DNA from: Huiozyma naganishii CBS 8797 | Taxonomy: Eukaryota > Ascomycota > Saccharomycetes > Saccharomycetales > Saccharomycetaceae | Reading direction: 5' to 3' | DNA: 64,000 nucleotides | NCBI RefSeq assembly: GCF_000348985.1 | Contig: NC_035931.1 | Coordinates: forward strand, 1-64,000 | Part shown: positions 1-64,000 of the stretch, piece after piece | Layout of the letters: every line of letters starts with the position of its first letter | How positions within the stretch are numbered: position 1 is the stretch's first letter | Program-made: the position numbers and the translations under genes | Notes under the pieces: generated by a model | Databases searched by the model: none | Told to the model about the DNA's origin: nothing | Seen by the model: the letters and a program-made list of their open reading frames with translations, nothing else

Positions 1-1133
1 TACTGTATAAGAATTCTACACAAGGAACCAAATTTACCCCAGCAGCATGATAACTGGCAATCAATTCAGCTCCCGTAGTACAAGCCCAAACTGGGTCATC
101 CTCCCTGTAACAGCACAAGCCGAGATACAGTAACTAAGCTACACCAGGTACAAAACCATGTATATGTAAGAGCTAAAGCAGGTGAATGTGATTAGAGTGT
201 GTCAGGACGGTCTGATATTTTTATTTACGTCGTATGCGGAATTATCTAGTTATATCAGTTGTATTTGCTTGTCGCTCTCCTCTTCTCTTCGTTTGTTCCT
301 CGATTTAGAGACGGTCTTAAAAGATGTCGGCGCATATACGTTGCAGTTTATATACGTTCCGGATAACAGGCCATCCGCTTGTCTCGAGTTGCTGTTCTCA
401 CATGGGTTTACAATATTTTACAGTACTGTATTTGATAGGGTAACGGGTCATGAGTCCATTCCCATGTGGAGTTCCACAAATTATCCTCACACAGTCCTGC
501 TTTTAAATAACCCATCGTTGTGGCGAGTCCACGGGATAAATAGTAACCATTGTAGTATGGAGAGGCGGTTGATTGGTTTCTTGTTCCTTGTTTGTGCTTC
601 GCTTGAGGGTTTGTAGCATTTGATTCCGGTGCAGTGTTTGCTGGATTAGGATAAATATCATAATAGGCTGATAAGAAGATGATAATGGAATCTCTTATCT
701 ACATCCGAAGAAACAAATTTTCCCAACGATACCAGATTTCCAAGCATATATGAAGGGTGCGATGCCCCACAACTTCTTACCTCTCCATGTTCCATATCCG
801 AGGAAAGTATCGGACCATGTACTGTTGGGTATTTTCGCCTCAACCATCCATTTAAGTAGATTATATTAGATGATTTGGATTGGGCTAACTTCTTAGTATA
901 CTTAGGTATGGTTTGATGGTCTCTTCTGTATGTACCAGAAATAGAGACCTGTTCCATCGAATTGCATAGCCTTTATAACGTGAGAATACCCCAGATATTC
1001 TCTAGTGCGGCACATTTGTTCCACATTGCGTCGTGTAGTGGCTACATCTCTACTGTTGTTTATTGCTTGTTTATGCTTATAATGACAACATATTGTTCTA
1101 ATCCTTTCATCCGACATATAGATACCGGTTCAA

Positions 1134-1153
1134 NNNNNNNNNNNNNNNNNNNN
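1134..1153. other. Assembly gap (20 N)
   Basis: Twenty undetermined bases. The right flank is a tandem repeat of a 7-bp unit, so the gap is probably a repeat that could not be assembled. Confidence 0.95.
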
Positions 1154-1157
1154 GCAA

Positions 1158-1186
1158 CATGCAGCATGCAGCATGCAGCATGCAAG
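1158..1186. repeat. Tandem 7-bp repeat, unit GCATGCA
   Basis: About four head-to-tail copies of GCATGCA, the first slightly altered, directly after the N run. The unit contains the palindrome GCATGC. True copy number is unknown because the gap truncates the array. Confidence 0.7.
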
Positions 1187-1244
1187 CTACGTGACAAACG
1201 GACAGACCCAAGCTAATGAGGTCTGATCCAGCTTCGCCAACTAT

Positions 1245-1252
1245 TATATAAA
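1245..1252 (+). promoter_or_regulatory. TATA box of left adhesin gene
   Basis: TATATAAA lies 103-110 bases upstream of the ATG at 1355. A perfect 7-bp inverted repeat (ATTCCAA, spacer CTA, TTGGAAT; 1261-1277) follows it. The position supports 1355 as the ancestral start codon of the adhesin remnant. Confidence 0.5.
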
Positions 1253-1354
1253 GGCCACAGATTCCAACTATTGGAATCCGCGTGTCACTTCCTTATTCTC
1301 TCTGTTCTTTCGCAGGACCTTCTCATCACAGAAAAATAAAACACACAAACCAAC

Positions 1355-2507
1355 ATGCACTACCACAGCACAGGGGAACTGCTTCTTTATTTGCGTCGCT
1401 TCTGAAATTGTCGCAGCACTTACCGTGACCGAGGACACGACCCTTACTGGGGACCAAACCTTTAGCGAGGCCGTAACCATCGAGGACGGCGCCACCTTAA
1501 CGCTGAAAGAAGGTTCTGTTTACAAGTTTGAGAACGACCTGAGCGTTCATGGCGGTCTTGTCTTAGACAATCGCAATGTTGACGGCACTGTCTCTTTCAA
1601 CAGGGAGAGTTCCCTAAACGTTACTGGGTCCTTCGAATTGGCCGTTTCAAACGATGTTGATATGTTCTTCACTAGCTTCTATAACTCCGGATCAATTTAC
1701 GTCAAAGGTTCCGCAGCGGTTCAGCCCGCCGTCACTTTCGAAGGTTTGGAAGTTTTTATCAACGATGGTACTATCGACGCAGGGAGTCGTGACGAAGGAC
1801 CTGCACATTCAGCTATTGCTTTTGGTGACGCTTTTGACCCAAAAAAAACACCATTCATCAACCATGGGAAGGTGGTCGTAAGTGGGACAGAAAAATTCAT
1901 CGAAGGCAACGTTGTTTACTTGCTTGCAGGAAACGCGGTAAGTTTTTATGCCCCCGTCGAGGGGACTGGAAGTGTGGAGGTGACCAACTCATACATTGGT
2001 CTAAATGCTGAAACAAATGCCGGCGGCCCTGAAATCCAGTTGAAGGACTCAGCACTATACTTGCCCGCCAATTTCTCCACAAGCATCAGTGTTCGCGGAC
2101 TCAAGGGTTCGATAGTCGCGTTTTCTCTGACGCCCACCAGTTTACTCCCAGATATGAAGACGACTTTACAAGATGGAAAGCTGTCAATTGGGTTCCCAGA
2201 TGCCGTGGCTACTATTGCTGACATTGACGGAACTATTGTTCCATGCGGAATAAAGCAGGACCTCTTCACTTTGCGGGCCACAGAAAGCATTTACATTACC
2301 AACCCAGGCATATCATTCACAGACTCTTTTCCCTCCATCCCAGACCCAGTCACCACAACGACCGTGGTGGGGGAGGGGCACACAGTGACGCAGACAACCT
2401 CTTACTACACCGAAGCTGCCGGAGGAACATGCGAGATGAAAACCACTGTCTATCCAACTGCCAGCACTTTGTCAACGAGATACTCTGCTGCGCCCTCAGC
2501 TAATTAG
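1355..2507 (+). pseudogene. Hyr/Iff-type cell-wall adhesin remnant, frameshifted and truncated
   Basis: Residues decoded from about 1425 on resemble the hyphally regulated cell wall protein N-terminal domain (Hyphal_reg_CWP, a beta-helix adhesin head). They match the head of the gene at 4248-6272; for instance DTTLTGDQTF here corresponds to NTTLSGDRVF there. The head's frame has no upstream ATG. The only plausible start, ATG 1355, lies in another frame and ends after 16 codons, while the head's own frame upstream encodes a hydrophobic stretch (FFICVASEIVAA) like the end of a signal peptide. A one-base shift between about 1370 and 1400 would explain this. The frame stops at 2505-2507, just where the Ser/Thr-rich stalk should begin, so stalk repeats and GPI signal are absent. 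Either a decayed gene or one carrying sequence errors; the missing stalk argues for real decay. Confidence 0.7.
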
Positions 2508-4196
2508 CACTCCCACTGACGACGCCTTTTTACAAAATGCTGGAGAGGACGGTCTGCGGGAGCATTACTCTTCAGCTCTGTTGACCTCGCTTTTCTACTT
2601 CTAACGTTTAACGTATTTGATCGTATCTCTATACGGATATATACTTTTCTTTTAAAATGCAGTCCTCTGAAGACCAGCAGCGAGCACCAACTTTTACGTT
2701 TTGTGCTCTAGAGTTTATGAAATGTACGTGCGTTTTAGATCGACACAATCACGACCCCTGGAACCACTGAGTTTTTTCAAGCTCAACCCTGTATGACGGG
2801 AATATTTGCAACCGCCGGTCGATAACCCACAGTGAAAGTTTCTAGGAAACATTTTAGAGAAGCGTTAGTGGAATGGACAGCGTTTGAGAGACTTCTGGAT
2901 CACAAGCAAAAGGTACGTCCGGGAGGACAATCCTAAGCTTCAGCCCTGGGAACTGTACAGGATGGTAAGTTTGGTGATTCGCAAACTGCGAAAACCCGTA
3001 GTTGACTTACCTGGAAGAGATTCTTTACAGTTCAAGCACCTTGGTCGCCAGCAAAGAGAGTTATCGTGCAGCAAATTGATCCAAACCAGCAAGGTTGTGT
3101 TTAAGTGATTGCGCACGTTCATAATACTGCCATACTTATAATACCCCCCACTTGAAAGTCAGCACTGAAAATATCTTGGCATGTGCAACATTTCTTTCAA
3201 GGAAGAGTGTAGATTTTGCCATAGGAATGAGGAAAAAGCCAACAGTTTATTTTTTACTGCAACATTGCAAGCGGTGACAAGAATATCTAGACAATATCGT
3301 GTGTACGTCTCTGCATCTCTGCAACTTTCTGTTTGGTAAATAAGACACTATGTTTGGTACACGTTGACATAATTCACAAGTCTGGGCATTTTTCTATGGT
3401 ATGCAGAATCCGCATGATTCTAGGATGACACAGGCTCTTGAAAAACCTCAGCTTTGAGTTATTTCTTCCTCTTGACCAAGACATGAAGGAATGTGGGTAG
3501 ATACTCTTGTAGGAATTATCAACCTCGCCAGGATGAGAATAAGATATACAACTTATATATAACAGTTTTAGCTGATACTTTTCAAGAAGTCCGAGCTTTA
3601 CCGTGGAGAGTAGTTTAATTCTTTTTAAAACATTTCCCCTCTCAACCCGCGATATGAAGCATTTCCAAACTCGCAGCTTTTGCCATACCCGCCAGTGCTT
3701 CGTCTTTTTCATGTTTATTGTTTCACACCATTCCTAGACTTCGGGCCTGAATGGACATCGCAGCTTTCTTTTCACCTTCAATTGCAGTATTCATTCAATT
3801 TTCAACTAGTTTATGGAATTCTTCTTGTTTTGTATCTGAGAGATCTGTTCACTTGATTTAAGTAAGATTTATATATGTGATGAATTTCATTATTTCACAG
3901 TGTGTTACGACAATAATCATACTTTCACATTCTTATCATAGTCATTTTCTATATCCAGAAAAAAGTTCTTGACACTGTAGCGTCTCTGTAAGAGCTAAAG
4001 TATGTAGAGACAACCAGACATAATAACTTAACCCTACATGCAGTATTACGAATGATGCTGTTCTTACCTCGTTACCCAAGGTTATTGCCAAGAGGTATTC
4101 TATAATTTATCCCCACACTTCTTTCGCTGGTTAGACCTTGAGGTGAAATAAATGCCGTAGAAAGTTAGAGATATATAGAGAGGTGGCATACACTGT
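2508..4196. other. Intergenic, between convergent adhesin genes
   Basis: About 1.7 kb without a supportable gene; open frames are short and unlike known proteins. No stalk fragments of the left adhesin were recognised by eye, so its 3' part seems to be lost rather than merely out of frame. Confidence 0.5.
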
Positions 4197-4247
4197 TACA
4201 CACGGTACCCAGTAATAGAGCAGCAAACACAGCAGTACCAGGATAGA

Positions 4248-6272
4248 CTAGGTCTGAAGAACAGACCCGCTTCCATCGTAGACTGAAACACCCGCCGTAG
4301 TGGCAATCTTGGCTGAGACGCCCGAACCGGCAGGCACAAGCTTGGGTGCTGATGGAATACCGTTCGATTCTCTGGTAGTCGCTGGTACAGATTTAATTGT
4401 AGAAGCGTAAATTTTAGCTGCTGGTTGGTTACTAGTTTCCATATTCCCACTCCCCTTTGGATGGGCCGACTGTTTCAAAGCATTGGCAACACCGCCCAAA
4501 TGTTGACTATTGTAGGCTGGGCTATTTGCAGGCTTTGTCGCGTGGGTCCTACAGCCCTCTGTACATGTAGAAATAATGGTAGTCGTGTGTAACTCTCCAC
4601 CCATGTGTGCTGGGGTAGAACCGACAGGGAAGGTTGTGCGCGTGGCAACAAGTTCACCGTTGCGATTGCTGGTGGTGTAGTCACAAACAACCACAATGGA
4701 TGTCACTTTGGTGTACTCGAGGGTGGTTTCCGTTGTCGTCTTGAACAGTGCGCCTGTTTGCGAGCTTTCGGTTGGTTTCTCTGTTCCTGCTGTTGACATG
4801 ACCAGACCGCCTGTCCTCGATTTGTCCGTGGAGTGTTCAATTACCGTTGTCGACTTGGGCACATCTGTTCCTGTTCTTGACTTCTCAATGGGGTGTTCCG
4901 TTTGTGTTTCCTGCATGGAAGTGGTGGTTTTAACTGACGATGTCGCCGAAACAGTGCTGTTACTGTATCCGGGATGCATCGATCTGTGTCCGGACTCACT
5001 GGAACTGCTTGCAGCAGAGCGGTGTGACGAAGGAGTAGTTGACGCACTCCCACTGGACGAGTGGAGTCTCGACGATGCAACACTGCTGCTTACTGCCGAA
5101 ATGCGAGATGAATGAGATGCAGAAGAACTCGCACTGGAGGAGCGGTGGGTTGATGGATTTGCACTAATAGAAGTCGACAATGTCGTCGACNNNTACACAG
5201 TGCTCCCAACCCCGCAGGTTCCGTTCTCTTCGTTTCTGGAATAAGAGGTGACGTATTCTATTGTTAGTGTACCATTCAGGACTTCTGTTGTCGTTTTCAG
5301 TTGTGGGATAGGGGAGAACAAACCGTTGAACAGTAATGCAGGGTATAAAGATGATACTCCTAAATGTGATATTTTTTGTAGTAAGTTGCATGGTGAAATC
5401 AAACTATCCAGATCCATTAACCTAATGGTTGTGTCCTCAATCTCAGCAATCACTGTTCCACTTTGTACAGTTGCATGCAAAGCTGAACCTGGGGCGTAAT
5501 CAAAAAGAACTATCGAACTGTTTAGTCCATGCACAGTAACATTGGAATCCCCGTAAGAAGATGCGTATACAGCCGAGTCTTTCAAGACGACATTTTGAGT
5601 ATCCGAAATATTCATGTTATAGAGGGATAAAACTCCATTTATTGCTTCTATTGTTCCAGATCCTTGAAATCGTCCCATGATAGTAATCGTATTTTTGCTG
5701 TCAGTATCCACTGTCGTCGCATTAAATAGCGGGGTTTCACTATTTGCAGGTATTAGCCCATTGTTCACAAATGGAGCGTCGTTTGTATTTAATATAGCAA
5801 ACCCCACTGCTGAGGTTTTATCAGTGCCTTCAACGGTTATTGTGCGCTCATTCCTGAAACTTTGTGAATCCTGGCTCAGGTAAGCAGTCTGCGCACCTTT
5901 TATACTCCTTAGGTATAGGTGCCCTGAGCTAAGAAAGGTTTTGAAATATAAAAAGAGGGTGTTGGGAGAATAGAGCTCTGCTGTACCGGTAATGTTGACT
6001 GATGAGGCAGCAGCATCGAATAGTGGACTACCGCAGTTGTTCGAATAAACGACCAGATTACCGTAGACGTTCAAGTCTTTTTTGAACATAAAACGTCCGT
6101 CAGTCAGGGTTAAAGTGGCACCCTTCTCAATCGTGACGGTACCGCTGAATACACGATCTCCGCTTAACGTAGTGTTATCAGTCACAATCATTCCATTGCT
6201 TACTGCCTGGGCGAGAACTGTGGGTAACAGAGAGGCAATTGCCAGTAACACTATTTTGAAGTTTCCGAGCAT
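4248..6272 (-). CDS. Hyr/Iff-type cell-wall adhesin, Ser/Thr-rich, GPI tail cut off by a stop
   Basis: A 674-residue secreted protein. Residues 1-21 form a signal peptide ending near LAQA. Residues about 25-340 match the Hyphal_reg_CWP adhesin head. Residues about 365-450 are a serine-rich stalk, followed by three degenerate 19-21-residue repeats around KSRTG/KSRTG/SSQTG and a TTIISTCTEGC segment typical of yeast wall proteins. Such proteins are normally GPI-anchored and then cross-linked to wall glucan, mediating adhesion. Here the frame ends with SVYDGSGSVLQT and a TAG. The next codons in the same frame read SILVLLCLLLYYW, a typical GPI-signal hydrophobic tail, so the stop appears to have just removed the anchor signal. 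Three N at 5191-5193 lie at the head/stalk junction, so the exact frame there is not proven. Paralogous to the remnant at 1355-2507, in tail-to-tail orientation. Confidence 0.75.
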   Translation of the reverse strand: MLGNFKIVLLAIASLLPTVLAQAVSNGMIVTDNTTLSGDRVFSGTVTIEKGATLTLTDGRFMFKKDLNVYGNLVVYSNNCGSPLFDAAASSVNITGTAELYSPNTLFLYFKTFLSSGHLYLRSIKGAQTAYLSQDSQSFRNERTITVEGTDKTSAVGFAILNTNDAPFVNNGLIPANSETPLFNATTVDTDSKNTITIMGRFQGSGTIEAINGVLSLYNMNISDTQNVVLKDSAVYASSYGDSNVTVHGLNSSIVLFDYAPGSALHATVQSGTVIAEIEDTTIRLMDLDSLISPCNLLQKISHLGVSSLYPALLFNGLFSPIPQLKTTTEVLNGTLTIEYVTSYSRNEENGTCGVGSTVXXSTTLSTSISANPSTHRSSSASSSASHSSRISAVSSSVASSRLHSSSGSASTTPSSHRSAASSSSESGHRSMHPGYSNSTVSATSSVKTTTSMQETQTEHPIEKSRTGTDVPKSTTVIEHSTDKSRTGGLVMSTAGTEKPTESSQTGALFKTTTETTLEYTKVTSIVVVCDYTTSNRNGELVATRTTFPVGSTPAHMGGELHTTTIISTCTEGCRTHATKPANSPAYNSQHLGGVANALKQSAHPKGSGNMETSNQPAAKIYASTIKSVPATTRESNGIPSAPKLVPAGSGVSAKIATTAGVSVYDGSGSVLQT
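5191..5193. other. Undetermined bases (NNN) inside the adhesin gene
   Basis: Three N at residues 360-361 of the adhesin, where the head meets the low-complexity stalk. The true gap length may differ and could change the reading frame or hide repeat units. Confidence 0.95.
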
Positions 6273-6338
6273 ATTGGGGGTATGATCCGTTGGTATTTCA
6301 ACAAACGATGGAGAATGAATTGTACCATATTTCCCTGT

Positions 6339-6345
6339 TTATATA
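6339..6345 (-). promoter_or_regulatory. TATA box of right adhesin gene
   Basis: TATATAA on the minus strand, 67-73 bases upstream of the ATG at 6272. Further upstream, TTTCCCTGT occurs at 6330-6338 and 6441-6449, and GGGAAATACAG at 6451-6461 and 6525-6535; TTTCCC/GGGAAA at 6441-6456 forms a small inverted repeat. The repeated motif may be a regulator site, identity unknown. Confidence 0.45.
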
Positions 6346-8621
6346 AGAACTGGGAAAGCATAGACCACCCCACCCGAACTACTTCATCCCGTGGGATTAT
6401 ACGATTTGTTAAGCTCTCCAGGACCTACAACCCCAGGTCTTTTCCCTGTAGGGAAATACAGAGAACTGGACAGAAAATTTGCATTCCTCCTTTGTGCGTT
6501 AGTTTCCTCATATCTGTCCCGAAAGGGAAATACAGTCCCGTTCTGGAAATATGCAATACCTTTTTGGTTTCCTGTCACTGAAAACAGCGCAGGACCCCGA
6601 AGGCACAGCACATGCAGACAGAGAAATAACCAACGGGATATCGTCAGCAGGAGGCAGAAGTTGCGCAGGAACTGCCTCAAATGCTAAACTATGTAGTTAG
6701 CCGAACTTTTTGGAGGTTCTCATCCGTTTTTTTTCATTTGCAGTGGAAACACACCGAAGTAATACCTTCGAACTATTCTGATCACGCCATAATAGGATCT
6801 GCGGTGGTGAACCGGATAATAACCGGGTACTTCGACCTCTCCACTGTTCGAGTTTTCGAGTTCCTTTGTAAAGGTTGTTTTATCGCTCCCGGGGCCTGGT
6901 GCATGGCCTTTCTGGCCAAACCGTAGAACCCTAATCTTTAACCCTTCTTTTGAGTGCAAAAAAAATTTTGTCACGCGATAGGCTATTTCAGGAGAGAAAA
7001 CAGGATATAAGAATATACACAATCCTAGATAGAACTCTTTCCCCGTTTTAGCTGTTACGGGCAGTACAGGTTACGTCCCATAATCTTCAATATAGTCTGA
7101 TCTAAACCGCGGTGAAGTGTACCTGAAACAATGTAGCGCGTTTGATAACAAGGTCTGAATACTCTTCGTTAGCCGACGAACGGTGAATGCTCAATCCATG
7201 CCATTCATTTGGGGGAAATTAAGAGAGAGCCGAAAAAATGGTCAATCGTGTCGGCGAATTGTGCACGAGGCCATTCAACTCACATCTTATCTTAAATGAA
7301 CAAGTTATTCCTCCTGCTATGGCAGTATGATTGTGACCGATTATCAGGTGGTACTTTTCTGCTTTGGAAGTCTCCTTTGACCCTCATTATTCATAAATAA
7401 TTGTATAATAAATTGGTAGTATATTGTCACGTTGAAAAACCCCAATACAAAGAGATATTCATGAGGATATTTTGATGAAAGAGGAGACCGATTAAGATTA
7501 AACGCCTCAGCTACAAATAAAACACCCTTGAACAATCTAGAGTATAGCTAAAAACAACCAGGCGGCACATCTAGTACTCAACGTTCTGAATGGAAGCTCA
7601 CATATTTTTTCAGCAGCAACTGAATATGTGAACCTTTGCTATCATGAAGCAGAGAAGTCACTTGCAAGCCAAAGAAACTTCACTATAAATAAAATACCAG
7701 CAGTAGTCCTGATCGGTACGTTGAAACCGTACACTTTTCAGATCTAAATAGTATTAGTTCGGAATCTTTTGTTACTTAACGTAGGAATGTCCACTCTTTA
7801 CGTTGTTCATCCTATGTCTGTAACCTTTCCTAATTTCTTGGTTACACTCCCCAGTCCTACTTTATCTGTAAGCTCCATAATTATACTACATAACCCCGAT
7901 TGTTCATCCTTCAACTAAGAGGATGTTACTTGAGATGATAAAAGACAAGAGTTGTCCTCCAGTTTTACAAACCGAAATACCCAACGTAGATTTATTGAAA
8001 TTTTCGGAACTATTCAATTACAACACCATTCTTAAATATGGTTCAAAATGGCGGTGTATATAACTTCCCTTTGCGTGGTTAAGGTGAAATGGTACCTTCT
8101 CCTTAATTTATCTCAGCGTGAATTGTCTCCGGACATACTATTAAATGCAAGTGGTTTCAAGAAGCAAGTAATCGCAATTAAAGAATCATGTGTCTCCCAG
8201 TTCTTTTCTTTTAAACTATGAGAGTCATACAATTATATTGACTTTTAGATGCCAAAGCATATTCATTCTGGCCACCACATCTGTCCATGCTTTATAAGTC
8301 AGGAAACGATAAGTCGCTAGGTTCTGACCAGCGTTTATCTCTGAGAAAGCAGTAACAGTTTAGTTCATAAATTACTTAACAACAACTATAAAAGGGATTG
8401 CTCCTCATGAAGACAGTCAAGAGAAAGCTTCAATGAAACATTCTGTCCCCTCACCTATAAAAGAAGGTACACTTTCCAAAACTGTTTACCATTCGTTTTC
8501 ATGGAAAAAAAAGACTAAATTGAGCAAAGTTGAAAGATATAAAGTGGGACCGTGAGCACCCTTGAGCATAACTATCTATACGTTCCTGCAGAACAAAGGG
8601 GGGCAAATTCATTCTTGCAGT
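6346..8621. other. Long intergenic region, no gene seen
   Basis: About 2.3 kb between the divergently transcribed adhesin and ALO1 with no supportable gene. Open frames are under about 100 codons and unlike known families. I saw no long terminal repeat or transposase remnant. In S. cerevisiae TUB1 lies beside ALO1; no tubulin sequence is present here, so gene order breaks within this stretch. Confidence 0.5.
8387..8463 (+). promoter_or_regulatory. Two tandem TATA boxes upstream of ALO1
   Basis: TATAAAAG occurs at 8387-8394 and again at 8456-8463, 69 bases apart and 159-235 bases before the ALO1 ATG. Either could position transcription. Confidence 0.35.
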
Positions 8622-10190
8622 ATGAGTACAGTAACGGTGGCCAATATGGGTCAAAAGAACTACGTTTTCAAGAATTGGGCAGGTGTTTATTCCACAAAGC
8701 CTCAGTTGTATTTCCAACCTGCAACCAGGAATGAAGTGAAGCACGTTGTTAACCAGGCGAGAAAGCAGGGAAAACATCTGATCACTGTGGGTTCAGGGCA
8801 CACTCCGAACACATTGTGTATGTACAGTGAATGGATGCTCAATTTAGATAAACTGAATGATATAACGGCATTTGATGAGTCTCCAGATAAAAACTATGCT
8901 GATGTAACTGTTGGTGCAGGGATAAGGATTTTCGAGCTAAACGAGTACTTAGATCCACTAGGGTATACTATTCAGAACCTACCCTCTATATTGATACCAA
9001 GTCTCGGTGGTGTAATTTCTACGGGAACACATGGTTCGTCTGCTTACCATGGTCTTTTGTCTTCACAGATTGTGAATCTAACAATGATTAATGGATCCAG
9101 CGAAGTACTATTCTTAGATTCCGAGCATCATCCGGATATCTTCAAAGCTGCTCTTCTGTCCCTTGGTAAAATCGGCATAATTGTGGAAGTAACAATACGT
9201 GTTGTCCCCAAGTTCAATCTGAAATGTAAGCAAGAAATGATCAGTTTTGATCAGATGTTGGAAATGTGGGATTATGTATGGACATCATCCGAGTTCATCA
9301 GATTGTGGTGGTATCCGTATAACGATAAGTGTATTCTTTGGAGGGCGGAAAAGACGGAACAAGCACCAACTAAAGGGAAGAAGGGTTGGTTGACAAACCG
9401 TTTTAACAGAATTCTTTATGAGGCTTTACTTTGGGTGTGTGTCAAGCTGTATGGCCCCTTGACTCCTTACGTGGAGAGATTTGTTTTTAATCGTCAGTTC
9501 AGGAATGTCGGTGGCCTTGGTCATGGTTCAGTTGAGGTAACTGGTTCTATGGATGGTTTGAGTTTGGATTGTTTGTACTCGCAGTTTGTTGATGAATGGG
9601 CCATACCCATGGACAACGGGCCGGAAGTATTACGGAGTTTGCAGCACTCTGTTTCGAGTGCCACAGAGAGCGCGGAGTTTTACGTGCATTCCCCCGTGGA
9701 AATCCGGTGCTCGAACACAACAGTGCCTGATGAATTAACCATTGAGAAGACGAGATCTGCCACAAGCGTTGGTCCAGTGTATGGCAACATCGTGCGCCCA
9801 TACCTGGATATCTCATCTCGCGACCCGCGCCACGCTGCTCCAGACAACATCACCAACAGCCAACTGACTTTGTTCATCAATGCTACAGTGTACCGCCCAT
9901 TTGGGTTTAACAGTCCCGTGCACAAGTGGTTTTCACTTTTTGAGGACACTCTTACCGTGGCTGGCGGCAGGCCCCATTGGGCCAAGAATTTCCTAGGGTC
10001 CCCAAAGTTGGCCCTCGGTGACGCTCCAAAACCGAATTATCTTGACTACGAATGTCGCGGGCTGGGTAAGAAAATAAGAGAGTGGTACGGTACAGACCTA
10101 CAAAAGTTCTTAGAAATCAGAAACCAGCAGGATCCATCACGCGTCTTCACCCCAGAAACTGACTGGACAGTGACAAACGGGTTCTCCTGA
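8622..10190 (+). CDS. ALO1: D-arabinono-1,4-lactone oxidase
   Basis: The 522-residue product matches yeast Alo1 (526 residues) along its length. This FAD enzyme of the mitochondrial outer membrane oxidises D-arabinono-1,4-lactone to D-erythroascorbate, the yeast ascorbate analogue. The N-terminal FAD-binding PCMH domain includes TVGSGHTPN and IISTGTHGSSAYHGL-like segments (here VISTGTHGSSAYHG). The C-terminal ALO domain ends with the family signature HWAKNF. The open frame extends 20 codons further 5' but only from a TTG; the first ATG, giving MSTVTVANMGQKNYVFKNWAG, aligns with the S. cerevisiae start. Next to a cytochrome b5 reductase gene, as in S. cerevisiae (YML086C-YML087C). Confidence 0.95.
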   Translation: MSTVTVANMGQKNYVFKNWAGVYSTKPQLYFQPATRNEVKHVVNQARKQGKHLITVGSGHTPNTLCMYSEWMLNLDKLNDITAFDESPDKNYADVTVGAGIRIFELNEYLDPLGYTIQNLPSILIPSLGGVISTGTHGSSAYHGLLSSQIVNLTMINGSSEVLFLDSEHHPDIFKAALLSLGKIGIIVEVTIRVVPKFNLKCKQEMISFDQMLEMWDYVWTSSEFIRLWWYPYNDKCILWRAEKTEQAPTKGKKGWLTNRFNRILYEALLWVCVKLYGPLTPYVERFVFNRQFRNVGGLGHGSVEVTGSMDGLSLDCLYSQFVDEWAIPMDNGPEVLRSLQHSVSSATESAEFYVHSPVEIRCSNTTVPDELTIEKTRSATSVGPVYGNIVRPYLDISSRDPRHAAPDNITNSQLTLFINATVYRPFGFNSPVHKWFSLFEDTLTVAGGRPHWAKNFLGSPKLALGDAPKPNYLDYECRGLGKKIREWYGTDLQKFLEIRNQQDPSRVFTPETDWTVTNGFS

Positions 10191-10728
10191 GAGAAGAGGA
10201 GGTTCTGAGGGAAAGCGAGGTGTTCCCAATTTCTTTCCTGTTTATCTGTTCGTTGCTGTTTTTTCTTGTTCGTCCATATATACAATACGGGATACCCACC
10301 TTCCCCAGTTTCTTCTGTCCCAAAATTACATATCCTTTAACCGTTTCAAGTTTTCAATAACCCGTTGTTTTACTAATCAATCGCATAATATATTTGCCGC
10401 CCCCCCTTCCTCATTCCACTGACCTGATCGCTACTTCGTTTAGGACCAACGGAGAGACAACTGATCGTTTCCGCATAACACGGCTGTACGCGTCTTTTAC
10501 ACTGAAACATTCTACTTGCCGGGAGTTCCAAAAATCTGAAAAAAAGGATATGGAAAATAAAATAACAGGTGGTGTTCGCTCAGAAGGAGGACCCCTACGG
10601 ATCATCGATTTATGTATATATAAAGGAGTGTTTCGTTTGGGACTCAGTTTGATTGAGAGCGTTCATGGGAAAGAATACGTAGTGGCTGTTGTTGTTGTTT
10701 CCGTTTTGTCATATTTCTGTTTTATAGG
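10191..10728. other. Intergenic region with TATA box for the reductase gene
   Basis: Between two genes on the same strand. A TATATATAAA element at 10615-10624 lies about 105 bases before the next ATG, and a C-rich run is at about 10397-10406. An open frame covering most of the region has no recognisable domain. Confidence 0.45.
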
Positions 10729-11649
10729 ATGTCGAGATCGGTCAATGAGCGGAAGGTATATACCGTCACATTGGTTATATTCCTGTTCACTGTACTGCCG
10801 ATGGTTTGGATATTCTTGGAGGAGTACAACAGAATGGTGATGGGCGTTGCGTTTGTGGCGCTTGTGGCATGTGCTTGGTTTCTGTACCAGAACGGTACAC
10901 CCAGTCTGACTCCGGATGAATGGACGCCGCTCGAGTTTGAGAAGAAGAAGAAGATCTCGCAAAACACTTGCATGTACAAGTTCAAGCTCAGAAATCCGAG
11001 GGAAAAGCTGAATGTCCCCGTTGGGTACCATGTGTCGGTGAAATGTATAATAAACGGAAAAGAGGAGATTAGGCATTACTCGCCTGTCTCGCACGATGCA
11101 AAAGGGTACATTGAGCTCATCGTGAAGACATACCATACAGGGCACGTCTCAGAGTATTTTTCCGAGTTGAAAGCTGGTGATAAAGTACTTTTCCGTGGGC
11201 CGACTGGTGAATACCAATACCGCGAGCAAGAAAAGGAAATGACGCAACTTGGACTCGTCGCTGGTGGTTCTGGGATAACCCCGATGTTGCAGGTGCTCAA
11301 CGAAATTGTTTCCAAACCACTAGAGTTGAGTCGGGTGAGTTTACTCTACGCAAACGAGACAGAGGATGATATTTTGATGAAGAGCGAGCTCGATCAGATG
11401 GTTGCAAAATACCCGCATTTTGAGGTGCATTACGTCTTGCATCACGCCCCAAAAGACTGGGAGGGCAGCACTGGTCTCATTACAAAGAACCAAATGGAAA
11501 AATTTCTTCCTTCCTTTGCAGAAGATCACCGTTTGTTGATTTGTGGGCCACAGAACATGACAGAAATTGTTCTCGGTTTTGCTCGCGAACTCGGGTGGAG
11601 CAGCGGTATTCAGAAATCTAAAGGTGACAGTAAAGTATTCGTATTTTGA
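10729..11649 (+). CDS. PGA3: NADH-cytochrome b5 reductase family protein (Pga3/Aim33 type)
   Basis: A 306-residue flavoprotein with two N-terminal hydrophobic segments (about residues 10-28 and 36-55), placing it in a membrane, probably ER. The FAD-binding domain carries RHYSPVS and the phosphate-binding GHVSEYF segment. The NADH-binding domain has GLVAGGSGITPMLQ and LLICGP, and the protein ends in VFVF. S. cerevisiae keeps two duplicates, AIM33 beside ALO1 and PGA3 beside ERG13. Here a single gene sits between ALO1 and UFO1/ERG13. Its C-terminal half (SLLYANETEDDIL, YPHFEVHYV, ARELGW) looks closer to Pga3 as I remember it, so the symbol is a judgement. Such enzymes pass electrons from NADH to heme or sterol/lipid enzymes. 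Confidence 0.88.
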   Translation: MSRSVNERKVYTVTLVIFLFTVLPMVWIFLEEYNRMVMGVAFVALVACAWFLYQNGTPSLTPDEWTPLEFEKKKKISQNTCMYKFKLRNPREKLNVPVGYHVSVKCIINGKEEIRHYSPVSHDAKGYIELIVKTYHTGHVSEYFSELKAGDKVLFRGPTGEYQYREQEKEMTQLGLVAGGSGITPMLQVLNEIVSKPLELSRVSLLYANETEDDILMKSELDQMVAKYPHFEVHYVLHHAPKDWEGSTGLITKNQMEKFLPSFAEDHRLLICGPQNMTEIVLGFARELGWSSGIQKSKGDSKVFVF

Positions 11650-11792
11650 CCCTAGCTACGAACAGTAGCAAACAGCTATCGCCATCCTTGTAAACTTTCT
11701 CTGTAGACCATATATGTATATACACAAAATGAACAATTGGATAACATCCCTTTCAAAGAACGTTATTATGTCTAGGTATCCTTTTTATTTTT

Positions 11793-13643
11793 TTACGAAT
11801 TGGCCTCACTCAGGGACAGCGCAATGGCAAGTTCGAGTTCTTCATCATGCTGTTGGAGGTGTTGCTCCGTTGCGAGATTCCCCCGCACTTGTTCACGGGC
11901 CCAGCCATCATTTTCAGTAGAATCTAGTCTCGACTGTTCCAAGATTCTTGCAAGCTCCTCGTCCTCATCTAGTGCCACAGGCTGGCCGGCATTGTTATGC
12001 AGTAGTTCCGATTCTCTGATAGCACGTTGTAATTCGTCATCCGAATTCATTGCCGTCTCAGAATGCCCCTCCTGGTTGTTCATGCGTGACTCCAACACAG
12101 CCTGTTGAGACTCTAATAAGGCAATTTTCAGCTGAATATCTTCCTCGTCGTTCTCATCGAAGTCTCCACCGTAGAGATCCTGGAGTCTGGAGTTCTCCCT
12201 GGCCCGTTGTTCACTCAATTTTTCATGTTCTTCGAACATCTCCAACTCCGAGTGTAGCGTCTCGTTCCATTTATTACTTCTGCTCTTGCCGTGACTGTGT
12301 TTCTTTGCCGGCAGCGAGTCATCGTTCACATACTGAAGGTAATGGATGGTGTTCCCTGAACCCACAATCATTCTACCTTGTGATAACTTCAAGAATTGGG
12401 GCATTTTTTCAGTTTTCTGTACAGTCTTGATGAGTTCCCCGTTGCTTGGGTCTATAATGTGCAGTATACCGTCCAGTGCGCAGACCAGGACGAGGTTTGT
12501 GATGGCGCACGTGAACACTTTCCCCTCAAACTGTAGCAATGTGTCGAACTTCAACTGTGACCCCGGCTGTCTGATGTTGATGATGCCCACTTGGTTATCC
12601 GTGAAGAGGACTGCGATGTAACAACCGTCCCCGCCTGCCAGCTGGGTGTCTTGGTCCCTTAATGTTGTTTGATTATCGATAAATATATCGGAGATGGTCA
12701 GATTCTGTTCTGCCAAGTCCATTGTCTTCACGTTCCTGAAGTCATTATTTTTGTTAAATGAGACAATGGAGATGCTCGTTGTAGTGGCGAGGACCATGAC
12801 TCTTGCGCCGAAGTCCATTTTCAAGAACTGGACGGCCGCCCCGTAGGGCAAAGGGAACGAGTGTACGTCGTCCATCTCGTGCAGGACGTGGACAGTTTTC
12901 GCGTCCACTGCAACAGTGATTTCCCTGTTCATAGCCACTTTGAATATAGCTGTTTGTGAAATCTGCAATCTCTTGACAAGTTTTGTGTCGTTCCACCAGA
13001 TTATTTCTCCGTTTTCCGACGCTGAGACGCAATCTTCCCCACCCGCGGCCATTGCGATAGCTGTAACAGACGTTGCGTGGCCTGCGTTGAATTCCGCGAC
13101 TGGTGTTAAGTACGACTTGTTAGTGAGAGATTTCCCATAAACCCTGCCGTCGAACCTGCCGAACACTGCTGCGTTTATGTTGAAGTCCATGGTGGAGCAA
13201 CCTTGAGGAGTCGTGCACGGTATGTACGTGAGTCTCTGCCTCTGTCTTCTAGCGTGCAGTTGTACCAGAGTGATGATCCCGTCGTTGTAACAAGCGCACC
13301 GCGGGTAGTCGAACACGACCCGCTCTATCGACGGCGGGTCCAACTGGATGCCCCTCGTCGGTTGTATGACGTACTTGGTCTTGACTGCTCTGTTGTGTTT
13401 CCACAAGTGGATCCCCTGGCGTCTGTGTACGAACTCTGTACTGAACTTGTGCGATAGGGAGAACGACGGGAAGTGGATGGTGTGCAGTCGCGCGCGGAAC
13501 AGAGTCTTCCACAGCTCCTCATCCCGGATCAAAGCACGAAACCTGCGAGACAGTGTCTGCAACGTAGCCAAATCGGCCTCATCCAAGTGTCCAAAGATAG
13601 CGATGAGCACCTCTGCAGGGAGATCCTGTAGTAGCAACGGCAT
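11793..13643 (-). CDS. UFO1: F-box/WD40 protein with ubiquitin-interacting motifs
   Basis: A 616-residue substrate receptor of SCF ubiquitin ligase; in S. cerevisiae Ufo1 targets Ho endonuclease and other proteins. Residues about 4-50 form an F-box (LPAEVLIAIFGHLDEADL), which binds Skp1. The middle region has degenerate WD40-like beta-propeller repeats. The C-terminus is acidic with UIM-like helices at about 497-515, 534-547, 558-573 and 599-614 (DEELELAIALSLSE is the best). Three UIMs are usual for Ufo1; the first here is weak. Convergent with the reductase gene, and 690 bases from ERG13 in the divergent direction. The start ATG matches the F-box position directly. Confidence 0.92.
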   Translation of the reverse strand: MPLLLQDLPAEVLIAIFGHLDEADLATLQTLSRRFRALIRDEELWKTLFRARLHTIHFPSFSLSHKFSTEFVHRRQGIHLWKHNRAVKTKYVIQPTRGIQLDPPSIERVVFDYPRCACYNDGIITLVQLHARRQRQRLTYIPCTTPQGCSTMDFNINAAVFGRFDGRVYGKSLTNKSYLTPVAEFNAGHATSVTAIAMAAGGEDCVSASENGEIIWWNDTKLVKRLQISQTAIFKVAMNREITVAVDAKTVHVLHEMDDVHSFPLPYGAAVQFLKMDFGARVMVLATTTSISIVSFNKNNDFRNVKTMDLAEQNLTISDIFIDNQTTLRDQDTQLAGGDGCYIAVLFTDNQVGIINIRQPGSQLKFDTLLQFEGKVFTCAITNLVLVCALDGILHIIDPSNGELIKTVQKTEKMPQFLKLSQGRMIVGSGNTIHYLQYVNDDSLPAKKHSHGKSRSNKWNETLHSELEMFEEHEKLSEQRARENSRLQDLYGGDFDENDEEDIQLKIALLESQQAVLESRMNNQEGHSETAMNSDDELQRAIRESELLHNNAGQPVALDEDEELARILEQSRLDSTENDGWAREQVRGNLATEQHLQQHDEELELAIALSLSEANS

Positions 13644-14333
13644 CGTCAGCGAAAAAAAAAAGAAAAAAAGGAAGTAGGGCTGCTAGAAACGATCACACGT
13701 TCCAGTGTGATTTATGGGATTGAGTAGAAGAACAGACTAGCTCCCCATATCGCCATGGTAAACCTCGAATATTATTCATATCCATTGCTCTCTGCACTGA
13801 AAACAATTTTTTTTTCATCTTTTTCACTTTTTGTTCACTGAGAGGACGATGCGATGAGGTGGGCCTCCTGTGATTGAGGCCGTCGCAATTGTCCTGTGCT
13901 GTGCGTCTACAACGCCATGCCCAGGGTGTGTCCTTGAAGAAGAAGCAGAAACCGGACCGGCCAGCAAGCCAACGAACGGGCCAGCGAGTCATCTCTGACG
14001 TAGCCTCAGCGGGTGCCTCCAGGCATTCCGCAAACCCCGAACCTTAAATGAGTAAGCAGTCAATTGAGTGAGTACATAGCTTACCATAGCACAAGAGGAC
14101 GGTCCGGTGTCTGCGGGCTGCTCGTTTGTGACGCGTTGGAGTTATCGGTTGCGCAACAGTACCTGGGTGTGCAGTGAGCAGTGTGTGGGTTTTCACAGTG
14201 TTGAACGAGCGGTGAAAAAAGTGCTGAGATGCGCGTCGCGCTGTATATAAAGGTTGTTGCTACCGGTGGGGTTCTTGTTGGTTGCACGGTTGGTTGGTCT
14301 GGTCAATTGGAGGGGCCGAGCCCAAATACAGTG
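13644..14333. other. Divergent promoter region UFO1/ERG13
   Basis: No gene. It contains a purine/pyrimidine tract next to the UFO1 start (13648-13673), a T-rich tract near 13806-13815, and the ERG13 TATA box at 14244-14251. I did not find a clear sterol-response core (TCGTATA). Confidence 0.5.
14244..14251 (+). promoter_or_regulatory. TATA box of ERG13
   Basis: TATATAAA, 83-90 bases upstream of the ATG at 14334. The open frame can be extended 5' to an ATG at 14229, but that ATG lies upstream of this TATA box. Transcripts from this promoter should therefore begin with the downstream ATG. Confidence 0.55.
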
Positions 14334-15683
14334 ATGACAGAGGCAAAGAGAGTTAGAGTGAGCGACGGGAGACCACAGAATGTCGGGATCAAAGGTCTGG
14401 AGATCTACATCCCATCGCAATGCGTGAACCAGGCGGACCTCGAAAAGTTTGACGGCGTGTCGCAGGGGAAGTACACGATCGGGCTGGGCCAGACGAACAT
14501 GTCGTTTGTGAACGACCGTGAGGACATCTACTCGATGTCGCTGACTGTGCTGTCGAGACTGATGAAGAACTACAACGTCGACCCCAAACAGGTGGGGAGA
14601 CTAGAGGTCGGTACGGAGACGCTCATTGACAAGTCCAAATCTGTCAAGAGTGTGCTAATGCAACTTTTCGCTGACTCAGACGGTGACATCGAGGGTGTGG
14701 ACACGGTCAACGCCTGCTACGGTGGGACCAACGCGCTGTTCAACTCGCTCAACTGGATCGAGTCCCGCAGTTGGGATGGGCGTGACGCCATCGTCGTTTG
14801 CGGTGACATTGCTATCTACGACAAAGGTGCCGCAAGACCCACAGGTGGTGCCGGTACCGTTGCTATGTTGATCGGCCCCGATGCGCCCATTGTGTTCGAC
14901 GACGTCCGCGGTTCGTACATGGAACATTGCTACGATTTCTACAAGCCAGATCTGACGAGCGAGTACCCTTACGTGGACGGTCATTTCTCCCTGACATGTT
15001 ACGTTAAGGCTTTGGATAAAGTTTATGAGTCCTACAGCAAGAAATTGGGTGGTGAGATCAATGTGAAGGACCATTTCGATTACAACGTTTTCCATGTCCC
15101 CACTTGCAAACTGGTCACGAAATCCTATGGTCGTCTACTGTACAACGATTTCAAGAGAGACCCATCGAGATTTCCTGAGGTTGATGCAGAACTTGCCAAG
15201 ATCGAGTACGAGGCCTCATTGGTTGACAAATCTTTGGAGAAGACTTTTGTGAACGTTTCCAAATCACAGTACGAGGAACGTGTCAAACCATCTCTGATCG
15301 TGCCCACAAACACGGGGAACATGTACACTGCCTCCTTGTACGCCTCGCTAGCGTCATTAATCTCTTACGTTGGGTCCGACGCCCTACAGAACAAGAGAAT
15401 TGGTATGTTCTCGTACGGGTCCGGTCTGGCGGCGTCGCTTTTCTCCTGCCGTGTCGTTGGTGACATCAGCTCGATTGCGAACAAACTCGACGTGCAAGAG
15501 AAGTTGCAGAGCAGACAGACGCTGACCCCAGAACAGTACGAGCAGGCCATCCACCTACGTGAGAGCGCACACTTGAAGAAAGCATTCAAGCCGCAGGGGT
15601 CCATCGACCACCTGACCAAGGGCGTCTACTACTTGACAGAGATCGACGACAAGTTCAGAAGAAGTTACGCCGTCAAGGAGTAA
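14334..15683 (+). CDS. ERG13: 3-hydroxy-3-methylglutaryl-CoA synthase
   Basis: Condenses acetyl-CoA with acetoacetyl-CoA to HMG-CoA, the second step of the mevalonate/ergosterol pathway. The product of 449 residues matches the whole HMG-CoA synthase fold: [14 protein letters not shown] near the N-terminus, the nucleophilic Cys in [12 protein letters not shown], the His region [18 protein letters not shown], and the C-terminal [13 protein letters not shown]. The ATG at 14334 begins [10 protein letters not shown]. cerevisiae Erg13 also has an internal MTE at this point after a 30-residue extension. A longer frame from 14229 would contain the TATA box, so 14334 is preferred. In S. cerevisiae ERG13 lies beside PGA3 on the duplicate segment, not beside UFO1. 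Confidence 0.95.
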
Positions 15684-16246
15684 GCAAAGTAAATCCTACA
15701 AAGCTAAACAGAAGAAACCTTGCAGTAGCTAAACCGCATAAATAACGTATAACTCATCAGCAAAGCATCAAAGTACAACTTTTACACACACACTCTACCA
15801 AGGGCCGAGAACGCGGCGAAGGGCGGGGCAAGCGCCGAGAACTCGGCCCACCTCGAAAACGACCCGTACTTCGCGATATTTCCCTTTCGGGCCACTTCTC
15901 TCTCTCTGGGCCGCCGGGCGTCTAACTCCGCCCCGGTTCCTCGACGCTGATTGGTCAACCGCCGCCAGGGCGTATTCTCGACGGCTGACCAGCCTGTGAG
16001 GGTCCGCCGTCAAGCTGCGCACTCGGCACACGATCTGTCGCCGTTTGTTTGCTTGTGCACCTGTACCTGTTTCTGTGTATATAGTGTGTGTAGTCGGCTC
16101 ATGCAATGACATTCGCACTTTTCGAAGCGTCGATTTACAAGTTGCAGTATATATATACGTACTAGAGAAGTATTCTTACCTGGGAGTTGTGAGAGATACC
16201 ACTGTTTCCTTTGGCTTTCGAGAATACAACCAGGATATATATAGCT
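15684..16246. other. Intergenic, GC-rich promoter of RPM2
   Basis: No gene seen. The central 15800-15990 is strikingly GC-rich. It holds an 8-bp inverted repeat (GGGCCGAG at 15802-15809, CTCGGCCC at 15842-15849) and the direct repeat GCCGAGAAC at 15804 and 15834. A TATA-like run (TATATATATA) lies at about 16147-16156, 90 bases before the RPM2 ATG. Confidence 0.5.
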
Positions 16247-19200
16247 ATGGCATTCAAGTCCTTCAAAGGGAAGATCTCGTACCCGAAGAAGGCGTACCAC
16301 CACAGGGCGACCAACGGGTGCTCGCCCAACAGCCAGCACCAGGGGACTCATACTGGGAATGGCAGCACGACACCTTTCTTCGACAGTTCGTACCACCAGC
16401 ATTTGAGGCAGAACCATGGGCTCGTGCAACTCGAGGCCACGGCGAACGCAGCACAGAACGGTAACACGAGTCTGTCGCCACATCTGGTGACGGGCGCAAA
16501 CACAGGTTACAATGTGATGGATGATATGTTGTATCACGGCACTGTGACACCGGCTACGCAGGCGGCGGCGGCCGTGGCCGTTGACAATATCCAGCCAATG
16601 TCGGCGGCGTACTGCAGTCTGACGGCACAACAGCAATTCATGTGGCAGAGGAATGGACCCAGTGGCACACAGATCTCACATAATGCAGTGCAGGGAATGG
16701 ACATTGCTCAGCATGCTACAAACATCCTGCGCAATAACCAAGCACAGAGCACACGGTTCTATTCTACGACGACAACAACAACAAATAAACCACGCACGGA
16801 AAAGGACCTCATAGATAATACTTCGCCTTGGGAGCAGGATACAGAGACAGGCTTAAACAAAGATACGTACCTACAGACCCATTTAAGGCAAATCGATGAA
16901 TGTTACAAGACGGGCGATTACAACATGATCAACTCTTTATACCAATCTTTGAGGCGGAACGATATCGTCCCACCGTTACAAACGTACGAGATCATATTCC
17001 ACTCTTTCAACAAGAGACCCTTCGACGACAACAACTTGAATCTCAACGAAAAGATGTTCCAACTGTTGAACTGCTACCAGGACCTGTTGAAAAACAAGTT
17101 AAAACCAACAACCACAATTTACAACATCTTACTGTTCCAAATCTTTAAAAACTCGATTGTCGCGTACGAGGCGAAAAATAACAACGGGATCGATTTCTTT
17201 AAGATAGGTAAGGAACTGATCAACACGGTCGTGAAGAAAAATAAACTGGAAAACACCACCATCAACTACTACCTCTTGGCAATGAACCTATACGCGACCA
17301 CTTCAACGACTGCTCAAGTGCCAATACCAGACTTGACATCATTGAAACAAAAGGCAATTGACTTATCCCCATCATACGAGAAGGATTCGTTCTATTTCAT
17401 CTCCTTGGTTAACTTGGCAAAGATTAAGAATGACCTTGCCTTTACGAAAACTTTGTACAACGAGTTTTTAACCTCTTTGCCCCAAGAAATCAATACCTCG
17501 TTAAGGGATCACCAATTTGAAATATATGCCGTGTTTGTGTCCAGCTTCATCGAGACAGGGGAGGTAGATTTAGCGGTCAAAATATTTGACAAAGTCATCA
17601 ATGAGGTGAGGACGAAGGACGGTTACTCCCGCAACATCTCGTTGCTCGTTACACATTTTCTAGTGTCCCTGAGTAAAGTGGATTGCCAAAAGGCTTATAA
17701 GTTGTGTGAGAAATTCAGGGATTTGCCATGGGTCCCCACTTTCACCTATGAATTCTACCTCCTGTTGATGGCCAACAGTTTCCACGACTGGGAATTGACG
17801 AAGAAAATTTACAACTACATCTACCCAATGACCAGGACTTTCCACAATGAACAATCCCGTCTAAGCAGAAATGCCAATTTGTCAACTTATTTATTATACC
17901 CTCAGCACACGAGCAACATCGTGAACATGCTCATGGATTATGCGTTACAATTGAGAGACTCGGACGTGATTATGAAACTAGTGGAAGAATCCATAATCAA
18001 ACAGTTTTCTTTCGATAGCCAACTATACCCATTCATCATCCAATACTTCAAACAAATTGAGGCCCCAGGTGGATATTTACTACGGTTCATTGAATCGCAT
18101 GGAAAACTGCAACCAAACCTAAATTTCCTCAACAGTGTCGTGCAATTCTATCAAGACTCCAAAGTGCTGTTACCGATTATGGAAATGGATTTCTTCACCA
18201 AATTGTGTCAATCGCTTGAGTTCAACGACGAGACGGTGGCGAATCTGGGCGGGCTCATTCAGTACATGGGTTTCGTAAGGCGCTCGTTCCATGCCATTGA
18301 GAAATATCCAACATTGATGAAACTGCAAGCTTCACTCATCACCAAAATTTTTGACTTTGATATCCTGGATCCAGCCATGGCTGAGGAGCTAAACAACGGG
18401 ACAACTTCCGCAATGGTCCAACAGTTTGCTCAGTTCAAGAAAGAGACAGTCGATCACTTCACCAAACTGGTCACGGAATACCAACAATCCAATATGGACC
18501 CTAATGAGATTGACCCGGTCGTCCCACAGGCTGCAAAGCTTGTTGGCATGGAAACGGAAAAGGTTGATTTTTTTGCGCACCCTGGTGATTGGGATAAATC
18601 GTACCCACTTTCACTTGGTGACATGATCCAGCACTCGAGTAGGGCAGCAATCAAAGAGTTTGAGAATCTTTCCAGGCAAGGTTATTGTTTTGACTATGAC
18701 ACTTACAAGCAGTTGATCCGGAAGAAATACATTAATGACTCCATTATCGGGAAAGCGCTACGGTTCCATAACGACATGGACGAGATGAAATCGCTCAGAA
18801 ACTTGATCATCGATAAGCTGTCCGATACTCAGCTATACAAGCTTATCATGGAGTTCGACCACCGGATTTTCAAGGAAAGCTACCTTCCTTACTTGAATGA
18901 AAACTCCCTGATTAAAATGTGGAACTGTACAGAAGCTCCTGAATTTCTAGATTTGATCAATTTTCCAGAGAACTTCAAAACGATCTCGTCTCAAGCAGAA
19001 AACAAAAACTTAGTCGCCAAGATATACGAAACCTTCTTTCAAAATAAGAGGTTCGATGCCATTCTGAACTTTAATGAGATCTGTCCAGTATTGGATGTGG
19101 AAGTTCTGCTAAAATCGTGCATAAGAGCAGGCGAAAACGCTAAATTTGAGTCTCTGTTTTCTAAATTCCAATTGTCTCTGGGGGGTCCCGTCAAAGTTGC

Positions 19201-19939
19201 GGAGATTCAATGTGAGTATTTGATAAACAGGGGAAGATTTGAGCAGGCTTTGCAACAGATTAACGATATAGATCCAGCTCAACGGTCAGAGAAGCTTCTG
19301 GACTATAGATCCTTCCTGGCCTTCTTAGAAAGTTTCCAGAAGGAGTCCTCATTCTTTCAAAACTTGCCGACGAGCACGCTCCAGTTTGCCAACCACCTTT
19401 CGTCGTTCAACAGCTTTTCGGATATGGTGACATACTATAACTACATAATGGAGTCGCGCTCCACATTCCAAACGAACGATTCTATGCAGGCGAAGGAGGA
19501 AGTCGCCTCACAGATCCTGAACAACCTTTTGGACTCCGTTTCGCTATTGCCCAAGGGTCAACATACTGGGGAAGTGTACAGGGGGAAACTGAAGGCTTTC
19601 TACCGGTTCAAAACGTTCCTGAAACTGACAGATTTCAAGACAGATGATGTGATGAAGCTGATAAAGATATGGACAGCAGTGGCTCCTGAGACCACGGAGG
19701 CCTTCTTCAACAACATCGTCGAATCCCTCTACCTGTCCCCGCATACCAACGTCATCTCGTTGACGTACGACTTGAGATGGATATTTACAAGCCACGAGCT
19801 GGGAAAAGTCCTCGAAGAGATCTCACACTACTTCACGCTGAATAAAGATACAACCAAGCTGAAACAAATGCAAGAACTCAAAGAGGCTCTTGCCGCATCC
19901 GGTGAGAACGAAACAGACGCTGTTATGGCGTTTACATAG
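16247..19939 (+). CDS. RPM2: Mitochondrial RNase P protein subunit
   Basis: The 1230-residue product resembles yeast Rpm2 (1202 residues), the protein partner of the mitochondrially encoded RNase P RNA; it removes 5' leaders from mitochondrial pre-tRNAs and also affects mitochondrial translation and import. The start MAFKSFKGKISY, the FFDSSY and LRQNHGLV segments, and position next to PRE8 match S. cerevisiae YML091C. Residues 1-190 are low complexity with a basic, Ser/Thr-rich presequence-like part (FYSTTTTTTN). The rest is helical, PPR-like, in lysine- and asparagine-rich repeats. The open frame extends 12 codons upstream only from a TTG, so the ATG at 16247 is chosen. Confidence 0.92.
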   Translation: MAFKSFKGKISYPKKAYHHRATNGCSPNSQHQGTHTGNGSTTPFFDSSYHQHLRQNHGLVQLEATANAAQNGNTSLSPHLVTGANTGYNVMDDMLYHGTVTPATQAAAAVAVDNIQPMSAAYCSLTAQQQFMWQRNGPSGTQISHNAVQGMDIAQHATNILRNNQAQSTRFYSTTTTTTNKPRTEKDLIDNTSPWEQDTETGLNKDTYLQTHLRQIDECYKTGDYNMINSLYQSLRRNDIVPPLQTYEIIFHSFNKRPFDDNNLNLNEKMFQLLNCYQDLLKNKLKPTTTIYNILLFQIFKNSIVAYEAKNNNGIDFFKIGKELINTVVKKNKLENTTINYYLLAMNLYATTSTTAQVPIPDLTSLKQKAIDLSPSYEKDSFYFISLVNLAKIKNDLAFTKTLYNEFLTSLPQEINTSLRDHQFEIYAVFVSSFIETGEVDLAVKIFDKVINEVRTKDGYSRNISLLVTHFLVSLSKVDCQKAYKLCEKFRDLPWVPTFTYEFYLLLMANSFHDWELTKKIYNYIYPMTRTFHNEQSRLSRNANLSTYLLYPQHTSNIVNMLMDYALQLRDSDVIMKLVEESIIKQFSFDSQLYPFIIQYFKQIEAPGGYLLRFIESHGKLQPNLNFLNSVVQFYQDSKVLLPIMEMDFFTKLCQSLEFNDETVANLGGLIQYMGFVRRSFHAIEKYPTLMKLQASLITKIFDFDILDPAMAEELNNGTTSAMVQQFAQFKKETVDHFTKLVTEYQQSNMDPNEIDPVVPQAAKLVGMETEKVDFFAHPGDWDKSYPLSLGDMIQHSSRAAIKEFENLSRQGYCFDYDTYKQLIRKKYINDSIIGKALRFHNDMDEMKSLRNLIIDKLSDTQLYKLIMEFDHRIFKESYLPYLNENSLIKMWNCTEAPEFLDLINFPENFKTISSQAENKNLVAKIYETFFQNKRFDAILNFNEICPVLDVEVLLKSCIRAGENAKFESLFSKFQLSLGGPVKVAEIQCEYLINRGRFEQALQQINDIDPAQRSEKLLDYRSFLAFLESFQKESSFFQNLPTSTLQFANHLSSFNSFSDMVTYYNYIMESRSTFQTNDSMQAKEEVASQILNNLLDSVSLLPKGQHTGEVYRGKLKAFYRFKTFLKLTDFKTDDVMKLIKIWTAVAPETTEAFFNNIVESLYLSPHTNVISLTYDLRWIFTSHELGKVLEEISHYFTLNKDTTKLKQMQELKEALAASGENETDAVMAFT

Positions 19940-20274
19940 ACTAATAAAACAGAAAAAGAAAAAAAATTAAAAAAAGACCAAACGTAATTCATACATCTCT
20001 TATGTAACACACATATACATCACTATTTATTCATAACGGTTCGGATACAAACCTAGACGCTTCAATGGATCGTCGTGACCCCAGCAACGACAACAACAAC
20101 TTGATCTTCAGACCCAAATCCTCTTGACACTTTATTATTGCAGAGATTGAAAAAATAAATATGAAAAGCATTTTCTGTATACAATTTCTTGCATCGAACT
20201 CAAAGAGCAGTGGCAAACCCCGGAAACTCAAGTCTTGGAGTCGCATCGAGCAATTCACCAACCTCTTCAGCTCA
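19940..20274. other. Intergenic, RPM2 3' end and PRE8 promoter
   Basis: AT-rich 3' region after RPM2 (A-rich run near 19949-19977), then the PRE8 promoter with a PACE-like site. The PRE8 reading frame is open back to 20161, but the upstream codons are not proteasome-like. Confidence 0.5.
20209..20217 (+). promoter_or_regulatory. PACE-like site (Rpn4 binding) of PRE8
   Basis: AGTGGCAAA matches the proteasome-associated control element GGTGGCAAA at eight of nine positions. It sits 58-66 bases before the PRE8 ATG, the usual distance. Rpn4 coordinates proteasome gene expression through this element in yeasts. Confidence 0.6.
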
Positions 20275-21027
20275 ATGACCGACAGATACGCATTTTCGCT
20301 GACGACTTTTTCCCCCAGTGGGAAATTAGGTCAGATTGACTACGCTCTAGCGGCCGTGAAGCAAGGTGTCACCTCGCTGGGTATTAAGGCGACGAATGGT
20401 GTTGTCATTGCCACAGAGAAGAAGTCGAGTTCTCCATTGGCCTTGACAGACACGCTGTCGAAAATCGAGCTTATAACCCCAGATATAGGTGCTGTGTACT
20501 CTGGAATGGGTCCTGATTACAGGGTGCTCGTGGATAAGTCGAGGAAAGTAGCGCACACGCATTACAAGCGGATCTACAACGAATATCCGCCCACGAAGCT
20601 TTTGGTGTCTGAGATTGCAGAAGTCATGCAGGAGGCCACCCAATCCGGTGGTGTGCGGCCATTCGGTGTGTCGCTTCTTGTTGCCGGCTATGACGACCAC
20701 AGGGGGTTCAGTCTCTACCAAGTGGACCCATCTGGTTCATACTTCCCCTGGAAGGCCACTGCCATCGGGAAGGGTGCCACTGCTGCAAAGACCTTCTTGG
20801 AGAAAAGATGGAACGACGAGTTAGAACTGGAAGATGCCATTCACATCGCTTTGCTGACGTTGAAAGAATCTGTGGAAGGTGAATTTAACGGCGACACAAT
20901 AGAGATTGGTATTATCGGAGAACCAAATAACGACCAATTGGGGTACACGGGTGTCCCAACAGATGTGGGCCCAAGGTTTAGAAGTCTAACCTCGCAAGAA
21001 ATCAACGATAGACTAGAAGCTCTATGA
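20275..21027 (+). CDS. PRE8: 20S proteasome subunit alpha 2
   Basis: The product has 250 residues, the same length as S. cerevisiae Pre8, and is nearly identical to it in large stretches. The alpha-type N-terminal signature is present ([21 protein letters not shown]), followed by [20 protein letters not shown] and [12 protein letters not shown]. It belongs to the outer alpha ring of the proteasome core, which gates substrate entry, and is non-catalytic. The ATG at 20275 gives MTDRYAFSL, matching the conserved start; a 38-codon upstream extension is unlike any alpha subunit and contains the PACE-like promoter site, so it is rejected. Convergent with UTP14. Confidence 0.97.
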
Positions 21028-21136
21028 AAAATGTATATATGGTAATCAGTATATCTTTAAAACCGAATAACACAGAAGACAAAATAATGGGGGTGGAAGG
21101 CTTTTGAGTCCCAATGATAAAATACACATGAAGTTA

Positions 21137-23836
21137 CTATTTGAACGGCGCTTTGAGCGGGTCAATGACTTGGCTCGGCTTGGTCAAAATCCTGGGCTTT
21201 ATAAATTCTTGGTGCGACCTGCTAGATGTCCACTCAGGACCCAATGGCATACGCAGCGATCTTTCGTATTGTTCCTTGTTTTCGTATGGGAATGGGACAG
21301 CAGAAGAGTGGTACTTCATGTTCTTCTTGTTCACTTTCTCGTTTAGAATAACATTCTGTAAGTGTTTGTCTTTTCTTTTGTCCTTATTAACTACACCTGC
21401 CACTTTTTTGATAAACTTCCTTTTCTTCTTTTGTGGTTTGGCCCCAGCACCAGCCCAATCCCCCCAGCCAGGCAATGTTACATCTTCCTCCTTGTCATCT
21501 TCGTCCTCAATGACTCTTTTCTTCTCCTCTTCGAATTCGGCAGTAACGTTATCGCCTGCAAACGCTTCGGCAATAACACTCTGCTGTTGAAACATGAATT
21601 GCTTGCTGCCATCGTCTTCTTTATTATTGCCGAACGGATCTTTCAGGTCGAGCGTAGTCGCCCCCGAAGTGTCCAAAAGCAGTTCTTCATCGCGGTTCTT
21701 CTTTCCAGCTTTTCTCTTCCTTTCCTGCTTTTCCATGGCCTTATTTGCCTTGTGCATGCTCTTCGTGTTTTGAGAACTGTCCCTGTCCACAATATTAATC
21801 TTGTCAGTTTTTTTGGTGCTACCAGTGTTCTCAGATTCGTCATCGCTGCTGTTTAGCCAAGGGTTCGAAGATTGTGGTTTAGCTGAAGCTTTCTTTGTGG
21901 ATGCCTCTTCATCTGAAGTATCCTCCACTATGCGCATTTCAATATTGCCGTCTGTCCTATTATTTACCTTCTTGAGACGGTTCACAAGAGTTCCGGATTC
22001 ATCGATGTCTTGCTTTTTACGTGCATCAGAAATCATTTCTTTGACCTCCGCATTACTCTCCACGTTCGCAGGAGTGTATATTCTTCTACCCTTATTCAAC
22101 CTAACGTTTTCAGAAACTGTCTCCTTCGCGTCCTCAAAGAAATCAAGGTCGTCTTCGCCATTATCCATCGCCCTTAGTTTAGCAATTTTTTCCTTGTTCG
22201 CTTCGACTTCCCTAGCTTCAGCGTTTTTCATAAATGCCATATTCATGACACCCGTTTTACCCACATTGGCTTTTTCCTCCACGCCAACATCATCGTCTTC
22301 AGCCTCTATATCGCTAAGTCTAGTATTGCGATCTTCTTCGTCTGAATCTTTATCGAGAACCTTTGCTTTCAAACGTTCCCCCTGTCTCAGCATCTCTTCC
22401 ATTTCTTCCCTCGTCTCGGAATCATTTGTCATACCATGCTTTACCATGTCACGGGCCCATTTGGAATTCGTTTTGTGCTTCAACGTCATCCTCTCTTTTG
22501 CTCTCGCAATATCATGTTCCTCAGTGTCACTTTCATCTGAAACACCTGCCAGCTCTCTGTTTTTCAGCATCTCCTTCTTCTTTATACGGCGGTATGCTTT
22601 CGATTTAATCTTCTTTAATCTTTTCGCTTTCCTTTCTTCGCGGAACATGAGCTCTCTCATTAAACGCATTTCTGCTGTTCTCTTATTCATATCTTCCGCA
22701 GACATTGGTGCTGTTGCAAGTTCTTCAAATGTGGATCCTTTCTGGGGGTCGACTAAGTTACTTTCATCTAGTAATTGGCCAACTTTCTCCTGCAAGTCAG
22801 ATTTCACAGCAGCAGAATCGTTCAAAGTCATAGCAGATGCATGATTGTAATCTACAGATTTATCCTTCCCAAAGTCCAAATGCTCCGCTCTTCTGTTTTG
22901 CTTGACAGTATCGTTCCACCTATTAACTTGATCTTTAGATATTTCGTAAGCGGCCTTACGCTCGTGTCTTGCTTGAATACGTCCAGGTAACGGAATTGCA
23001 GCGGTGCTTGACTTACCTCTGACCAAAGTAGCTTGTGAAACAACCTCTTTGTCGTCTAGTGCGTTCATCATATCTTCAACAGTCAGTTTTTGGGAAGTCT
23101 GTGTGCTGTCTTTAACAACAGATGGAAGGATAAATTCGTTTCCCTCTCCAGCACCATAGTTTTCAAGTCTTTTAGACTGCGTCTTTGAGGACTCTTTCAG
23201 CAATTTTGCATTGATCGTCTTCAGCTCCACATCTTCTTCATTATCAGATAGTTCATCAAATGGATTTTCCTCTTCTGAACTCTCCTCCAGTTCTGATTCA
23301 GATTCAGATTCGGATTCGGATTCGGATGATATACCGCTATCATCATTTTGAAACTTTATTTCATCGTCACCCTCAGACTCAACCGTGTCAATGTTTTCAC
23401 CAGAGTTTTTTGTGTTAGAATCCCAGATTTGAGACAAAGGCATTAGCTCCTCTTCATCAATCGACGTGTAGCCACCTTCATCATCTTCCGACAATGAGTC
23501 TCCTCCAGCTATCCGTTTGTCACGAAGGGTTTGTGATATTTTGGAATCCATGACATCGTACTCGTCATCGGATCCAAGAGCTTCGTCCGAATTTAACTCC
23601 TCATCCTCAAATGATTCCCCAGAAAAATCACTTTCTTCGTCCTCGTTGTTGTCTCTGTCAGCTCTGGCCTTCTTTAGAAGGTTGACTACAGTCCCGTTGC
23701 GTCTGGAGTTATTCGTCCGTTGAGTATCATTATCGGAATAATCCCCACCGGCAAGTTCTTTCTCGGCAATCTCTAAGGCGTTTTGAATCCTCTTCGTGCT
23801 CTTAGATTTAAGCTTCGATTTACTTTTCTTAGCCAT
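21137..23836 (-). CDS. UTP14: U3 snoRNP (small-subunit processome) protein Utp14
   Basis: The 899-residue product is the same length as S. cerevisiae Utp14, a nucleolar component of the SSU processome that activates the helicase Dhr1 for release of U3 snoRNA from pre-40S particles. The first 250 residues hold long acidic Ser/Asp/Glu blocks. The middle is a highly charged helical region rich in Lys/Arg/Glu (KRLKKIKSKAYRRIKKKE). The conserved C-terminus contains LPGWGDWAGAG and KYHSSAVPFPYENKEQYERS. Position beside PRE8 matches YML092C-YML093W. Promoter carries PAC and RRPE motifs, typical of ribosome-biogenesis genes. Confidence 0.95.
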   Translation of the reverse strand: MAKKSKSKLKSKSTKRIQNALEIAEKELAGGDYSDNDTQRTNNSRRNGTVVNLLKKARADRDNNEDEESDFSGESFEDEELNSDEALGSDDEYDVMDSKISQTLRDKRIAGGDSLSEDDEGGYTSIDEEELMPLSQIWDSNTKNSGENIDTVESEGDDEIKFQNDDSGISSESESESESESELEESSEEENPFDELSDNEEDVELKTINAKLLKESSKTQSKRLENYGAGEGNEFILPSVVKDSTQTSQKLTVEDMMNALDDKEVVSQATLVRGKSSTAAIPLPGRIQARHERKAAYEISKDQVNRWNDTVKQNRRAEHLDFGKDKSVDYNHASAMTLNDSAAVKSDLQEKVGQLLDESNLVDPQKGSTFEELATAPMSAEDMNKRTAEMRLMRELMFREERKAKRLKKIKSKAYRRIKKKEMLKNRELAGVSDESDTEEHDIARAKERMTLKHKTNSKWARDMVKHGMTNDSETREEMEEMLRQGERLKAKVLDKDSDEEDRNTRLSDIEAEDDDVGVEEKANVGKTGVMNMAFMKNAEAREVEANKEKIAKLRAMDNGEDDLDFFEDAKETVSENVRLNKGRRIYTPANVESNAEVKEMISDARKKQDIDESGTLVNRLKKVNNRTDGNIEMRIVEDTSDEEASTKKASAKPQSSNPWLNSSDDESENTGSTKKTDKINIVDRDSSQNTKSMHKANKAMEKQERKRKAGKKNRDEELLLDTSGATTLDLKDPFGNNKEDDGSKQFMFQQQSVIAEAFAGDNVTAEFEEEKKRVIEDEDDKEEDVTLPGWGDWAGAGAKPQKKKRKFIKKVAGVVNKDKRKDKHLQNVILNEKVNKKNMKYHSSAVPFPYENKEQYERSLRMPLGPEWTSSRSHQEFIKPRILTKPSQVIDPLKAPFK

Positions 23837-23911
23837 ACTTGTTGTTGGTTTCTTCGTATTAAGAACGTTAACGCTTTACCTTCCCACGGTAATACTTCAA
23901 TTCTTGTCGAT

Positions 23912-23950
23912 GCTCATCGATTTTTTTTTTCAATTATTAAAAAATTTTCA
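23912..23950 (-). promoter_or_regulatory. PAC and RRPE motifs of UTP14 promoter
   Basis: On the minus strand the sequence reads TCGATGAGC (complement of 23912-23920), close to the PAC box GCGATGAG. TGAAAATTTTTT (complement of 23939-23950) matches the rRNA-processing element RRPE. They lie 76-114 bases upstream of the start codon. This pair is bound by Dot6/Tod6 and Stb3 in S. cerevisiae and coordinates ribosome-biogenesis genes. Confidence 0.65.
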
Positions 23951-24043
23951 TAAGATTTTGTAGCCTTCCAGAAAGGGTAATGATTTCCTTTTTGAGAGGA
24001 TTCGTCTGTATATATGGTAAGCATTCCAGCGGTAGTACAGTTG

Positions 24044-25591
24044 TTAAGTGAGACGATCCGTCCCATGTTTGTTCCCGTCTTTAGTCATCTTGGCACTTTT
24101 GCTACCGAACTGGATTGCCCTCTTGGGCTCTTGTGAAATACTCCCTAAACTTAGCTTAGTGGCCGCTAAGTCTCTCAATATTAGCTTGTTAATCTTGTAA
24201 TTAATGGGCAAGTCCTCTGTGGAAAACTTAACGACAGAGGAATCCAAGAACGGATATCGTATCTCCACCCCATTAGATGCAATTACTTTGTCGTCTCTGT
24301 TCAGGTTTCTATCGTGTATGTTGTTAATTTGACGGGTGAGTTCTATTTGCAAGTCCGGGAAGGATTTGTTGGCAAATTTGTGGTAGCCTCCGTACAGTTC
24401 ATCTGCACCCAGCCCACTGAAGAGCACTATCCCCTTCCTTTGGTAAGCAATTTTTCCCTTTGTCGACTTGTCAGTAATTGATCCTTCTCCCTTTGATGCA
24501 AAATAAAACGCAATGGCAATGGAGAGGTCCATCTCCGTTTGTTTTGGGAACATCAAATCTATTACTTTGGGTTTTGCCCTCAGGTACTCCTCATACGGTA
24601 CATCGATTTCAATGAGGCGAATGTCGATGTCAGGGTACAGATGTTGTAGTGTTTTATAACTTTCGATTGCCAGTTTCCTGTCTGGACTATCTGAAGGGAC
24701 CAACCCTGTCCGAGGGTTTTCAAAGCCAACGTTTAGCAGCTCCACTGTTTTTCTGGCTTTACCTGACAGCTGGTTACATATAAGTGCAACTATTACCGAG
24801 CAGTCCAATCCGCCTGAGAACAAGACTGAAATTGGAGAGTTTTCAATGTGGTTTGGATGGATAGAGTTTATCCTTTTCTCTACCGCTAGATTTAATTGGA
24901 AATGTAACTTCTCAATGTGCTCCCCCCTTTCAGTAAAGTTTTCGTCCACAAGTGGAGACACTGTGTAGGGATCAGATATGTGATTGGAATCGTCTAGATG
25001 TTGGTTTTTGGCATCATATATGTATATTATCCCAGCGATGCAGTCCCTAAATTCGATGTCCTCGACTCTACCTGTAACACTGGAAACGTACAGTTGATCT
25101 TTTGAGGTGTTAACGTAGTAACTTAAGCTTCTTTTCCCGATTGCGTCTCTACCAAAATAGTATTTTTGGTCTTCTGTGTCGTATATTGTGTACGCAAACT
25201 CACCATCGAGCCTTGCTATTATATCTGGGATGCTTGCCTCTCCGCGAGCCAGCATATCGGCAATATACTGAGTGTCGTTGAATTCGATCTCATCGTTGTA
25301 CAGTTCACCGTTGAATTGCAAAACGTACCTGCCGTCCACAACCAAACTCTGTTTGGTGAACGGTTGCCGCAGGCTTAACACGGAGGAAAACCACGCGGTG
25401 CTGTACTCAGCGGAGCCTCTCCACGACGCAAAATTGGGACCTCTAGCGGCAATACAGGGCAGAGTGCTGGCAATCCAGCGGGCCTGCGCATCTAAACCAC
25501 CCGGGATCTCAATTGGCTGCGCCTCTGCAAACTCAACGTGCTCGTCGTTGAATTGACGACCGGGATCTCTGCAGAGCAAGATTCCACACAT
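24044..25591 (-). CDS. Asparagine-synthetase-domain protein (YML096W / ASNSD1 type)
   Basis: A 515-residue protein with the class II glutamine amidotransferase fold at the N-terminus: MCGILLCRD places the nucleophilic Cys at position 2, and FNGELYND and GRDAIGKRSLSYY follow. The C-terminal half is the asparagine-synthase ATP-pyrophosphatase domain with the P-loop LFSGGLDCSV and LFSGLGADELYGGYHKF. S. cerevisiae YML096W has 525 residues and the same layout; its biochemical function is not established, and asparagine synthesis itself is done by ASN1/ASN2. The start is fixed by the need for Cys2. It is divergent from ARG81; between UTP14 and ARG81, S. cerevisiae also has GIM5, RAD10, VPS9 and TAF13, all missing here. 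Confidence 0.9.
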   Translation of the reverse strand: MCGILLCRDPGRQFNDEHVEFAEAQPIEIPGGLDAQARWIASTLPCIAARGPNFASWRGSAEYSTAWFSSVLSLRQPFTKQSLVVDGRYVLQFNGELYNDEIEFNDTQYIADMLARGEASIPDIIARLDGEFAYTIYDTEDQKYYFGRDAIGKRSLSYYVNTSKDQLYVSSVTGRVEDIEFRDCIAGIIYIYDAKNQHLDDSNHISDPYTVSPLVDENFTERGEHIEKLHFQLNLAVEKRINSIHPNHIENSPISVLFSGGLDCSVIVALICNQLSGKARKTVELLNVGFENPRTGLVPSDSPDRKLAIESYKTLQHLYPDIDIRLIEIDVPYEEYLRAKPKVIDLMFPKQTEMDLSIAIAFYFASKGEGSITDKSTKGKIAYQRKGIVLFSGLGADELYGGYHKFANKSFPDLQIELTRQINNIHDRNLNRDDKVIASNGVEIRYPFLDSSVVKFSTEDLPINYKINKLILRDLAATKLSLGSISQEPKRAIQFGSKSAKMTKDGNKHGTDRLT

Positions 25592-26131
25592 CGCCTACCG
25601 CACACCCTAGCAATTGTTGAGCAACCCAGCAACATACCACCTATAAACTTCCAAGCGCAATCTCATCTCATCGCAAGAAGTTCCACCTTGGGCCATCGAG
25701 GACCGCCGAGTCTTACCCGCCCGCTCGCTTGGTGCTCCCGTTAAAGATCTCGAACAGCCCACCGTGCAGCACTCTCTTGTTCAGCAAAGGGCCGCTGCGG
25801 CTCTCTTACAGTTGCCGTTAACGGTGATCTCGCGAGTCCACGTAATCCGACGCTGGGCAGGCAATTCCGCGAGAACAAAGAATTTTCCGGGTTTTTCCGG
25901 CTCGCCTCGACGTTCTCGCTGTTTCGAGGCGAGCCGGAAAAACTGCGCACATTTCAAACAGAGGTGGAAACCTGGGGTTTTGGGCAGAGGTTAAAATTTT
26001 CCACTAAGGTTAAGAGCTAGCGAAGCACAGGTTCAGGGCCAAGTGGAGCGGTTGAAATTAAGCGGATTGGGTAACTAGCTTGCCCGAAAAATTGTTGGGA
26101 TAGGGTCAGCTTTGGAGATTGGTGATTGGAG
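25592..26131. other. Divergent promoter YML096W-type gene / ARG81
   Basis: No gene seen. GC-rich for an intergenic region and dominated by a perfect 20-bp inverted repeat (25891-25943). TTTTCCGG appears twice in tandem at 25883 and 25893. Confidence 0.5.
25891..25943. repeat. Perfect 20-bp inverted repeat, 13-base loop
   Basis: The arm GTTTTTCCGGCTCGCCTCGA at 25891-25910 is exactly complementary to 25924-25943, separated by 13 bases. It could form a hairpin or cruciform, or be a paired binding site containing CCGGAAAAA. It lies between the two start codons, about 190 bases before the ARG81 ATG. Confidence 0.9.
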
Positions 26132-28717
26132 ATGACGAGCAAGCAGCGGAGGCCCAGGGTTAAGGCTAGGCCGAGACGGGCGAAGACTTTCACCGGGTGC
26201 TGGACTTGCCGGTCGAGGAAAGTGAAGTGCGACCTGCGGCGGCCCGGGTGTCTCCGGTGCGAGAAGTCGAGCTTGGAGTGTGGTGGGTACGATATCAAGC
26301 TGCGGTGGTCCGAGCTTGTGCGGTTTGACTCGTACGGTGTTCAGATGGCACCCGCAGCAAACGAATTGAGCAGTTTGAAAAGCCAGAACGAGCCGCTCTT
26401 CCAGCGACGGAACATCGATTTTGTCAAGTACGACGAGGAGTACGTGTACCACGAGGATATGGACGACGAACTGTCAGCTTTGCATTGCCCTCCTCCGGAA
26501 AAAATTGCCGATAACAAGACTTGGATCATAAAGAAGTTTGGTGTGTTTCGAGGCAGGGAACCTGAAGATAAACAGAACCCTCCACGGAAAAGAAGACGGA
26601 AAACTGCACCTGCAAAGAATACCAGTGCCAAAAATTCCGTGTCCAATACACCGTTGCAATCAGTAACTCCAATACCGCCGCCTCTTGCACCCCCGCTAGA
26701 ACAGACACAACAGGAGACACTGTCGCCGCAACAGCAACTCGTGGACGACGCTTCGTCGAGCCAAAAAGGCGCTAACAGCATCCCGGGATACAATTTTATA
26801 TCAAGCGAGTTGAGGGAGGATTTCTTACTGTCTGCGTTTGCATTCCAAGGTGCACCCATCGACAATCTACAGATCGATGAGCTAAACTCGACTATAAATC
26901 AAGCCAATGCGGGGAACTCGCCTGAACTTTCGTCCCAAACACTGGAGTCTACTGGGGAGCAGGCAATTAACCACTTGATAAGATCGTTGTTTCACCACAC
27001 GGGGGAGGTAGGGCCAGCTGCTTCGTCCACTGAACCAGCAGATATCAGTTCAGTACACGTCCCGATAATACGACACATCTCATCGCGTGACACGGACAGC
27101 TACCTGCCCCTGGGTAACAGCATCACCATTAATTCACCAACACTTGACTCTCATATGCCCAGAACTGCGATGGAAATTCTACCCTCTCAAATATCTGACA
27201 AGTCGTTGCTCGAAAAATTCAAAAGTGTTGACGAAAGGTTTGTGATACCAACCACAGGATTGTTTGTTCATGGTATTGCTAGGTTTCTGTTGAGTTACTA
27301 TTACAACACTGTTGCAGACTTGATGACAGTTGTCCCCATAAAGAAAAATCCATGGAAGACTCTGTATTTCCCCCGGGCGTTAAGCGCCCTGGGTGATCTG
27401 GCTGGGTTGGGTGACACTTCTAACTCACGCAACTCATTACTTAACGCGTTGCTGGCGGTGTCGTGTTTTAACCTACAAAGTAAATTCGAAAAGAACTCCA
27501 AAGAACAGAAGTACTTTTTGAACCTGGGGATCGAATTCCGATCACAAGCATCAAGCTTTCTTAGGTTATGTTTGAAGAACTCAGTCGACGAGGAAAGGTA
27601 TAAAGATGTTTTGACTGCAATTTTATCAATGAACTCGATCGATGTTGTTTGGGGGACAATGACGGACTGCCAGGATCACCTGACAGTATGCGAAGACTTT
27701 ATAGAGAAACGCATGAAAAATAGGCCGCATTTGTCCGAAAAGGCAAGGACACTGCATCGCATATTCTCGTTCCTAAAATTAATCCAGGATAGCACTGCAT
27801 TAGACAAAGTTAGAAAAAAGGAAATTGTTTTCTTGGAGGGAGCATTCAGCACTCCAGGAGAGTCTGGTACAGCAAGTGTATCATCAAATCCACCCTCAAC
27901 CCTTGATAGGTCCAGTGAGGACGGGCTGTTTAGAGAGTCTGTTAATCAAAGGGATGGGAAAATACAAATAAAATTTGTGAAGGAAGCGGAAACGCCGTCA
28001 TTGGCATCAGCTGCATCCATATCTCCACCAATGTTTCCCAACATCGCATCTGAGAGCTACTATGTTAAAAATGACGAAAAGTTGAGAGCTGCAGATACAA
28101 TCGGTACAGATGCTATTTATGGGTTACCGTACTCTTTGATTTTATTATTTTCGGACTGTGTTCTTATCGCTAGGCATAACGAGTATTATAACATGAAGTA
28201 TGTCTCCGTCCCTAGAGAATTCACCAACTTGTCGCTGAAGTTTGAGAAACGATTAATGAAGTGGAAACCAGAGTGGAGTTTTTTCCAAGACAAAGATAAT
28301 CTGGTTTTTATCAGTGATAAGATTGAAGCAATATACCATCACACCATGAGTTTTTATTTCGGTTTGATCATCTATTACTTTACAATGGTGAGAAGTCTGA
28401 ATAATGCATTTTTGCAAACGTACGTTGTAAAAGTACTTCGACATTTGCAGAAACTAAGCACATTGATTAAAGAAAAAAAGGTCCAACTTGTCCCTTTAAT
28501 TTGGCAAGGATTCATTGCCGGTTGTTCCTGCACAGATGTATCGATGCAGGCTGAATTTAGAATATGGGCGGCGTCTTTGGCCGAAAGCGGCATGGGGTCC
28601 TATTGGGGAGCAAGACAAATTATGTACGAGGTTTGGAGACGCCGTGCAAATGAAGATCCTGGGGATAATTGGTACTCTGTTTACAAGGATTGGGAGATGA
28701 ATTTAATGTTATCTTAG
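26132..28717 (+). CDS. ARG81: Zn(II)2Cys6 transcription factor of arginine metabolism
   Basis: The 861-residue product (S. cerevisiae Arg81: 880) is the arginine sensor of the ArgR-Mcm1 complex, which represses arginine biosynthetic genes and activates catabolic ones. A binuclear zinc cluster lies at residues about 23-52: CWTCRSRKVKCDLRRPGC, then CEKSSLEC. A basic N-terminus precedes it. The middle is low complexity (proline/glutamine rich at about 155-200), and the C-terminal 450 residues form the fungal-specific regulatory region. The frame is open slightly further 5' from a TTG; the first ATG is at 26132. Identity rests on the zinc cluster with YDIKLRWSELVRFDSYG after it and on the YML099C position. 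Confidence 0.88.
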   Translation: MTSKQRRPRVKARPRRAKTFTGCWTCRSRKVKCDLRRPGCLRCEKSSLECGGYDIKLRWSELVRFDSYGVQMAPAANELSSLKSQNEPLFQRRNIDFVKYDEEYVYHEDMDDELSALHCPPPEKIADNKTWIIKKFGVFRGREPEDKQNPPRKRRRKTAPAKNTSAKNSVSNTPLQSVTPIPPPLAPPLEQTQQETLSPQQQLVDDASSSQKGANSIPGYNFISSELREDFLLSAFAFQGAPIDNLQIDELNSTINQANAGNSPELSSQTLESTGEQAINHLIRSLFHHTGEVGPAASSTEPADISSVHVPIIRHISSRDTDSYLPLGNSITINSPTLDSHMPRTAMEILPSQISDKSLLEKFKSVDERFVIPTTGLFVHGIARFLLSYYYNTVADLMTVVPIKKNPWKTLYFPRALSALGDLAGLGDTSNSRNSLLNALLAVSCFNLQSKFEKNSKEQKYFLNLGIEFRSQASSFLRLCLKNSVDEERYKDVLTAILSMNSIDVVWGTMTDCQDHLTVCEDFIEKRMKNRPHLSEKARTLHRIFSFLKLIQDSTALDKVRKKEIVFLEGAFSTPGESGTASVSSNPPSTLDRSSEDGLFRESVNQRDGKIQIKFVKEAETPSLASAASISPPMFPNIASESYYVKNDEKLRAADTIGTDAIYGLPYSLILLFSDCVLIARHNEYYNMKYVSVPREFTNLSLKFEKRLMKWKPEWSFFQDKDNLVFISDKIEAIYHHTMSFYFGLIIYYFTMVRSLNNAFLQTYVVKVLRHLQKLSTLIKEKKVQLVPLIWQGFIAGCSCTDVSMQAEFRIWAASLAESGMGSYWGARQIMYEVWRRRANEDPGDNWYSVYKDWEMNLMLS

Positions 28718-29016
28718 TCGTAAATAAGTAGATGACGTTAGAGACTTTGAAAAACTGTAAAATTAATGTTTTTTAACTTTGTAAAGGTATAAAAGATAAA
28801 AGATAAAGATATGGTCAGCTTCAAAATCTATAAAAAGAAGAACCATCATTAAATATACACTTATGTAAATGAAAGTGATAACTTTAACTCAACGGATATT
28901 GTAATATAGCTTTATTATCCGCACCAGAATTCTCTTATACCACCTTCCATTTTAGTATTGGTATTTTTTTGTATAATCTCAGATTCTTAAGAAAATTTTC
29001 TCGATGACGTACTGAA
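28718..29016. other. ARG81-RIT1 intergenic region, synteny breakpoint
   Basis: AT-rich, 299 bases, with A-rich direct repeats of AAAAGATA near 28789-28808. In S. cerevisiae ARG81 is followed by TSL1, while RIT1 lies on the other arm of chromosome XIII, so a rearrangement junction lies in or near here. No mobile-element remnant is visible. Confidence 0.6.
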
Positions 29017-30516
29017 ATGCATCAATTACTACCAAAGGGTACAGGGGCAATGGACAGGAATCTTCTAACCAGTCTACCTCAGATCAGTAAAGAACTTAAG
29101 AGAGATGACAGATCTTTGAGAAACAGGGTGCAGAGTATTCTGTTGGACAACGAATTTCTAGAAACTCGAGTTCACACTGCGTTTCCAGATTTTCCTCTGA
29201 TACCCAACGAAAGATGTGGATTATGGTACTGTAACCCATCTCATTTCGCGCAAACAAGTTACTTCAAGAGCACGGATGGACATGCTAATCAGTGGGATTT
29301 CAGTACTCGAAGGTTGAATTTTCATCTGCTGCCGACGTTGCAAGAGGCTGGTGGTGTTGTCATTGTTGATTCAACCAGAAGGGGTAAGAAAATTCCTGAT
29401 GCATTGAGCAAAACTGTACCACTGTGGTGCGCTGTATTGAACTCATTGATGTTAGAAAGCGTTGGCAAGAAGTTCAATGTTAATGATGTGCTTTTTGTCC
29501 CTCCTGAAACAGTTCCGGAATCCGAACGAGATCAAATGGCTAAGAAACTGCCGGATCTAGTAGAGAAACTCAAAATCTTGAATGTATTTGATGGTACAAA
29601 GACTAGTAGAATGTTAGATGGAAAGTTATTGAGACCTTTTTGGGTTTTTCCAGGTTCATCATTGCTACAATCATGCACCGACATATTTACTGGTGAACAA
29701 ATACAGAATAAATGGGAAGTGTCTCGGGACGAAAATATCGTCCCTATAATTCTGTGTACAGTAAGCTACCAAGCTCAGGATGGTATAGATAAAAGAAACG
29801 GTTTTACCTATGTCCAGGGTGCAGCTGATGACCATGAATTGTGGTCACACGGGCTGGAGGCAAATATTTTCTGGTCTAACATCGACAAATTCAAGAACTT
29901 AAGTGGCGGTGACAGTGAGCTATACGAAATAGTAGATAAGATGGTGACGCAACAGAACAATAATATGCAACGTTCAGCACAGGCTGGATCTTTGGATAAA
30001 ATAATGACAGGTATTGATAAAGTAACTTCTCTTCTATCTCTTGGCGAAATTCACGATAATGTCACTCTTAGTTCAGAAGCAATTGCAGACTTGGAAAAAT
30101 GCTACTCCACAGTTATTGTATTGAGTGAGACGGTGCATCTCGACAAAGACGCTTCCCAAGACAATGAAATGGTGAAAATATTTCGTCTTACAAGTGGGTC
30201 CAAAAAGTCATCGAAAAACCTGCGCGCTATGCTACCCGATATCAGCAAGACTATAAATAATGCCATCATTTTGCAACCTATTAAACCATTGTTGATATGC
30301 TGTAACACAGGGAAAGATATGTCAATCGGTGTTCTGCTGGCCGTTCTTTGCCAAAATTACGACGAAGTCTGGGATCTTTTGCCCGAAGATGTAAAACCAT
30401 CTGTTTCAAAAATTGTAATTAGAAGACATCTTACAAAGTTAATAGCCCACTTAAATGGGCGAAATGTAAACCCTTCAAGAGCAACTTTGAACAGCATAAA
30501 TAGTTTTCTCATGTAA
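29017..30516 (+). CDS. RIT1: Initiator tRNA 2'-O-ribosyl phosphate transferase
   Basis: A 499-residue protein (S. cerevisiae Rit1: 513). It adds a 2'-O-ribosyl phosphate to A64 of initiator methionine tRNA, which keeps that tRNA out of elongation. Conserved Rit1 segments are visible: PLIPNERCGLWYC, YFKSTDGHANQWDFSTRRLN, VDSTRRGKKIPDALSKTVPLWCAVLN, GAADDHELWSHGL and, near the C-terminus, LICCNTGKDMSIGVLLAVLC, a phosphatase-like loop. A second in-frame Met at codon 12 is an alternative start. Same strand and next to AEP2, as in S. cerevisiae (YMR283C-YMR282C). Confidence 0.93.
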   Translation: MHQLLPKGTGAMDRNLLTSLPQISKELKRDDRSLRNRVQSILLDNEFLETRVHTAFPDFPLIPNERCGLWYCNPSHFAQTSYFKSTDGHANQWDFSTRRLNFHLLPTLQEAGGVVIVDSTRRGKKIPDALSKTVPLWCAVLNSLMLESVGKKFNVNDVLFVPPETVPESERDQMAKKLPDLVEKLKILNVFDGTKTSRMLDGKLLRPFWVFPGSSLLQSCTDIFTGEQIQNKWEVSRDENIVPIILCTVSYQAQDGIDKRNGFTYVQGAADDHELWSHGLEANIFWSNIDKFKNLSGGDSELYEIVDKMVTQQNNNMQRSAQAGSLDKIMTGIDKVTSLLSLGEIHDNVTLSSEAIADLEKCYSTVIVLSETVHLDKDASQDNEMVKIFRLTSGSKKSSKNLRAMLPDISKTINNAIILQPIKPLLICCNTGKDMSIGVLLAVLCQNYDEVWDLLPEDVKPSVSKIVIRRHLTKLIAHLNGRNVNPSRATLNSINSFLM

Positions 30517-30659
30517 CGCTAGTCCATAAACTCCGCATCCAATCATTTGACATAGTGTGAAAAAAATAGTAGAAAAAAAGAGAACAACTTGAAATCATAT
30601 ATCACATCGGCTATTACGCAGTTGTGGCAGGGGATACAAAGGAGCTGGCACGTCCATGT

Positions 30660-32084
30660 ATGCTTTCAATGCTTTCTCGATCTCCTGTATGGCTGAAGAT
30701 ACCCACAGTGACATGCAATAGGGTGGGCTATTCCACACTGAGGGAGACCTTGCAAACGAAAAATAGGTTAATCAATGACACTGTGAATCCCCAGGAAAAC
30801 AGTCAGGGCCCAAATATTCATAAATGTGTTACGAACAAGTATCCTGCCTCCAATAATTTGAGTGAATTACTTGATTTGCTGGCGGGTCATAATGTATTTA
30901 ATATTCTATCGCCAACAGCGATGCAGTTTTCAGTTTTGTTGAATAGAGTATTAGCTTCCCAAAATTATAGACACTTGGATTCGAAGGAGAATGTGGAGAA
31001 ATTTTTTGCTATCTTCATGAGGTACAAAGGAGCAATAGCATTACAGTCGAACAAATTAACTCAAATACAACTTCATGATTTCAATTTAATGTGCGATTAT
31101 TTTATCGCATGTAATCAATTAAAGAAAGCACAATTGATAATGGACTTCTTATTACAGCAAGATGTTAAATTTGACGTTTTTATGATCAAAAACTATACAA
31201 AACTGAGATGTGGATCATCCTTTGGGAAGCAGACTCTGAATAATAAAGCATACAAAGTGTTTGATCAGAACACGGTGTTTCAACTTATTGGAAAGGTCGA
31301 AGCAGATCGAAAATTTGCATTTTGGAACAACGAGATAGTTTCATCTCTTGGTTACACCAACAATATTACTCTGATGGAAATTTATATTTGGGATTTATGG
31401 CGTATCTCGATCCATGACCATTCAACAGAAAACATCAAAATTGATCACTTACAACAGGGAGACGCCATGTACCCAAGTTCGAAGGTTCTGGCTACCATTG
31501 TCTCCTCATATGCCAGACATGATCAAACCATGAAAAGGGCAGTTGATATCGTTGAACGTTTTGCAAAGAGCTACCCAAAACTGTTATTAAATGTTCACTT
31601 TTGGAGTACTTTATTGAATTGTGCAATAAAATGTGGTGGATCTAAGGACCCGTCTCAATTTCTTGCATGTTGGAATCTAATGAAAAAATGGCATACGCAG
31701 AGAAGTAAACTTATGCCATTTCAAAGTGCGTTGTTGGTAACGATATTAAGGTACATGCGACAGACAAGTAATCTTCATGGAACAGTGGATATTTTGCAAT
31801 ATTGGCTAGGTCCACTGTATTTGAAAAGGGGTAATATTCCTGAGTTCGAACGGGATGTCTTGATAAAATATCAAAAGCAGATACTTCGGAAACTGGTCGA
31901 TAAAAGAAAGTATAATTGGTGTACTGCATTCATAGATCAATGGTCAATTGATGCTTCAAACAAAGAGGATTTAGAGGCGTTTTATGAAAGCCGAGTAGAT
32001 GTTCGTGAGAGTAAAACTCGTAGGGAAAAGGCGTACGATGATATGGACGATGATGAAGATATGATCATAGGTAGACTATGGTGA
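30660..32084 (+). CDS. AEP2: Mitochondrial translation factor for ATP9 mRNA
   Basis: A 474-residue protein, shorter than S. cerevisiae Aep2 (580). Aep2 is needed for stability and translation of the mitochondrial ATP9 (OLI1) mRNA. The N-terminus (MLSMLSRSPVWLKIPTVT) is a basic amphipathic mitochondrial targeting sequence. The body is helical and PPR-like (QLKKAQLIMDFLLQQ, YPSSKVLATIVSSYARHDQ). The acidic C-terminal signature DDDEDMIIGRLW corresponds to DDDEDDGMIIGSLW of the S. cerevisiae protein. The frame opens at a GTG (30624); the first ATG is 30660 and another Met follows at codon 4. The position between RIT1 and GPI12 agrees. Confidence 0.88.
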   Translation: MLSMLSRSPVWLKIPTVTCNRVGYSTLRETLQTKNRLINDTVNPQENSQGPNIHKCVTNKYPASNNLSELLDLLAGHNVFNILSPTAMQFSVLLNRVLASQNYRHLDSKENVEKFFAIFMRYKGAIALQSNKLTQIQLHDFNLMCDYFIACNQLKKAQLIMDFLLQQDVKFDVFMIKNYTKLRCGSSFGKQTLNNKAYKVFDQNTVFQLIGKVEADRKFAFWNNEIVSSLGYTNNITLMEIYIWDLWRISIHDHSTENIKIDHLQQGDAMYPSSKVLATIVSSYARHDQTMKRAVDIVERFAKSYPKLLLNVHFWSTLLNCAIKCGGSKDPSQFLACWNLMKKWHTQRSKLMPFQSALLVTILRYMRQTSNLHGTVDILQYWLGPLYLKRGNIPEFERDVLIKYQKQILRKLVDKRKYNWCTAFIDQWSIDASNKEDLEAFYESRVDVRESKTRREKAYDDMDDDEDMIIGRLW

Positions 32085-32152
32085 AATAATGTTTTATATA
32101 ATGTGTCCCCCTTGCGCTGATGTGGGACGATTTGAAGAACCAGTTATATATT

Positions 32153-33013
32153 CTAACTTGAAATGACATCGAGGTCATTAACAAACACGAGCCTTGAAAA
32201 AAACCACCACCCGTATCTGAACCATACCACTTGAGTCTTATGCGCATTCAACATGGCGGCGAGTGACAAAACGTACTGTGGGTATGTGCTGAAGATGGTT
32301 ATCTTTCTCGCAACGTTGCTCCCCCTTTTTGGCAAAACATTCCCAAGCCTACTGGGGACCCACGAGGAGTATAATAGTTTTATCAGCTCCCAAATGTAAG
32401 AACTGTACTTCTTTACGATGTTCTTGGAGTAACTTTGCAGGGACAAAACGGTCAACTTCTGTTTTGATTTAAATTCGTTATAGTAACCTAGGGCGGCTCT
32501 ATAACATGCAATGTGGTTTAAGTGTCCTGAGACGCCCTTACCATCAAATGTTAGCAGGACGTTGTGCCCCAATTTCGGTACAATATTTCTCAATTTGGCA
32601 ATCATCTCCTTAACGTCCCATTTCTCCTTCATTCCGTCTTTGAAGTCTAGGACGACGATGGATGTGTTCCTCGTGGGCAAAAGCATAGCGATAGAATCAG
32701 AGAGTTCCTGTTCCCTGACATTCCCTAGCCCATCGGCCCCTCCGTTAGAGAAACATATAATGTTGAAAACCGTGGAAGGATCTCTAATCTGCTCGTTTAA
32801 ATTGATCAAAGAGGGGGCAAAGAACATCACTTCATCGTCAGGGTGGGCAATAACAAGATTCACTGAATTGATATCGTGCTCCCCGAGTGTTTCCAAATTC
32901 GTATAGTTGAACGACCCAATCTTAGAGGTCGAAGCGTAGATGTACAGAATGCCGAGCAAAAGGGACAGTTTTGTTACTTTGTAGATAAACCTGGAAAAGT
33001 TAAACCGGAACAT
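32153..33013 (-). CDS. GPI12: N-acetylglucosaminyl-phosphatidylinositol de-N-acetylase
   Basis: A 286-residue ER membrane enzyme (S. cerevisiae Gpi12: 304) that removes the acetyl group from GlcNAc-PI, the second step of GPI-anchor synthesis. One N-terminal transmembrane segment (about residues 13-28) is followed by the PIG-L/LmbE domain with the zinc motif VIAHPDDEVMFF (His, Asp, Asp) and the later SGHLNHIACY His pair. The C-terminal HKTQVVWFRYGWWFFSRLVFVN is strongly conserved. Convergent with AEP2, divergent from CAT8. GPI anchors are also what the adhesins at the left end would use. Confidence 0.95.
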   Translation of the reverse strand: MFRFNFSRFIYKVTKLSLLLGILYIYASTSKIGSFNYTNLETLGEHDINSVNLVIAHPDDEVMFFAPSLINLNEQIRDPSTVFNIICFSNGGADGLGNVREQELSDSIAMLLPTRNTSIVVLDFKDGMKEKWDVKEMIAKLRNIVPKLGHNVLLTFDGKGVSGHLNHIACYRAALGYYNEFKSKQKLTVLSLQSYSKNIVKKYSSYIWELIKLLYSSWVPSRLGNVLPKRGSNVARKITIFSTYPQYVLSLAAMLNAHKTQVVWFRYGWWFFSRLVFVNDLDVISS

Positions 33014-33187
33014 ACTTGCCCGATTGGAGAGGGAATAGATGTGGGAACAGAAGTGTCGACAGCGACTTATTCAATATCAACCTATTCAATATGAAAGATC
33101 GCCCCCGGGCACCTGGGAAGATCCCCCGGTCTTCTTATAGCTGGTAAACCTCGTTCCAAATTTGTACCATCTCTATTTTTCCGAGAG

Positions 33188-33296
33188 CACGTGTTCTAGA
33201 TAAAAAAATAGGTTTGGTAGCGCCGCAATTATTACTATTAACCACGTGATTCAAAACATAAAATGATAGCGCCGTATAGATCCAAGCACCCACGTG
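33188..33296. promoter_or_regulatory. Cluster of three CACGTG boxes
   Basis: CACGTG at 33188-33193, 33243-33248 and 33291-33296, spaced about 50 bases. The second and third are followed by AT or AC, giving the Cbf1 form RTCACGTG on the minus strand. Cbf1 or another bHLH factor such as Pho4 are candidates. Confidence 0.55.
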
Positions 33297-33397
33297 ACAT
33301 TTCTCTGCTTTCATTGGTCGAATGCGCTTTCTGTGTCTTTTGTTCACCGGTGTATTTGGGTTACCCGTTTTCTCTGTTCAGAGGCGCACAAAATTAA

Positions 33398-33408
33398 TGT
33401 ATGCGGGG
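33398..33408 (+). promoter_or_regulatory. Mig1-like glucose-repression site before CAT8
   Basis: TGTATGCGGGG, preceded by an AT-rich tract (AAAATTAA), fits the Mig1 consensus WWWWTSYGGGG except for one base in the AT box. S. cerevisiae CAT8 is repressed by Mig1 in glucose, so a site here is expected. Not proven. Confidence 0.4.
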
Positions 33409-33588
33409 GAATCGGAGAGTTGGCATTTTTTGGCGATATTATATGTGGGTTGGAACCGGAGTTTTTCCCCTGGTCCGCTAGATGGAACTTCGAGGAGTGG
33501 TTGGTGTGAGGGCTGTTTGACACTGACCCACAGTTGTATAAGACTTTACTTCACGTATTTAGTGGTGGCTGGGGACAATAAGATAGTT

Positions 33589-36500
33589 ATGTCGAAGAAA
33601 AGTGGTGCTGCGGTTAATACGCCCGCTGCAAGCATCACAACGAGCGATGCGGCCGGTGGGACTGAAAATACGGTTCGAGAAGAAGTTACCGGATTGTTGC
33701 CAAATGAAGGAAAAAAGAGTCTCAAAGAGTTGAAGGATACTCTGTCGCCGATCTCCAGGCCGTCTTCATCCACGACCGCTAACGGAGATGGGGCAGAACC
33801 GTTGTTGTCGTCACGGCCAGATGCGGCTGGTAGGGCATCTCAAGCGTGTGATAGGTGTAGGTTGAAAAAAATAAAATGTGACTTGAAAAGACCGCAGTGT
33901 TCCTCTTGTGCATCCGTTGGGTTCGAATGTAAGCTGTCCGATAAACTTACAAGGAATTCTTTCCCAAGAGGGTACACGGAAAGTTTGGAGGAGAGAATAA
34001 GAGAGTTGGAATCGGAGAATAGAAGGCTGTTGGCAATGAATGACCTGAAGGAGCAACAACTGTTCAAAATCCCAGAAGATATACAATCCGTGGTGGATGT
34101 TGACGCGGAACTGAATTCCTCGAACCAGACGAAAAACATGTACGCAACACATGTCTGCGATGGGATATGTTGTCAAGATACGAAATTGCATTCAAGACCA
34201 GTCGCGACAAATTTTAACTTGAATGACCCGACCTCGGTCTCCTTTGAACAAAATGAGGCGCCCGGTCTAATGGCGGCAAGGGCCATCGATCAAATATCAA
34301 ACCATGAACAATCGACTCAACTCGCAATACTGGTCTCGTTGTCAATACCGCGTTCCACAGAGGAGATTCTATTTATACCGCAGTTACTAGCGAAGATAAG
34401 ACAAGTGTTTGGGTTCACCTCCAAGCAGTGTCTGTACACTGTATCGTTATTGAGTTCCTTAAAGGATGACCTACCGCCTCCAAACCTTTTGAAAAACTCC
34501 AAAATGATTTTGCAAAATAGTTCCAACTTCGATATCCTAACTAGTGTCAACCTTTGGCATCTCGAAAATCTATCAAATTTTTTCCAAAACGTATTGAAAC
34601 TTAACATATTACCAGACGACGATGACCATCTAAAGAAAAACGATGACCATTTGGCCCTATCCGAAATAGACGAATTGGTGGCTCTCTATTTCAAGTACTG
34701 GTCAGATTCGATTCCAATTTTCAACGAAAAGGAATTCAATTCTAACTATAGAGTCTTCAAGGCTGATTTGATGAAACTGAGTAAAAATGGCCCATCAAGC
34801 TTGGAAAATATTCTCAACATAAAGATATTTGGGTGTCTACTAACGGTGATCTGTCAAATGGGGATTCTCATCAAGTACAAAAACTTTAAGAATAAATCAC
34901 CGAAATTTGAGAAATTACTGTCTTATTATCATCACCTCATGTACGTGCTACCCAAAAACTCATATTTTGGTGTCATTACCACATCGATAAAGACAGTTCA
35001 GATTTTGAGTTTGATCTTGTTCTACCATTTGAACACGGGTGACATCATCCAGATATACGACCTCCGCGGCATGATCATCTCAATGGCACAGCAATTACGT
35101 TTACACAGATGTCCAAGTGCCGTACTGACGGGCTCTGGTAGCAAAATGGATAGATTAGAGCAAGGGAATAGAAGAACGTTGTTTTGGTGCATTTACTACT
35201 TGGACGTTTTTTGCTCGTTACAATTGGGTGTCCCCAGACTGATAAAGGACCACGAAATTGAATGTGCTTTACCACTTTCGAGTGAGATTCACAACACGGA
35301 TAAAATGGACGGCGTTCAATTGGAGGGCACTATGTCTGAATTTTCACTTAGTGTAGTTCGGTGTGCAAAAGTTTTGGGTAATATTTTGGACTCCATCTTC
35401 AAAAGAAACATGTCGGAATCAATAACGGAACAAGTATACACAATCCATGAAAATGCTTTGGACAGTTGGCGCACAAAGCTACCCAAAAAATACCAGTTCA
35501 AATTGAATGCCAATGGGATGGTGGACCTGGAACATTTGAATCATGAAAACTTGATACTAGTCCTACTTTTTTTTTTAGTCAAAAGCATGATCTATATGCC
35601 GTTGTCGAGCGCGATCACTGAGCTAGCAAATAATCCAAAAGTGAAGAACGACTACTACATGAACCACAAGGTATCGCACACCTCATTACAGCAATCGATA
35701 AATGCGCTACTGAGTGTTTTCAAAAATATCAACAACCAGTACTTGCCCTTACCATTGAACTCTTCCCGGACCATGACCAGGTTTGCTTTGGTAAGTGCCA
35801 AGGGATCTTTAGAATATAAGAAAGGTGGACTCTTGTTCGAGGACAATAAAGTCCTTCTTTTGAGTGTCATTCAAGAAATTGAAAAGGACAGGAAGTTGGA
35901 ACTACCGGGGATCATTCCATGGCATAGTCTGAAACTACTGGACCTTGCAGTGAATCTATTCTTGCTAGGTCCCACCATCAACTCCGACAAATTGGAGAAG
36001 TTTCTGCAGAAGAAAATCAACTACTATAATAAAATCATGGGGAAACCTTTGATCACTTCGTTACCAAGCTCCAAAACGAAAAGAAAACAAAGCAAAGAGG
36101 ATCTTTTTACCGCAAACAAGAAACGGAAACAGCAAGTGAAAACTGAACTCTCGACACTGGAGGTAAAGCGTGAACCGCAACAGGTGCAATTGTTGAAACG
36201 CGAGGGACAAGGAAATACCACTGAATCGACCCAGTCTGCCTTTGTAGAGGCACTGCAGTTAGACCCTATCCTGAATGCCAACATTTACAACTTCAGCGGT
36301 ACTGATCTTTCCAACTTCTTTATTTCAAATCAGAATGGAGATGTGCCGAGGGAGAGCAGGGAACCAGCAGTACAGCAGCCCATTCCTGATAGAACTAGTC
36401 TTCCTGCCACGAATACTTCCGTTGTCACCGGTTTTGACAGTTTACCAAAGCCTGAGAACAGCAAACCGGCAAAAGATGCAATTGGTCCCTCTTTGAAGAA

Positions 36501-37035
36501 GGGCTATCCAAGTTTCATTGGAACGAAAAGTCACAACAACAGTGTCTCTACCATGATGATGTTTTTGAACAACGACTACCCCTTTTCCTCTATGAATCTA
36601 AACGCGTTGTATGCCCCGGACGGCTACAAGGAGAGTTCGGCGCAACCTGGGAAGCAGTTCACGCTTAACACAGGGGAGCCCCATTCGACTTACGATTTTG
36701 GGATGATTGTGGATGCATCCCTGGGTCTTGCACCGTTGTTGAACGAAGCCCCAGAGATTCCTGGTCAACCCGAATTTTTCAACTCTGATGAGATGTCTCC
36801 ATCACAGTTGACCGGGAAGTTAATGCCCATGGCGGTCAACAAACCAATGGACCAGAACTCCAATTTCACATACAACTACAAATCCAGTGTGGAAAATAAC
36901 GAAGGTCTAACGTTAGAGGCAATACGAGGGGGCGAGACGAGCACGCAACGTGTAAGCAACGGCCACATACGCGTAAACAGACAGAGACAAAGTGATGCCG
37001 TAGATGACCTATTCAGTTGGCAAAACTCTACGTAG
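33589..37035 (+). CDS. CAT8: Zn(II)2Cys6 activator of gluconeogenic genes
   Basis: The 1148-residue product is shorter than S. cerevisiae Cat8 (1433). Cat8 binds carbon-source-responsive elements and activates gluconeogenesis and glyoxylate genes when glucose is gone; Snf1 phosphorylates it. The zinc cluster lies at residues about 85-115 (ACDRCRLKKIKCDLKRPQC), followed by GYTESLEERIRELESENRRLLA, a short coiled-coil dimerisation segment conserved in Cat8. The fungal-specific middle homology region (RTLFWCIYYLDVFCSLQLGVPRL) is clear. The C-terminal third is low complexity with lysine-rich and Asn/Ser-rich parts, where activation regions are expected. The ATG at 33589 (MSKKSG) is preferred; the upstream open frame is not Cat8-like. 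Confidence 0.93.
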   Translation: MSKKSGAAVNTPAASITTSDAAGGTENTVREEVTGLLPNEGKKSLKELKDTLSPISRPSSSTTANGDGAEPLLSSRPDAAGRASQACDRCRLKKIKCDLKRPQCSSCASVGFECKLSDKLTRNSFPRGYTESLEERIRELESENRRLLAMNDLKEQQLFKIPEDIQSVVDVDAELNSSNQTKNMYATHVCDGICCQDTKLHSRPVATNFNLNDPTSVSFEQNEAPGLMAARAIDQISNHEQSTQLAILVSLSIPRSTEEILFIPQLLAKIRQVFGFTSKQCLYTVSLLSSLKDDLPPPNLLKNSKMILQNSSNFDILTSVNLWHLENLSNFFQNVLKLNILPDDDDHLKKNDDHLALSEIDELVALYFKYWSDSIPIFNEKEFNSNYRVFKADLMKLSKNGPSSLENILNIKIFGCLLTVICQMGILIKYKNFKNKSPKFEKLLSYYHHLMYVLPKNSYFGVITTSIKTVQILSLILFYHLNTGDIIQIYDLRGMIISMAQQLRLHRCPSAVLTGSGSKMDRLEQGNRRTLFWCIYYLDVFCSLQLGVPRLIKDHEIECALPLSSEIHNTDKMDGVQLEGTMSEFSLSVVRCAKVLGNILDSIFKRNMSESITEQVYTIHENALDSWRTKLPKKYQFKLNANGMVDLEHLNHENLILVLLFFLVKSMIYMPLSSAITELANNPKVKNDYYMNHKVSHTSLQQSINALLSVFKNINNQYLPLPLNSSRTMTRFALVSAKGSLEYKKGGLLFEDNKVLLLSVIQEIEKDRKLELPGIIPWHSLKLLDLAVNLFLLGPTINSDKLEKFLQKKINYYNKIMGKPLITSLPSSKTKRKQSKEDLFTANKKRKQQVKTELSTLEVKREPQQVQLLKREGQGNTTESTQSAFVEALQLDPILNANIYNFSGTDLSNFFISNQNGDVPRESREPAVQQPIPDRTSLPATNTSVVTGFDSLPKPENSKPAKDAIGPSLKKGYPSFIGTKSHNNSVSTMMMFLNNDYPFSSMNLNALYAPDGYKESSAQPGKQFTLNTGEPHSTYDFGMIVDASLGLAPLLNEAPEIPGQPEFFNSDEMSPSQLTGKLMPMAVNKPMDQNSNFTYNYKSSVENNEGLTLEAIRGGETSTQRVSNGHIRVNRQRQSDAVDDLFSWQNST

Positions 37036-37949
37036 CATTTATTTAGACTTTAATCGAGACAAATTACTGCAAATGTCCAACAACGTCGTGTGACGTTCTC
37101 GTCCTTCCTCCGCCCGAACGCGTTGTCACGGCGACGGATCTTGTTGTTGCACCCTCCGAAGACACTGGAAAGGTGTAAACAACAACAACCAGAAAAAGAA
37201 AGGAAAAAGGCTCGAGCAAGCAAGCATGACCCCTCGTTGTCTGAACTACGCGTCAACACAACCCGTTGTGTCACTGTTGGTACGACACGGAGCGCGATCG
37301 GACCATGCAGCAACCGGTCTAAACGAAACACGTTGCTACAGCAACCCCAAAAGAGACCCTCGCAACGCCCGTTGCTATGGGACGCGTCGCATGTCCCTAC
37401 AAGAAAAAAAGAAAAAAATTTCCAGACGCGAAAAGAAACCGCGCGCGAAACTGGGACTTTTGACTCGGAACATTTCTGTCGGCGGCAAAAATGTCCGTCT
37501 TCCGTCTAACCGTGCCCTTCTTTTCTTTTTCTTTTTTGTCCGTTTTGTCCATATTTTTACGCGTTTTGGAAAGGAAAAATGTCCTCTGCGCGTGTCCTTC
37601 AGGCAACTTTTTTCCTGCACCCTTGAGCCCCACTACGGACATTTCTGAGAATATTCTCGAGAAACGACTCGCTTGACGGGTTACTAAGGAACTTGGAGCT
37701 TTGACTAATGTTCAGGAACGATTGTGTGCCTCTGTTAGCTGTGGGATCTTGAAAAGGAATGAGGGCTCGGTGCCTGTGGTCTTTACCGAAAGCTGGATCG
37801 TTTGACGGAGCTGAAATTTATATTTAAGCATGATGGAAAAAGATTGATTGCCATAGCACTCGAATGGTTCCATTGTAAGTTCGTCTTTGTGGCTCTCTCC
37901 AACCACACAAGATATAGAAAACAGTTTGTTTCATTCACACAAGAAGGCT
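37036..37949. other. Long intergenic region with X-box-like palindromes
   Basis: About 0.9 kb between CAT8 and the ATR1-family gene. No supportable gene. 37100-37400 is rich in GTTGC/GCAAC words, including palindromes like the Rfx1 X-box. 37400-37560 has long A-rich and T-rich tracts. A TATA-like TTATATTTAA lies at 37818-37827. Confidence 0.5.
37122..37345. promoter_or_regulatory. X-box-like palindromes (Rfx1/Crt1 type)
   Basis: GTTGCTACAGCAAC at 37332-37345 is a palindrome with 6-bp arms. GTTGTCACGGCGAC at 37122-37135 is a weaker match, and GTTGCTATGGGAC near 37371 is a half-perfect copy. All resemble the X-box GTTGCCATGGCAAC bound by Rfx1/Crt1, the repressor of DNA-damage genes in S. cerevisiae. 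Binding is not shown. Confidence 0.35.
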
Positions 37950-39602
37950 ATGGAATTGAGTGACTCTGAGTCCGAATGCACTAAAACAATTACAAGGGAC
38001 CACATTACAATTAATCAGGAGGCTGAATATACGAAAAATGACCAGACCAATGTGGAGGAGAAAAAAAATTGCTCTACTGAGTCTGAGGCTGAGTGGTGTT
38101 CAGAGTCGGAGTTCACAGATAATGACACACCTTGGCAAAACCCAACCTATTTTGCAAACCGTTGGCAAGAATACGCCTTTATCAGTACTTGTATGTTGGC
38201 CCAGTTGTTGAACCAGGCTGGCCAGGCACAGGCTACAGCACCTATGAATATCCTTGCGGATGCGTTCAATTCTAGTGCAAAAAAGCAGACGTGGCTGATG
38301 GCGTCCTTCCCATTGGTCTCTGGTTCGTTCATCTTGGTCAGTGGTAGAATCGGCGACATATACGGGTTGAAGAAAACTTTGATTGGTGGGTACTTGGTCG
38401 TTCTTATTTGGTCGCTGATTTGCGGGTTTGCAAACTATACACACAATGACGCGTTTTTCATCCTGTGTAGAGCTTTCCAAGGTTTGGGTATCGCTTTCAT
38501 CTTGCCCAATGTAATGGGGTTGATCGGTAATATCTACAAAGCGAACACACTGAGGAAAAATTTTGTCATCAGTTTTGTAGGAATGTGCGCCCCGATAGGT
38601 GCCGCTCTGGGTGGGGTATGGTCTGGGCTTATTGCGCATGAGAACCCTAAACAATGGCCCTGGATTTTTTACGCGTATGCTATCGTCGTGGCTATCAATA
38701 TGGTAATGGCCATCTATTCGATTCCAAGCACGGTCCCAACAAACATCCACGGCTTTGGGATGGACTGGACTGGGTCTGCTATTGGGGTCGTTGGTATGAT
38801 TCTCTTCAATTTCGTTTGGAATCAAGGACCAATTGACGGTTGGAATAAGGGATACATTATCGCATTACTGATTGTTTCAGTGTTTCTCTTGATTGCGTTC
38901 TTCATCTACGAGATCAAGTTTGCGAAATCCCCGCTGCTACCCCCTGAAGTGATCAAAAATCGTCACATTGGTATGATCCTTCTTGCAGTTTTCATGGGAT
39001 GGGGGTCCTTTGGGATTTGGACGTTTTACTACTACGCGTTCCAGCTTAACCTCAGACATTATTCTGCAGTATGGGCCGGTGGTACATTTTTCATGTTTGT
39101 TATCTGGGGTACGATAGCAGCATTCTTGGTTGCCCTGACAATTAAACGGGTGGGGCCCTCAGTACTGCTCTGTTTTTCCATGACTGGATTCACAGTAGGA
39201 TGCATTATGCTGAGCGTGACTCCCGTGCATCAAAGCTACTGGAAAATGAACTTGGGGATGCAGATTATCTTAAGTTTTGGTATGGATCTTTCGTTCCCGG
39301 CATCATCTATCATTCTCAGTGACTTCTTGCCCTCCCAGTATCAGGGGATGGCTGGTTCCCTGGTTAATACAATGGTGAACTACTCTACCTCGCTTTGTTT
39401 AGGGGTTGGTTCAACAGCAGAAGCTCAAGTGAACAAAAACGGGACAGACAAACTGAAAGGTTACAGAGCAGCGCTTTACGTTGGGATTGGGTTAGGTGCC
39501 TGTGGAATGCTTGTAGCGTTCTGCTATCTATTTGAGGTTCTCTGGATAGGCAGAAAAAAGCGTTTGGAGAAGAGGAAAGAGAAGACTACTGCAACATGCT
39601 AG
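37950..39602 (+). CDS. Major facilitator transporter, Atr1 family (YMR279C type)
   Basis: A 550-residue drug:H+ antiporter-2 (DHA2) type permease with an acidic, Ser-rich cytosolic N-terminus (about 75 residues) and about 14 transmembrane helices. Family motifs include SGRIGDIYGLKK (loop 2-3), FILCRAFQGLGIAFILPNVMGL and GMCAPIGAALGGVWSGLI (motif C region). S. cerevisiae ATR1 exports borate and aminotriazole; its duplicate YMR279C, in the syntenic position beside CAT8, is related and weaker in boron export. Whether this gene carries the ATR1 role is unknown. The first ATG is 37950; the frame is open further 5' only from a TTG. Confidence 0.9.
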   Translation: MELSDSESECTKTITRDHITINQEAEYTKNDQTNVEEKKNCSTESEAEWCSESEFTDNDTPWQNPTYFANRWQEYAFISTCMLAQLLNQAGQAQATAPMNILADAFNSSAKKQTWLMASFPLVSGSFILVSGRIGDIYGLKKTLIGGYLVVLIWSLICGFANYTHNDAFFILCRAFQGLGIAFILPNVMGLIGNIYKANTLRKNFVISFVGMCAPIGAALGGVWSGLIAHENPKQWPWIFYAYAIVVAINMVMAIYSIPSTVPTNIHGFGMDWTGSAIGVVGMILFNFVWNQGPIDGWNKGYIIALLIVSVFLLIAFFIYEIKFAKSPLLPPEVIKNRHIGMILLAVFMGWGSFGIWTFYYYAFQLNLRHYSAVWAGGTFFMFVIWGTIAAFLVALTIKRVGPSVLLCFSMTGFTVGCIMLSVTPVHQSYWKMNLGMQIILSFGMDLSFPASSIILSDFLPSQYQGMAGSLVNTMVNYSTSLCLGVGSTAEAQVNKNGTDKLKGYRAALYVGIGLGACGMLVAFCYLFEVLWIGRKKRLEKRKEKTTATC

Positions 39603-39749
39603 TGCAGTTCCTTGTGCATTCAGGAGGGAGTGAGAGTAATTTGTGAGATACTTATGAGCTTTATAGATGGTACAGACGCATGGTTTTTGTTCTGTGCCGT
39701 ACGCTTATTTTTAATTTGACGTATTCGTATTTAGCTAATGAAAAGGATT

Positions 39750-41627
39750 TTAAAAATCGGTGACTAGGCCCGTGGTTTGAGGTCTAAACCAGACTTCTTG
39801 CAGAGTGTCCCACATTTGTTTGGCCAGTTGTTGGGCACCAGTTTCACTTCCTGAGCATGCTTCTATGTAGACTTTTAATTTGGGTTCAGTACCAGATCCC
39901 CTAATAGTAAATCTAACGTGATCCCTCTCTACGTTATCGTGAGTAGGTTTCGCACAAACTGTTATCATTTGTGAGTTGGGATCTACTGGCAGTGTGGGGA
40001 TATGATCAGATGTGTCAGACTGGAACCCCAAGGTCAGATCTCTGAACGATACTACTTGGAACTCGGAGCCAATAGCTTCCGGGTATTGTGTGCCCGGTTT
40101 GCGATCGTTTCTAATGTAGTCGAATGTTTCTTTCATGATCTTTGGGTTATCCACAATGTAATACCCATTATACTCCTTGAAGACTCCGTACTTTTTATAC
40201 CCATCTTCAAGAATGTCCAATGGAAATTTGTGTGCGTCGTACACCCAATGGTAGTACGATAGTAAAAACATCAGAGATGCACTGATCCCGTCCTTATCGT
40301 GTTCCATTTGGGTAAACATATATCCTATCGCTTCCTCGTAACCAAAAGGAGCAAAGAATCCTTTCTTTTCAAGATCTCTAGCACGGTTCCCAATCCATTT
40401 GAAGCCTGTCAAAGTGTCCTCATAGTGAAACCCTTCAACTTCCGCCATTTTTTTAATCATCTGTGATGACACGGTAGAGTTTAAAAGGACTAGTGGGTGT
40501 TCTTTTTGGAAGATATCGTCCATTGCTTTATACATCTCAAATTGCTGGTAAGCAAATAAAAATCCAATCTCATTCCCAGTTAGTTGTCTCCAATTCGCCG
40601 TCTTTGAGTCAAATACAGCCAAGGAAAACCTGTCCGCATCCGGATCATTCGCGATAACCAAGTTAATACCATTTTGCGAAGCCAGTTCAATAGCCTTGTC
40701 CAGGGCGCCCTTCTCCTCCGGGTTCGGGAAGCTAACTGTTGGAAAGCTTGGATCTGGGTGTTTCTGTTCCGGAACACAGAGATAATCCTCGTTTTCCTTA
40801 ATACCCAGCACATCTTCAGAGATTCTACTAAATATTTCAGACCCTACGCCGTGCATGGGAGTGTACACAAACCAAGGACCGCTACCGGGGTTCCTCAAAA
40901 CTTTCCTACCCCCAATTAGCTGCAACTCAGCCGTTTTTGTGTACAATTGTGTCATCTGATCCTTAACGTACACAATTCTGTCTTCCTTCTCCGCTGCCTG
41001 GATCACAGTTGGCCAATCCCAACTCGGTTCCCAAGGTTCCAAGTTCTGGTCAATTGAGCGAGCAATATTGAGGTCATGGGGTGGAATGATTTGGCAACCA
41101 TTGGCAAAGTACACTTTGTACCCGTTATCCATCTTGGGATTATGGCTTGCCGTGATCATAACTCCGACCGATGCGTTCAAATGGTCCACTGTAAAGGGAA
41201 CTAAAGGAGTGTGAACCAAAGTGTCTCCTGGATTCAAATACAGAACTTTGAAGCCGGCTCTTAGAAACACAGCTGCAGTGACGGTAGCAAACTCCTTCGA
41301 GTGGAATCTGTGATCGTGTCCAACTACAGCCACTTTATTCTTTGGAAACTGGCTGGCTATGTACCGAGCAAGGCCCTGTGTGGCCTGCAGTATTACCAAT
41401 GAGTTCAGCCTGTTTGTACCGGCCTCCATCCGAGAGCGCAGCCCAGCAGTCCCAAACAATATCCGCTGGCTGAACCTGCTATTCAGCTCCGACCAGTCCT
41501 GTCTCTGGCAAAGATCCAAGACCTCGCGCCTTGTCTCCTCGTTCTTGTCCAGCCTCAACCATTCCAAGATCCGGTGTTGCAGCCCCTCAGGAGCATTTTG
41601 TAGTATGTGTAGTGTGCCCTTGTCCAT
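39750..41627 (-). CDS. PRM15: Phosphoribomutase / phosphoglucomutase family enzyme
   Basis: A 625-residue alpha-D-phosphohexomutase (S. cerevisiae Prm15/Pgm3: 622). It interconverts ribose-1-phosphate and ribose-5-phosphate in nucleoside salvage, with minor glucomutase activity. Four signature regions are intact: catalytic serine loop TASHNPKMDNGYKVYF, metal loop ANDPDADRFSLAVF, sugar loop FGYEEAIGYMF and C-terminal phosphate loop RGSGTEPKLKVYIEACSG. The start ATG at 41627 (MDKGTLHIL) is the first in frame; seven codons further 5' open only at a TTG. Convergent with the transporter gene, matching YMR278W-YMR279C. Confidence 0.94.
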   Translation of the reverse strand: MDKGTLHILQNAPEGLQHRILEWLRLDKNEETRREVLDLCQRQDWSELNSRFSQRILFGTAGLRSRMEAGTNRLNSLVILQATQGLARYIASQFPKNKVAVVGHDHRFHSKEFATVTAAVFLRAGFKVLYLNPGDTLVHTPLVPFTVDHLNASVGVMITASHNPKMDNGYKVYFANGCQIIPPHDLNIARSIDQNLEPWEPSWDWPTVIQAAEKEDRIVYVKDQMTQLYTKTAELQLIGGRKVLRNPGSGPWFVYTPMHGVGSEIFSRISEDVLGIKENEDYLCVPEQKHPDPSFPTVSFPNPEEKGALDKAIELASQNGINLVIANDPDADRFSLAVFDSKTANWRQLTGNEIGFLFAYQQFEMYKAMDDIFQKEHPLVLLNSTVSSQMIKKMAEVEGFHYEDTLTGFKWIGNRARDLEKKGFFAPFGYEEAIGYMFTQMEHDKDGISASLMFLLSYYHWVYDAHKFPLDILEDGYKKYGVFKEYNGYYIVDNPKIMKETFDYIRNDRKPGTQYPEAIGSEFQVVSFRDLTLGFQSDTSDHIPTLPVDPNSQMITVCAKPTHDNVERDHVRFTIRGSGTEPKLKVYIEACSGSETGAQQLAKQMWDTLQEVWFRPQTTGLVTDF

Positions 41628-41830
41628 CCTTCGCAGGCTCTTGTGCAATCCCTACACTCTAACAAGCATGTCCTCTGCAACGTATACCCCTCAACCGTTC
41701 AATTGAAGTGAATTGCGAAATTGAAAGAGATGCTATTGTTACATAAGATGAGTATGTTGAGTCTATACTGGTACGTAATGATGTCTCTTTTGCTCTCGTC
41801 TTTTGCACTGTGGGCGGGAAGAGCGAGGAG

Positions 41831-44059
41831 TTAATCATCGAGGACGTTCAAAAGCTCGTCCTCGAGTTCCGAGTCGCTCTCCGATGAGGGTTCTGCGTCC
41901 TGGATTCGAGGTTTCTTCTCTGCCGGTTGGTCAGGGTTCTCAAACAGCGATCTCTTGTCCGGAGTTCCACCCGTTTCGGGCTCGCCGTCGTCGAGCATTG
42001 TAGTGTTGTTCTCGTCGTTCTCGTCCTCGTCATCTTCGCTCTCTTCATCTTCCTTGGGGATCTCTTCGTCGTCCTCGTCGTTGAGCCAGGATATCCCGCC
42101 CGCAAAGAGGTCGATATCTGGTTCCGCGGGTTTGTTCGCGGGCAGAAGTGCTGTCCTTGAGGTTTGTCTCTCTGCCCTCTCTTTCTGACGGGTCAATTTT
42201 TCCTTGAACTCTCTGACCTGTGCCTCTGACACCGGGTCTTCCACGATCAGCAGGTACGGTTTGACGTCTACCCTTTCCCATTTGATCAGGCATTCAAAGA
42301 TCCAGTCTGGGTGGACAATCTTGATGTCCGGGTTGAACGCTTTCGCCAACCGGGCCTTGTTCGTGCCCGGTGTCTTTGTGATCAGGTGAGTCGTCGTTTC
42401 GTCGAGGTCGTTTGTTGTCGTGGCGCCGAATTTGTTCGTCCATATGACTATATCGGCAGCTTGTACGTTTGTGTTCAAAGGGATGAGTCCTGAAAAGACG
42501 AAGTGGCAGTCCTGGAAGACTCGCGTCTTCAACTGTGTCATGATACTTTGGATGTTTGTGTCCTGTGGGTTCTCCTTCAAAGTGCTGTAGTACCGCTTGT
42601 GGAGATCTGCGAGTCTGTCCTTTAGGTAGAAGAGCTCGTCGTCGTTGTCCACGAGCAGTTTTTGGTTATGCAAGTGTTTCTGTAGCGTTGCCAACGGTCT
42701 GTTTTTCTGCTGGACCTCTACTGATGCTGAGAACTCGAGTTTCTTGGTCCATTCCTCCTTTGACTGGCCCGGTGTTTGTTGTTCATCCCCCGCGGCGTTC
42801 CCCTTGTTGAGCTTGTGTTCCTGTCGTTTAACCTCTTGGTCGATCTTCTCCTGCAGTTGCTTTTCCGTGTTCATAATATCTGTCAGGAGCAAGTCGTCCT
42901 TAACATCGTCCTGTTGTTGTTTGGATTCGTGCCCCCTCTCGTTGAGCTTAGACCTTCTCCCCATCTGTAGCATCGTTGGTTGCTGTTTGGGCAAGAAATT
43001 GGAGTTGATGTCCCCGACACCAACAAAGAAGTTGTAAGGAACAACTTTAATGAGGTTTGCGCACCAATTCCAAACGTCCCCCCTGTCATCGATGACGGTG
43101 ACCATGGACTGGTCCGTGGGGAACAGTCTTTCGAGGGACTTGTGTGTAAGGGACCCGTTTTCGTCCCTGGAGAGGATTCGGTCACCGAAGAGAGACTTAT
43201 CTGGGTCGATGATCTTTGCAATCTCGAGCGCGTAGGCGCGTGTGGCCATAGTGTAGATGTGCATTTCGAACAAGGGCGCAAGCCTCTTAAAGAACTGTTT
43301 GAGTCCGGGTCTCACTTTCACGTAGTACCAGCACTTCCTCGGCGCGGGTCTCTTCCCGCCAACGTACAAGAAGGGCAATATGGGTTCCTCCTCGAGGGCG
43401 AAAGATTGGACGTCCCGGAGGGCCTCGTAGTTCGGGTTTCTTGGGTCGCGTTTCCACTCGCCGATGGTCGGGTCAACACCACAGTGGACGACCGTCTGGT
43501 CGAGATCTACCACGAGCACGAGTTTCTGCGCAGCGCGCAGCCTCTGTTGCAATTGTAAGTCCAGCTGTTGTGCTTCGACCCTGCTGATCTGCAAGTTCGT
43601 GTCCCTGTGCGAGACGGTAAGGTTAGGTCCGACGCCTCCACTGGCCGCCGCTGCTGCTTGGATTTCGTACTCGTCCACTTCCCTCCCGCAGAGCGTACAC
43701 AGCCCGTTGTACACTACGTCGTGGTTGCACGGTCTGCGCAGCAGACACAGCGGCGCGCCAGGACCGGGGATCTCGTCCCCGGCGTCGACGTCCCACGACA
43801 CAACGGTGCCCTCGAAGGGGCTCTCGAAGAACTCGACAGACTCCCTCACGGACTTCTTCGCCGTGGTTCCTGTACCGTCAGAGTCCCCCTCGGCAGCTGC
43901 GTCGACGCCAGCCAACTCGACGACGTACCAGAACTTGTAAGCGAAGAGCCTGTCGCCTCTGCTGACGCGGTCTCCGACTTGCGGGATCAGCTCGTCCACC
44001 GTGACCGGGTACGGCAGCCCAGCGCCACTCACTACGGGTGTCGGCGCCACCAGATCCAT
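41831..44059 (-). CDS. FCP1: RNA polymerase II CTD phosphatase
   Basis: A 742-residue protein (S. cerevisiae Fcp1: 732) that dephosphorylates serines of the Pol II C-terminal domain so the enzyme can be recycled. It has a biotinyl/lipoyl-like N-terminal fold, then the FCPH catalytic domain with the DXDX(T/V) motif in LVLVVDLDQTVVHC, where the first Asp is the phospho-acceptor. KVRPGLKQFFKRLAPLFEMHIYTM and DDRGDVWNWCANLIKV follow. A BRCT domain lies at about 515-605 (FSGLIPLNTNVQAADIV, HPDWIFECLIKWERV). The last 120 residues are very acidic, a region that binds TFIIF in S. cerevisiae. Next to DSK2 as in YMR277W-YMR276W. Confidence 0.95.
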   Translation of the reverse strand: MDLVAPTPVVSGAGLPYPVTVDELIPQVGDRVSRGDRLFAYKFWYVVELAGVDAAAEGDSDGTGTTAKKSVRESVEFFESPFEGTVVSWDVDAGDEIPGPGAPLCLLRRPCNHDVVYNGLCTLCGREVDEYEIQAAAAASGGVGPNLTVSHRDTNLQISRVEAQQLDLQLQQRLRAAQKLVLVVDLDQTVVHCGVDPTIGEWKRDPRNPNYEALRDVQSFALEEEPILPFLYVGGKRPAPRKCWYYVKVRPGLKQFFKRLAPLFEMHIYTMATRAYALEIAKIIDPDKSLFGDRILSRDENGSLTHKSLERLFPTDQSMVTVIDDRGDVWNWCANLIKVVPYNFFVGVGDINSNFLPKQQPTMLQMGRRSKLNERGHESKQQQDDVKDDLLLTDIMNTEKQLQEKIDQEVKRQEHKLNKGNAAGDEQQTPGQSKEEWTKKLEFSASVEVQQKNRPLATLQKHLHNQKLLVDNDDELFYLKDRLADLHKRYYSTLKENPQDTNIQSIMTQLKTRVFQDCHFVFSGLIPLNTNVQAADIVIWTNKFGATTTNDLDETTTHLITKTPGTNKARLAKAFNPDIKIVHPDWIFECLIKWERVDVKPYLLIVEDPVSEAQVREFKEKLTRQKERAERQTSRTALLPANKPAEPDIDLFAGGISWLNDEDDEEIPKEDEESEDDEDENDENNTTMLDDGEPETGGTPDKRSLFENPDQPAEKKPRIQDAEPSSESDSELEDELLNVLDD

Positions 44060-44233
44060 TGCCCGTGCACCTTTTGATAAGCTGTTGTTTGTGGTGATGT
44101 GGACGTCAAGTTGAAGAACTCGTTTTACTTAAAGATTCAATACTTAGAGTGACGACGGCGACGGTGATGGCGGCAGCCCTGACCGTCGCTGTAGTCCTGC
44201 TTACTGTGTTTCGTGTGCTTCACATGCTTCTGC

Positions 44234-45370
44234 TCAGACGTCGCCGTTGAGTAGTGCGTCGAGGGCGCCCTGAAGGGATCCGCCTGCGCGTCTGAGAGCG
44301 GCGACGTTTCTGTCGAAGTCGGAGAAGCCCATGTCGTTTAGTTGTCTGAGTTGCTGCTCGTAGCGTTCCTCTGGGGGACGTGTATCCTGTGGTGCCGCCG
44401 CTGGTGCCGTGGCGCCGTTGCGCGACATCGCCTGCATGAATGCTGCCGCATCGAATCCCGGTGCCGACTGGAATGGTTGTGCTGCAGGAGCTGGCGCCCC
44501 ACCAAACAGCGACGAGAAGGGGTTAGCACCTGCTGGACCAGCTGCACTTGCATTTGTACTTGTATTTGTAGGTGCCCCCGTGTCATCACCGCCTGGGGCA
44601 GGGAATGCGTTTGGGTCTGCACCGCCAGCACCAGCGCCAGAACCTTGCATCATCTGCGAGAACTGCATGGACTGCCTGACCATATCCGGGTTGGTGAGCA
44701 TCTGTCTGAACATGGGCGATTGAAGCATCTCTCTTGCCTGCGGCCCCATGGCCTGTAGTTGTGGGTTCGATTGGATGAGGAAGTCGACCATCTGCGGGTT
44801 CGAGAACATCTCGTTCATCTGAGACTGGAAAATCGGGTTCTCGAGCATTGAGAGGATCTCCTCTTGCGATTGTGGACCGCCGGGCCCACCACCAGAGGTC
44901 AACCCGCCGTCCGGACCGAACATATCCGCGGAGGGCATGGGCAGGTTGTACCCTGCGTACCGCGCGCTCGTCAGGTCCGCTAGAGGGTTGAACCCGGGCT
45001 GCTGTCCAGCTGCCATGGAGGCTCCAGCAGCTGGGGCAGTGCCCGCCGTACCTGCAGCAGTAGTAGCTTCGCTACTACTGCTACTACTGCCAGCACTCTT
45101 CGCCCCACCACTCTTCACAAGGTGCACCGTGTGCCCGTCCGTGATCTTGTACTCCTCGAGCGTCTGCGCGTCCTTGAGGATCTTCCCCGAGTAGATCAGC
45201 CGCTGGTTCTCGACGGGCACGCCCGCAACGCCCGCGACGAGTTCCTTGAACTGCGCGACGGTCGTTTCACCTGGTTCCGACGCGACCGCGACGTCCCACC
45301 TGTTCTGGCCCTGTTTCACGCCCACTGTGATGCCCATTTCGATGTCTCGTTGCGTTGTAGTCGTCCCCAT
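44234..45370 (-). CDS. DSK2: Ubiquilin-family ubiquitin shuttle protein
   Basis: A product of 378 residues (S. cerevisiae Dsk2: 373) that carries ubiquitylated proteins to the proteasome and works in spindle-pole duplication. An N-terminal ubiquitin-like domain spans residues about 12-88 (NQRLIYSGKILKDAQTLEEYKITDGHTVHLVKSG). The centre has STI1-like repeats rich in Met/Gln (NPIFQSQMNEMFSNPQMVDFLIQSNPQL). The UBA domain is at the C-terminus (LRQLNDMGFSDFDRNVAALRRAGGSLQGALDALLNGDV region). The Met at codon 12 (45337) aligns with the S. cerevisiae start, so 367 residues is an equally likely product. Divergent from BUL1 with about 150 bases between starts. Confidence 0.95.
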   Translation of the reverse strand: MGTTTTQRDIEMGITVGVKQGQNRWDVAVASEPGETTVAQFKELVAGVAGVPVENQRLIYSGKILKDAQTLEEYKITDGHTVHLVKSGGAKSAGSSSSSSEATTAAGTAGTAPAAGASMAAGQQPGFNPLADLTSARYAGYNLPMPSADMFGPDGGLTSGGGPGGPQSQEEILSMLENPIFQSQMNEMFSNPQMVDFLIQSNPQLQAMGPQAREMLQSPMFRQMLTNPDMVRQSMQFSQMMQGSGAGAGGADPNAFPAPGGDDTGAPTNTSTNASAAGPAGANPFSSLFGGAPAPAAQPFQSAPGFDAAAFMQAMSRNGATAPAAAPQDTRPPEERYEQQLRQLNDMGFSDFDRNVAALRRAGGSLQGALDALLNGDV

Positions 45371-45518
45371 CGTGTCCCAGGTCGTGTCCGTCGCAGTGGC
45401 GAATTGTAACTTTTACTTTAAATTCAGAAGAAGTCGAAGACGACGACGACGTTGACATGTTACGAAGAGGGCGACAGAGCTGGTTGCGTCGGTGTGTGGA
45501 CCGGTTGCGCAAGACGGT

Positions 45519-48500
45519 ATGTTGATTGGAGAGTCGCCAATTGCTGCGGGAGCGAGTGAGCGGCCCGCGTTGCGGTCCGCCGTGTCCTCGACACAGGAGT
45601 CCCGGTCGAGGGGCAGGCAGCGCGGCGGGGCCGCCGCCACTGCCGCAGGTCCACCTACAGGTGCCAAAACGTCTTGGATCCGCAGTGCATCCACTTCGAG
45701 TCTCAGACGGCTGCAGAGAGGTCCCCCACATGCGCATGCCGGGCCCCATACGCCAGGCTCGAATACTTCCGGGGCTGCGAATCCGCAATTGTTGGTCACT
45801 AGATCTCACATCAGTCAGTCGCCGAGGCCCAAGGACGTCGAAATCAGCGAGATGGGGCCCCTGCCGCCGTCATTGGCGCCCTGGGGCGGGTACGCGGACA
45901 TGATAGACCATCCGAAGCAGGATGAACAGCGACACGGTCACACTCACGCTCACGTTCAGGGCGCTGTGAACGGTGGTGACTATGACGATTATGACGAGAG
46001 CCTCGTGCTGGACGTTCTGCCCTCCTTTGAAATGTACAACGCACTGCACAGGCATATACCACAGGGCAACGTCAACCCGGATAGACACGACTTCCCGCCC
46101 ACGTACGGTGAAGCTGCAGAGTTGCAAAAGGGACGTGGTGGTAGCAGTGGTAGTAGTAGCAGGGTAGGGATCGCGGGGGACCCAGCGGGTCTCAGCAGAA
46201 CACTCTTGCCCACAACAGCACCAACTTTATCCATGGAATCGACAATCAACAGTCTGCGACCACTGTCCACGCAGCATATGCAGATTGGCATGCCTGAAGG
46301 AACCTCCGTGGGACCAGGGAACGGTGGCAGTATTAGAGGACTACCCGCCAGGTCGGTGAGCGAGGATATGATCCAGGATGATGTGAACGAGAACGACAAC
46401 ATCGCCATTGACAAACTGTACACGCTGCCCAAGAAGGCCACACCGATCAATATCGACATCAAGATCACGAAACACGCCTCATTACCCCCGCAGAAACCAG
46501 AGGACGAGTCCATCCTCAAGGAGTACACCTCAGGGTCGCTGCTCCACGGGTACTGCACAATAGAGAACAAGGGGACCGTCCCCTTGAAGTTCGAAATGTT
46601 CTACGTCACATTGGAGGCCTATACCTCCGTGATCGACAAGCAACGAGGGAAAAGAACCGTGAAAAGGTTTTTGAGGATGGTCGATCTCAGCGCGTCCTGG
46701 TCGTATACGAATATAGATTTGGGCACCGGGTTCCGAATGCTCCCAGGGTCTGTAGACTACGACAACACGATATTGGGACTCAACAATAACAGGATCCTTG
46801 AGCCGGGTACAAAGTACAAGAAATTCTTTGTGTTCAAACTGCCACGACAACTGCTCGACGTCACATGTAAGCAGCAACACTTCGCTCACTGCCTGCTGCC
46901 ACCCAGTTTTGGGATAGACAAGTATAGGAACAATTGCAAATATTCAGGAATTAAAGTCAACAACGTGCTGGGTTGCGGTCACTTGGGGTCGAAGGGGTCC
47001 CCCATTTTGACGCTAGACCATGTTGACGACGATCTGTCCGTCAATTACACCGTGGACGCAAGGATCGTGGGGAAGGACATGAAGACGCAGATGCTGAACA
47101 TAATGAAGGAAAGGGAGTACAATATTAGGTTCATACCTTTCGGGTTCCATTCCTCCTCCGTGGGTGAGAGAGACCCCTCGCGACAGCTGCGAGACATCAT
47201 GTTGCTGATTGAGGAACGGCTAAGCGCTTTGAAGAAAGTGTTCCAAAGATTGGAGAAGAACGAGCCTATTAAAAATTCTGACATCAATGGGACAGAACTG
47301 GCGGGAACATTAGAAGAGGACACTGTGGCGCTGGACACGCGAGGTATCCTTGAAAGGAAAATGAACCAACTACAACTTCAAAACAACAACACTCTGACCC
47401 AAAGAACCGCTTCACCCTTTGACGACATCGAAAAATCGGAGCCGAGGGAACCCCTGGTGGAGTCCGAGTTGAACTACCGCTTGAAGTCCAAGTCCTCCTC
47501 AAAGATAGGCTTGTTTTCAGGGTTCCGTTCCAACAGTTCACAAACACTGTCCTCCGCGAATGGCAGTACGACTGGTGGATCCACAGCGAGCATGGAAAAG
47601 CCGAGAAAGACGGACAAATCCGGGCTCATCCTCGTCGCGTCAAAGATTCCCGTGAACTCTTTGCCCTACTGGTCGCCTTCTCTATTGCGTAAGACGAACA
47701 AGTTTGAGAAACAGACGAGAAGCGCACAAGAAAACTGGGAACGTATGAGGAACTCTATCACTGAAGAGGAGAAGACCCCCTTGAAGAACCTCACATTGAA
47801 CCTCACGTGTCTTCAATCCAATAACAGCATGGAGCACGAGCCACCGCAGATCCAATCTGTGACCACCGAGTTGGTGATAGTAACCGGGATGTCCGAGAAT
47901 TCCGTGCCCATACGGTTAAACGCGTCGCTTTTGATGAACAGTGACAAGATCCATAACATCAGCGAGCAGTTCCGCGTGTATTTGGACAAGATCGAGAGTT
48001 ACGCCGTAAAGTTTAGAGAGAACAGAGACAAGTTGAACGAGCTGTACAACAAGAACAGCAGGATCACGCAACAGCGCATCTTGCAATTCACAGACTTCAT
48101 CCCCAGTTCAATGTATAACAACGTTGAGAGTCTGTCGAATTTGAAGGTGAAAGTGCAAACGCTAGGGCACGTGTTCAAGAAGCAGACCGATACGCTACGA
48201 GACGATTACATATCTCCAACTGCGTCCAAGACTAGTCTCCAGGGGCTCGGCGGTGGTGGTGGTAGCGGTAGTGGCTCGAACAGTGGTAGCAATACACCAC
48301 ATTTACCCCATGTGAAGCAGCCGACGTCCGCTAAATTCGCAGAACAAATTGTGCGGCAGTGGGTCAAGAAGGCCGACGCGCATTTTGAGCGGGAAATCAA
48401 CGTCAACCTGGAGTACAACACAAACCTCGTGGAGACGCTCGTACCCAGCTTCGAGAGTTGCCTGTGTTGCCGTTTCTACTGCGTGCAAGTACACATCAAG

Positions 48501-48563
48501 TTCCACCACGCGGGGAGTGTCGAATTGAAGATACCCGTAACCGTACGGCACTTCGAGTGCTGA
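45519..48563 (+). CDS. BUL1: Rsp5 adaptor Bul1/Bul2-type arrestin-like protein
   Basis: A 1014-residue product (S. cerevisiae Bul1: 976). It links the HECT ubiquitin ligase Rsp5 to permeases such as Gap1 and so controls their endocytosis. The PPxY motif that Rsp5 binds is in HDFPPTYGEA, after the conserved VLPSFEMYNALHRHIPQGNVNPDRHDFPP context. An arrestin-like N domain (YTLPKKATPINIDIKITKHA, LKEYTSGSLLHGYCTIENKG) and C domain follow, and the end IPVTVRHFEC resembles Bul1/2. The N-terminal 150 residues are low complexity. Only one BUL gene is visible in the window; S. cerevisiae has BUL1 and BUL2 from the genome duplication. First in-frame ATG is 45519. Confidence 0.93.
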   Translation: MLIGESPIAAGASERPALRSAVSSTQESRSRGRQRGGAAATAAGPPTGAKTSWIRSASTSSLRRLQRGPPHAHAGPHTPGSNTSGAANPQLLVTRSHISQSPRPKDVEISEMGPLPPSLAPWGGYADMIDHPKQDEQRHGHTHAHVQGAVNGGDYDDYDESLVLDVLPSFEMYNALHRHIPQGNVNPDRHDFPPTYGEAAELQKGRGGSSGSSSRVGIAGDPAGLSRTLLPTTAPTLSMESTINSLRPLSTQHMQIGMPEGTSVGPGNGGSIRGLPARSVSEDMIQDDVNENDNIAIDKLYTLPKKATPINIDIKITKHASLPPQKPEDESILKEYTSGSLLHGYCTIENKGTVPLKFEMFYVTLEAYTSVIDKQRGKRTVKRFLRMVDLSASWSYTNIDLGTGFRMLPGSVDYDNTILGLNNNRILEPGTKYKKFFVFKLPRQLLDVTCKQQHFAHCLLPPSFGIDKYRNNCKYSGIKVNNVLGCGHLGSKGSPILTLDHVDDDLSVNYTVDARIVGKDMKTQMLNIMKEREYNIRFIPFGFHSSSVGERDPSRQLRDIMLLIEERLSALKKVFQRLEKNEPIKNSDINGTELAGTLEEDTVALDTRGILERKMNQLQLQNNNTLTQRTASPFDDIEKSEPREPLVESELNYRLKSKSSSKIGLFSGFRSNSSQTLSSANGSTTGGSTASMEKPRKTDKSGLILVASKIPVNSLPYWSPSLLRKTNKFEKQTRSAQENWERMRNSITEEEKTPLKNLTLNLTCLQSNNSMEHEPPQIQSVTTELVIVTGMSENSVPIRLNASLLMNSDKIHNISEQFRVYLDKIESYAVKFRENRDKLNELYNKNSRITQQRILQFTDFIPSSMYNNVESLSNLKVKVQTLGHVFKKQTDTLRDDYISPTASKTSLQGLGGGGGSGSGSNSGSNTPHLPHVKQPTSAKFAEQIVRQWVKKADAHFEREINVNLEYNTNLVETLVPSFESCLCCRFYCVQVHIKFHHAGSVELKIPVTVRHFEC

Positions 48564-48731
48564 CTGGATAGGTGCACCGCCATATACTATATAGAGCTAT
48601 ACATTGGGGACGTCTCGTTCCCGCGAACAGGGCATCATATCCATAATAATTTTTAATCACTAAATCTCAATTGCTGTCGTAGTGGCCTACTTAGCGAGAC
48701 AAGAGCTGTCCACGACGTTGAAGCCTGCACA

Positions 48732-49685
48732 ATGTTGAGGCTCTGTCTGCTGTTGTACATCTCCGTTTCGTACGTGTTGGCGCTGTATTTTGCGCCGGAG
48801 GATGTGTCCGATTACAAGACGAAGCGGGACGACCCTCGGGTCATCAAGGCGCGGATGAGACAGATCGTCAAAGTGACCATACTGAACGTGGTCGTCGTGC
48901 CGCTGGTAATCAGCTTGTGTTCCACCTCGGGGGTGACCTTCAAAGGTGCGTTTCTCGATCTTGGGATCCTTCCGGGCCACTACATTGCCCGTGGTGGACA
49001 GTGGGATCTTGCCTCTTACGTGCGGGACATCTGGCGGTGTCTCGTGCTGGTCAGTTTACTGTACGTGGGTCCCCTAACGGACGCTGTTCTGTGTGCTGCT
49101 CTTACTGGTGTACCGGCGAAGCAGATCTGTTCGGATCTGTGGGGCCAATTCAACGACGTGTGGGGGGTGAGAAACTACTTGTTCGGTCCCATCAGTGAGG
49201 AGCTAGTGTACACTTCAATGTTGCTCACCACGTACATCTCGCTACAGGGTCCAGAAGCTGATCCCCTGACGCTTCAGAGATTGTTGTGGCAGCCCTCCGT
49301 TTACTTTGGGATAGCTCACTTGCACCACGGCTACGAGATGTTCGCCAGCGGGACTTTGACCCTGTGGCAGATCGGGGTGACCGTTACGTTCCAGATGCTG
49401 TACACTACTGTTTTTGGTGCGCTGACAAACTACGTGTTCCTGCGCACGGGGGGGAACCTGTGGGCATGTATCGTGTTGCACTCGTTTTGCAACTTCATGG
49501 GGTTCCCGCAAGGTTCTGAAACGACGTTCCAGTTCACGATCTTGACACCGGCGAGAACAAAGAGGGGCGCGGCCCTTGTGTCCCTTTGGAACACCCTCTA
49601 CTACATACTGCTACTCGTCGGGCTTTTACTGTTCTACTTCGCTGCTGGTGGGCTGGTCACCAACGAGCACTCGTTGCAAGTGTGA
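48732..49685 (+). CDS. RCE1: CAAX prenyl protease 2 (type II CAAX endopeptidase)
   Basis: The 317-residue product (S. cerevisiae Rce1: 315) is an ER multi-pass membrane protease that removes the last three residues of farnesylated or geranylgeranylated proteins such as Ras and a-factor. About seven hydrophobic segments are visible. The ABI-family catalytic motifs are present: GPISEELVYTSML with the catalytic Glu pair, FGIAHLHHGYEM with conserved His, and VLHSFCNFMGFP with the last His/Asn. Tandem after BUL1 and before SCS7; ZDS1, which lies between RCE1 and SCS7 in S. cerevisiae, is absent. Confidence 0.95.
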   Translation: MLRLCLLLYISVSYVLALYFAPEDVSDYKTKRDDPRVIKARMRQIVKVTILNVVVVPLVISLCSTSGVTFKGAFLDLGILPGHYIARGGQWDLASYVRDIWRCLVLVSLLYVGPLTDAVLCAALTGVPAKQICSDLWGQFNDVWGVRNYLFGPISEELVYTSMLLTTYISLQGPEADPLTLQRLLWQPSVYFGIAHLHHGYEMFASGTLTLWQIGVTVTFQMLYTTVFGALTNYVFLRTGGNLWACIVLHSFCNFMGFPQGSETTFQFTILTPARTKRGAALVSLWNTLYYILLLVGLLLFYFAAGGLVTNEHSLQV

Positions 49686-49980
49686 CAGAGAGCGAAGCCG
49701 TGTCCATACGGAGACGGGAGAGTGTTTATGCAAGGAAAACTGCACAAGTAAGCACAAAACCCCGCTAAACGAGGACGCAAACCGTGCCTCCCGCATTGTA
49801 GCGTGAAGCCCGCGGGGGTCGCCCCGCGCGGGAGGCTTTCTGTGGGGCGTGGCGCAAAAACCGCGCAGTTGCAGCTCGAAAAGGGGGAAACAACTGAGGA
49901 AGAATGTCACTGCGACCGTGTACCTGTCGCCGCGGTGAAGTAAGCAACAGCACCGGTCCTCTGCTGTCCTTTGCTGTCCT

Positions 49981-50001
49981 CTGCTGCTGCTGCTGCTGCT
50001 G
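49981..50001 (+). repeat. (CTG)7 trinucleotide repeat
   Basis: Seven perfect CTG units in the SCS7 upstream region, outside any supported coding sequence. Preceded by CTGCTGTCCTTTGCTGTCCT-like degenerate copies. Confidence 0.85.
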
Positions 50002-50151
50002 CGTCGTATAACGACGTCCGTGCAAAGCGACGCAACTTCCCAAAAGGGAAATATTCTGAGGATTTACGCTTTTCTTCGAGAAATTTATCGCGTTTTGCCG
50101 AAAATGGAAATCCAGGTTTTCCTCTTTGTGCGCGTCGTCTCTGTGCACTGG

Positions 50152-50159
50152 TATAAAAA
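50152..50159 (+). promoter_or_regulatory. TATA box of SCS7
   Basis: TATAAAAA, 108-115 bases before the ATG at 50267. The frame is open further 5' to a codon at 50126, but this TATA would then lie within the coding region, which supports the downstream start. Confidence 0.5.
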
Positions 50160-50266
50160 GGCCAGCGAGGTTGGTCTGGATAGTCCAGTTGCTGCTCGTG
50201 GTTCTTTGTGTGTCTTCCAGCTTTCCCAGAGCACCACTTATCGCAGCTTTCTCCCCCACGACAAGA

Positions 50267-51388
50267 ATGAGCAGCAATTCCAGGACTTTGGAACTGGTCA
50301 GCAAGGACACTGTTGCCTCGCACAACCAGAAAAACGACGCTTGGGTCGTCGTACAAGGCAGGAAGGTCGTTGACATTTCTGCCTATATCAGAGAGCGTCC
50401 CGAGAAAGAGGAGCTTTTGCTGTCTTTGGCAGGGAAGGATATCACGGACCGGAGCCACGAGTTCCCCGGGTTGAACGCGGATGACCATCTCGTGGGGTAC
50501 TTGGCGACAGATTTGGAGGAAAAAGAGTTGTTGTCAAACAAGGACCACAAAGTTGAGGTCAAATTGGAAGGTGGTGAAACTTTCGACTCTTCCACTTTCG
50601 TCAAGGACTTGCCCACGGAGGATAAGTTGAGTATTGCCACGGACACAAAACGTGATTACCAGAAACATCATTTCCTGGACTTGGAAAAACCGTTGATCCC
50701 TCAAGTGCTGTTCGGGAGCTTCACAAAGGACTTCTACGTCGATCAGATCCACAGACCAAGACACTACGGGAAGGGTTCCGCCCCACTGTTTGGGAACTTC
50801 TTGGAACCAATCTCGAAGACCGCATGGTACGTCGTCCCCATCGTCTGGGGGCCCGTCGTCCTTTACTTCCTCGGGAGATCATTAAAGGGGATACACCCTA
50901 TCTTTGCCCTAATGCTCTTCGCACTGGGTGGGTTTGTATGGACTTTGATCGAATACTGCATGCACAGATTCCTGTTCCATTTCGATGACTGGCTACCAGA
51001 GAACAACGTCGCCTTCACCATCCATTTCTTACTCCACGGTGTACACCACTACTTGCCCATGGACGGTTACCGTCTAGTGGTCCCACCAGCTTTGTTTGTC
51101 GTCCTGTGCACTCCATTTTACAAGTTGGTCTTCAAACTGTTACCCCACTACGTGGCCTGTGCCGGGTTCGCAGGCGGTATGTTCGGCTACATATGCTACG
51201 ACTTGATCCACTACTTCTTACACCACTCGAAGATGCCAAAGTTCATGAGGAAATTGAAGCAGTACCACTTGGAGCACCACTACAAAAACTACCAATTGGG
51301 GTTCGGTGTCTCTAATTGGTTCTGGGACAAAGTGTTCGACACCTACTTGGGCAAAGACGCTCCAATCTCCCCAATGAAGTACGATTAG
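50267..51388 (+). CDS. SCS7: Sphingolipid fatty-acid alpha (C-2) hydroxylase with altered cytochrome b5 domain
   Basis: A 373-residue product (S. cerevisiae Scs7: 384) that hydroxylates the very-long-chain fatty acid of ceramide in the ER. The fatty-acid hydroxylase domain is complete. About four membrane helices carry the di-iron histidine motifs HRFLFHFDDWLP, HFLLHGVHHYLPMD, HYFLHH and YHLEHHYKNYQ. The N-terminal cytochrome b5 domain (residues about 5-80) is recognisable (DAWVVVQGRKVVDIS, AGKDIT, LVGYLATD), but the heme motif HPGG reads RPEK at residues 44-47, and the segment holding the second heme ligand is about ten residues short. Heme binding by this domain is therefore doubtful. The start MSSNSRTLEL aligns with the S. 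cerevisiae start. Confidence 0.94.
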   Translation: MSSNSRTLELVSKDTVASHNQKNDAWVVVQGRKVVDISAYIRERPEKEELLLSLAGKDITDRSHEFPGLNADDHLVGYLATDLEEKELLSNKDHKVEVKLEGGETFDSSTFVKDLPTEDKLSIATDTKRDYQKHHFLDLEKPLIPQVLFGSFTKDFYVDQIHRPRHYGKGSAPLFGNFLEPISKTAWYVVPIVWGPVVLYFLGRSLKGIHPIFALMLFALGGFVWTLIEYCMHRFLFHFDDWLPENNVAFTIHFLLHGVHHYLPMDGYRLVVPPALFVVLCTPFYKLVFKLLPHYVACAGFAGGMFGYICYDLIHYFLHHSKMPKFMRKLKQYHLEHHYKNYQLGFGVSNWFWDKVFDTYLGKDAPISPMKYD

Positions 51389-52048
51389 TGGACCGCTTTT
51401 CACAGGATATTGTTTTTTTTATCATCATCTTAGCTTCGAAGTTGCCACGCTTCCCGCCTCTGATAAATGTTAGTTTCTTTCATTCACCCTAACTCAAAGG
51501 CAATTGTACGACTTTTATTTATATATCATGTTTTTGTATAAAACAGTATGTTGTTTTAACAATGAAATAAATGTTATGACTATCAAATCGGTGATGGATG
51601 TACTGCGTGGGAGAAGTGGTTTGCTTCTAGGGCCAGCATCGTTGAAGAAATGCCCCTATTACGCTTCCTATCTCGCTAGGAAAGGCAAGTTTTAAATGAG
51701 TTAAAATATCACATTAGAGTTAAGCAAAAGCGTGAAAAAGTGCAGTTTTGTAGTGTTCCTCTGTTGTACACCAGAGTTTGTAACGATAGAGCTGAAGCTT
51801 TTCTAAACTCGGGTCTTTACGAATGTGAAGTAGCTAGGAAAACAAAAAAACGCTGTATCCAACCTATCTATCGTGTTTATTAAGCCATTTCCACCACCAG
51901 ATATAATATTTATTAACTATAAGTCTATCTGTGCCAATTACAAAAAACACCAGACCACATTTCACAGCTCAAACATAAAACATAGTAAAAAAGCGTGCTG
52001 TAATTTGTGGAACAAAATAATGTGCTAAAATCCAATTTTTCGAAGTTC
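51389..52048. other. AT-rich intergenic region between SCS7 and tRNA
   Basis: No supportable gene. A 39-codon frame at 51576-51695 has no recognised similarity. URA10, which is in this neighbourhood in S. cerevisiae, is absent. No transposon terminal repeat was recognised although tRNA-flanking sites are common targets. Confidence 0.45.
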
Positions 52049-52120
52049 GGTCCTATAGTGTAGTGGTTATCACTTTCGGTTCTGATCCGGACAACCCCGG
52101 TTCGAATCCGGGTAGGACCT
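52049..52120 (+). tRNA. CDC65: tRNA-Gln(CUG)
   Basis: A 72-base tRNA without intron. The acceptor stem GGTCCTA pairs with TAGGACC and is followed by discriminator T. The D arm contains TAGTGGTTATC (A box), and the anticodon loop TTCTGAT at 52080-52086 holds anticodon CTG at 52082-52084, with stem TTCGG/CCGGA. The T arm GGTTCGAATCC is the B box. A Pol III terminator of T residues follows. The sequence is almost that of S. cerevisiae glutamine tRNAs. In S. cerevisiae the single tRNA-Gln(CUG), CDC65, is essential and lies close to RRN9, so position and identity agree. Confidence 0.95.
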
Positions 52121-52131
52121 TTATTTTTTTG
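52121..52131 (+). terminator. Pol III terminator of tRNA-Gln
   Basis: TTTATTTTTTT directly after the tRNA 3' end; runs of four or more T end Pol III transcription. Confidence 0.8.
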
Positions 52132-52716
52132 GCTTTTTTGAAGCGGCCTGTAGAATTCCTTAATATATGAGTAATGACACTAGTGTGCCCGGTAGTTTTA
52201 CCGTAGCCTGATTATCATTTACTCAGTTAGTCTTGCCCTATTATTTTTTGTTAGTTCATATTTAGAAAAGTGTCAAAACCTGAAACAATTATGCAAGTTC
52301 TGGTTATATATGTTTAGGAATATTTGTAGGGTGCACCTAGTAAACAATTTCCTCAGCCTGATTCACAGTGCCTGGTGCTGTTCGTATAATTGGAAGTGGC
52401 CAGCAAGCTATATTCAGGGACCCCCGCAATTTGATTAAAAAAATTCTATGTAGAAGTTTTAAAATTACAGTCATCATCTGCCATGATTTAGAACAGAACT
52501 CTTTTATGTGCTGGGGCATGAAGAATCAAATTATCGTCCTTGTCTTGTTACTTCTCTTTTGAAGTTCTGCGTCATTTTGTTTCTTTATGTGTACTTTTCT
52601 GCTTAGTTTACTATACATTAAAAGTTTATAATCAAAAGGAGTACAACTAAATAAAAAAAAGTTCACAGACAATACAATTTGAAAGTACGTTATTCTCCGT
52701 AAAGTTCAGGAATCAG
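52132..52716. other. Intergenic between tRNA and Old Yellow Enzyme gene
   Basis: AT-rich, no gene seen on either strand. Contains the 3' ends of the tRNA unit (+) and the OYE gene (-). Confidence 0.5.
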
Positions 52717-53913
52717 TCACTTCCATCCCCAATTAATAGCTTCTTCAAACGTTGGATAATCAGTATATCCCTCCTTTGTATGTGTGTAAAAAGTGGACCT
52801 GTCGTACTTGTTCAGTGGGAGACCTTCCCTTAGACGCTCTACTAAATCGGGATTAGCGATATAGAATCTACCGTAAGCGATCAAACTCCTATTGTTCTCT
52901 AAAGCTTTCTTAGTCTCAGCTTCCTGTAGAGTAAAATTGCCCGCTCTGATGACCACACCCTTCCAAACAGAATAGATGTAATCATTAGTTCCCGTTACAT
53001 CGGCAATATCGTCGTAATCAGCGAGCGGTGCACTAACACGAGGTTCCACAACGTGAACATACGCCGCGGGTTTCCCGTTATTGGCTCTCTTTTGTAATTC
53101 ACCTAAAAGTAAAACGTACGTTGCTAGAAGAGTCGGATCAGAACTTCCTGACATGCCATTAAATTTACTGTAAGGGGAAATGCGGACCCCCATTTTCTCC
53201 CACCCAATGGCCTCGGCAATACCATCTATAACTTCCAGGGGAAACCGTATTCTATTCTCTATCGTGCCACCGTATTCATCGGTTCTTTTGTTCGTTACAG
53301 GGTCCAAAAATTGGTTCAAAAGGAACCCTGTTGCACAATGGACCTCCACCCCATCCGCGCCTGCTCCAATTGCATTTCTAGCGGCTTGCACATAATCAGC
53401 AATGTACTGTTTCATCTCGTCCTTCGTTAGACCATGTAAGGGATTCCCGCATTCTTTAGCTGCCCTCTCCGAGTTTTCATCGAAGTACACACCTGGAGAG
53501 GGAGCATCAAACCGTAGATTATCCCTCTTCAGGTTTGCAGGGGACCCACGTCTTCCTTGGCTGATAAGTTGCAACCAGACAAAGCACTTATTGTCGTGTA
53601 TCCTTTTGAATATCTTTGTCCATTCGTCAATCTGTTCCTTCGTCCAAATCCCGGGTGCGTGGTCATGCCCGCCTGCCTGTGCGCATGGAATGACACTCTC
53701 TGTAAAGATCAGAGTACCAGGTGTCTTGGACCGTTGGTCGTAATACTCAAGGGCCAGCTGCCTGTTTGGGACCAAACCCGGGTATTCGGCCCTCATTCTT
53801 GAAAGGGGGGCCATTACGGCCCTGTGCTCCAATTGCACATTCCCTACTTTAATGGGCTCAAACAACTTCGTGTCCTTCCAAGCAAGGGGTTCAACTCCTT
53901 TGAGGAAAGCCAT
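52717..53913 (-). CDS. Old Yellow Enzyme family flavoprotein with altered active site
   Basis: A 398-residue FMN-binding (beta/alpha)8-barrel protein, the same length as S. cerevisiae Oye2/Oye3 (400). Such enzymes use NADPH to reduce activated alkenes. The fold is intact: LFEPIKVGNVQLEHRAVM, GGHDHAPGIWTKEQI, NQFLDPVTNKRTDEYGG, IAYGRFYIANPDLVERL and LPLNKYDRSTFY, with conserved FMN contacts including Gln115. However, the substrate-binding motif HSANGY of OYE1 reads HCATGF. His192 is kept, Asn194 is Thr195, and the proton donor Tyr196 is Phe197; also Thr37 is Ser38 and Trp116 is Ile117. Enone reduction may be weak, or substrate range changed. The gene is not in this position in S. cerevisiae, so it is an insertion or duplicate. 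Codon use looks similar to its neighbours. Confidence 0.92.
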   Translation of the reverse strand: MAFLKGVEPLAWKDTKLFEPIKVGNVQLEHRAVMAPLSRMRAEYPGLVPNRQLALEYYDQRSKTPGTLIFTESVIPCAQAGGHDHAPGIWTKEQIDEWTKIFKRIHDNKCFVWLQLISQGRRGSPANLKRDNLRFDAPSPGVYFDENSERAAKECGNPLHGLTKDEMKQYIADYVQAARNAIGAGADGVEVHCATGFLLNQFLDPVTNKRTDEYGGTIENRIRFPLEVIDGIAEAIGWEKMGVRISPYSKFNGMSGSSDPTLLATYVLLLGELQKRANNGKPAAYVHVVEPRVSAPLADYDDIADVTGTNDYIYSVWKGVVIRAGNFTLQEAETKKALENNRSLIAYGRFYIANPDLVERLREGLPLNKYDRSTFYTHTKEGYTDYPTFEEAINWGWK

Positions 53914-54598
53914 TGATGTTCGCTATCCCTCGTAACTCGTACCATCATGGGGAGAATATCGAGAGTCGAGTCAAAAACTAGAAGTTGAAACTAAAGATCT
54001 CCCATCCTTATATACAATTCTCAAGCAGAGCAGGTTGCCCTGGAGGGAGAGAAACCTCTTGAAAAGTCCTTCGACGGAGGGCTTGTTCTGTTGGGATGTG
54101 CCAGCCACGGCCGAGATCTCGGAGAACGGCTCGTGATATTTTCCGGCTCAATTTAGGTCCCGATGGCTACCTTCAGAAGGTCGTAGGGCTACAGACAGCA
54201 TTAACTTTTAGACACGATGCACCGTGCAGTCAACTATTACCGCAAGAGACAGGAAGGTGGATTGGTAGTTGGTATGTTGGTTTCAGTGTCTATCGTAGTC
54301 CAGCTACTAAGACCCATCAAAAGCAAGCGGAAAAATAAAGCACAAGCACACATCCTCTAGCACGGACTACCACCTCATATCCACATGCCCCCCAGAGAGA
54401 CGGTGCTCAGCGCCAACTGCCCTTCTCAGAGGACAAGGCATCGAGAGGTGAACAAAATAATAGTAGTAATAGCAAGAAAAAAATATATATACGCGAAAAT
54501 TATCTAATTGCTTAGACGAAGTATGAGAGAAGAGGTGGTCCGCAACACCACTGTTAGGTCTCATACAGGGTGGCATTCTCTTCCACAAGGTTCCCAGC
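53914..54598. other. Divergent promoter OYE/RRN9
   Basis: No gene. AT-rich near RRN9 with TATATATA at 54484-54491, about 110 bases before the RRN9 ATG. I found no clear Yap1 site (TTAGTAA/TTACTAA), which would be usual for OYE genes. Confidence 0.45.
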
Positions 54599-55966
54599 AT
54601 GAGTGATGACACCTCTGCTGGAGAAAGCGAGCGACTCGAGGACGGTCCCGGACGGAATGCGGACTCTGTCCCGAGCAATGACAAGGAATTGAAAAAAATA
54701 GACCGAGAGCAACAACAAACCATTGACAGCGCTCACGAATTGCTCACAACTTTGGAATATGCTCATAGAAATGATCTCCCATTGCATCTGTACTCGTCAT
54801 TTCTTTTGAAGAAGCTGTTGTGCAGGGCAAACGAACGGAAACATGCGTACGAGGTTAACAAATTCATTCAACATAATATAAAGGACAGTTGGGTCAGTTG
54901 GCCTAATGAGAACACAGCGATAAATCCACAGACAGATACGATATACGAAGATACCCCCACGAAACGAGGGGGCAGTAACCAACCAGCGGGGGCGGTGGTG
55001 GACGATCCGATACGACCTGGTGAAGTATCTGAAAGAGCACTTCGACACGCCGCTCGCCTGTTAAATATCGAAATGAATGCCGTTTGGCAGCAAGGTCTGA
55101 GCAGATCTGCGCGCATTGCAGGCACTTCCTTGGATGTTGATAAATGCGAAATGCCCGTAGAGCTTTCCTCACGCGTTATCGGGAAGTTGGATCATCTCTT
55201 CGCAGGGTTAAACCACAAGATTGCCCAAAAGAATAAAATCTCCATATCTAACGATCCTGAGGCACCAGTGAGACATATCTCCGATTTGGAAGCTGTTCAG
55301 GAACGTGACGATACTACAAGGGTAAATCAAGATACAAAACTAACCTACCACGACATAATTGAACGCGCTTGCGAGATGAACGAAGATATGAAGGACATCT
55401 ATATGAAATCTTTGGAGTTGTACCACGACATACCGAAACAGTACAGAAAACAGCAATTCAAGCTACCGAAAAAGGTCCTGAAGCATTTTAGGTATAAACA
55501 TGACAGAACGCCGCATTTGAGGGCTATGTGCGATACCATGAAAGACAAGGAATACGTCCCGATCAAACGGCTTCTTAATGACGCAAGCTTGAACACCGAG
55601 GAGAGGACTCTGCTGAAGACGTTCCAGAGTAATGATGTAGAACACAATTTGAACAAAAAATCGTTTCTTCTAATCAAGTATAATCAAGAACGGTGGGAAC
55701 GAAGTCGGAATGGCTGCGAGGATGAGGACCCGGCAGTGAAAGATACAAAGAATGGACCGAAACAGAAACAACAACAGAAAGGAGATTTACCACCGGATAT
55801 TTCGACACTACCAATACGGAAATTCACACCGTACCTAGACGAGGACGCTGAAGTAGACGAGGACGAGTACGGCATAGCAGACTGTTTAGTGACACTACCC
55901 AGACGACATTGTAACAATAATAATAGTAATAATAATAATATTAATGGTGATAATATACCAAAGTAA
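54599..55966 (+). CDS. RRN9: RNA polymerase I upstream activation factor subunit
   Basis: A 455-residue product (S. cerevisiae Rrn9: 365). Rrn9 is part of UAF, with Rrn5, Rrn10, Uaf30 and histones H3/H4, which binds the rDNA promoter and recruits TBP. The conserved N-terminal part covers residues about 35-90 (HELLTTLEYAHRNDLPLHLYSSFLLKKL) and an Arg/His-rich helical region follows (SERALRHAARLLNIEMNAVWQQGL). The extra length is mainly an acidic C-terminal segment and an Asn-rich end (NNNNSNNNNIN). Identification relies on these similarities plus synteny with TMA23 and PRP24 (YMR270C-YMR269W-YMR268C). Confidence 0.86.
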   Translation: MSDDTSAGESERLEDGPGRNADSVPSNDKELKKIDREQQQTIDSAHELLTTLEYAHRNDLPLHLYSSFLLKKLLCRANERKHAYEVNKFIQHNIKDSWVSWPNENTAINPQTDTIYEDTPTKRGGSNQPAGAVVDDPIRPGEVSERALRHAARLLNIEMNAVWQQGLSRSARIAGTSLDVDKCEMPVELSSRVIGKLDHLFAGLNHKIAQKNKISISNDPEAPVRHISDLEAVQERDDTTRVNQDTKLTYHDIIERACEMNEDMKDIYMKSLELYHDIPKQYRKQQFKLPKKVLKHFRYKHDRTPHLRAMCDTMKDKEYVPIKRLLNDASLNTEERTLLKTFQSNDVEHNLNKKSFLLIKYNQERWERSRNGCEDEDPAVKDTKNGPKQKQQQKGDLPPDISTLPIRKFTPYLDEDAEVDEDEYGIADCLVTLPRRHCNNNNSNNNNINGDNIPK

Positions 55967-56070
55967 TGTACAGTCATTTTATAGAAGTATGGGGACGAAT
56001 GGATATAGTGATGAATTTATATATATAGATATATGCTGCATTAATGATGAAAACGTTTTCATCTTGATTA

Positions 56071-56700
56071 TCATTTCTTGTGCTTCTTTGCTGTCTTATG
56101 CTTCTTCTCGCTCCTGTGCTTCTTCTCGCTCCTGTGCTTCTTTTCGCTCTTGAGCTTCTTTTTTGCATGCCTTTTTTCCCGTTTCTTCTCCTCTTTGATT
56201 TCGTCTTTCTTGTGCCTCTTGTGATGCTTCTTATCCTTCTCCTCAGAGTCTCTTGATCTCTTTTTGCTTTTCTTCGACTTGTTCCTACTCTTCTCTTCGT
56301 CCCCAACTACAACGTCCTTAGGAGTTTCTGTTTCCCTCTTCAATCCGATGGTTCCCTTCAACCCTTCACCTTGCACGAACCACTGGTATAACGGGGAACT
56401 CTGCTTTGATACAGCGGAACCAACAGCTTTGTTCTGTTTAAAGACAATGCCCTCGCCCTTCTTTTCACTTGTAGTCACGTCCAAATTCTTCAAATGGCCG
56501 TCAAACAGTCTCTCCCACCATGCCTCGCTGTCATCATTACCGGGTGTCGTCCCCAAACCTTTCTTATCTCTCTTGTGTTTCACCAAGATGGGTTTCTTCA
56601 AGCCGCCTGTCTTGAACGCCTCACCTTCCTTCCACCCGTATGCCTTCAAGTATTCTTTGCTATCTATCCTTCTAACATCCTTTGTACCAATATCAGCCAT
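56071..56700 (-). CDS. TMA23: Nucleolar G-patch-like ribosome biogenesis protein
   Basis: A 209-residue product (S. cerevisiae Tma23: 211). Conserved N-terminus: KEYLKAYGWKEGEAFKTGGLKKPILVKHKRDKKGLG (residues about 14-50), a G-patch-like segment, then DDSEAWWERLFDGHLKNLDV. The last 80 residues are Lys/His-rich with repeated SEKKHR units, suited to RNA binding and nucleolar location. Tma23 co-sediments with ribosomes and acts in 40S biogenesis. The frame is open 69 codons further 5', but those codons cross the shared promoter with PRP24 and contain its PAC/RRPE motifs, so the ATG at 56700 (MADIGTKDV) is chosen. Confidence 0.9.
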   Translation of the reverse strand: MADIGTKDVRRIDSKEYLKAYGWKEGEAFKTGGLKKPILVKHKRDKKGLGTTPGNDDSEAWWERLFDGHLKNLDVTTSEKKGEGIVFKQNKAVGSAVSKQSSPLYQWFVQGEGLKGTIGLKRETETPKDVVVGDEEKSRNKSKKSKKRSRDSEEKDKKHHKRHKKDEIKEEKKREKRHAKKKLKSEKKHRSEKKHRSEKKHKTAKKHKK

Positions 56701-56755
56701 ACTCAAACCGCGCCCACACCCAGTATTCAAACACCGAAAGATTACTGACCCAATG

Positions 56756-56806
56756 TCATCGATGAGTTCGATATATATTAGTGAATAACTAAAGGAAAAT
56801 TTTTTT
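56756..56806. promoter_or_regulatory. PAC and RRPE motifs between TMA23 and PRP24
   Basis: CGATGAG at 56760-56766 lies within the palindrome TCATCGATGA (56756-56765), a PAC-like core. GAAAATTTTTTT at 56795-56806 is RRPE-like. The pair is 56-106 bases upstream of TMA23, a ribosome-biogenesis gene; PRP24 shares the 146-bp promoter. Confidence 0.55.
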
Positions 56807-56846
56807 AGTATGTCATAAAGCGCAACGCTAAGGGCATCACACCAAA

Positions 56847-58169
56847 ATGAAGAATAGTCTCGCGGAGACAACAAAGAGGAGGCTTCCAGACGACGATGAG
56901 GGGACATCCAAGGTGGATAAACGAGTTAACCAAGACTACAAGAGATCGAGGGATCTGAATTGCGTTATAGTAAGGAATTTACCCAAAAGTTCCAACCAGC
57001 ACAAAATAAGGAAGCTATTCCAGGATTGTGGTGAGATTAAGCACATCGATGTGTGTGAATCTGAGGATAAGACAACCAGGATATCTAAAATAGAATTTTG
57101 CAATTACGACGAGACTCTAAGTGCGCTAACAAAAACTTTAAAGCAAGTCGGAGCAAAACGTATTGAGGTCTCGATCTACAAAGATAGCACCTTATGGATA
57201 ACAAACTTCCCGCCCGGTTACACTGCAGTAGATATAAAACTGCTGTTTTCTGAACTTAACAAATCTGTCCTTTCTGTAAGGTTACCGTCCTTAAGATTTA
57301 ACGCAAACAGACGGTTCGCATACGTTGATTTGTTGTGTCCTGAAGATGCTCAATATTGCATCAGTGCATTAAATGGGAAAGATATCGATGGGTACTCCCT
57401 TGTAATAAAGGTTTCGAACCCGTTGGAGAGGACGAAAAGAACAGACGCGGCCGTTGTAGAGAGAAGAGAAATATTTGTCAGAAACTTGGATGCGCAGACG
57501 ATCACCGAGGAGCAATTGAGACTGGCGTTTGCTGGGTTTGGTAGCATTGAAGGTATTCGTATTCCAAAGGGCCCTGATCATGAAACATCCGGGGATTTGA
57601 AGAATGCCTGTGCATTCATAACGTACAAGATTCACGAGGAGGCCCTTGCTGCTGTATCATTGAACAACACTGACCTGAACGGAAGGACTATAACAGTTGC
57701 GCTGGCAGATCGCAAGTCGTACTTGGAACGGCAGGAAATCAAACACATCCTCAACAATAGCAACAGCGGTAGATCTCTCAATATCTTTTCGTTATACCCA
57801 CTGTCAGACAGGGTATCCAAAGAACAAATCAGGATTCTTCTGAAAGATAGTTGTTCTGTAGAGACAGAGAGCATAAAAGATATATTCCTTGTCACCGATT
57901 TGAAAGGTGCATTGGTAGATTGCAATGATGATAAAGTAGCGGCTAAGTGTATTATGAAGCTTGATAACACAACGTTTCAAAACAAAACTATCAACTGTGG
58001 TTCAGTGAACGACTTGAAAAACAGCGGGAGAGGGAAACCTACTCGTCATCAAAGACCAGCTCTGTTGGAAGTGAGACCACAGACAGTTACGGAAACGAAA
58101 AATGAAGAGCCAGTCTCTAAGCCCCAGATGTCCAACGATGATTTTAGAAAAATGTTTCTGGGGAAATGA
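56847..58169 (+). CDS. PRP24: U6 snRNP recycling factor, RRM protein
   Basis: A 440-residue product (S. cerevisiae Prp24: 444). Prp24 anneals U4 with U6 snRNA during spliceosome recycling. Four RRMs can be traced: residues about 30-105 (NCVIVRNLPKSSNQHKIRKLFQDCG), 110-185 (LWITNFPPGYTAVDIKLLF, RFAYVDL), 205-285 (EIFVRNLDAQTITEEQLRLAFAGFG, CAFITY) and a divergent fourth at about 305-380. The C-terminal DDFRKMFLGK matches the conserved last residues of Prp24 that bind Lsm proteins. Divergent from TMA23, convergent with PPA2. Confidence 0.93.
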   Translation: MKNSLAETTKRRLPDDDEGTSKVDKRVNQDYKRSRDLNCVIVRNLPKSSNQHKIRKLFQDCGEIKHIDVCESEDKTTRISKIEFCNYDETLSALTKTLKQVGAKRIEVSIYKDSTLWITNFPPGYTAVDIKLLFSELNKSVLSVRLPSLRFNANRRFAYVDLLCPEDAQYCISALNGKDIDGYSLVIKVSNPLERTKRTDAAVVERREIFVRNLDAQTITEEQLRLAFAGFGSIEGIRIPKGPDHETSGDLKNACAFITYKIHEEALAAVSLNNTDLNGRTITVALADRKSYLERQEIKHILNNSNSGRSLNIFSLYPLSDRVSKEQIRILLKDSCSVETESIKDIFLVTDLKGALVDCNDDKVAAKCIMKLDNTTFQNKTINCGSVNDLKNSGRGKPTRHQRPALLEVRPQTVTETKNEEPVSKPQMSNDDFRKMFLGK

Positions 58170-58216
58170 GACAGACAAACCATTATTATATACAGGTAAA
58201 TGTTTAAGAACGTACA

Positions 58217-59113
58217 TCAATTGGCCAGCTTCCCGTTTTTAATAAAAAACCATTTATCAACCTCATTAGGAATCCCCACTGGTTCATGAAAGTCGTCATC
58301 TAGAGTCACTCCCTCGCCAGCTCTGCGGGTGCACGGCAAATCATTCACTTTAGTATCAAGATTATTACAAACTAGTTTTGACCACGCGTCGTGGCACTCC
58401 CTAATAACACCCATTGTATGCTCTGCATCACAATATTGTCCATTGAGAGCAAATTTATTCTCTGGTTTCCCGCTAGGAATCTTGTAATTTTGTAACCATT
58501 CTCTTGTTGCTTCAAGCAACTTAGGCATGTACGTTTCCACATCATGTAGACTATCTATCTTTGTAAAAAGGGGATCTTTCTCGTTAATTACTATGACCTT
58601 CCAATCGAGCTCATCATCGTCAATGAGCGCTATTGATCCCAATACTTTGACTCTTGCGATAGTACCCGTGGGCAATATAGCGGACCCTATCTCGCAACAA
58701 TCAATAGGATCATTGTCACCTTTAAGGCCATCAAGACCGCCTGTTGGATCTTCCCAAGTCTGCGGGATTGCCCCGTAATTATGGATGTATCCCTTAAATG
58801 GGAACAAATTGTTTACAAACCTAGCTTTCCCCTTCTTCGAGTCCTGCATAATCGGGTTAAAATCTTGCTCTTTGGACACCTCAAACTTTGCATTGGACCA
58901 CCGAGGAATCTCCACAAGCATATTGACTGTATTCCCACTGATACCGATAGGCAAATCGTGGAACCATGATCCAAGCTCGCCATTAGGCATCTTAAGGTAC
59001 TGCCTATAGTTAAGGGAGAACTTGGCCCCTCGGGAAACCGTGGAAAAAGATGCCTCTCTTTGTAAGTGTGAGCGAAGTACCGATAATCGCCTAAAGGCTT
59101 GTCGTTGCAACAT
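58217..59113 (-). CDS. PPA2: Mitochondrial inorganic pyrophosphatase
   Basis: A 298-residue product (S. cerevisiae Ppa2: 310). It hydrolyses pyrophosphate to phosphate in the mitochondrial matrix, and loss removes mitochondrial DNA function in S. cerevisiae. A basic N-terminal presequence (MLQRQAFRRLSVLRSHLQRE) precedes the family I pyrophosphatase fold. The metal-binding motif GDNDPIDCCEIG holds the conserved aspartates. Other conserved parts are PRWSNAKFEVS, PFKGYIHNYGAIPQTWEDP and DDELDWKVIVINEKDP. The start overlaps the 5' region of the next gene, with about 100 bases between the two ATGs. Confidence 0.95.
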   Translation of the reverse strand: MLQRQAFRRLSVLRSHLQREASFSTVSRGAKFSLNYRQYLKMPNGELGSWFHDLPIGISGNTVNMLVEIPRWSNAKFEVSKEQDFNPIMQDSKKGKARFVNNLFPFKGYIHNYGAIPQTWEDPTGGLDGLKGDNDPIDCCEIGSAILPTGTIARVKVLGSIALIDDDELDWKVIVINEKDPLFTKIDSLHDVETYMPKLLEATREWLQNYKIPSGKPENKFALNGQYCDAEHTMGVIRECHDAWSKLVCNNLDTKVNDLPCTRRAGEGVTLDDDFHEPVGIPNEVDKWFFIKNGKLAN

Positions 59114-59215
59114 GGTGCATGTATTGTACTTCTTTTACTGCCGAACCAACAGAGCTATTGGCAACTTCCTTCATTGAAAGCCTCATCGATTTTTCTCAAC
59201 TTTCATTTTAAGTTG

Positions 59216-60682
59216 ATGATTGTTCCAACAGATGGTGCAAACGAAGATCCTCGCCTCTTTGTTGACCTGATGGAGCATACCCCAGTTAGGAGATGGTGCA
59301 GCCTAGATGGGAGGGCATTGGAACCAAAGTTGAGTATCCTGCAGGTGAAAAAACTGCATGTATACGACTTCGATAACACTCTTTTCCGGTCACCGAATCC
59401 CAACGAAGCGCTCTACACTTCGCGACTCTACGGTAGTGTAATGCAGCCAGACACTCCGCAGAACGTTGGGGGATGGTGGGACAATCCGTATCCGTTAGAA
59501 GTTGCAGCAAAATTACTGGAGAGCTCAGATGATCCCTATCTGTATTGGAATAAGCGTATGTTGAATTTGGCTGCGTTATCCAATTCCTCGCCAGATACGT
59601 TATCCATTATACTGACAGGAAGGAAAGAGAACCGTTTCAAAGATGTGTTTCAGGATATTCTGGCGATAACACTGGATAAATTCCCTGAGTTGGAAATAAG
59701 TTTAAGATTCAACGCTGTATGTTTGAAGAAGTTTAGGAAACTTGATAAGAAACGTGACATTAAGACTCTATCCACGCTCAAATATAAGACAGACCTGCTG
59801 GAAGATTTTTTGAAGACGTACCACAAGATAGAGGAAGTTACGATTTACGACGATCGGATTAATCAGGTCAATTCATTCAAAAGCTTTTTCAGTAAGAACG
59901 CAAACAAGAAGAAATGGCCCCAATTGAAACAGTGGTTTATCGTCCCCGTACCGCCTGAATGCAGTTTCCTACCTGTCCCATTGGAGGTTAAGTTTATTCA
60001 GTATCTTATTAGTGAGCACAACAAATCTTTGACAAATACGCGGAAAGAAAAGAGGTACTCCCTTCTTTGGACGCATAAGCGACTGGCGTATGGCCTCCGA
60101 TTACGAGACCAGATATCCTTGTTGAGTGAGACGGTGGCTCACCTTAAGAACACCGTGTACAAAAACGGTCAAGACCTTCAGATCAAAAACTTGGCCAATA
60201 AATCTCTGTCGATCCCCATCACAAAACTTCGTGAGTTTATTTGGAAGCAACATATCAATGATTGGAAGGGCAATCTTAAATTAAATGGTGGGAAAGATAT
60301 CTCTGCGTTTCTTACCATCTTGCAAAAATTCTACGACAATCCCTCCTTGACATTTGAGTTCGATTTCTGTTTGCATGAGATTGGGATCGAGACTCTAGAC
60401 GTGGTTGACAACGATGGCCCAGTGAGTTTGAACCTATACTTATCGATGACCCCCACGGGCAAGAACAAGGAAAGCTTCTACACGGTGTTCAACCGGTACT
60501 TGGTTTTACCGCCCATTGACACGATCGCGACGCCGGTAGTTCGCAATGTCAACGCTATTATCAACGAGATTCCTGAGAATCCTGACATCGTATGGAAGCG
60601 GTACACTGGTCCACCGATCAAAATCACGACCACGTTGCAAGCTACGGCTCAGATGTCTACGTATATCATACGAGATCGTTAG
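59216..60682 (+). CDS. HAD-like / RNA-repair-like protein of unknown function (YMR265C type)
   Basis: A 488-residue product (S. cerevisiae YMR265C: 461). Near the N-terminus VKKLHVYDFDNTLFRSPNPN carries a DxDxT-type aspartate motif of the haloacid-dehalogenase fold, followed by LTGRKENRF and EEVTIYDDRINQVNSF, consistent with a HAD-like 'Swiss Army Knife' domain seen in fungal proteins linked to RNA repair. The C-terminal half has no recognised domain. Function is not established in any yeast, as far as I know. The ATG at 59216 is chosen: the frame extends 5' across the shared promoter only from a non-ATG. A PAC-like CTCATCGA lies at 59182-59189. Confidence 0.85.
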   Translation: MIVPTDGANEDPRLFVDLMEHTPVRRWCSLDGRALEPKLSILQVKKLHVYDFDNTLFRSPNPNEALYTSRLYGSVMQPDTPQNVGGWWDNPYPLEVAAKLLESSDDPYLYWNKRMLNLAALSNSSPDTLSIILTGRKENRFKDVFQDILAITLDKFPELEISLRFNAVCLKKFRKLDKKRDIKTLSTLKYKTDLLEDFLKTYHKIEEVTIYDDRINQVNSFKSFFSKNANKKKWPQLKQWFIVPVPPECSFLPVPLEVKFIQYLISEHNKSLTNTRKEKRYSLLWTHKRLAYGLRLRDQISLLSETVAHLKNTVYKNGQDLQIKNLANKSLSIPITKLREFIWKQHINDWKGNLKLNGGKDISAFLTILQKFYDNPSLTFEFDFCLHEIGIETLDVVDNDGPVSLNLYLSMTPTGKNKESFYTVFNRYLVLPPIDTIATPVVRNVNAIINEIPENPDIVWKRYTGPPIKITTTLQATAQMSTYIIRDR

Positions 60683-60773
60683 ATGGCGGCGGTGGCCGTG
60701 GAGCCCTTGCGGAGTGTCGTATGTGTCTTGTGAAAGGGCGTATATATATTGCATATATGTATGTGTGAGTGCG

Positions 60774-61343
60774 TTAGTCTATTAGAGATGCGAGTTGCTT
60801 ATCGGACTGCAAAGTCTGTTTCATGGTCTGTCTTGCCTTCCACACCATGTACCTCTTTCTCTGTTTCAAGTCGAGTTCGTTGAAGGGCACGTTTTCGTCG
60901 AACTGGTCCGAGTCGTGGACGTCGAACTTGACCATGAGGTTGTCCGGCTTGATGTTGGATCTTTTCCTCGGGTCCGAGGAGGTCCCGCTTCCCGGTTGAA
61001 CCCCGCGGTCCGTCTGTGGTTGCGCCTGGACAGGGAACTCGCCGTTGAAGTATCTCTCCACGACGGTCTCGACGGACCCCTGGTTCTGGTTCAGTGCTGC
61101 TCTGATCTGATCCGGGGACATACTGGTGGCCACGGCCTGCACTCTTTGGACCTGTACCTCTAGTGCCCTTGCGGAGGCACGGTTTGCTCTGTCCCTACCT
61201 GCCGCGACGTTTGCGTTCGTTGCCGGTTGTTGGTCTGTTGCGAGCCTTTTAGTCGACGGGTGAGATTCCGAGCTGTTGAGGAACCATTTCACGACGAGGA
61301 ACCCTACTACGAACGTAATAGCTGCTGTCAAGGCAGAGTTCAT
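60774..61343 (-). CDS. CUE1: ER membrane recruiter of the ubiquitin-conjugating enzyme Ubc7
   Basis: A 189-residue product (S. cerevisiae Cue1: 203). A single N-terminal transmembrane helix (residues about 5-22) anchors it in the ER. The CUE domain lies at about 65-110 (VQRVQAVATSMSPDQIRAALNQ, VETVVERYFNGEFP). The C-terminal Ubc7-binding region spans the last 55 residues (FNELDLKQRKRYMVWKARQ). It recruits and activates Ubc7 for ER-associated degradation. Convergent with the YMR265C-type gene and upstream tandem with SAP30, as in YMR264W-YMR263W. Confidence 0.9.
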   Translation of the reverse strand: MNSALTAAITFVVGFLVVKWFLNSSESHPSTKRLATDQQPATNANVAAGRDRANRASARALEVQVQRVQAVATSMSPDQIRAALNQNQGSVETVVERYFNGEFPVQAQPQTDRGVQPGSGTSSDPRKRSNIKPDNLMVKFDVHDSDQFDENVPFNELDLKQRKRYMVWKARQTMKQTLQSDKQLASLID

Positions 61344-61500
61344 TCTTGGTACTGTCGAAAGGGAGGAGGGATCACTTGTTCGATGTTACTTGAGTTTCTA
61401 AGAGTGCAACGAGTTTTGATTAGTGAATAATATAATATGTAATAGCAGAGTGTGTGGTATGTATAGTAGACGTGTAGATGTAGGTTCCGGAGCGCTGGGG

Positions 61501-62043
61501 TCACTTCTTGAACTCCATTTTGAACTTCTTGTTCTGGTTCTTGACTTTGTAAATGAAATGTGAAATCAGGTCCTGCTCTTTGGCCTGGTATGCGGTGAAG
61601 TGTCTCTGACAAGCGGATGCGAGGACTGCCTTCTGTACTCGTGGGCCTCTCGGGTCGGCCTTGTCCCTCTTGTAGGAGAAAGTCTTCTCCCCGAGGGGCG
61701 ATCCGAGGAGGTACCCAGCCATAGTGAGGTTATCCGCGACGTCCAACTCAAAGGTGTCTCTATACTTTCTGAGGAACTCGTCCGAGTACCTCTCGAAGTC
61801 GAGTGGTTGACCGGGCCCGTTGTTCCCCTGAGCGAGCCTTGGGTGGTTGTTCGTGATGTGCGTGCGCACGAGGTCCCTCAGGTACTGCTGCTGTGCGGAT
61901 GTGAGTTTGTTTGCGCCGTTGCCATTGGTGTTTGCCGAGGCGTTTGCAGGGGTGTTAGCAGGACCGTTACTGTTCCCACCCCGCTGCTGTTTCGAGGGTC
62001 CCGTTGCTCTTGATTCGGACTCGCTGTTGGAGTGGCGTGCCAT
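61501..62043 (-). CDS. SAP30: Sin3-Rpd3 histone deacetylase complex subunit
   Basis: A 180-residue product (S. cerevisiae Sap30: 201). It belongs to the large Rpd3 deacetylase complex that represses transcription and affects silencing. The Sin3-binding region covers residues about 40-100 (QQYLRDLVRTHITNNHPRL, LDFERYSDEFLRKYRDTFEL), and the C-terminal basic helix (HFIYKVKNQNKKFKMEFKK) is conserved. The N-terminal 40 residues are Asn/Ala/Gly-rich. No zinc-binding N-terminal domain of the animal Sap30 type is present, as usual for yeasts. Confidence 0.92.
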   Translation of the reverse strand: MARHSNSESESRATGPSKQQRGGNSNGPANTPANASANTNGNGANKLTSAQQQYLRDLVRTHITNNHPRLAQGNNGPGQPLDFERYSDEFLRKYRDTFELDVADNLTMAGYLLGSPLGEKTFSYKRDKADPRGPRVQKAVLASACQRHFTAYQAKEQDLISHFIYKVKNQNKKFKMEFKK

Positions 62044-62151
62044 TGCTTGGTGGAGTTGTGTCGCGCAGTTCCTGTTGCACCTTCAGTCAAGAGAGTGTAG
62101 TGTTTAAAAAGAGATGCAGTTGTAGATAAGATATACAGAGGTATATGTGGG

Positions 62152-63069
62152 CTACACGATGTTGTAGAAGGTGTTGTAGTTGTTGCGGATGGTTCTGCTG
62201 AGCAGTGACGGGTCCTCTCCCAGCTGGCTAGCGAGCCATTGAATTGTCTCTGCGAGGGAAGCGTCTGCCTCGGCGATTGTCTCTTCGCGGGAGGGATCCA
62301 AGAACAGATCCGTCTCTACGAGGAGGGAACTGCGCGGTACACGGGTGTAATCGAGTCTGCGTGATACTCCAGGGCCTACACTCACGTACAGTTGTTCCCC
62401 CGGGAACGACACGGTCCAATGGGTCTGTAGGAATTGTAAAGACCCACTGTACGAATGCAACATGACGCGCACGTTGCTCCCCTGGAGCACTCTTGTACAG
62501 CACTCCCACGCGAGTTGCTGGCATCTCACGACGTGGAGGGACACTGGCAGTGAGTGTGTGCGGGCGTAGAGAAGACAGTGTTCCAATACGGCCGTCTGGT
62601 GTGCGATATCAACACGGTACGTGTGATTGTGGAGATGAAGCCGTCGCGCCCTATCGAGCCCGACCTCACCGACGCAGACCGGCCCGCTACTAGTGCTGCC
62701 GCTACCACTGTCAAGTGACAGTGGAAGTAGTAGTCTCAACGGTGCGGGATCTGGCAACTCGTCAATCACTCCCTGGGGAAGCACCTCTGCCCCCGCCTCT
62801 GCCCCCTGCGGTTGCAAGACCCGCTCGTAGTGTTCACGTTTACTCTGTGGCCCAGCTGCGCCGCAGTACACCGTGTGAGCCTCCCAGGGATGCACCCCCA
62901 AGCCGTACCTCCAGTGTCCTCCAGCAACAAGAGCCATGTCCCTGGGCCCTGTTGCCATCACTACCCTCGGGACCCCGCCACCCCCGCCATCGCCCCCGCC
63001 ATCACCACCCCAGTGACAGTGCGCGTCGCACAGCACCCCGCCGTCAACGGCGCCCCGTCCCAGTTCCAT
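62152..63069 (-). CDS. TatD-type metal-dependent hydrolase (YMR262W type)
   Basis: A 305-residue amidohydrolase-superfamily protein (S. cerevisiae YMR262W: 313). Metal-binding motifs run in order: LCDAHCHWG (HxH), VGEVGLDRAR (Glu), LPVSLHVVRCQ (His), VMLHSYSGSLQF (His) and LLVETDLFL (Asp). TatD proteins are Mg-dependent 3'-5' DNases, but this yeast subgroup has not been characterised in detail. A Gly/Asp-rich insertion follows the first motif. The ATG at 63069 is chosen; upstream codons in the same frame run through a (TA)n tract shared with the TSL1 promoter. Confidence 0.88.
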   Translation of the reverse strand: MELGRGAVDGGVLCDAHCHWGGDGGGDGGGGGVPRVVMATGPRDMALVAGGHWRYGLGVHPWEAHTVYCGAAGPQSKREHYERVLQPQGAEAGAEVLPQGVIDELPDPAPLRLLLPLSLDSGSGSTSSGPVCVGEVGLDRARRLHLHNHTYRVDIAHQTAVLEHCLLYARTHSLPVSLHVVRCQQLAWECCTRVLQGSNVRVMLHSYSGSLQFLQTHWTVSFPGEQLYVSVGPGVSRRLDYTRVPRSSLLVETDLFLDPSREETIAEADASLAETIQWLASQLGEDPSLLSRTIRNNYNTFYNIV

Positions 63070-63133
63070 CCGACTCCCTGTAGCGACGCGGGGGTCAGAT
63101 CGAGGGGTTGCTTCTTTTGGAATGTGTCGTGTG

Positions 63134-63151
63134 TATATATATATATATATA
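63134..63151. promoter_or_regulatory. (TA)9 tract, TATA region of TSL1, next to a G9 run
   Basis: Nine TA units, 95-112 bases upstream of the TSL1 ATG, followed by nine G at 63154-63162. It is the only TATA-like element in the 176-bp divergent promoter. The dinucleotide tract may vary in length. Confidence 0.6.
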
Positions 63152-63245
63152 GTGGGGGGGGGAAGGTGGCGGTTGTTGCTTCCATTCCTCTTCCTCTCTG
63201 CTGCTGCTGGTAGATCGGTATACAGATACACATACGGACAGGGCG

Positions 63246-64000
63246 ATGACGATTATTGTAGCGTCGCTGTTCCTGCCATACCAGCCGCAGTTTGAAGTCG
63301 ATGACGACGAGTTGTTGCAAACGCTGGACGATTCCGTGGTCGATATCGACCCTGAACAGCTCACGCGGTTGCGGTCTGCGTCGCCAGCGCTCAATCAAGA
63401 CATCAGGAACAAGTCCCAGGACTCGCTGTTGGAGAACTACACTCTGCCCAGGATCAAATCTGCCACGGCGATTGACCAGCTTATGTCCTCGGATGAGTTT
63501 ATGAAGAATCTGACGGCAAACGCTTCCAATGCTAACACTCCAAAGCATCGCAAACCGTTTTACAGGATTGGTGGAGCTTCAGCTGCTCCTGGTGCTGGCG
63601 CTGGGTCCCAGCAGCAGCCCCTGCAACAACCCGTCCCAGGGAATGCAGCGAAGAATTCATCCGTGGAGAACTTCTTCTCCGCGTACAATTCAAACAGCGC
63701 CACTTCGCTGATGGATTTGCCTCAGGGTGGGAACCCACACGCCCCCTTGGGGATCGCAGCGCCAGTGGCGGCTCCACCGGGGGACTCCACGGCTAGTCTG
63801 CTCAAAAACGTCAACAGATCTTTGCTCAAACACTCCATCCTCAACAAACACTCGATGTCATCGGGGAACGTGCCCACGCTCAAGGACGGCAGACCGCCCA
63901 CGATCGTCACCCCGAGATCCAGGGCCGCACAGCAGCCCCAGCAGCGCAGACCTCCTTCTCAGCCGGCTCAAACACAACCGCAAAAGAAAGTCGGTGACGA
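63246..64000 (+). CDS. TSL1: Trehalose-6-phosphate synthase/phosphatase regulatory subunit, 5' part
   Basis: First 251 codons of a protein of about 1050-1100 residues, cut by the window edge. MTIIVASLFLPYQPQFEVDD is the signature start of Tsl1/Tps3, the regulatory subunits of the trehalose synthase complex with Tps1 and Tps2. SSDEFMKNLTANAS, SVENFFSAYN, ASLLKNVNRSLLKHS and TIVTPRSRA match the N-terminal regulatory region and look more like Tsl1 than Tps3. By position, beside the TatD-type gene, it occupies the TPS3 locus of S. cerevisiae. The synthase- and phosphatase-like domains lie beyond the window. Confidence 0.9.
   Translation, partial: MTIIVASLFLPYQPQFEVDDDELLQTLDDSVVDIDPEQLTRLRSASPALNQDIRNKSQDSLLENYTLPRIKSATAIDQLMSSDEFMKNLTANASNANTPKHRKPFYRIGGASAAPGAGAGSQQQPLQQPVPGNAAKNSSVENFFSAYNSNSATSLMDLPQGGNPHAPLGIAAPVAAPPGDSTASLLKNVNRSLLKHSILNKHSMSSGNVPTLKDGRPPTIVTPRSRAAQQPQQRRPPSQPAQTQPQKKVGD

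Follow-up and report, generated by a model that had tools for sequence, protein, structure and literature searches.

The SCS7 ortholog of the yeast Huiozyma (Kazachstania) naganishii CBS 8797 encodes a fatty-acid (ceramide) 2-hydroxylase whose fused cytochrome b5-fold domain is without its two heme ligands, which raises the question whether such an enzyme still works and, if it does, from where its di-iron site receives electrons. In the reading that we hold to be quite probable, the protein is a working Scs7 ceramide/fatty-acid 2-hydroxylase with a heme-free 'pseudo-b5' domain, the fold of which is largely kept, and free Cyb5 would feed the di-iron site.

The gene (50267..51388, + strand, 373 aa) lies in a window of 64,000 nucleotides, which is the whole stretch of DNA analysed here, and forms an intact open reading frame with zero internal stops. 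Its product matches S. cerevisiae Scs7 (sequence of PDB 4zr0) with 580 bits over residues 3-373, i.e. nearly the whole length, while a search of NCBIfam, a prokaryote library, assigned no family. The products of the neighbouring genes have domains of the NIF/BRCT, ubiquitin/UBA, Bul1 and Rce1 types, and we take these genes to be FCP1, DSK2, BUL1 and RCE1, in S. cerevisiae gene order. Searching the H. naganishii genome returned one full-length SCS7 match, the sole other match being a CYB5-like gene; a second intact SCS7 elsewhere in the genome is thus ruled out, and with it the objection, raised in the earlier note, that another complete copy might exist with this one unexpressed.

The b5-fold domain occupies residues 8-88 (50288..50530, +), with a Cyt-b5 profile match at residues 13-66 over the Pfam cut-off. 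Codons 44-47 (50396..50407, +) are CGT CCC GAG AAA, and in the alignment to homologs, 4zr0 included, the resulting R-P-E-K stands opposite HPGG of S. cerevisiae Scs7, as the earlier note had it, so that the first axial His and both glycines are missing. In place of the S. cerevisiae stretch HSDSAYEIL, which contains the second ligand H72, stands a shorter segment without HSxxA (residues 61-74, 50447..50488, +); the alignment has a gap at H72, the second-ligand column being alignment-dependent wherever this segment is shortened. The equivalent of S. cerevisiae residues 42-84 measures 34 aa in H. naganishii and 43 in S. cerevisiae, nine fewer where about ten had been estimated, and is 42-44 aa long in those 48 proteins of the tree set that keep the ligands. 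Structure models made for this protein alone, with 40 of 120 homolog sequences as input, place no more than a helical turn of 3 residues between helix 60-65 and strand 75-79. The domain therefore has the profile and fold of a heme-binding cytochrome b5 and lacks the HPGG first His and the second axial His; the retained fold also sets the protein apart from the plant-type, b5-less FAH enzymes. Several in-frame substitutions combined with a 9-residue shortening make a read error at RPEK implausible, the more so as neighbour lineages share the loss and P0024, the nearest tree neighbour of H. naganishii Scs7, is also without both ligands.

How far the change extends among relatives, a survey which the earlier note had proposed, was followed in the best 120 of 1605 Scs7 matches, and all SCS7 ligand counts given here apply to these 120 homologs. 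Both axial histidines are kept in 99 of them, and at least one is lost in 21 (in 12 of these both are gone, in 8 just the second and in 1 just the first), hence the loss is wider than the RPEK protein alone. In this scoring P0010, P0026 and P0046, with one His left, count as loss, and P0043, in which HPKA goes together with both His, counts as kept. The losers include, beside H. naganishii, Nakaseomyces glabratus (P0004), Monosporozyma unispora (P0005), Naumovozyma dairenensis (P0008), Vanderwaltozyma polyspora (P0020), Kazachstania africana (P0029), Eremothecium cymbalariae (P0030), Tetrapisispora phaffii (P0040), Eremothecium sinecaudum (P0044), Henningerozyma blattae (P0046) and Hanseniaspora valbyensis (P0085). 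Among the keepers are S. cerevisiae (P0015), Torulaspora globosa, Zygosaccharomyces bailii, Z. mellis, six named Lachancea, Ashbya aceris, Saccharomycodes ludwigii, Hanseniaspora osmophila and H. opuntiae.

In a phylogeny built from the hydroxylase portion alone (69 of the 120 homologs) the ligand state needs a minimum of 8 changes, at least 6 of which are forced by well-supported branches, and 14 losses are counted on the best tree if regain is barred. Constraining the 21 losers to be monophyletic carries a penalty of 346 log units (AU p 3e-69, a two-tree AU test under one model), by which a single ancestral loss is rejected. As 23 of 66 branches are open, precisely how many losses occurred is uncertain; the recurrence itself is not in doubt. 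Judged from the sequences, ligand loss is recurrent in yeasts.

All 21 loss proteins align with an N terminus of b5 length, and the Pfam Cyt-b5 cut-off is passed by H. naganishii Scs7 and, in a scan of 9 other loss proteins, by 7 of them; a Pfam Cyt-b5 hit alone is insufficient for an annotation of heme binding. In P0013 (no Cyt-b5 hit) and P0024 (20.2 bits vs the cut-off of 23.7) the b5 domain falls below the Pfam threshold with a normal hydroxylase score.

Two other enzymes with fused b5 domains served as controls. The OLE1 domain has both histidines in 119 of 120 homologs (best 120 of 3143), nine species with ligand loss in SCS7 being among these keepers; the sole exception, P0209, is without the b5 region and, at 416 aa on a 1570-base contig, is probably cut off. 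In CYB2-type proteins both are present in 111 of the 112 that have a b5 region (among the best 120 of 7713, eight rows without this region excluded). The corresponding H. naganishii genes are KNAG_0F03250 (OLE1) and KNAG_0E03860 and KNAG_0E03880 (CYB2-type). These controls rule out that fused b5 domains have relaxed in general, and the decay is specific to SCS7; with 99 of 120 homologs keeping both ligands and the control domains doing the same, the loss in H. naganishii is not a matter of chance. Neither the recurrence nor the SCS7 specificity was within reach of a reading of the single window.

The CYB2 set gave two further observations. The eight proteins without b5 region (P0311, P0312, P0317, P0320, P0321, P0325, P0334, P0358) are CYB2-related FMN dehydrogenases of 375-400 aa, some of them named entries of Naumovozyma, Maudiozyma and S. 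cerevisiae. The only ligand-less case in the 112 listed matches with a b5 region is KNAG_0E03880 (L007, G000:C5:765289-768477, ORF 1219-2976, +), a tandem CYB2-like paralog adjoining CYB2 (L002), in which the ligands at the HPGG and LHA positions are both replaced and the FMN dehydrogenase domain, with its SNHGGRQ, remains intact. Its product may be a hydroxy-acid oxidase or dehydrogenase that works without heme. It resembles Scs7 in joining a ligand-less fused b5 to an intact catalytic domain and differs from it as a single case in its family and as an additional copy next to an intact gene.

Evolutionary rates after the loss were obtained from terminal branch lengths fitted on a fixed tree, relative to the hydroxylase, for 69 of the 120 proteins; the pocket was defined as S. 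cerevisiae residues 42-83 and the scaffold as the b5 domain outside it (7-41 and 84-99). The pocket rate was 6.26 in losers vs 1.04 in keepers, and with the group-defining motif columns taken out it was 5.31 vs 1.11 (0 of 5000 permutations). The scaffold rate rose 1.6-fold after loss, to 1.94 in losers vs 1.21 in keepers (44 of 5000 permutations as high; 103 for the N-terminal and 1101 for the C-terminal part), from which we conclude that scaffold constraint is partly relaxed, while the linker rate was 1.91 vs 2.02. When 29 close relatives were used as the keepers, the loser/keeper ratio was 4.75 for the pocket, 3.86 for the pocket without motif, 1.56 for the scaffold (116 of 5000) and 0.93 for the linker. 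None of the 21 loss proteins has a substitution at scaffold positions L11, W27, R33, G87, Y88, A90, E94 and L98 (S. cerevisiae numbering) or at G57, which lies in the pocket stretch. By these rates and identities the heme site is freed from constraint and most of the b5 fold is kept, which bears out the earlier statement that the rest of the fold is intact to the extent that the scaffold is mostly conserved.

The fast pocket, the mildly faster scaffold and a truncation of the b5 domain that is reported to be functional (PMC8918992) could be taken to mean that the fused domain is neutral debris awaiting deletion, with a functionless fold. We consider this unlikely, as the eight scaffold residues named above stay unchanged across several independent losses, the scaffold in losers evolves at about the rate of the linker of the same protein, and an N terminus of b5 length is found in each of the 21 loss proteins aligned. 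The alternative that heme binding persists in the domain, by way of other residues or a single ligand, we rate slightly lower again. It draws on His64 and His74, which lie in the altered segment of the H. naganishii protein, and on the first His left in 8 of the 21 loss proteins, where weak one-sided heme binding is conceivable; against it, the alignment columns reveal no replacement ligand conserved across the loss set, six of the 21 (P0008, P0013, P0028, P0029, P0040, P0044) are without any His in the pocket segment, and in 14 of 21 this segment is shorter than that of any keeper. MAPR proteins (Dap1/PGRMC1-type) hold their heme by a Tyr ligand; the pocket segment of H. naganishii Scs7 contains zero Tyr, and a separate protein encoded in the genome is presumably Dap1-like. 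In the favoured reading, with a heme-free domain on a working hydroxylase, both heme binding and electron transfer by the fused domain would be lost.

The catalytic half has the FA_hydroxylase domain (PF04116) at residues 219-359 (50921..51343, +; 54.1 bits vs the curated cut-off of 31), with H233, H238, H253, H257, H260, H261, H315, H319, H320, H334, H337 and H338. Thirteen histidines of this half are His in all 120 aligned homologs (best 120 of 1605) and all are present in H. naganishii, as had been claimed for the hydroxylase motifs; the presumed ligands of the di-metal site are among them. A further one, H173 of S. cerevisiae, is His in 115 of the 120 and is also present. The hydroxylase region is identical to that of S. 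cerevisiae at 160 of 214 positions. Scaled by OLE1, hydroxylase divergence from S. cerevisiae has a mean ratio of 0.93 in nine loss species and 0.96 in ten keepers (Mann-Whitney p 0.49), a crude measure since the distances share branches, and taken over 19 hand-picked named species common to both lists with Ambrosiozyma monospora omitted. The similar ratios and the conserved histidines give no sign of decay of the catalytic half after ligand loss. The least likely of the explanations, that 2-hydroxylase activity is lost, as the earlier note also considered, and that the whole gene is decaying with its b5 part ahead, can point to the ligand-less, fast-evolving pocket and to S. cerevisiae work cited in its favour (PMC10865788), and is disfavoured by this conservation, the similar hydroxylase rate of losers and keepers relative to OLE1 and the uninterrupted reading frame.

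For a working hydroxylase with a heme-free domain, reduction of the di-iron centre in trans by a separate ER cytochrome b5 (Cyb5) with its reductases would be the most likely route, on the analogy of plant FAH1/FAH2. Sur2, Erg3 and Erg25 are likewise reduced in trans by Cyb5. The H. naganishii genome contains four PF04116 matches, SCS7 and three others without a b5 match at their loci, which we take to be ERG25-, ERG3- and SUR2-like; a loss of other PF04116 enzymes is therefore excluded. An intact CYB5-like gene with HPGG and HSDDA is also encoded, which lends substance to the earlier idea of a separate electron carrier, the source of electrons itself being our inference. Since only one of seven Cyt-b5 matches in the genome is CYB5-like, a compensating gain of an extra free b5 is rejected.

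The reductase at 10729-11649, put forward before as a candidate donor partner, does not fit that role well. It has FAD- and NAD-binding domains and a paralog at 43% identity in the genome, and is flanked by an ALO-domain gene and an F-box gene; from this synteny with ALO1 and UFO1 we assume it to be AIM33/PGA3, not CBR1. A gene on contig 4 (L013, G000:C4, - strand), to which we give the name CBR1, NADH-cytochrome b5 reductase, on the basis of synteny, is apparently split over two frames near L013:1750-1830. The split may reflect an assembly error or a broken gene and, if real, would complicate electron supply to Cyb5. A search for an NCP1-type reductase gave four FAD_binding_1 matches as candidates.

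A redox role of the fused domain that is dispensable in Scs7, unlike in Ole1, would explain the independent ligand losses in several yeast lineages. The fold may be largely kept because the domain packs against the hydroxylase or folds with it, or because it docks Cyb5. It is possible, although we put it forward only tentatively, that in the Scs7 of many yeasts the retained heme-free b5 has turned from an electron carrier into a structural or docking module, e.g. a platform for holo-Cyb5 at the ER surface, by repeated cofactor loss.

The statement that the b5 domain is required for S. cerevisiae Scs7 activity, from which the earlier note started, is doubtful. According to one review (PMC8918992), a b5-truncated hydroxylase is still functional, with reference to Zhu 2015, the yeast Scs7 structure paper; the sentence comes after one on mammalian enzymes and is loosely worded. 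The same text calls the fused partner important, not essential, and, with reference to Mitchell and Martin 1995, the title of which names the S. cerevisiae delta-9 desaturase, describes certain desaturases as having a fused b5 that is essential in vivo. The evolutionary pattern, in which Ole1 keeps its ligands and Scs7 often loses them, fits this contrast between an essential desaturase domain and a functional truncation, and speaks against 'required'. The human enzyme points the other way: the FA2H b5-domain missense variant Cys25Trp is reported to lead to the full FAHN disease picture (PMC10815826), and b5-domain mutations are said to lead to mild leukodystrophy (PMC8918992), so the fused b5 matters in man, which counts against a dispensable domain.

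Our literature search, which covered few subscription papers and does not thereby prove absence, found no paper on Scs7 heme-ligand loss, no lipid, heme or activity data for any ligand-less Scs7 and no 2-hydroxylated sphingolipid measurement for Candida glabrata or other loss species; a fused-b5 hydroxylase with an apparently recurrent pseudo-b5 domain in yeasts was not met there. A 2023 review (PMC10002949) leaves open whether cytochrome b5 can partially replace the fused domain of FA2H, for example in patients with mutations. On this question the yeasts bear as a natural experiment, apparently made several times over, in which the heme site is gone and the catalytic half is conserved, and the ligand-less Scs7 proteins offer natural variants for testing electron supply in trans.

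Compared with S. cerevisiae Scs7/Fah1 (PDB 4zr0, 4zr1), the H. naganishii protein has the same domain order, histidine pattern and N-terminal b5 fold, and 74% identity in the structurally aligned hydroxylase part, but S. cerevisiae keeps HPGG and HS, while H. naganishii is without both ligands and nine residues. The cytochrome b5 H43F/H67F variant (PDB 5xee) differs in being an engineered laboratory mutant. The acyl-CoA desaturase Ole1 is also a membrane di-iron-type enzyme with a fused b5, C-terminal in its case, in the same species; its ligands are nearly always kept, and ligand state cleanly separates these two fused-b5 enzymes. Plant FAH1/FAH2, as described in PMC10002949 and PMC9539407, need no fused heme domain to function and are reported to interact with free cytochrome b5, yet in plants the domain is wholly absent, whereas in H. 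naganishii Scs7 its fold remains.
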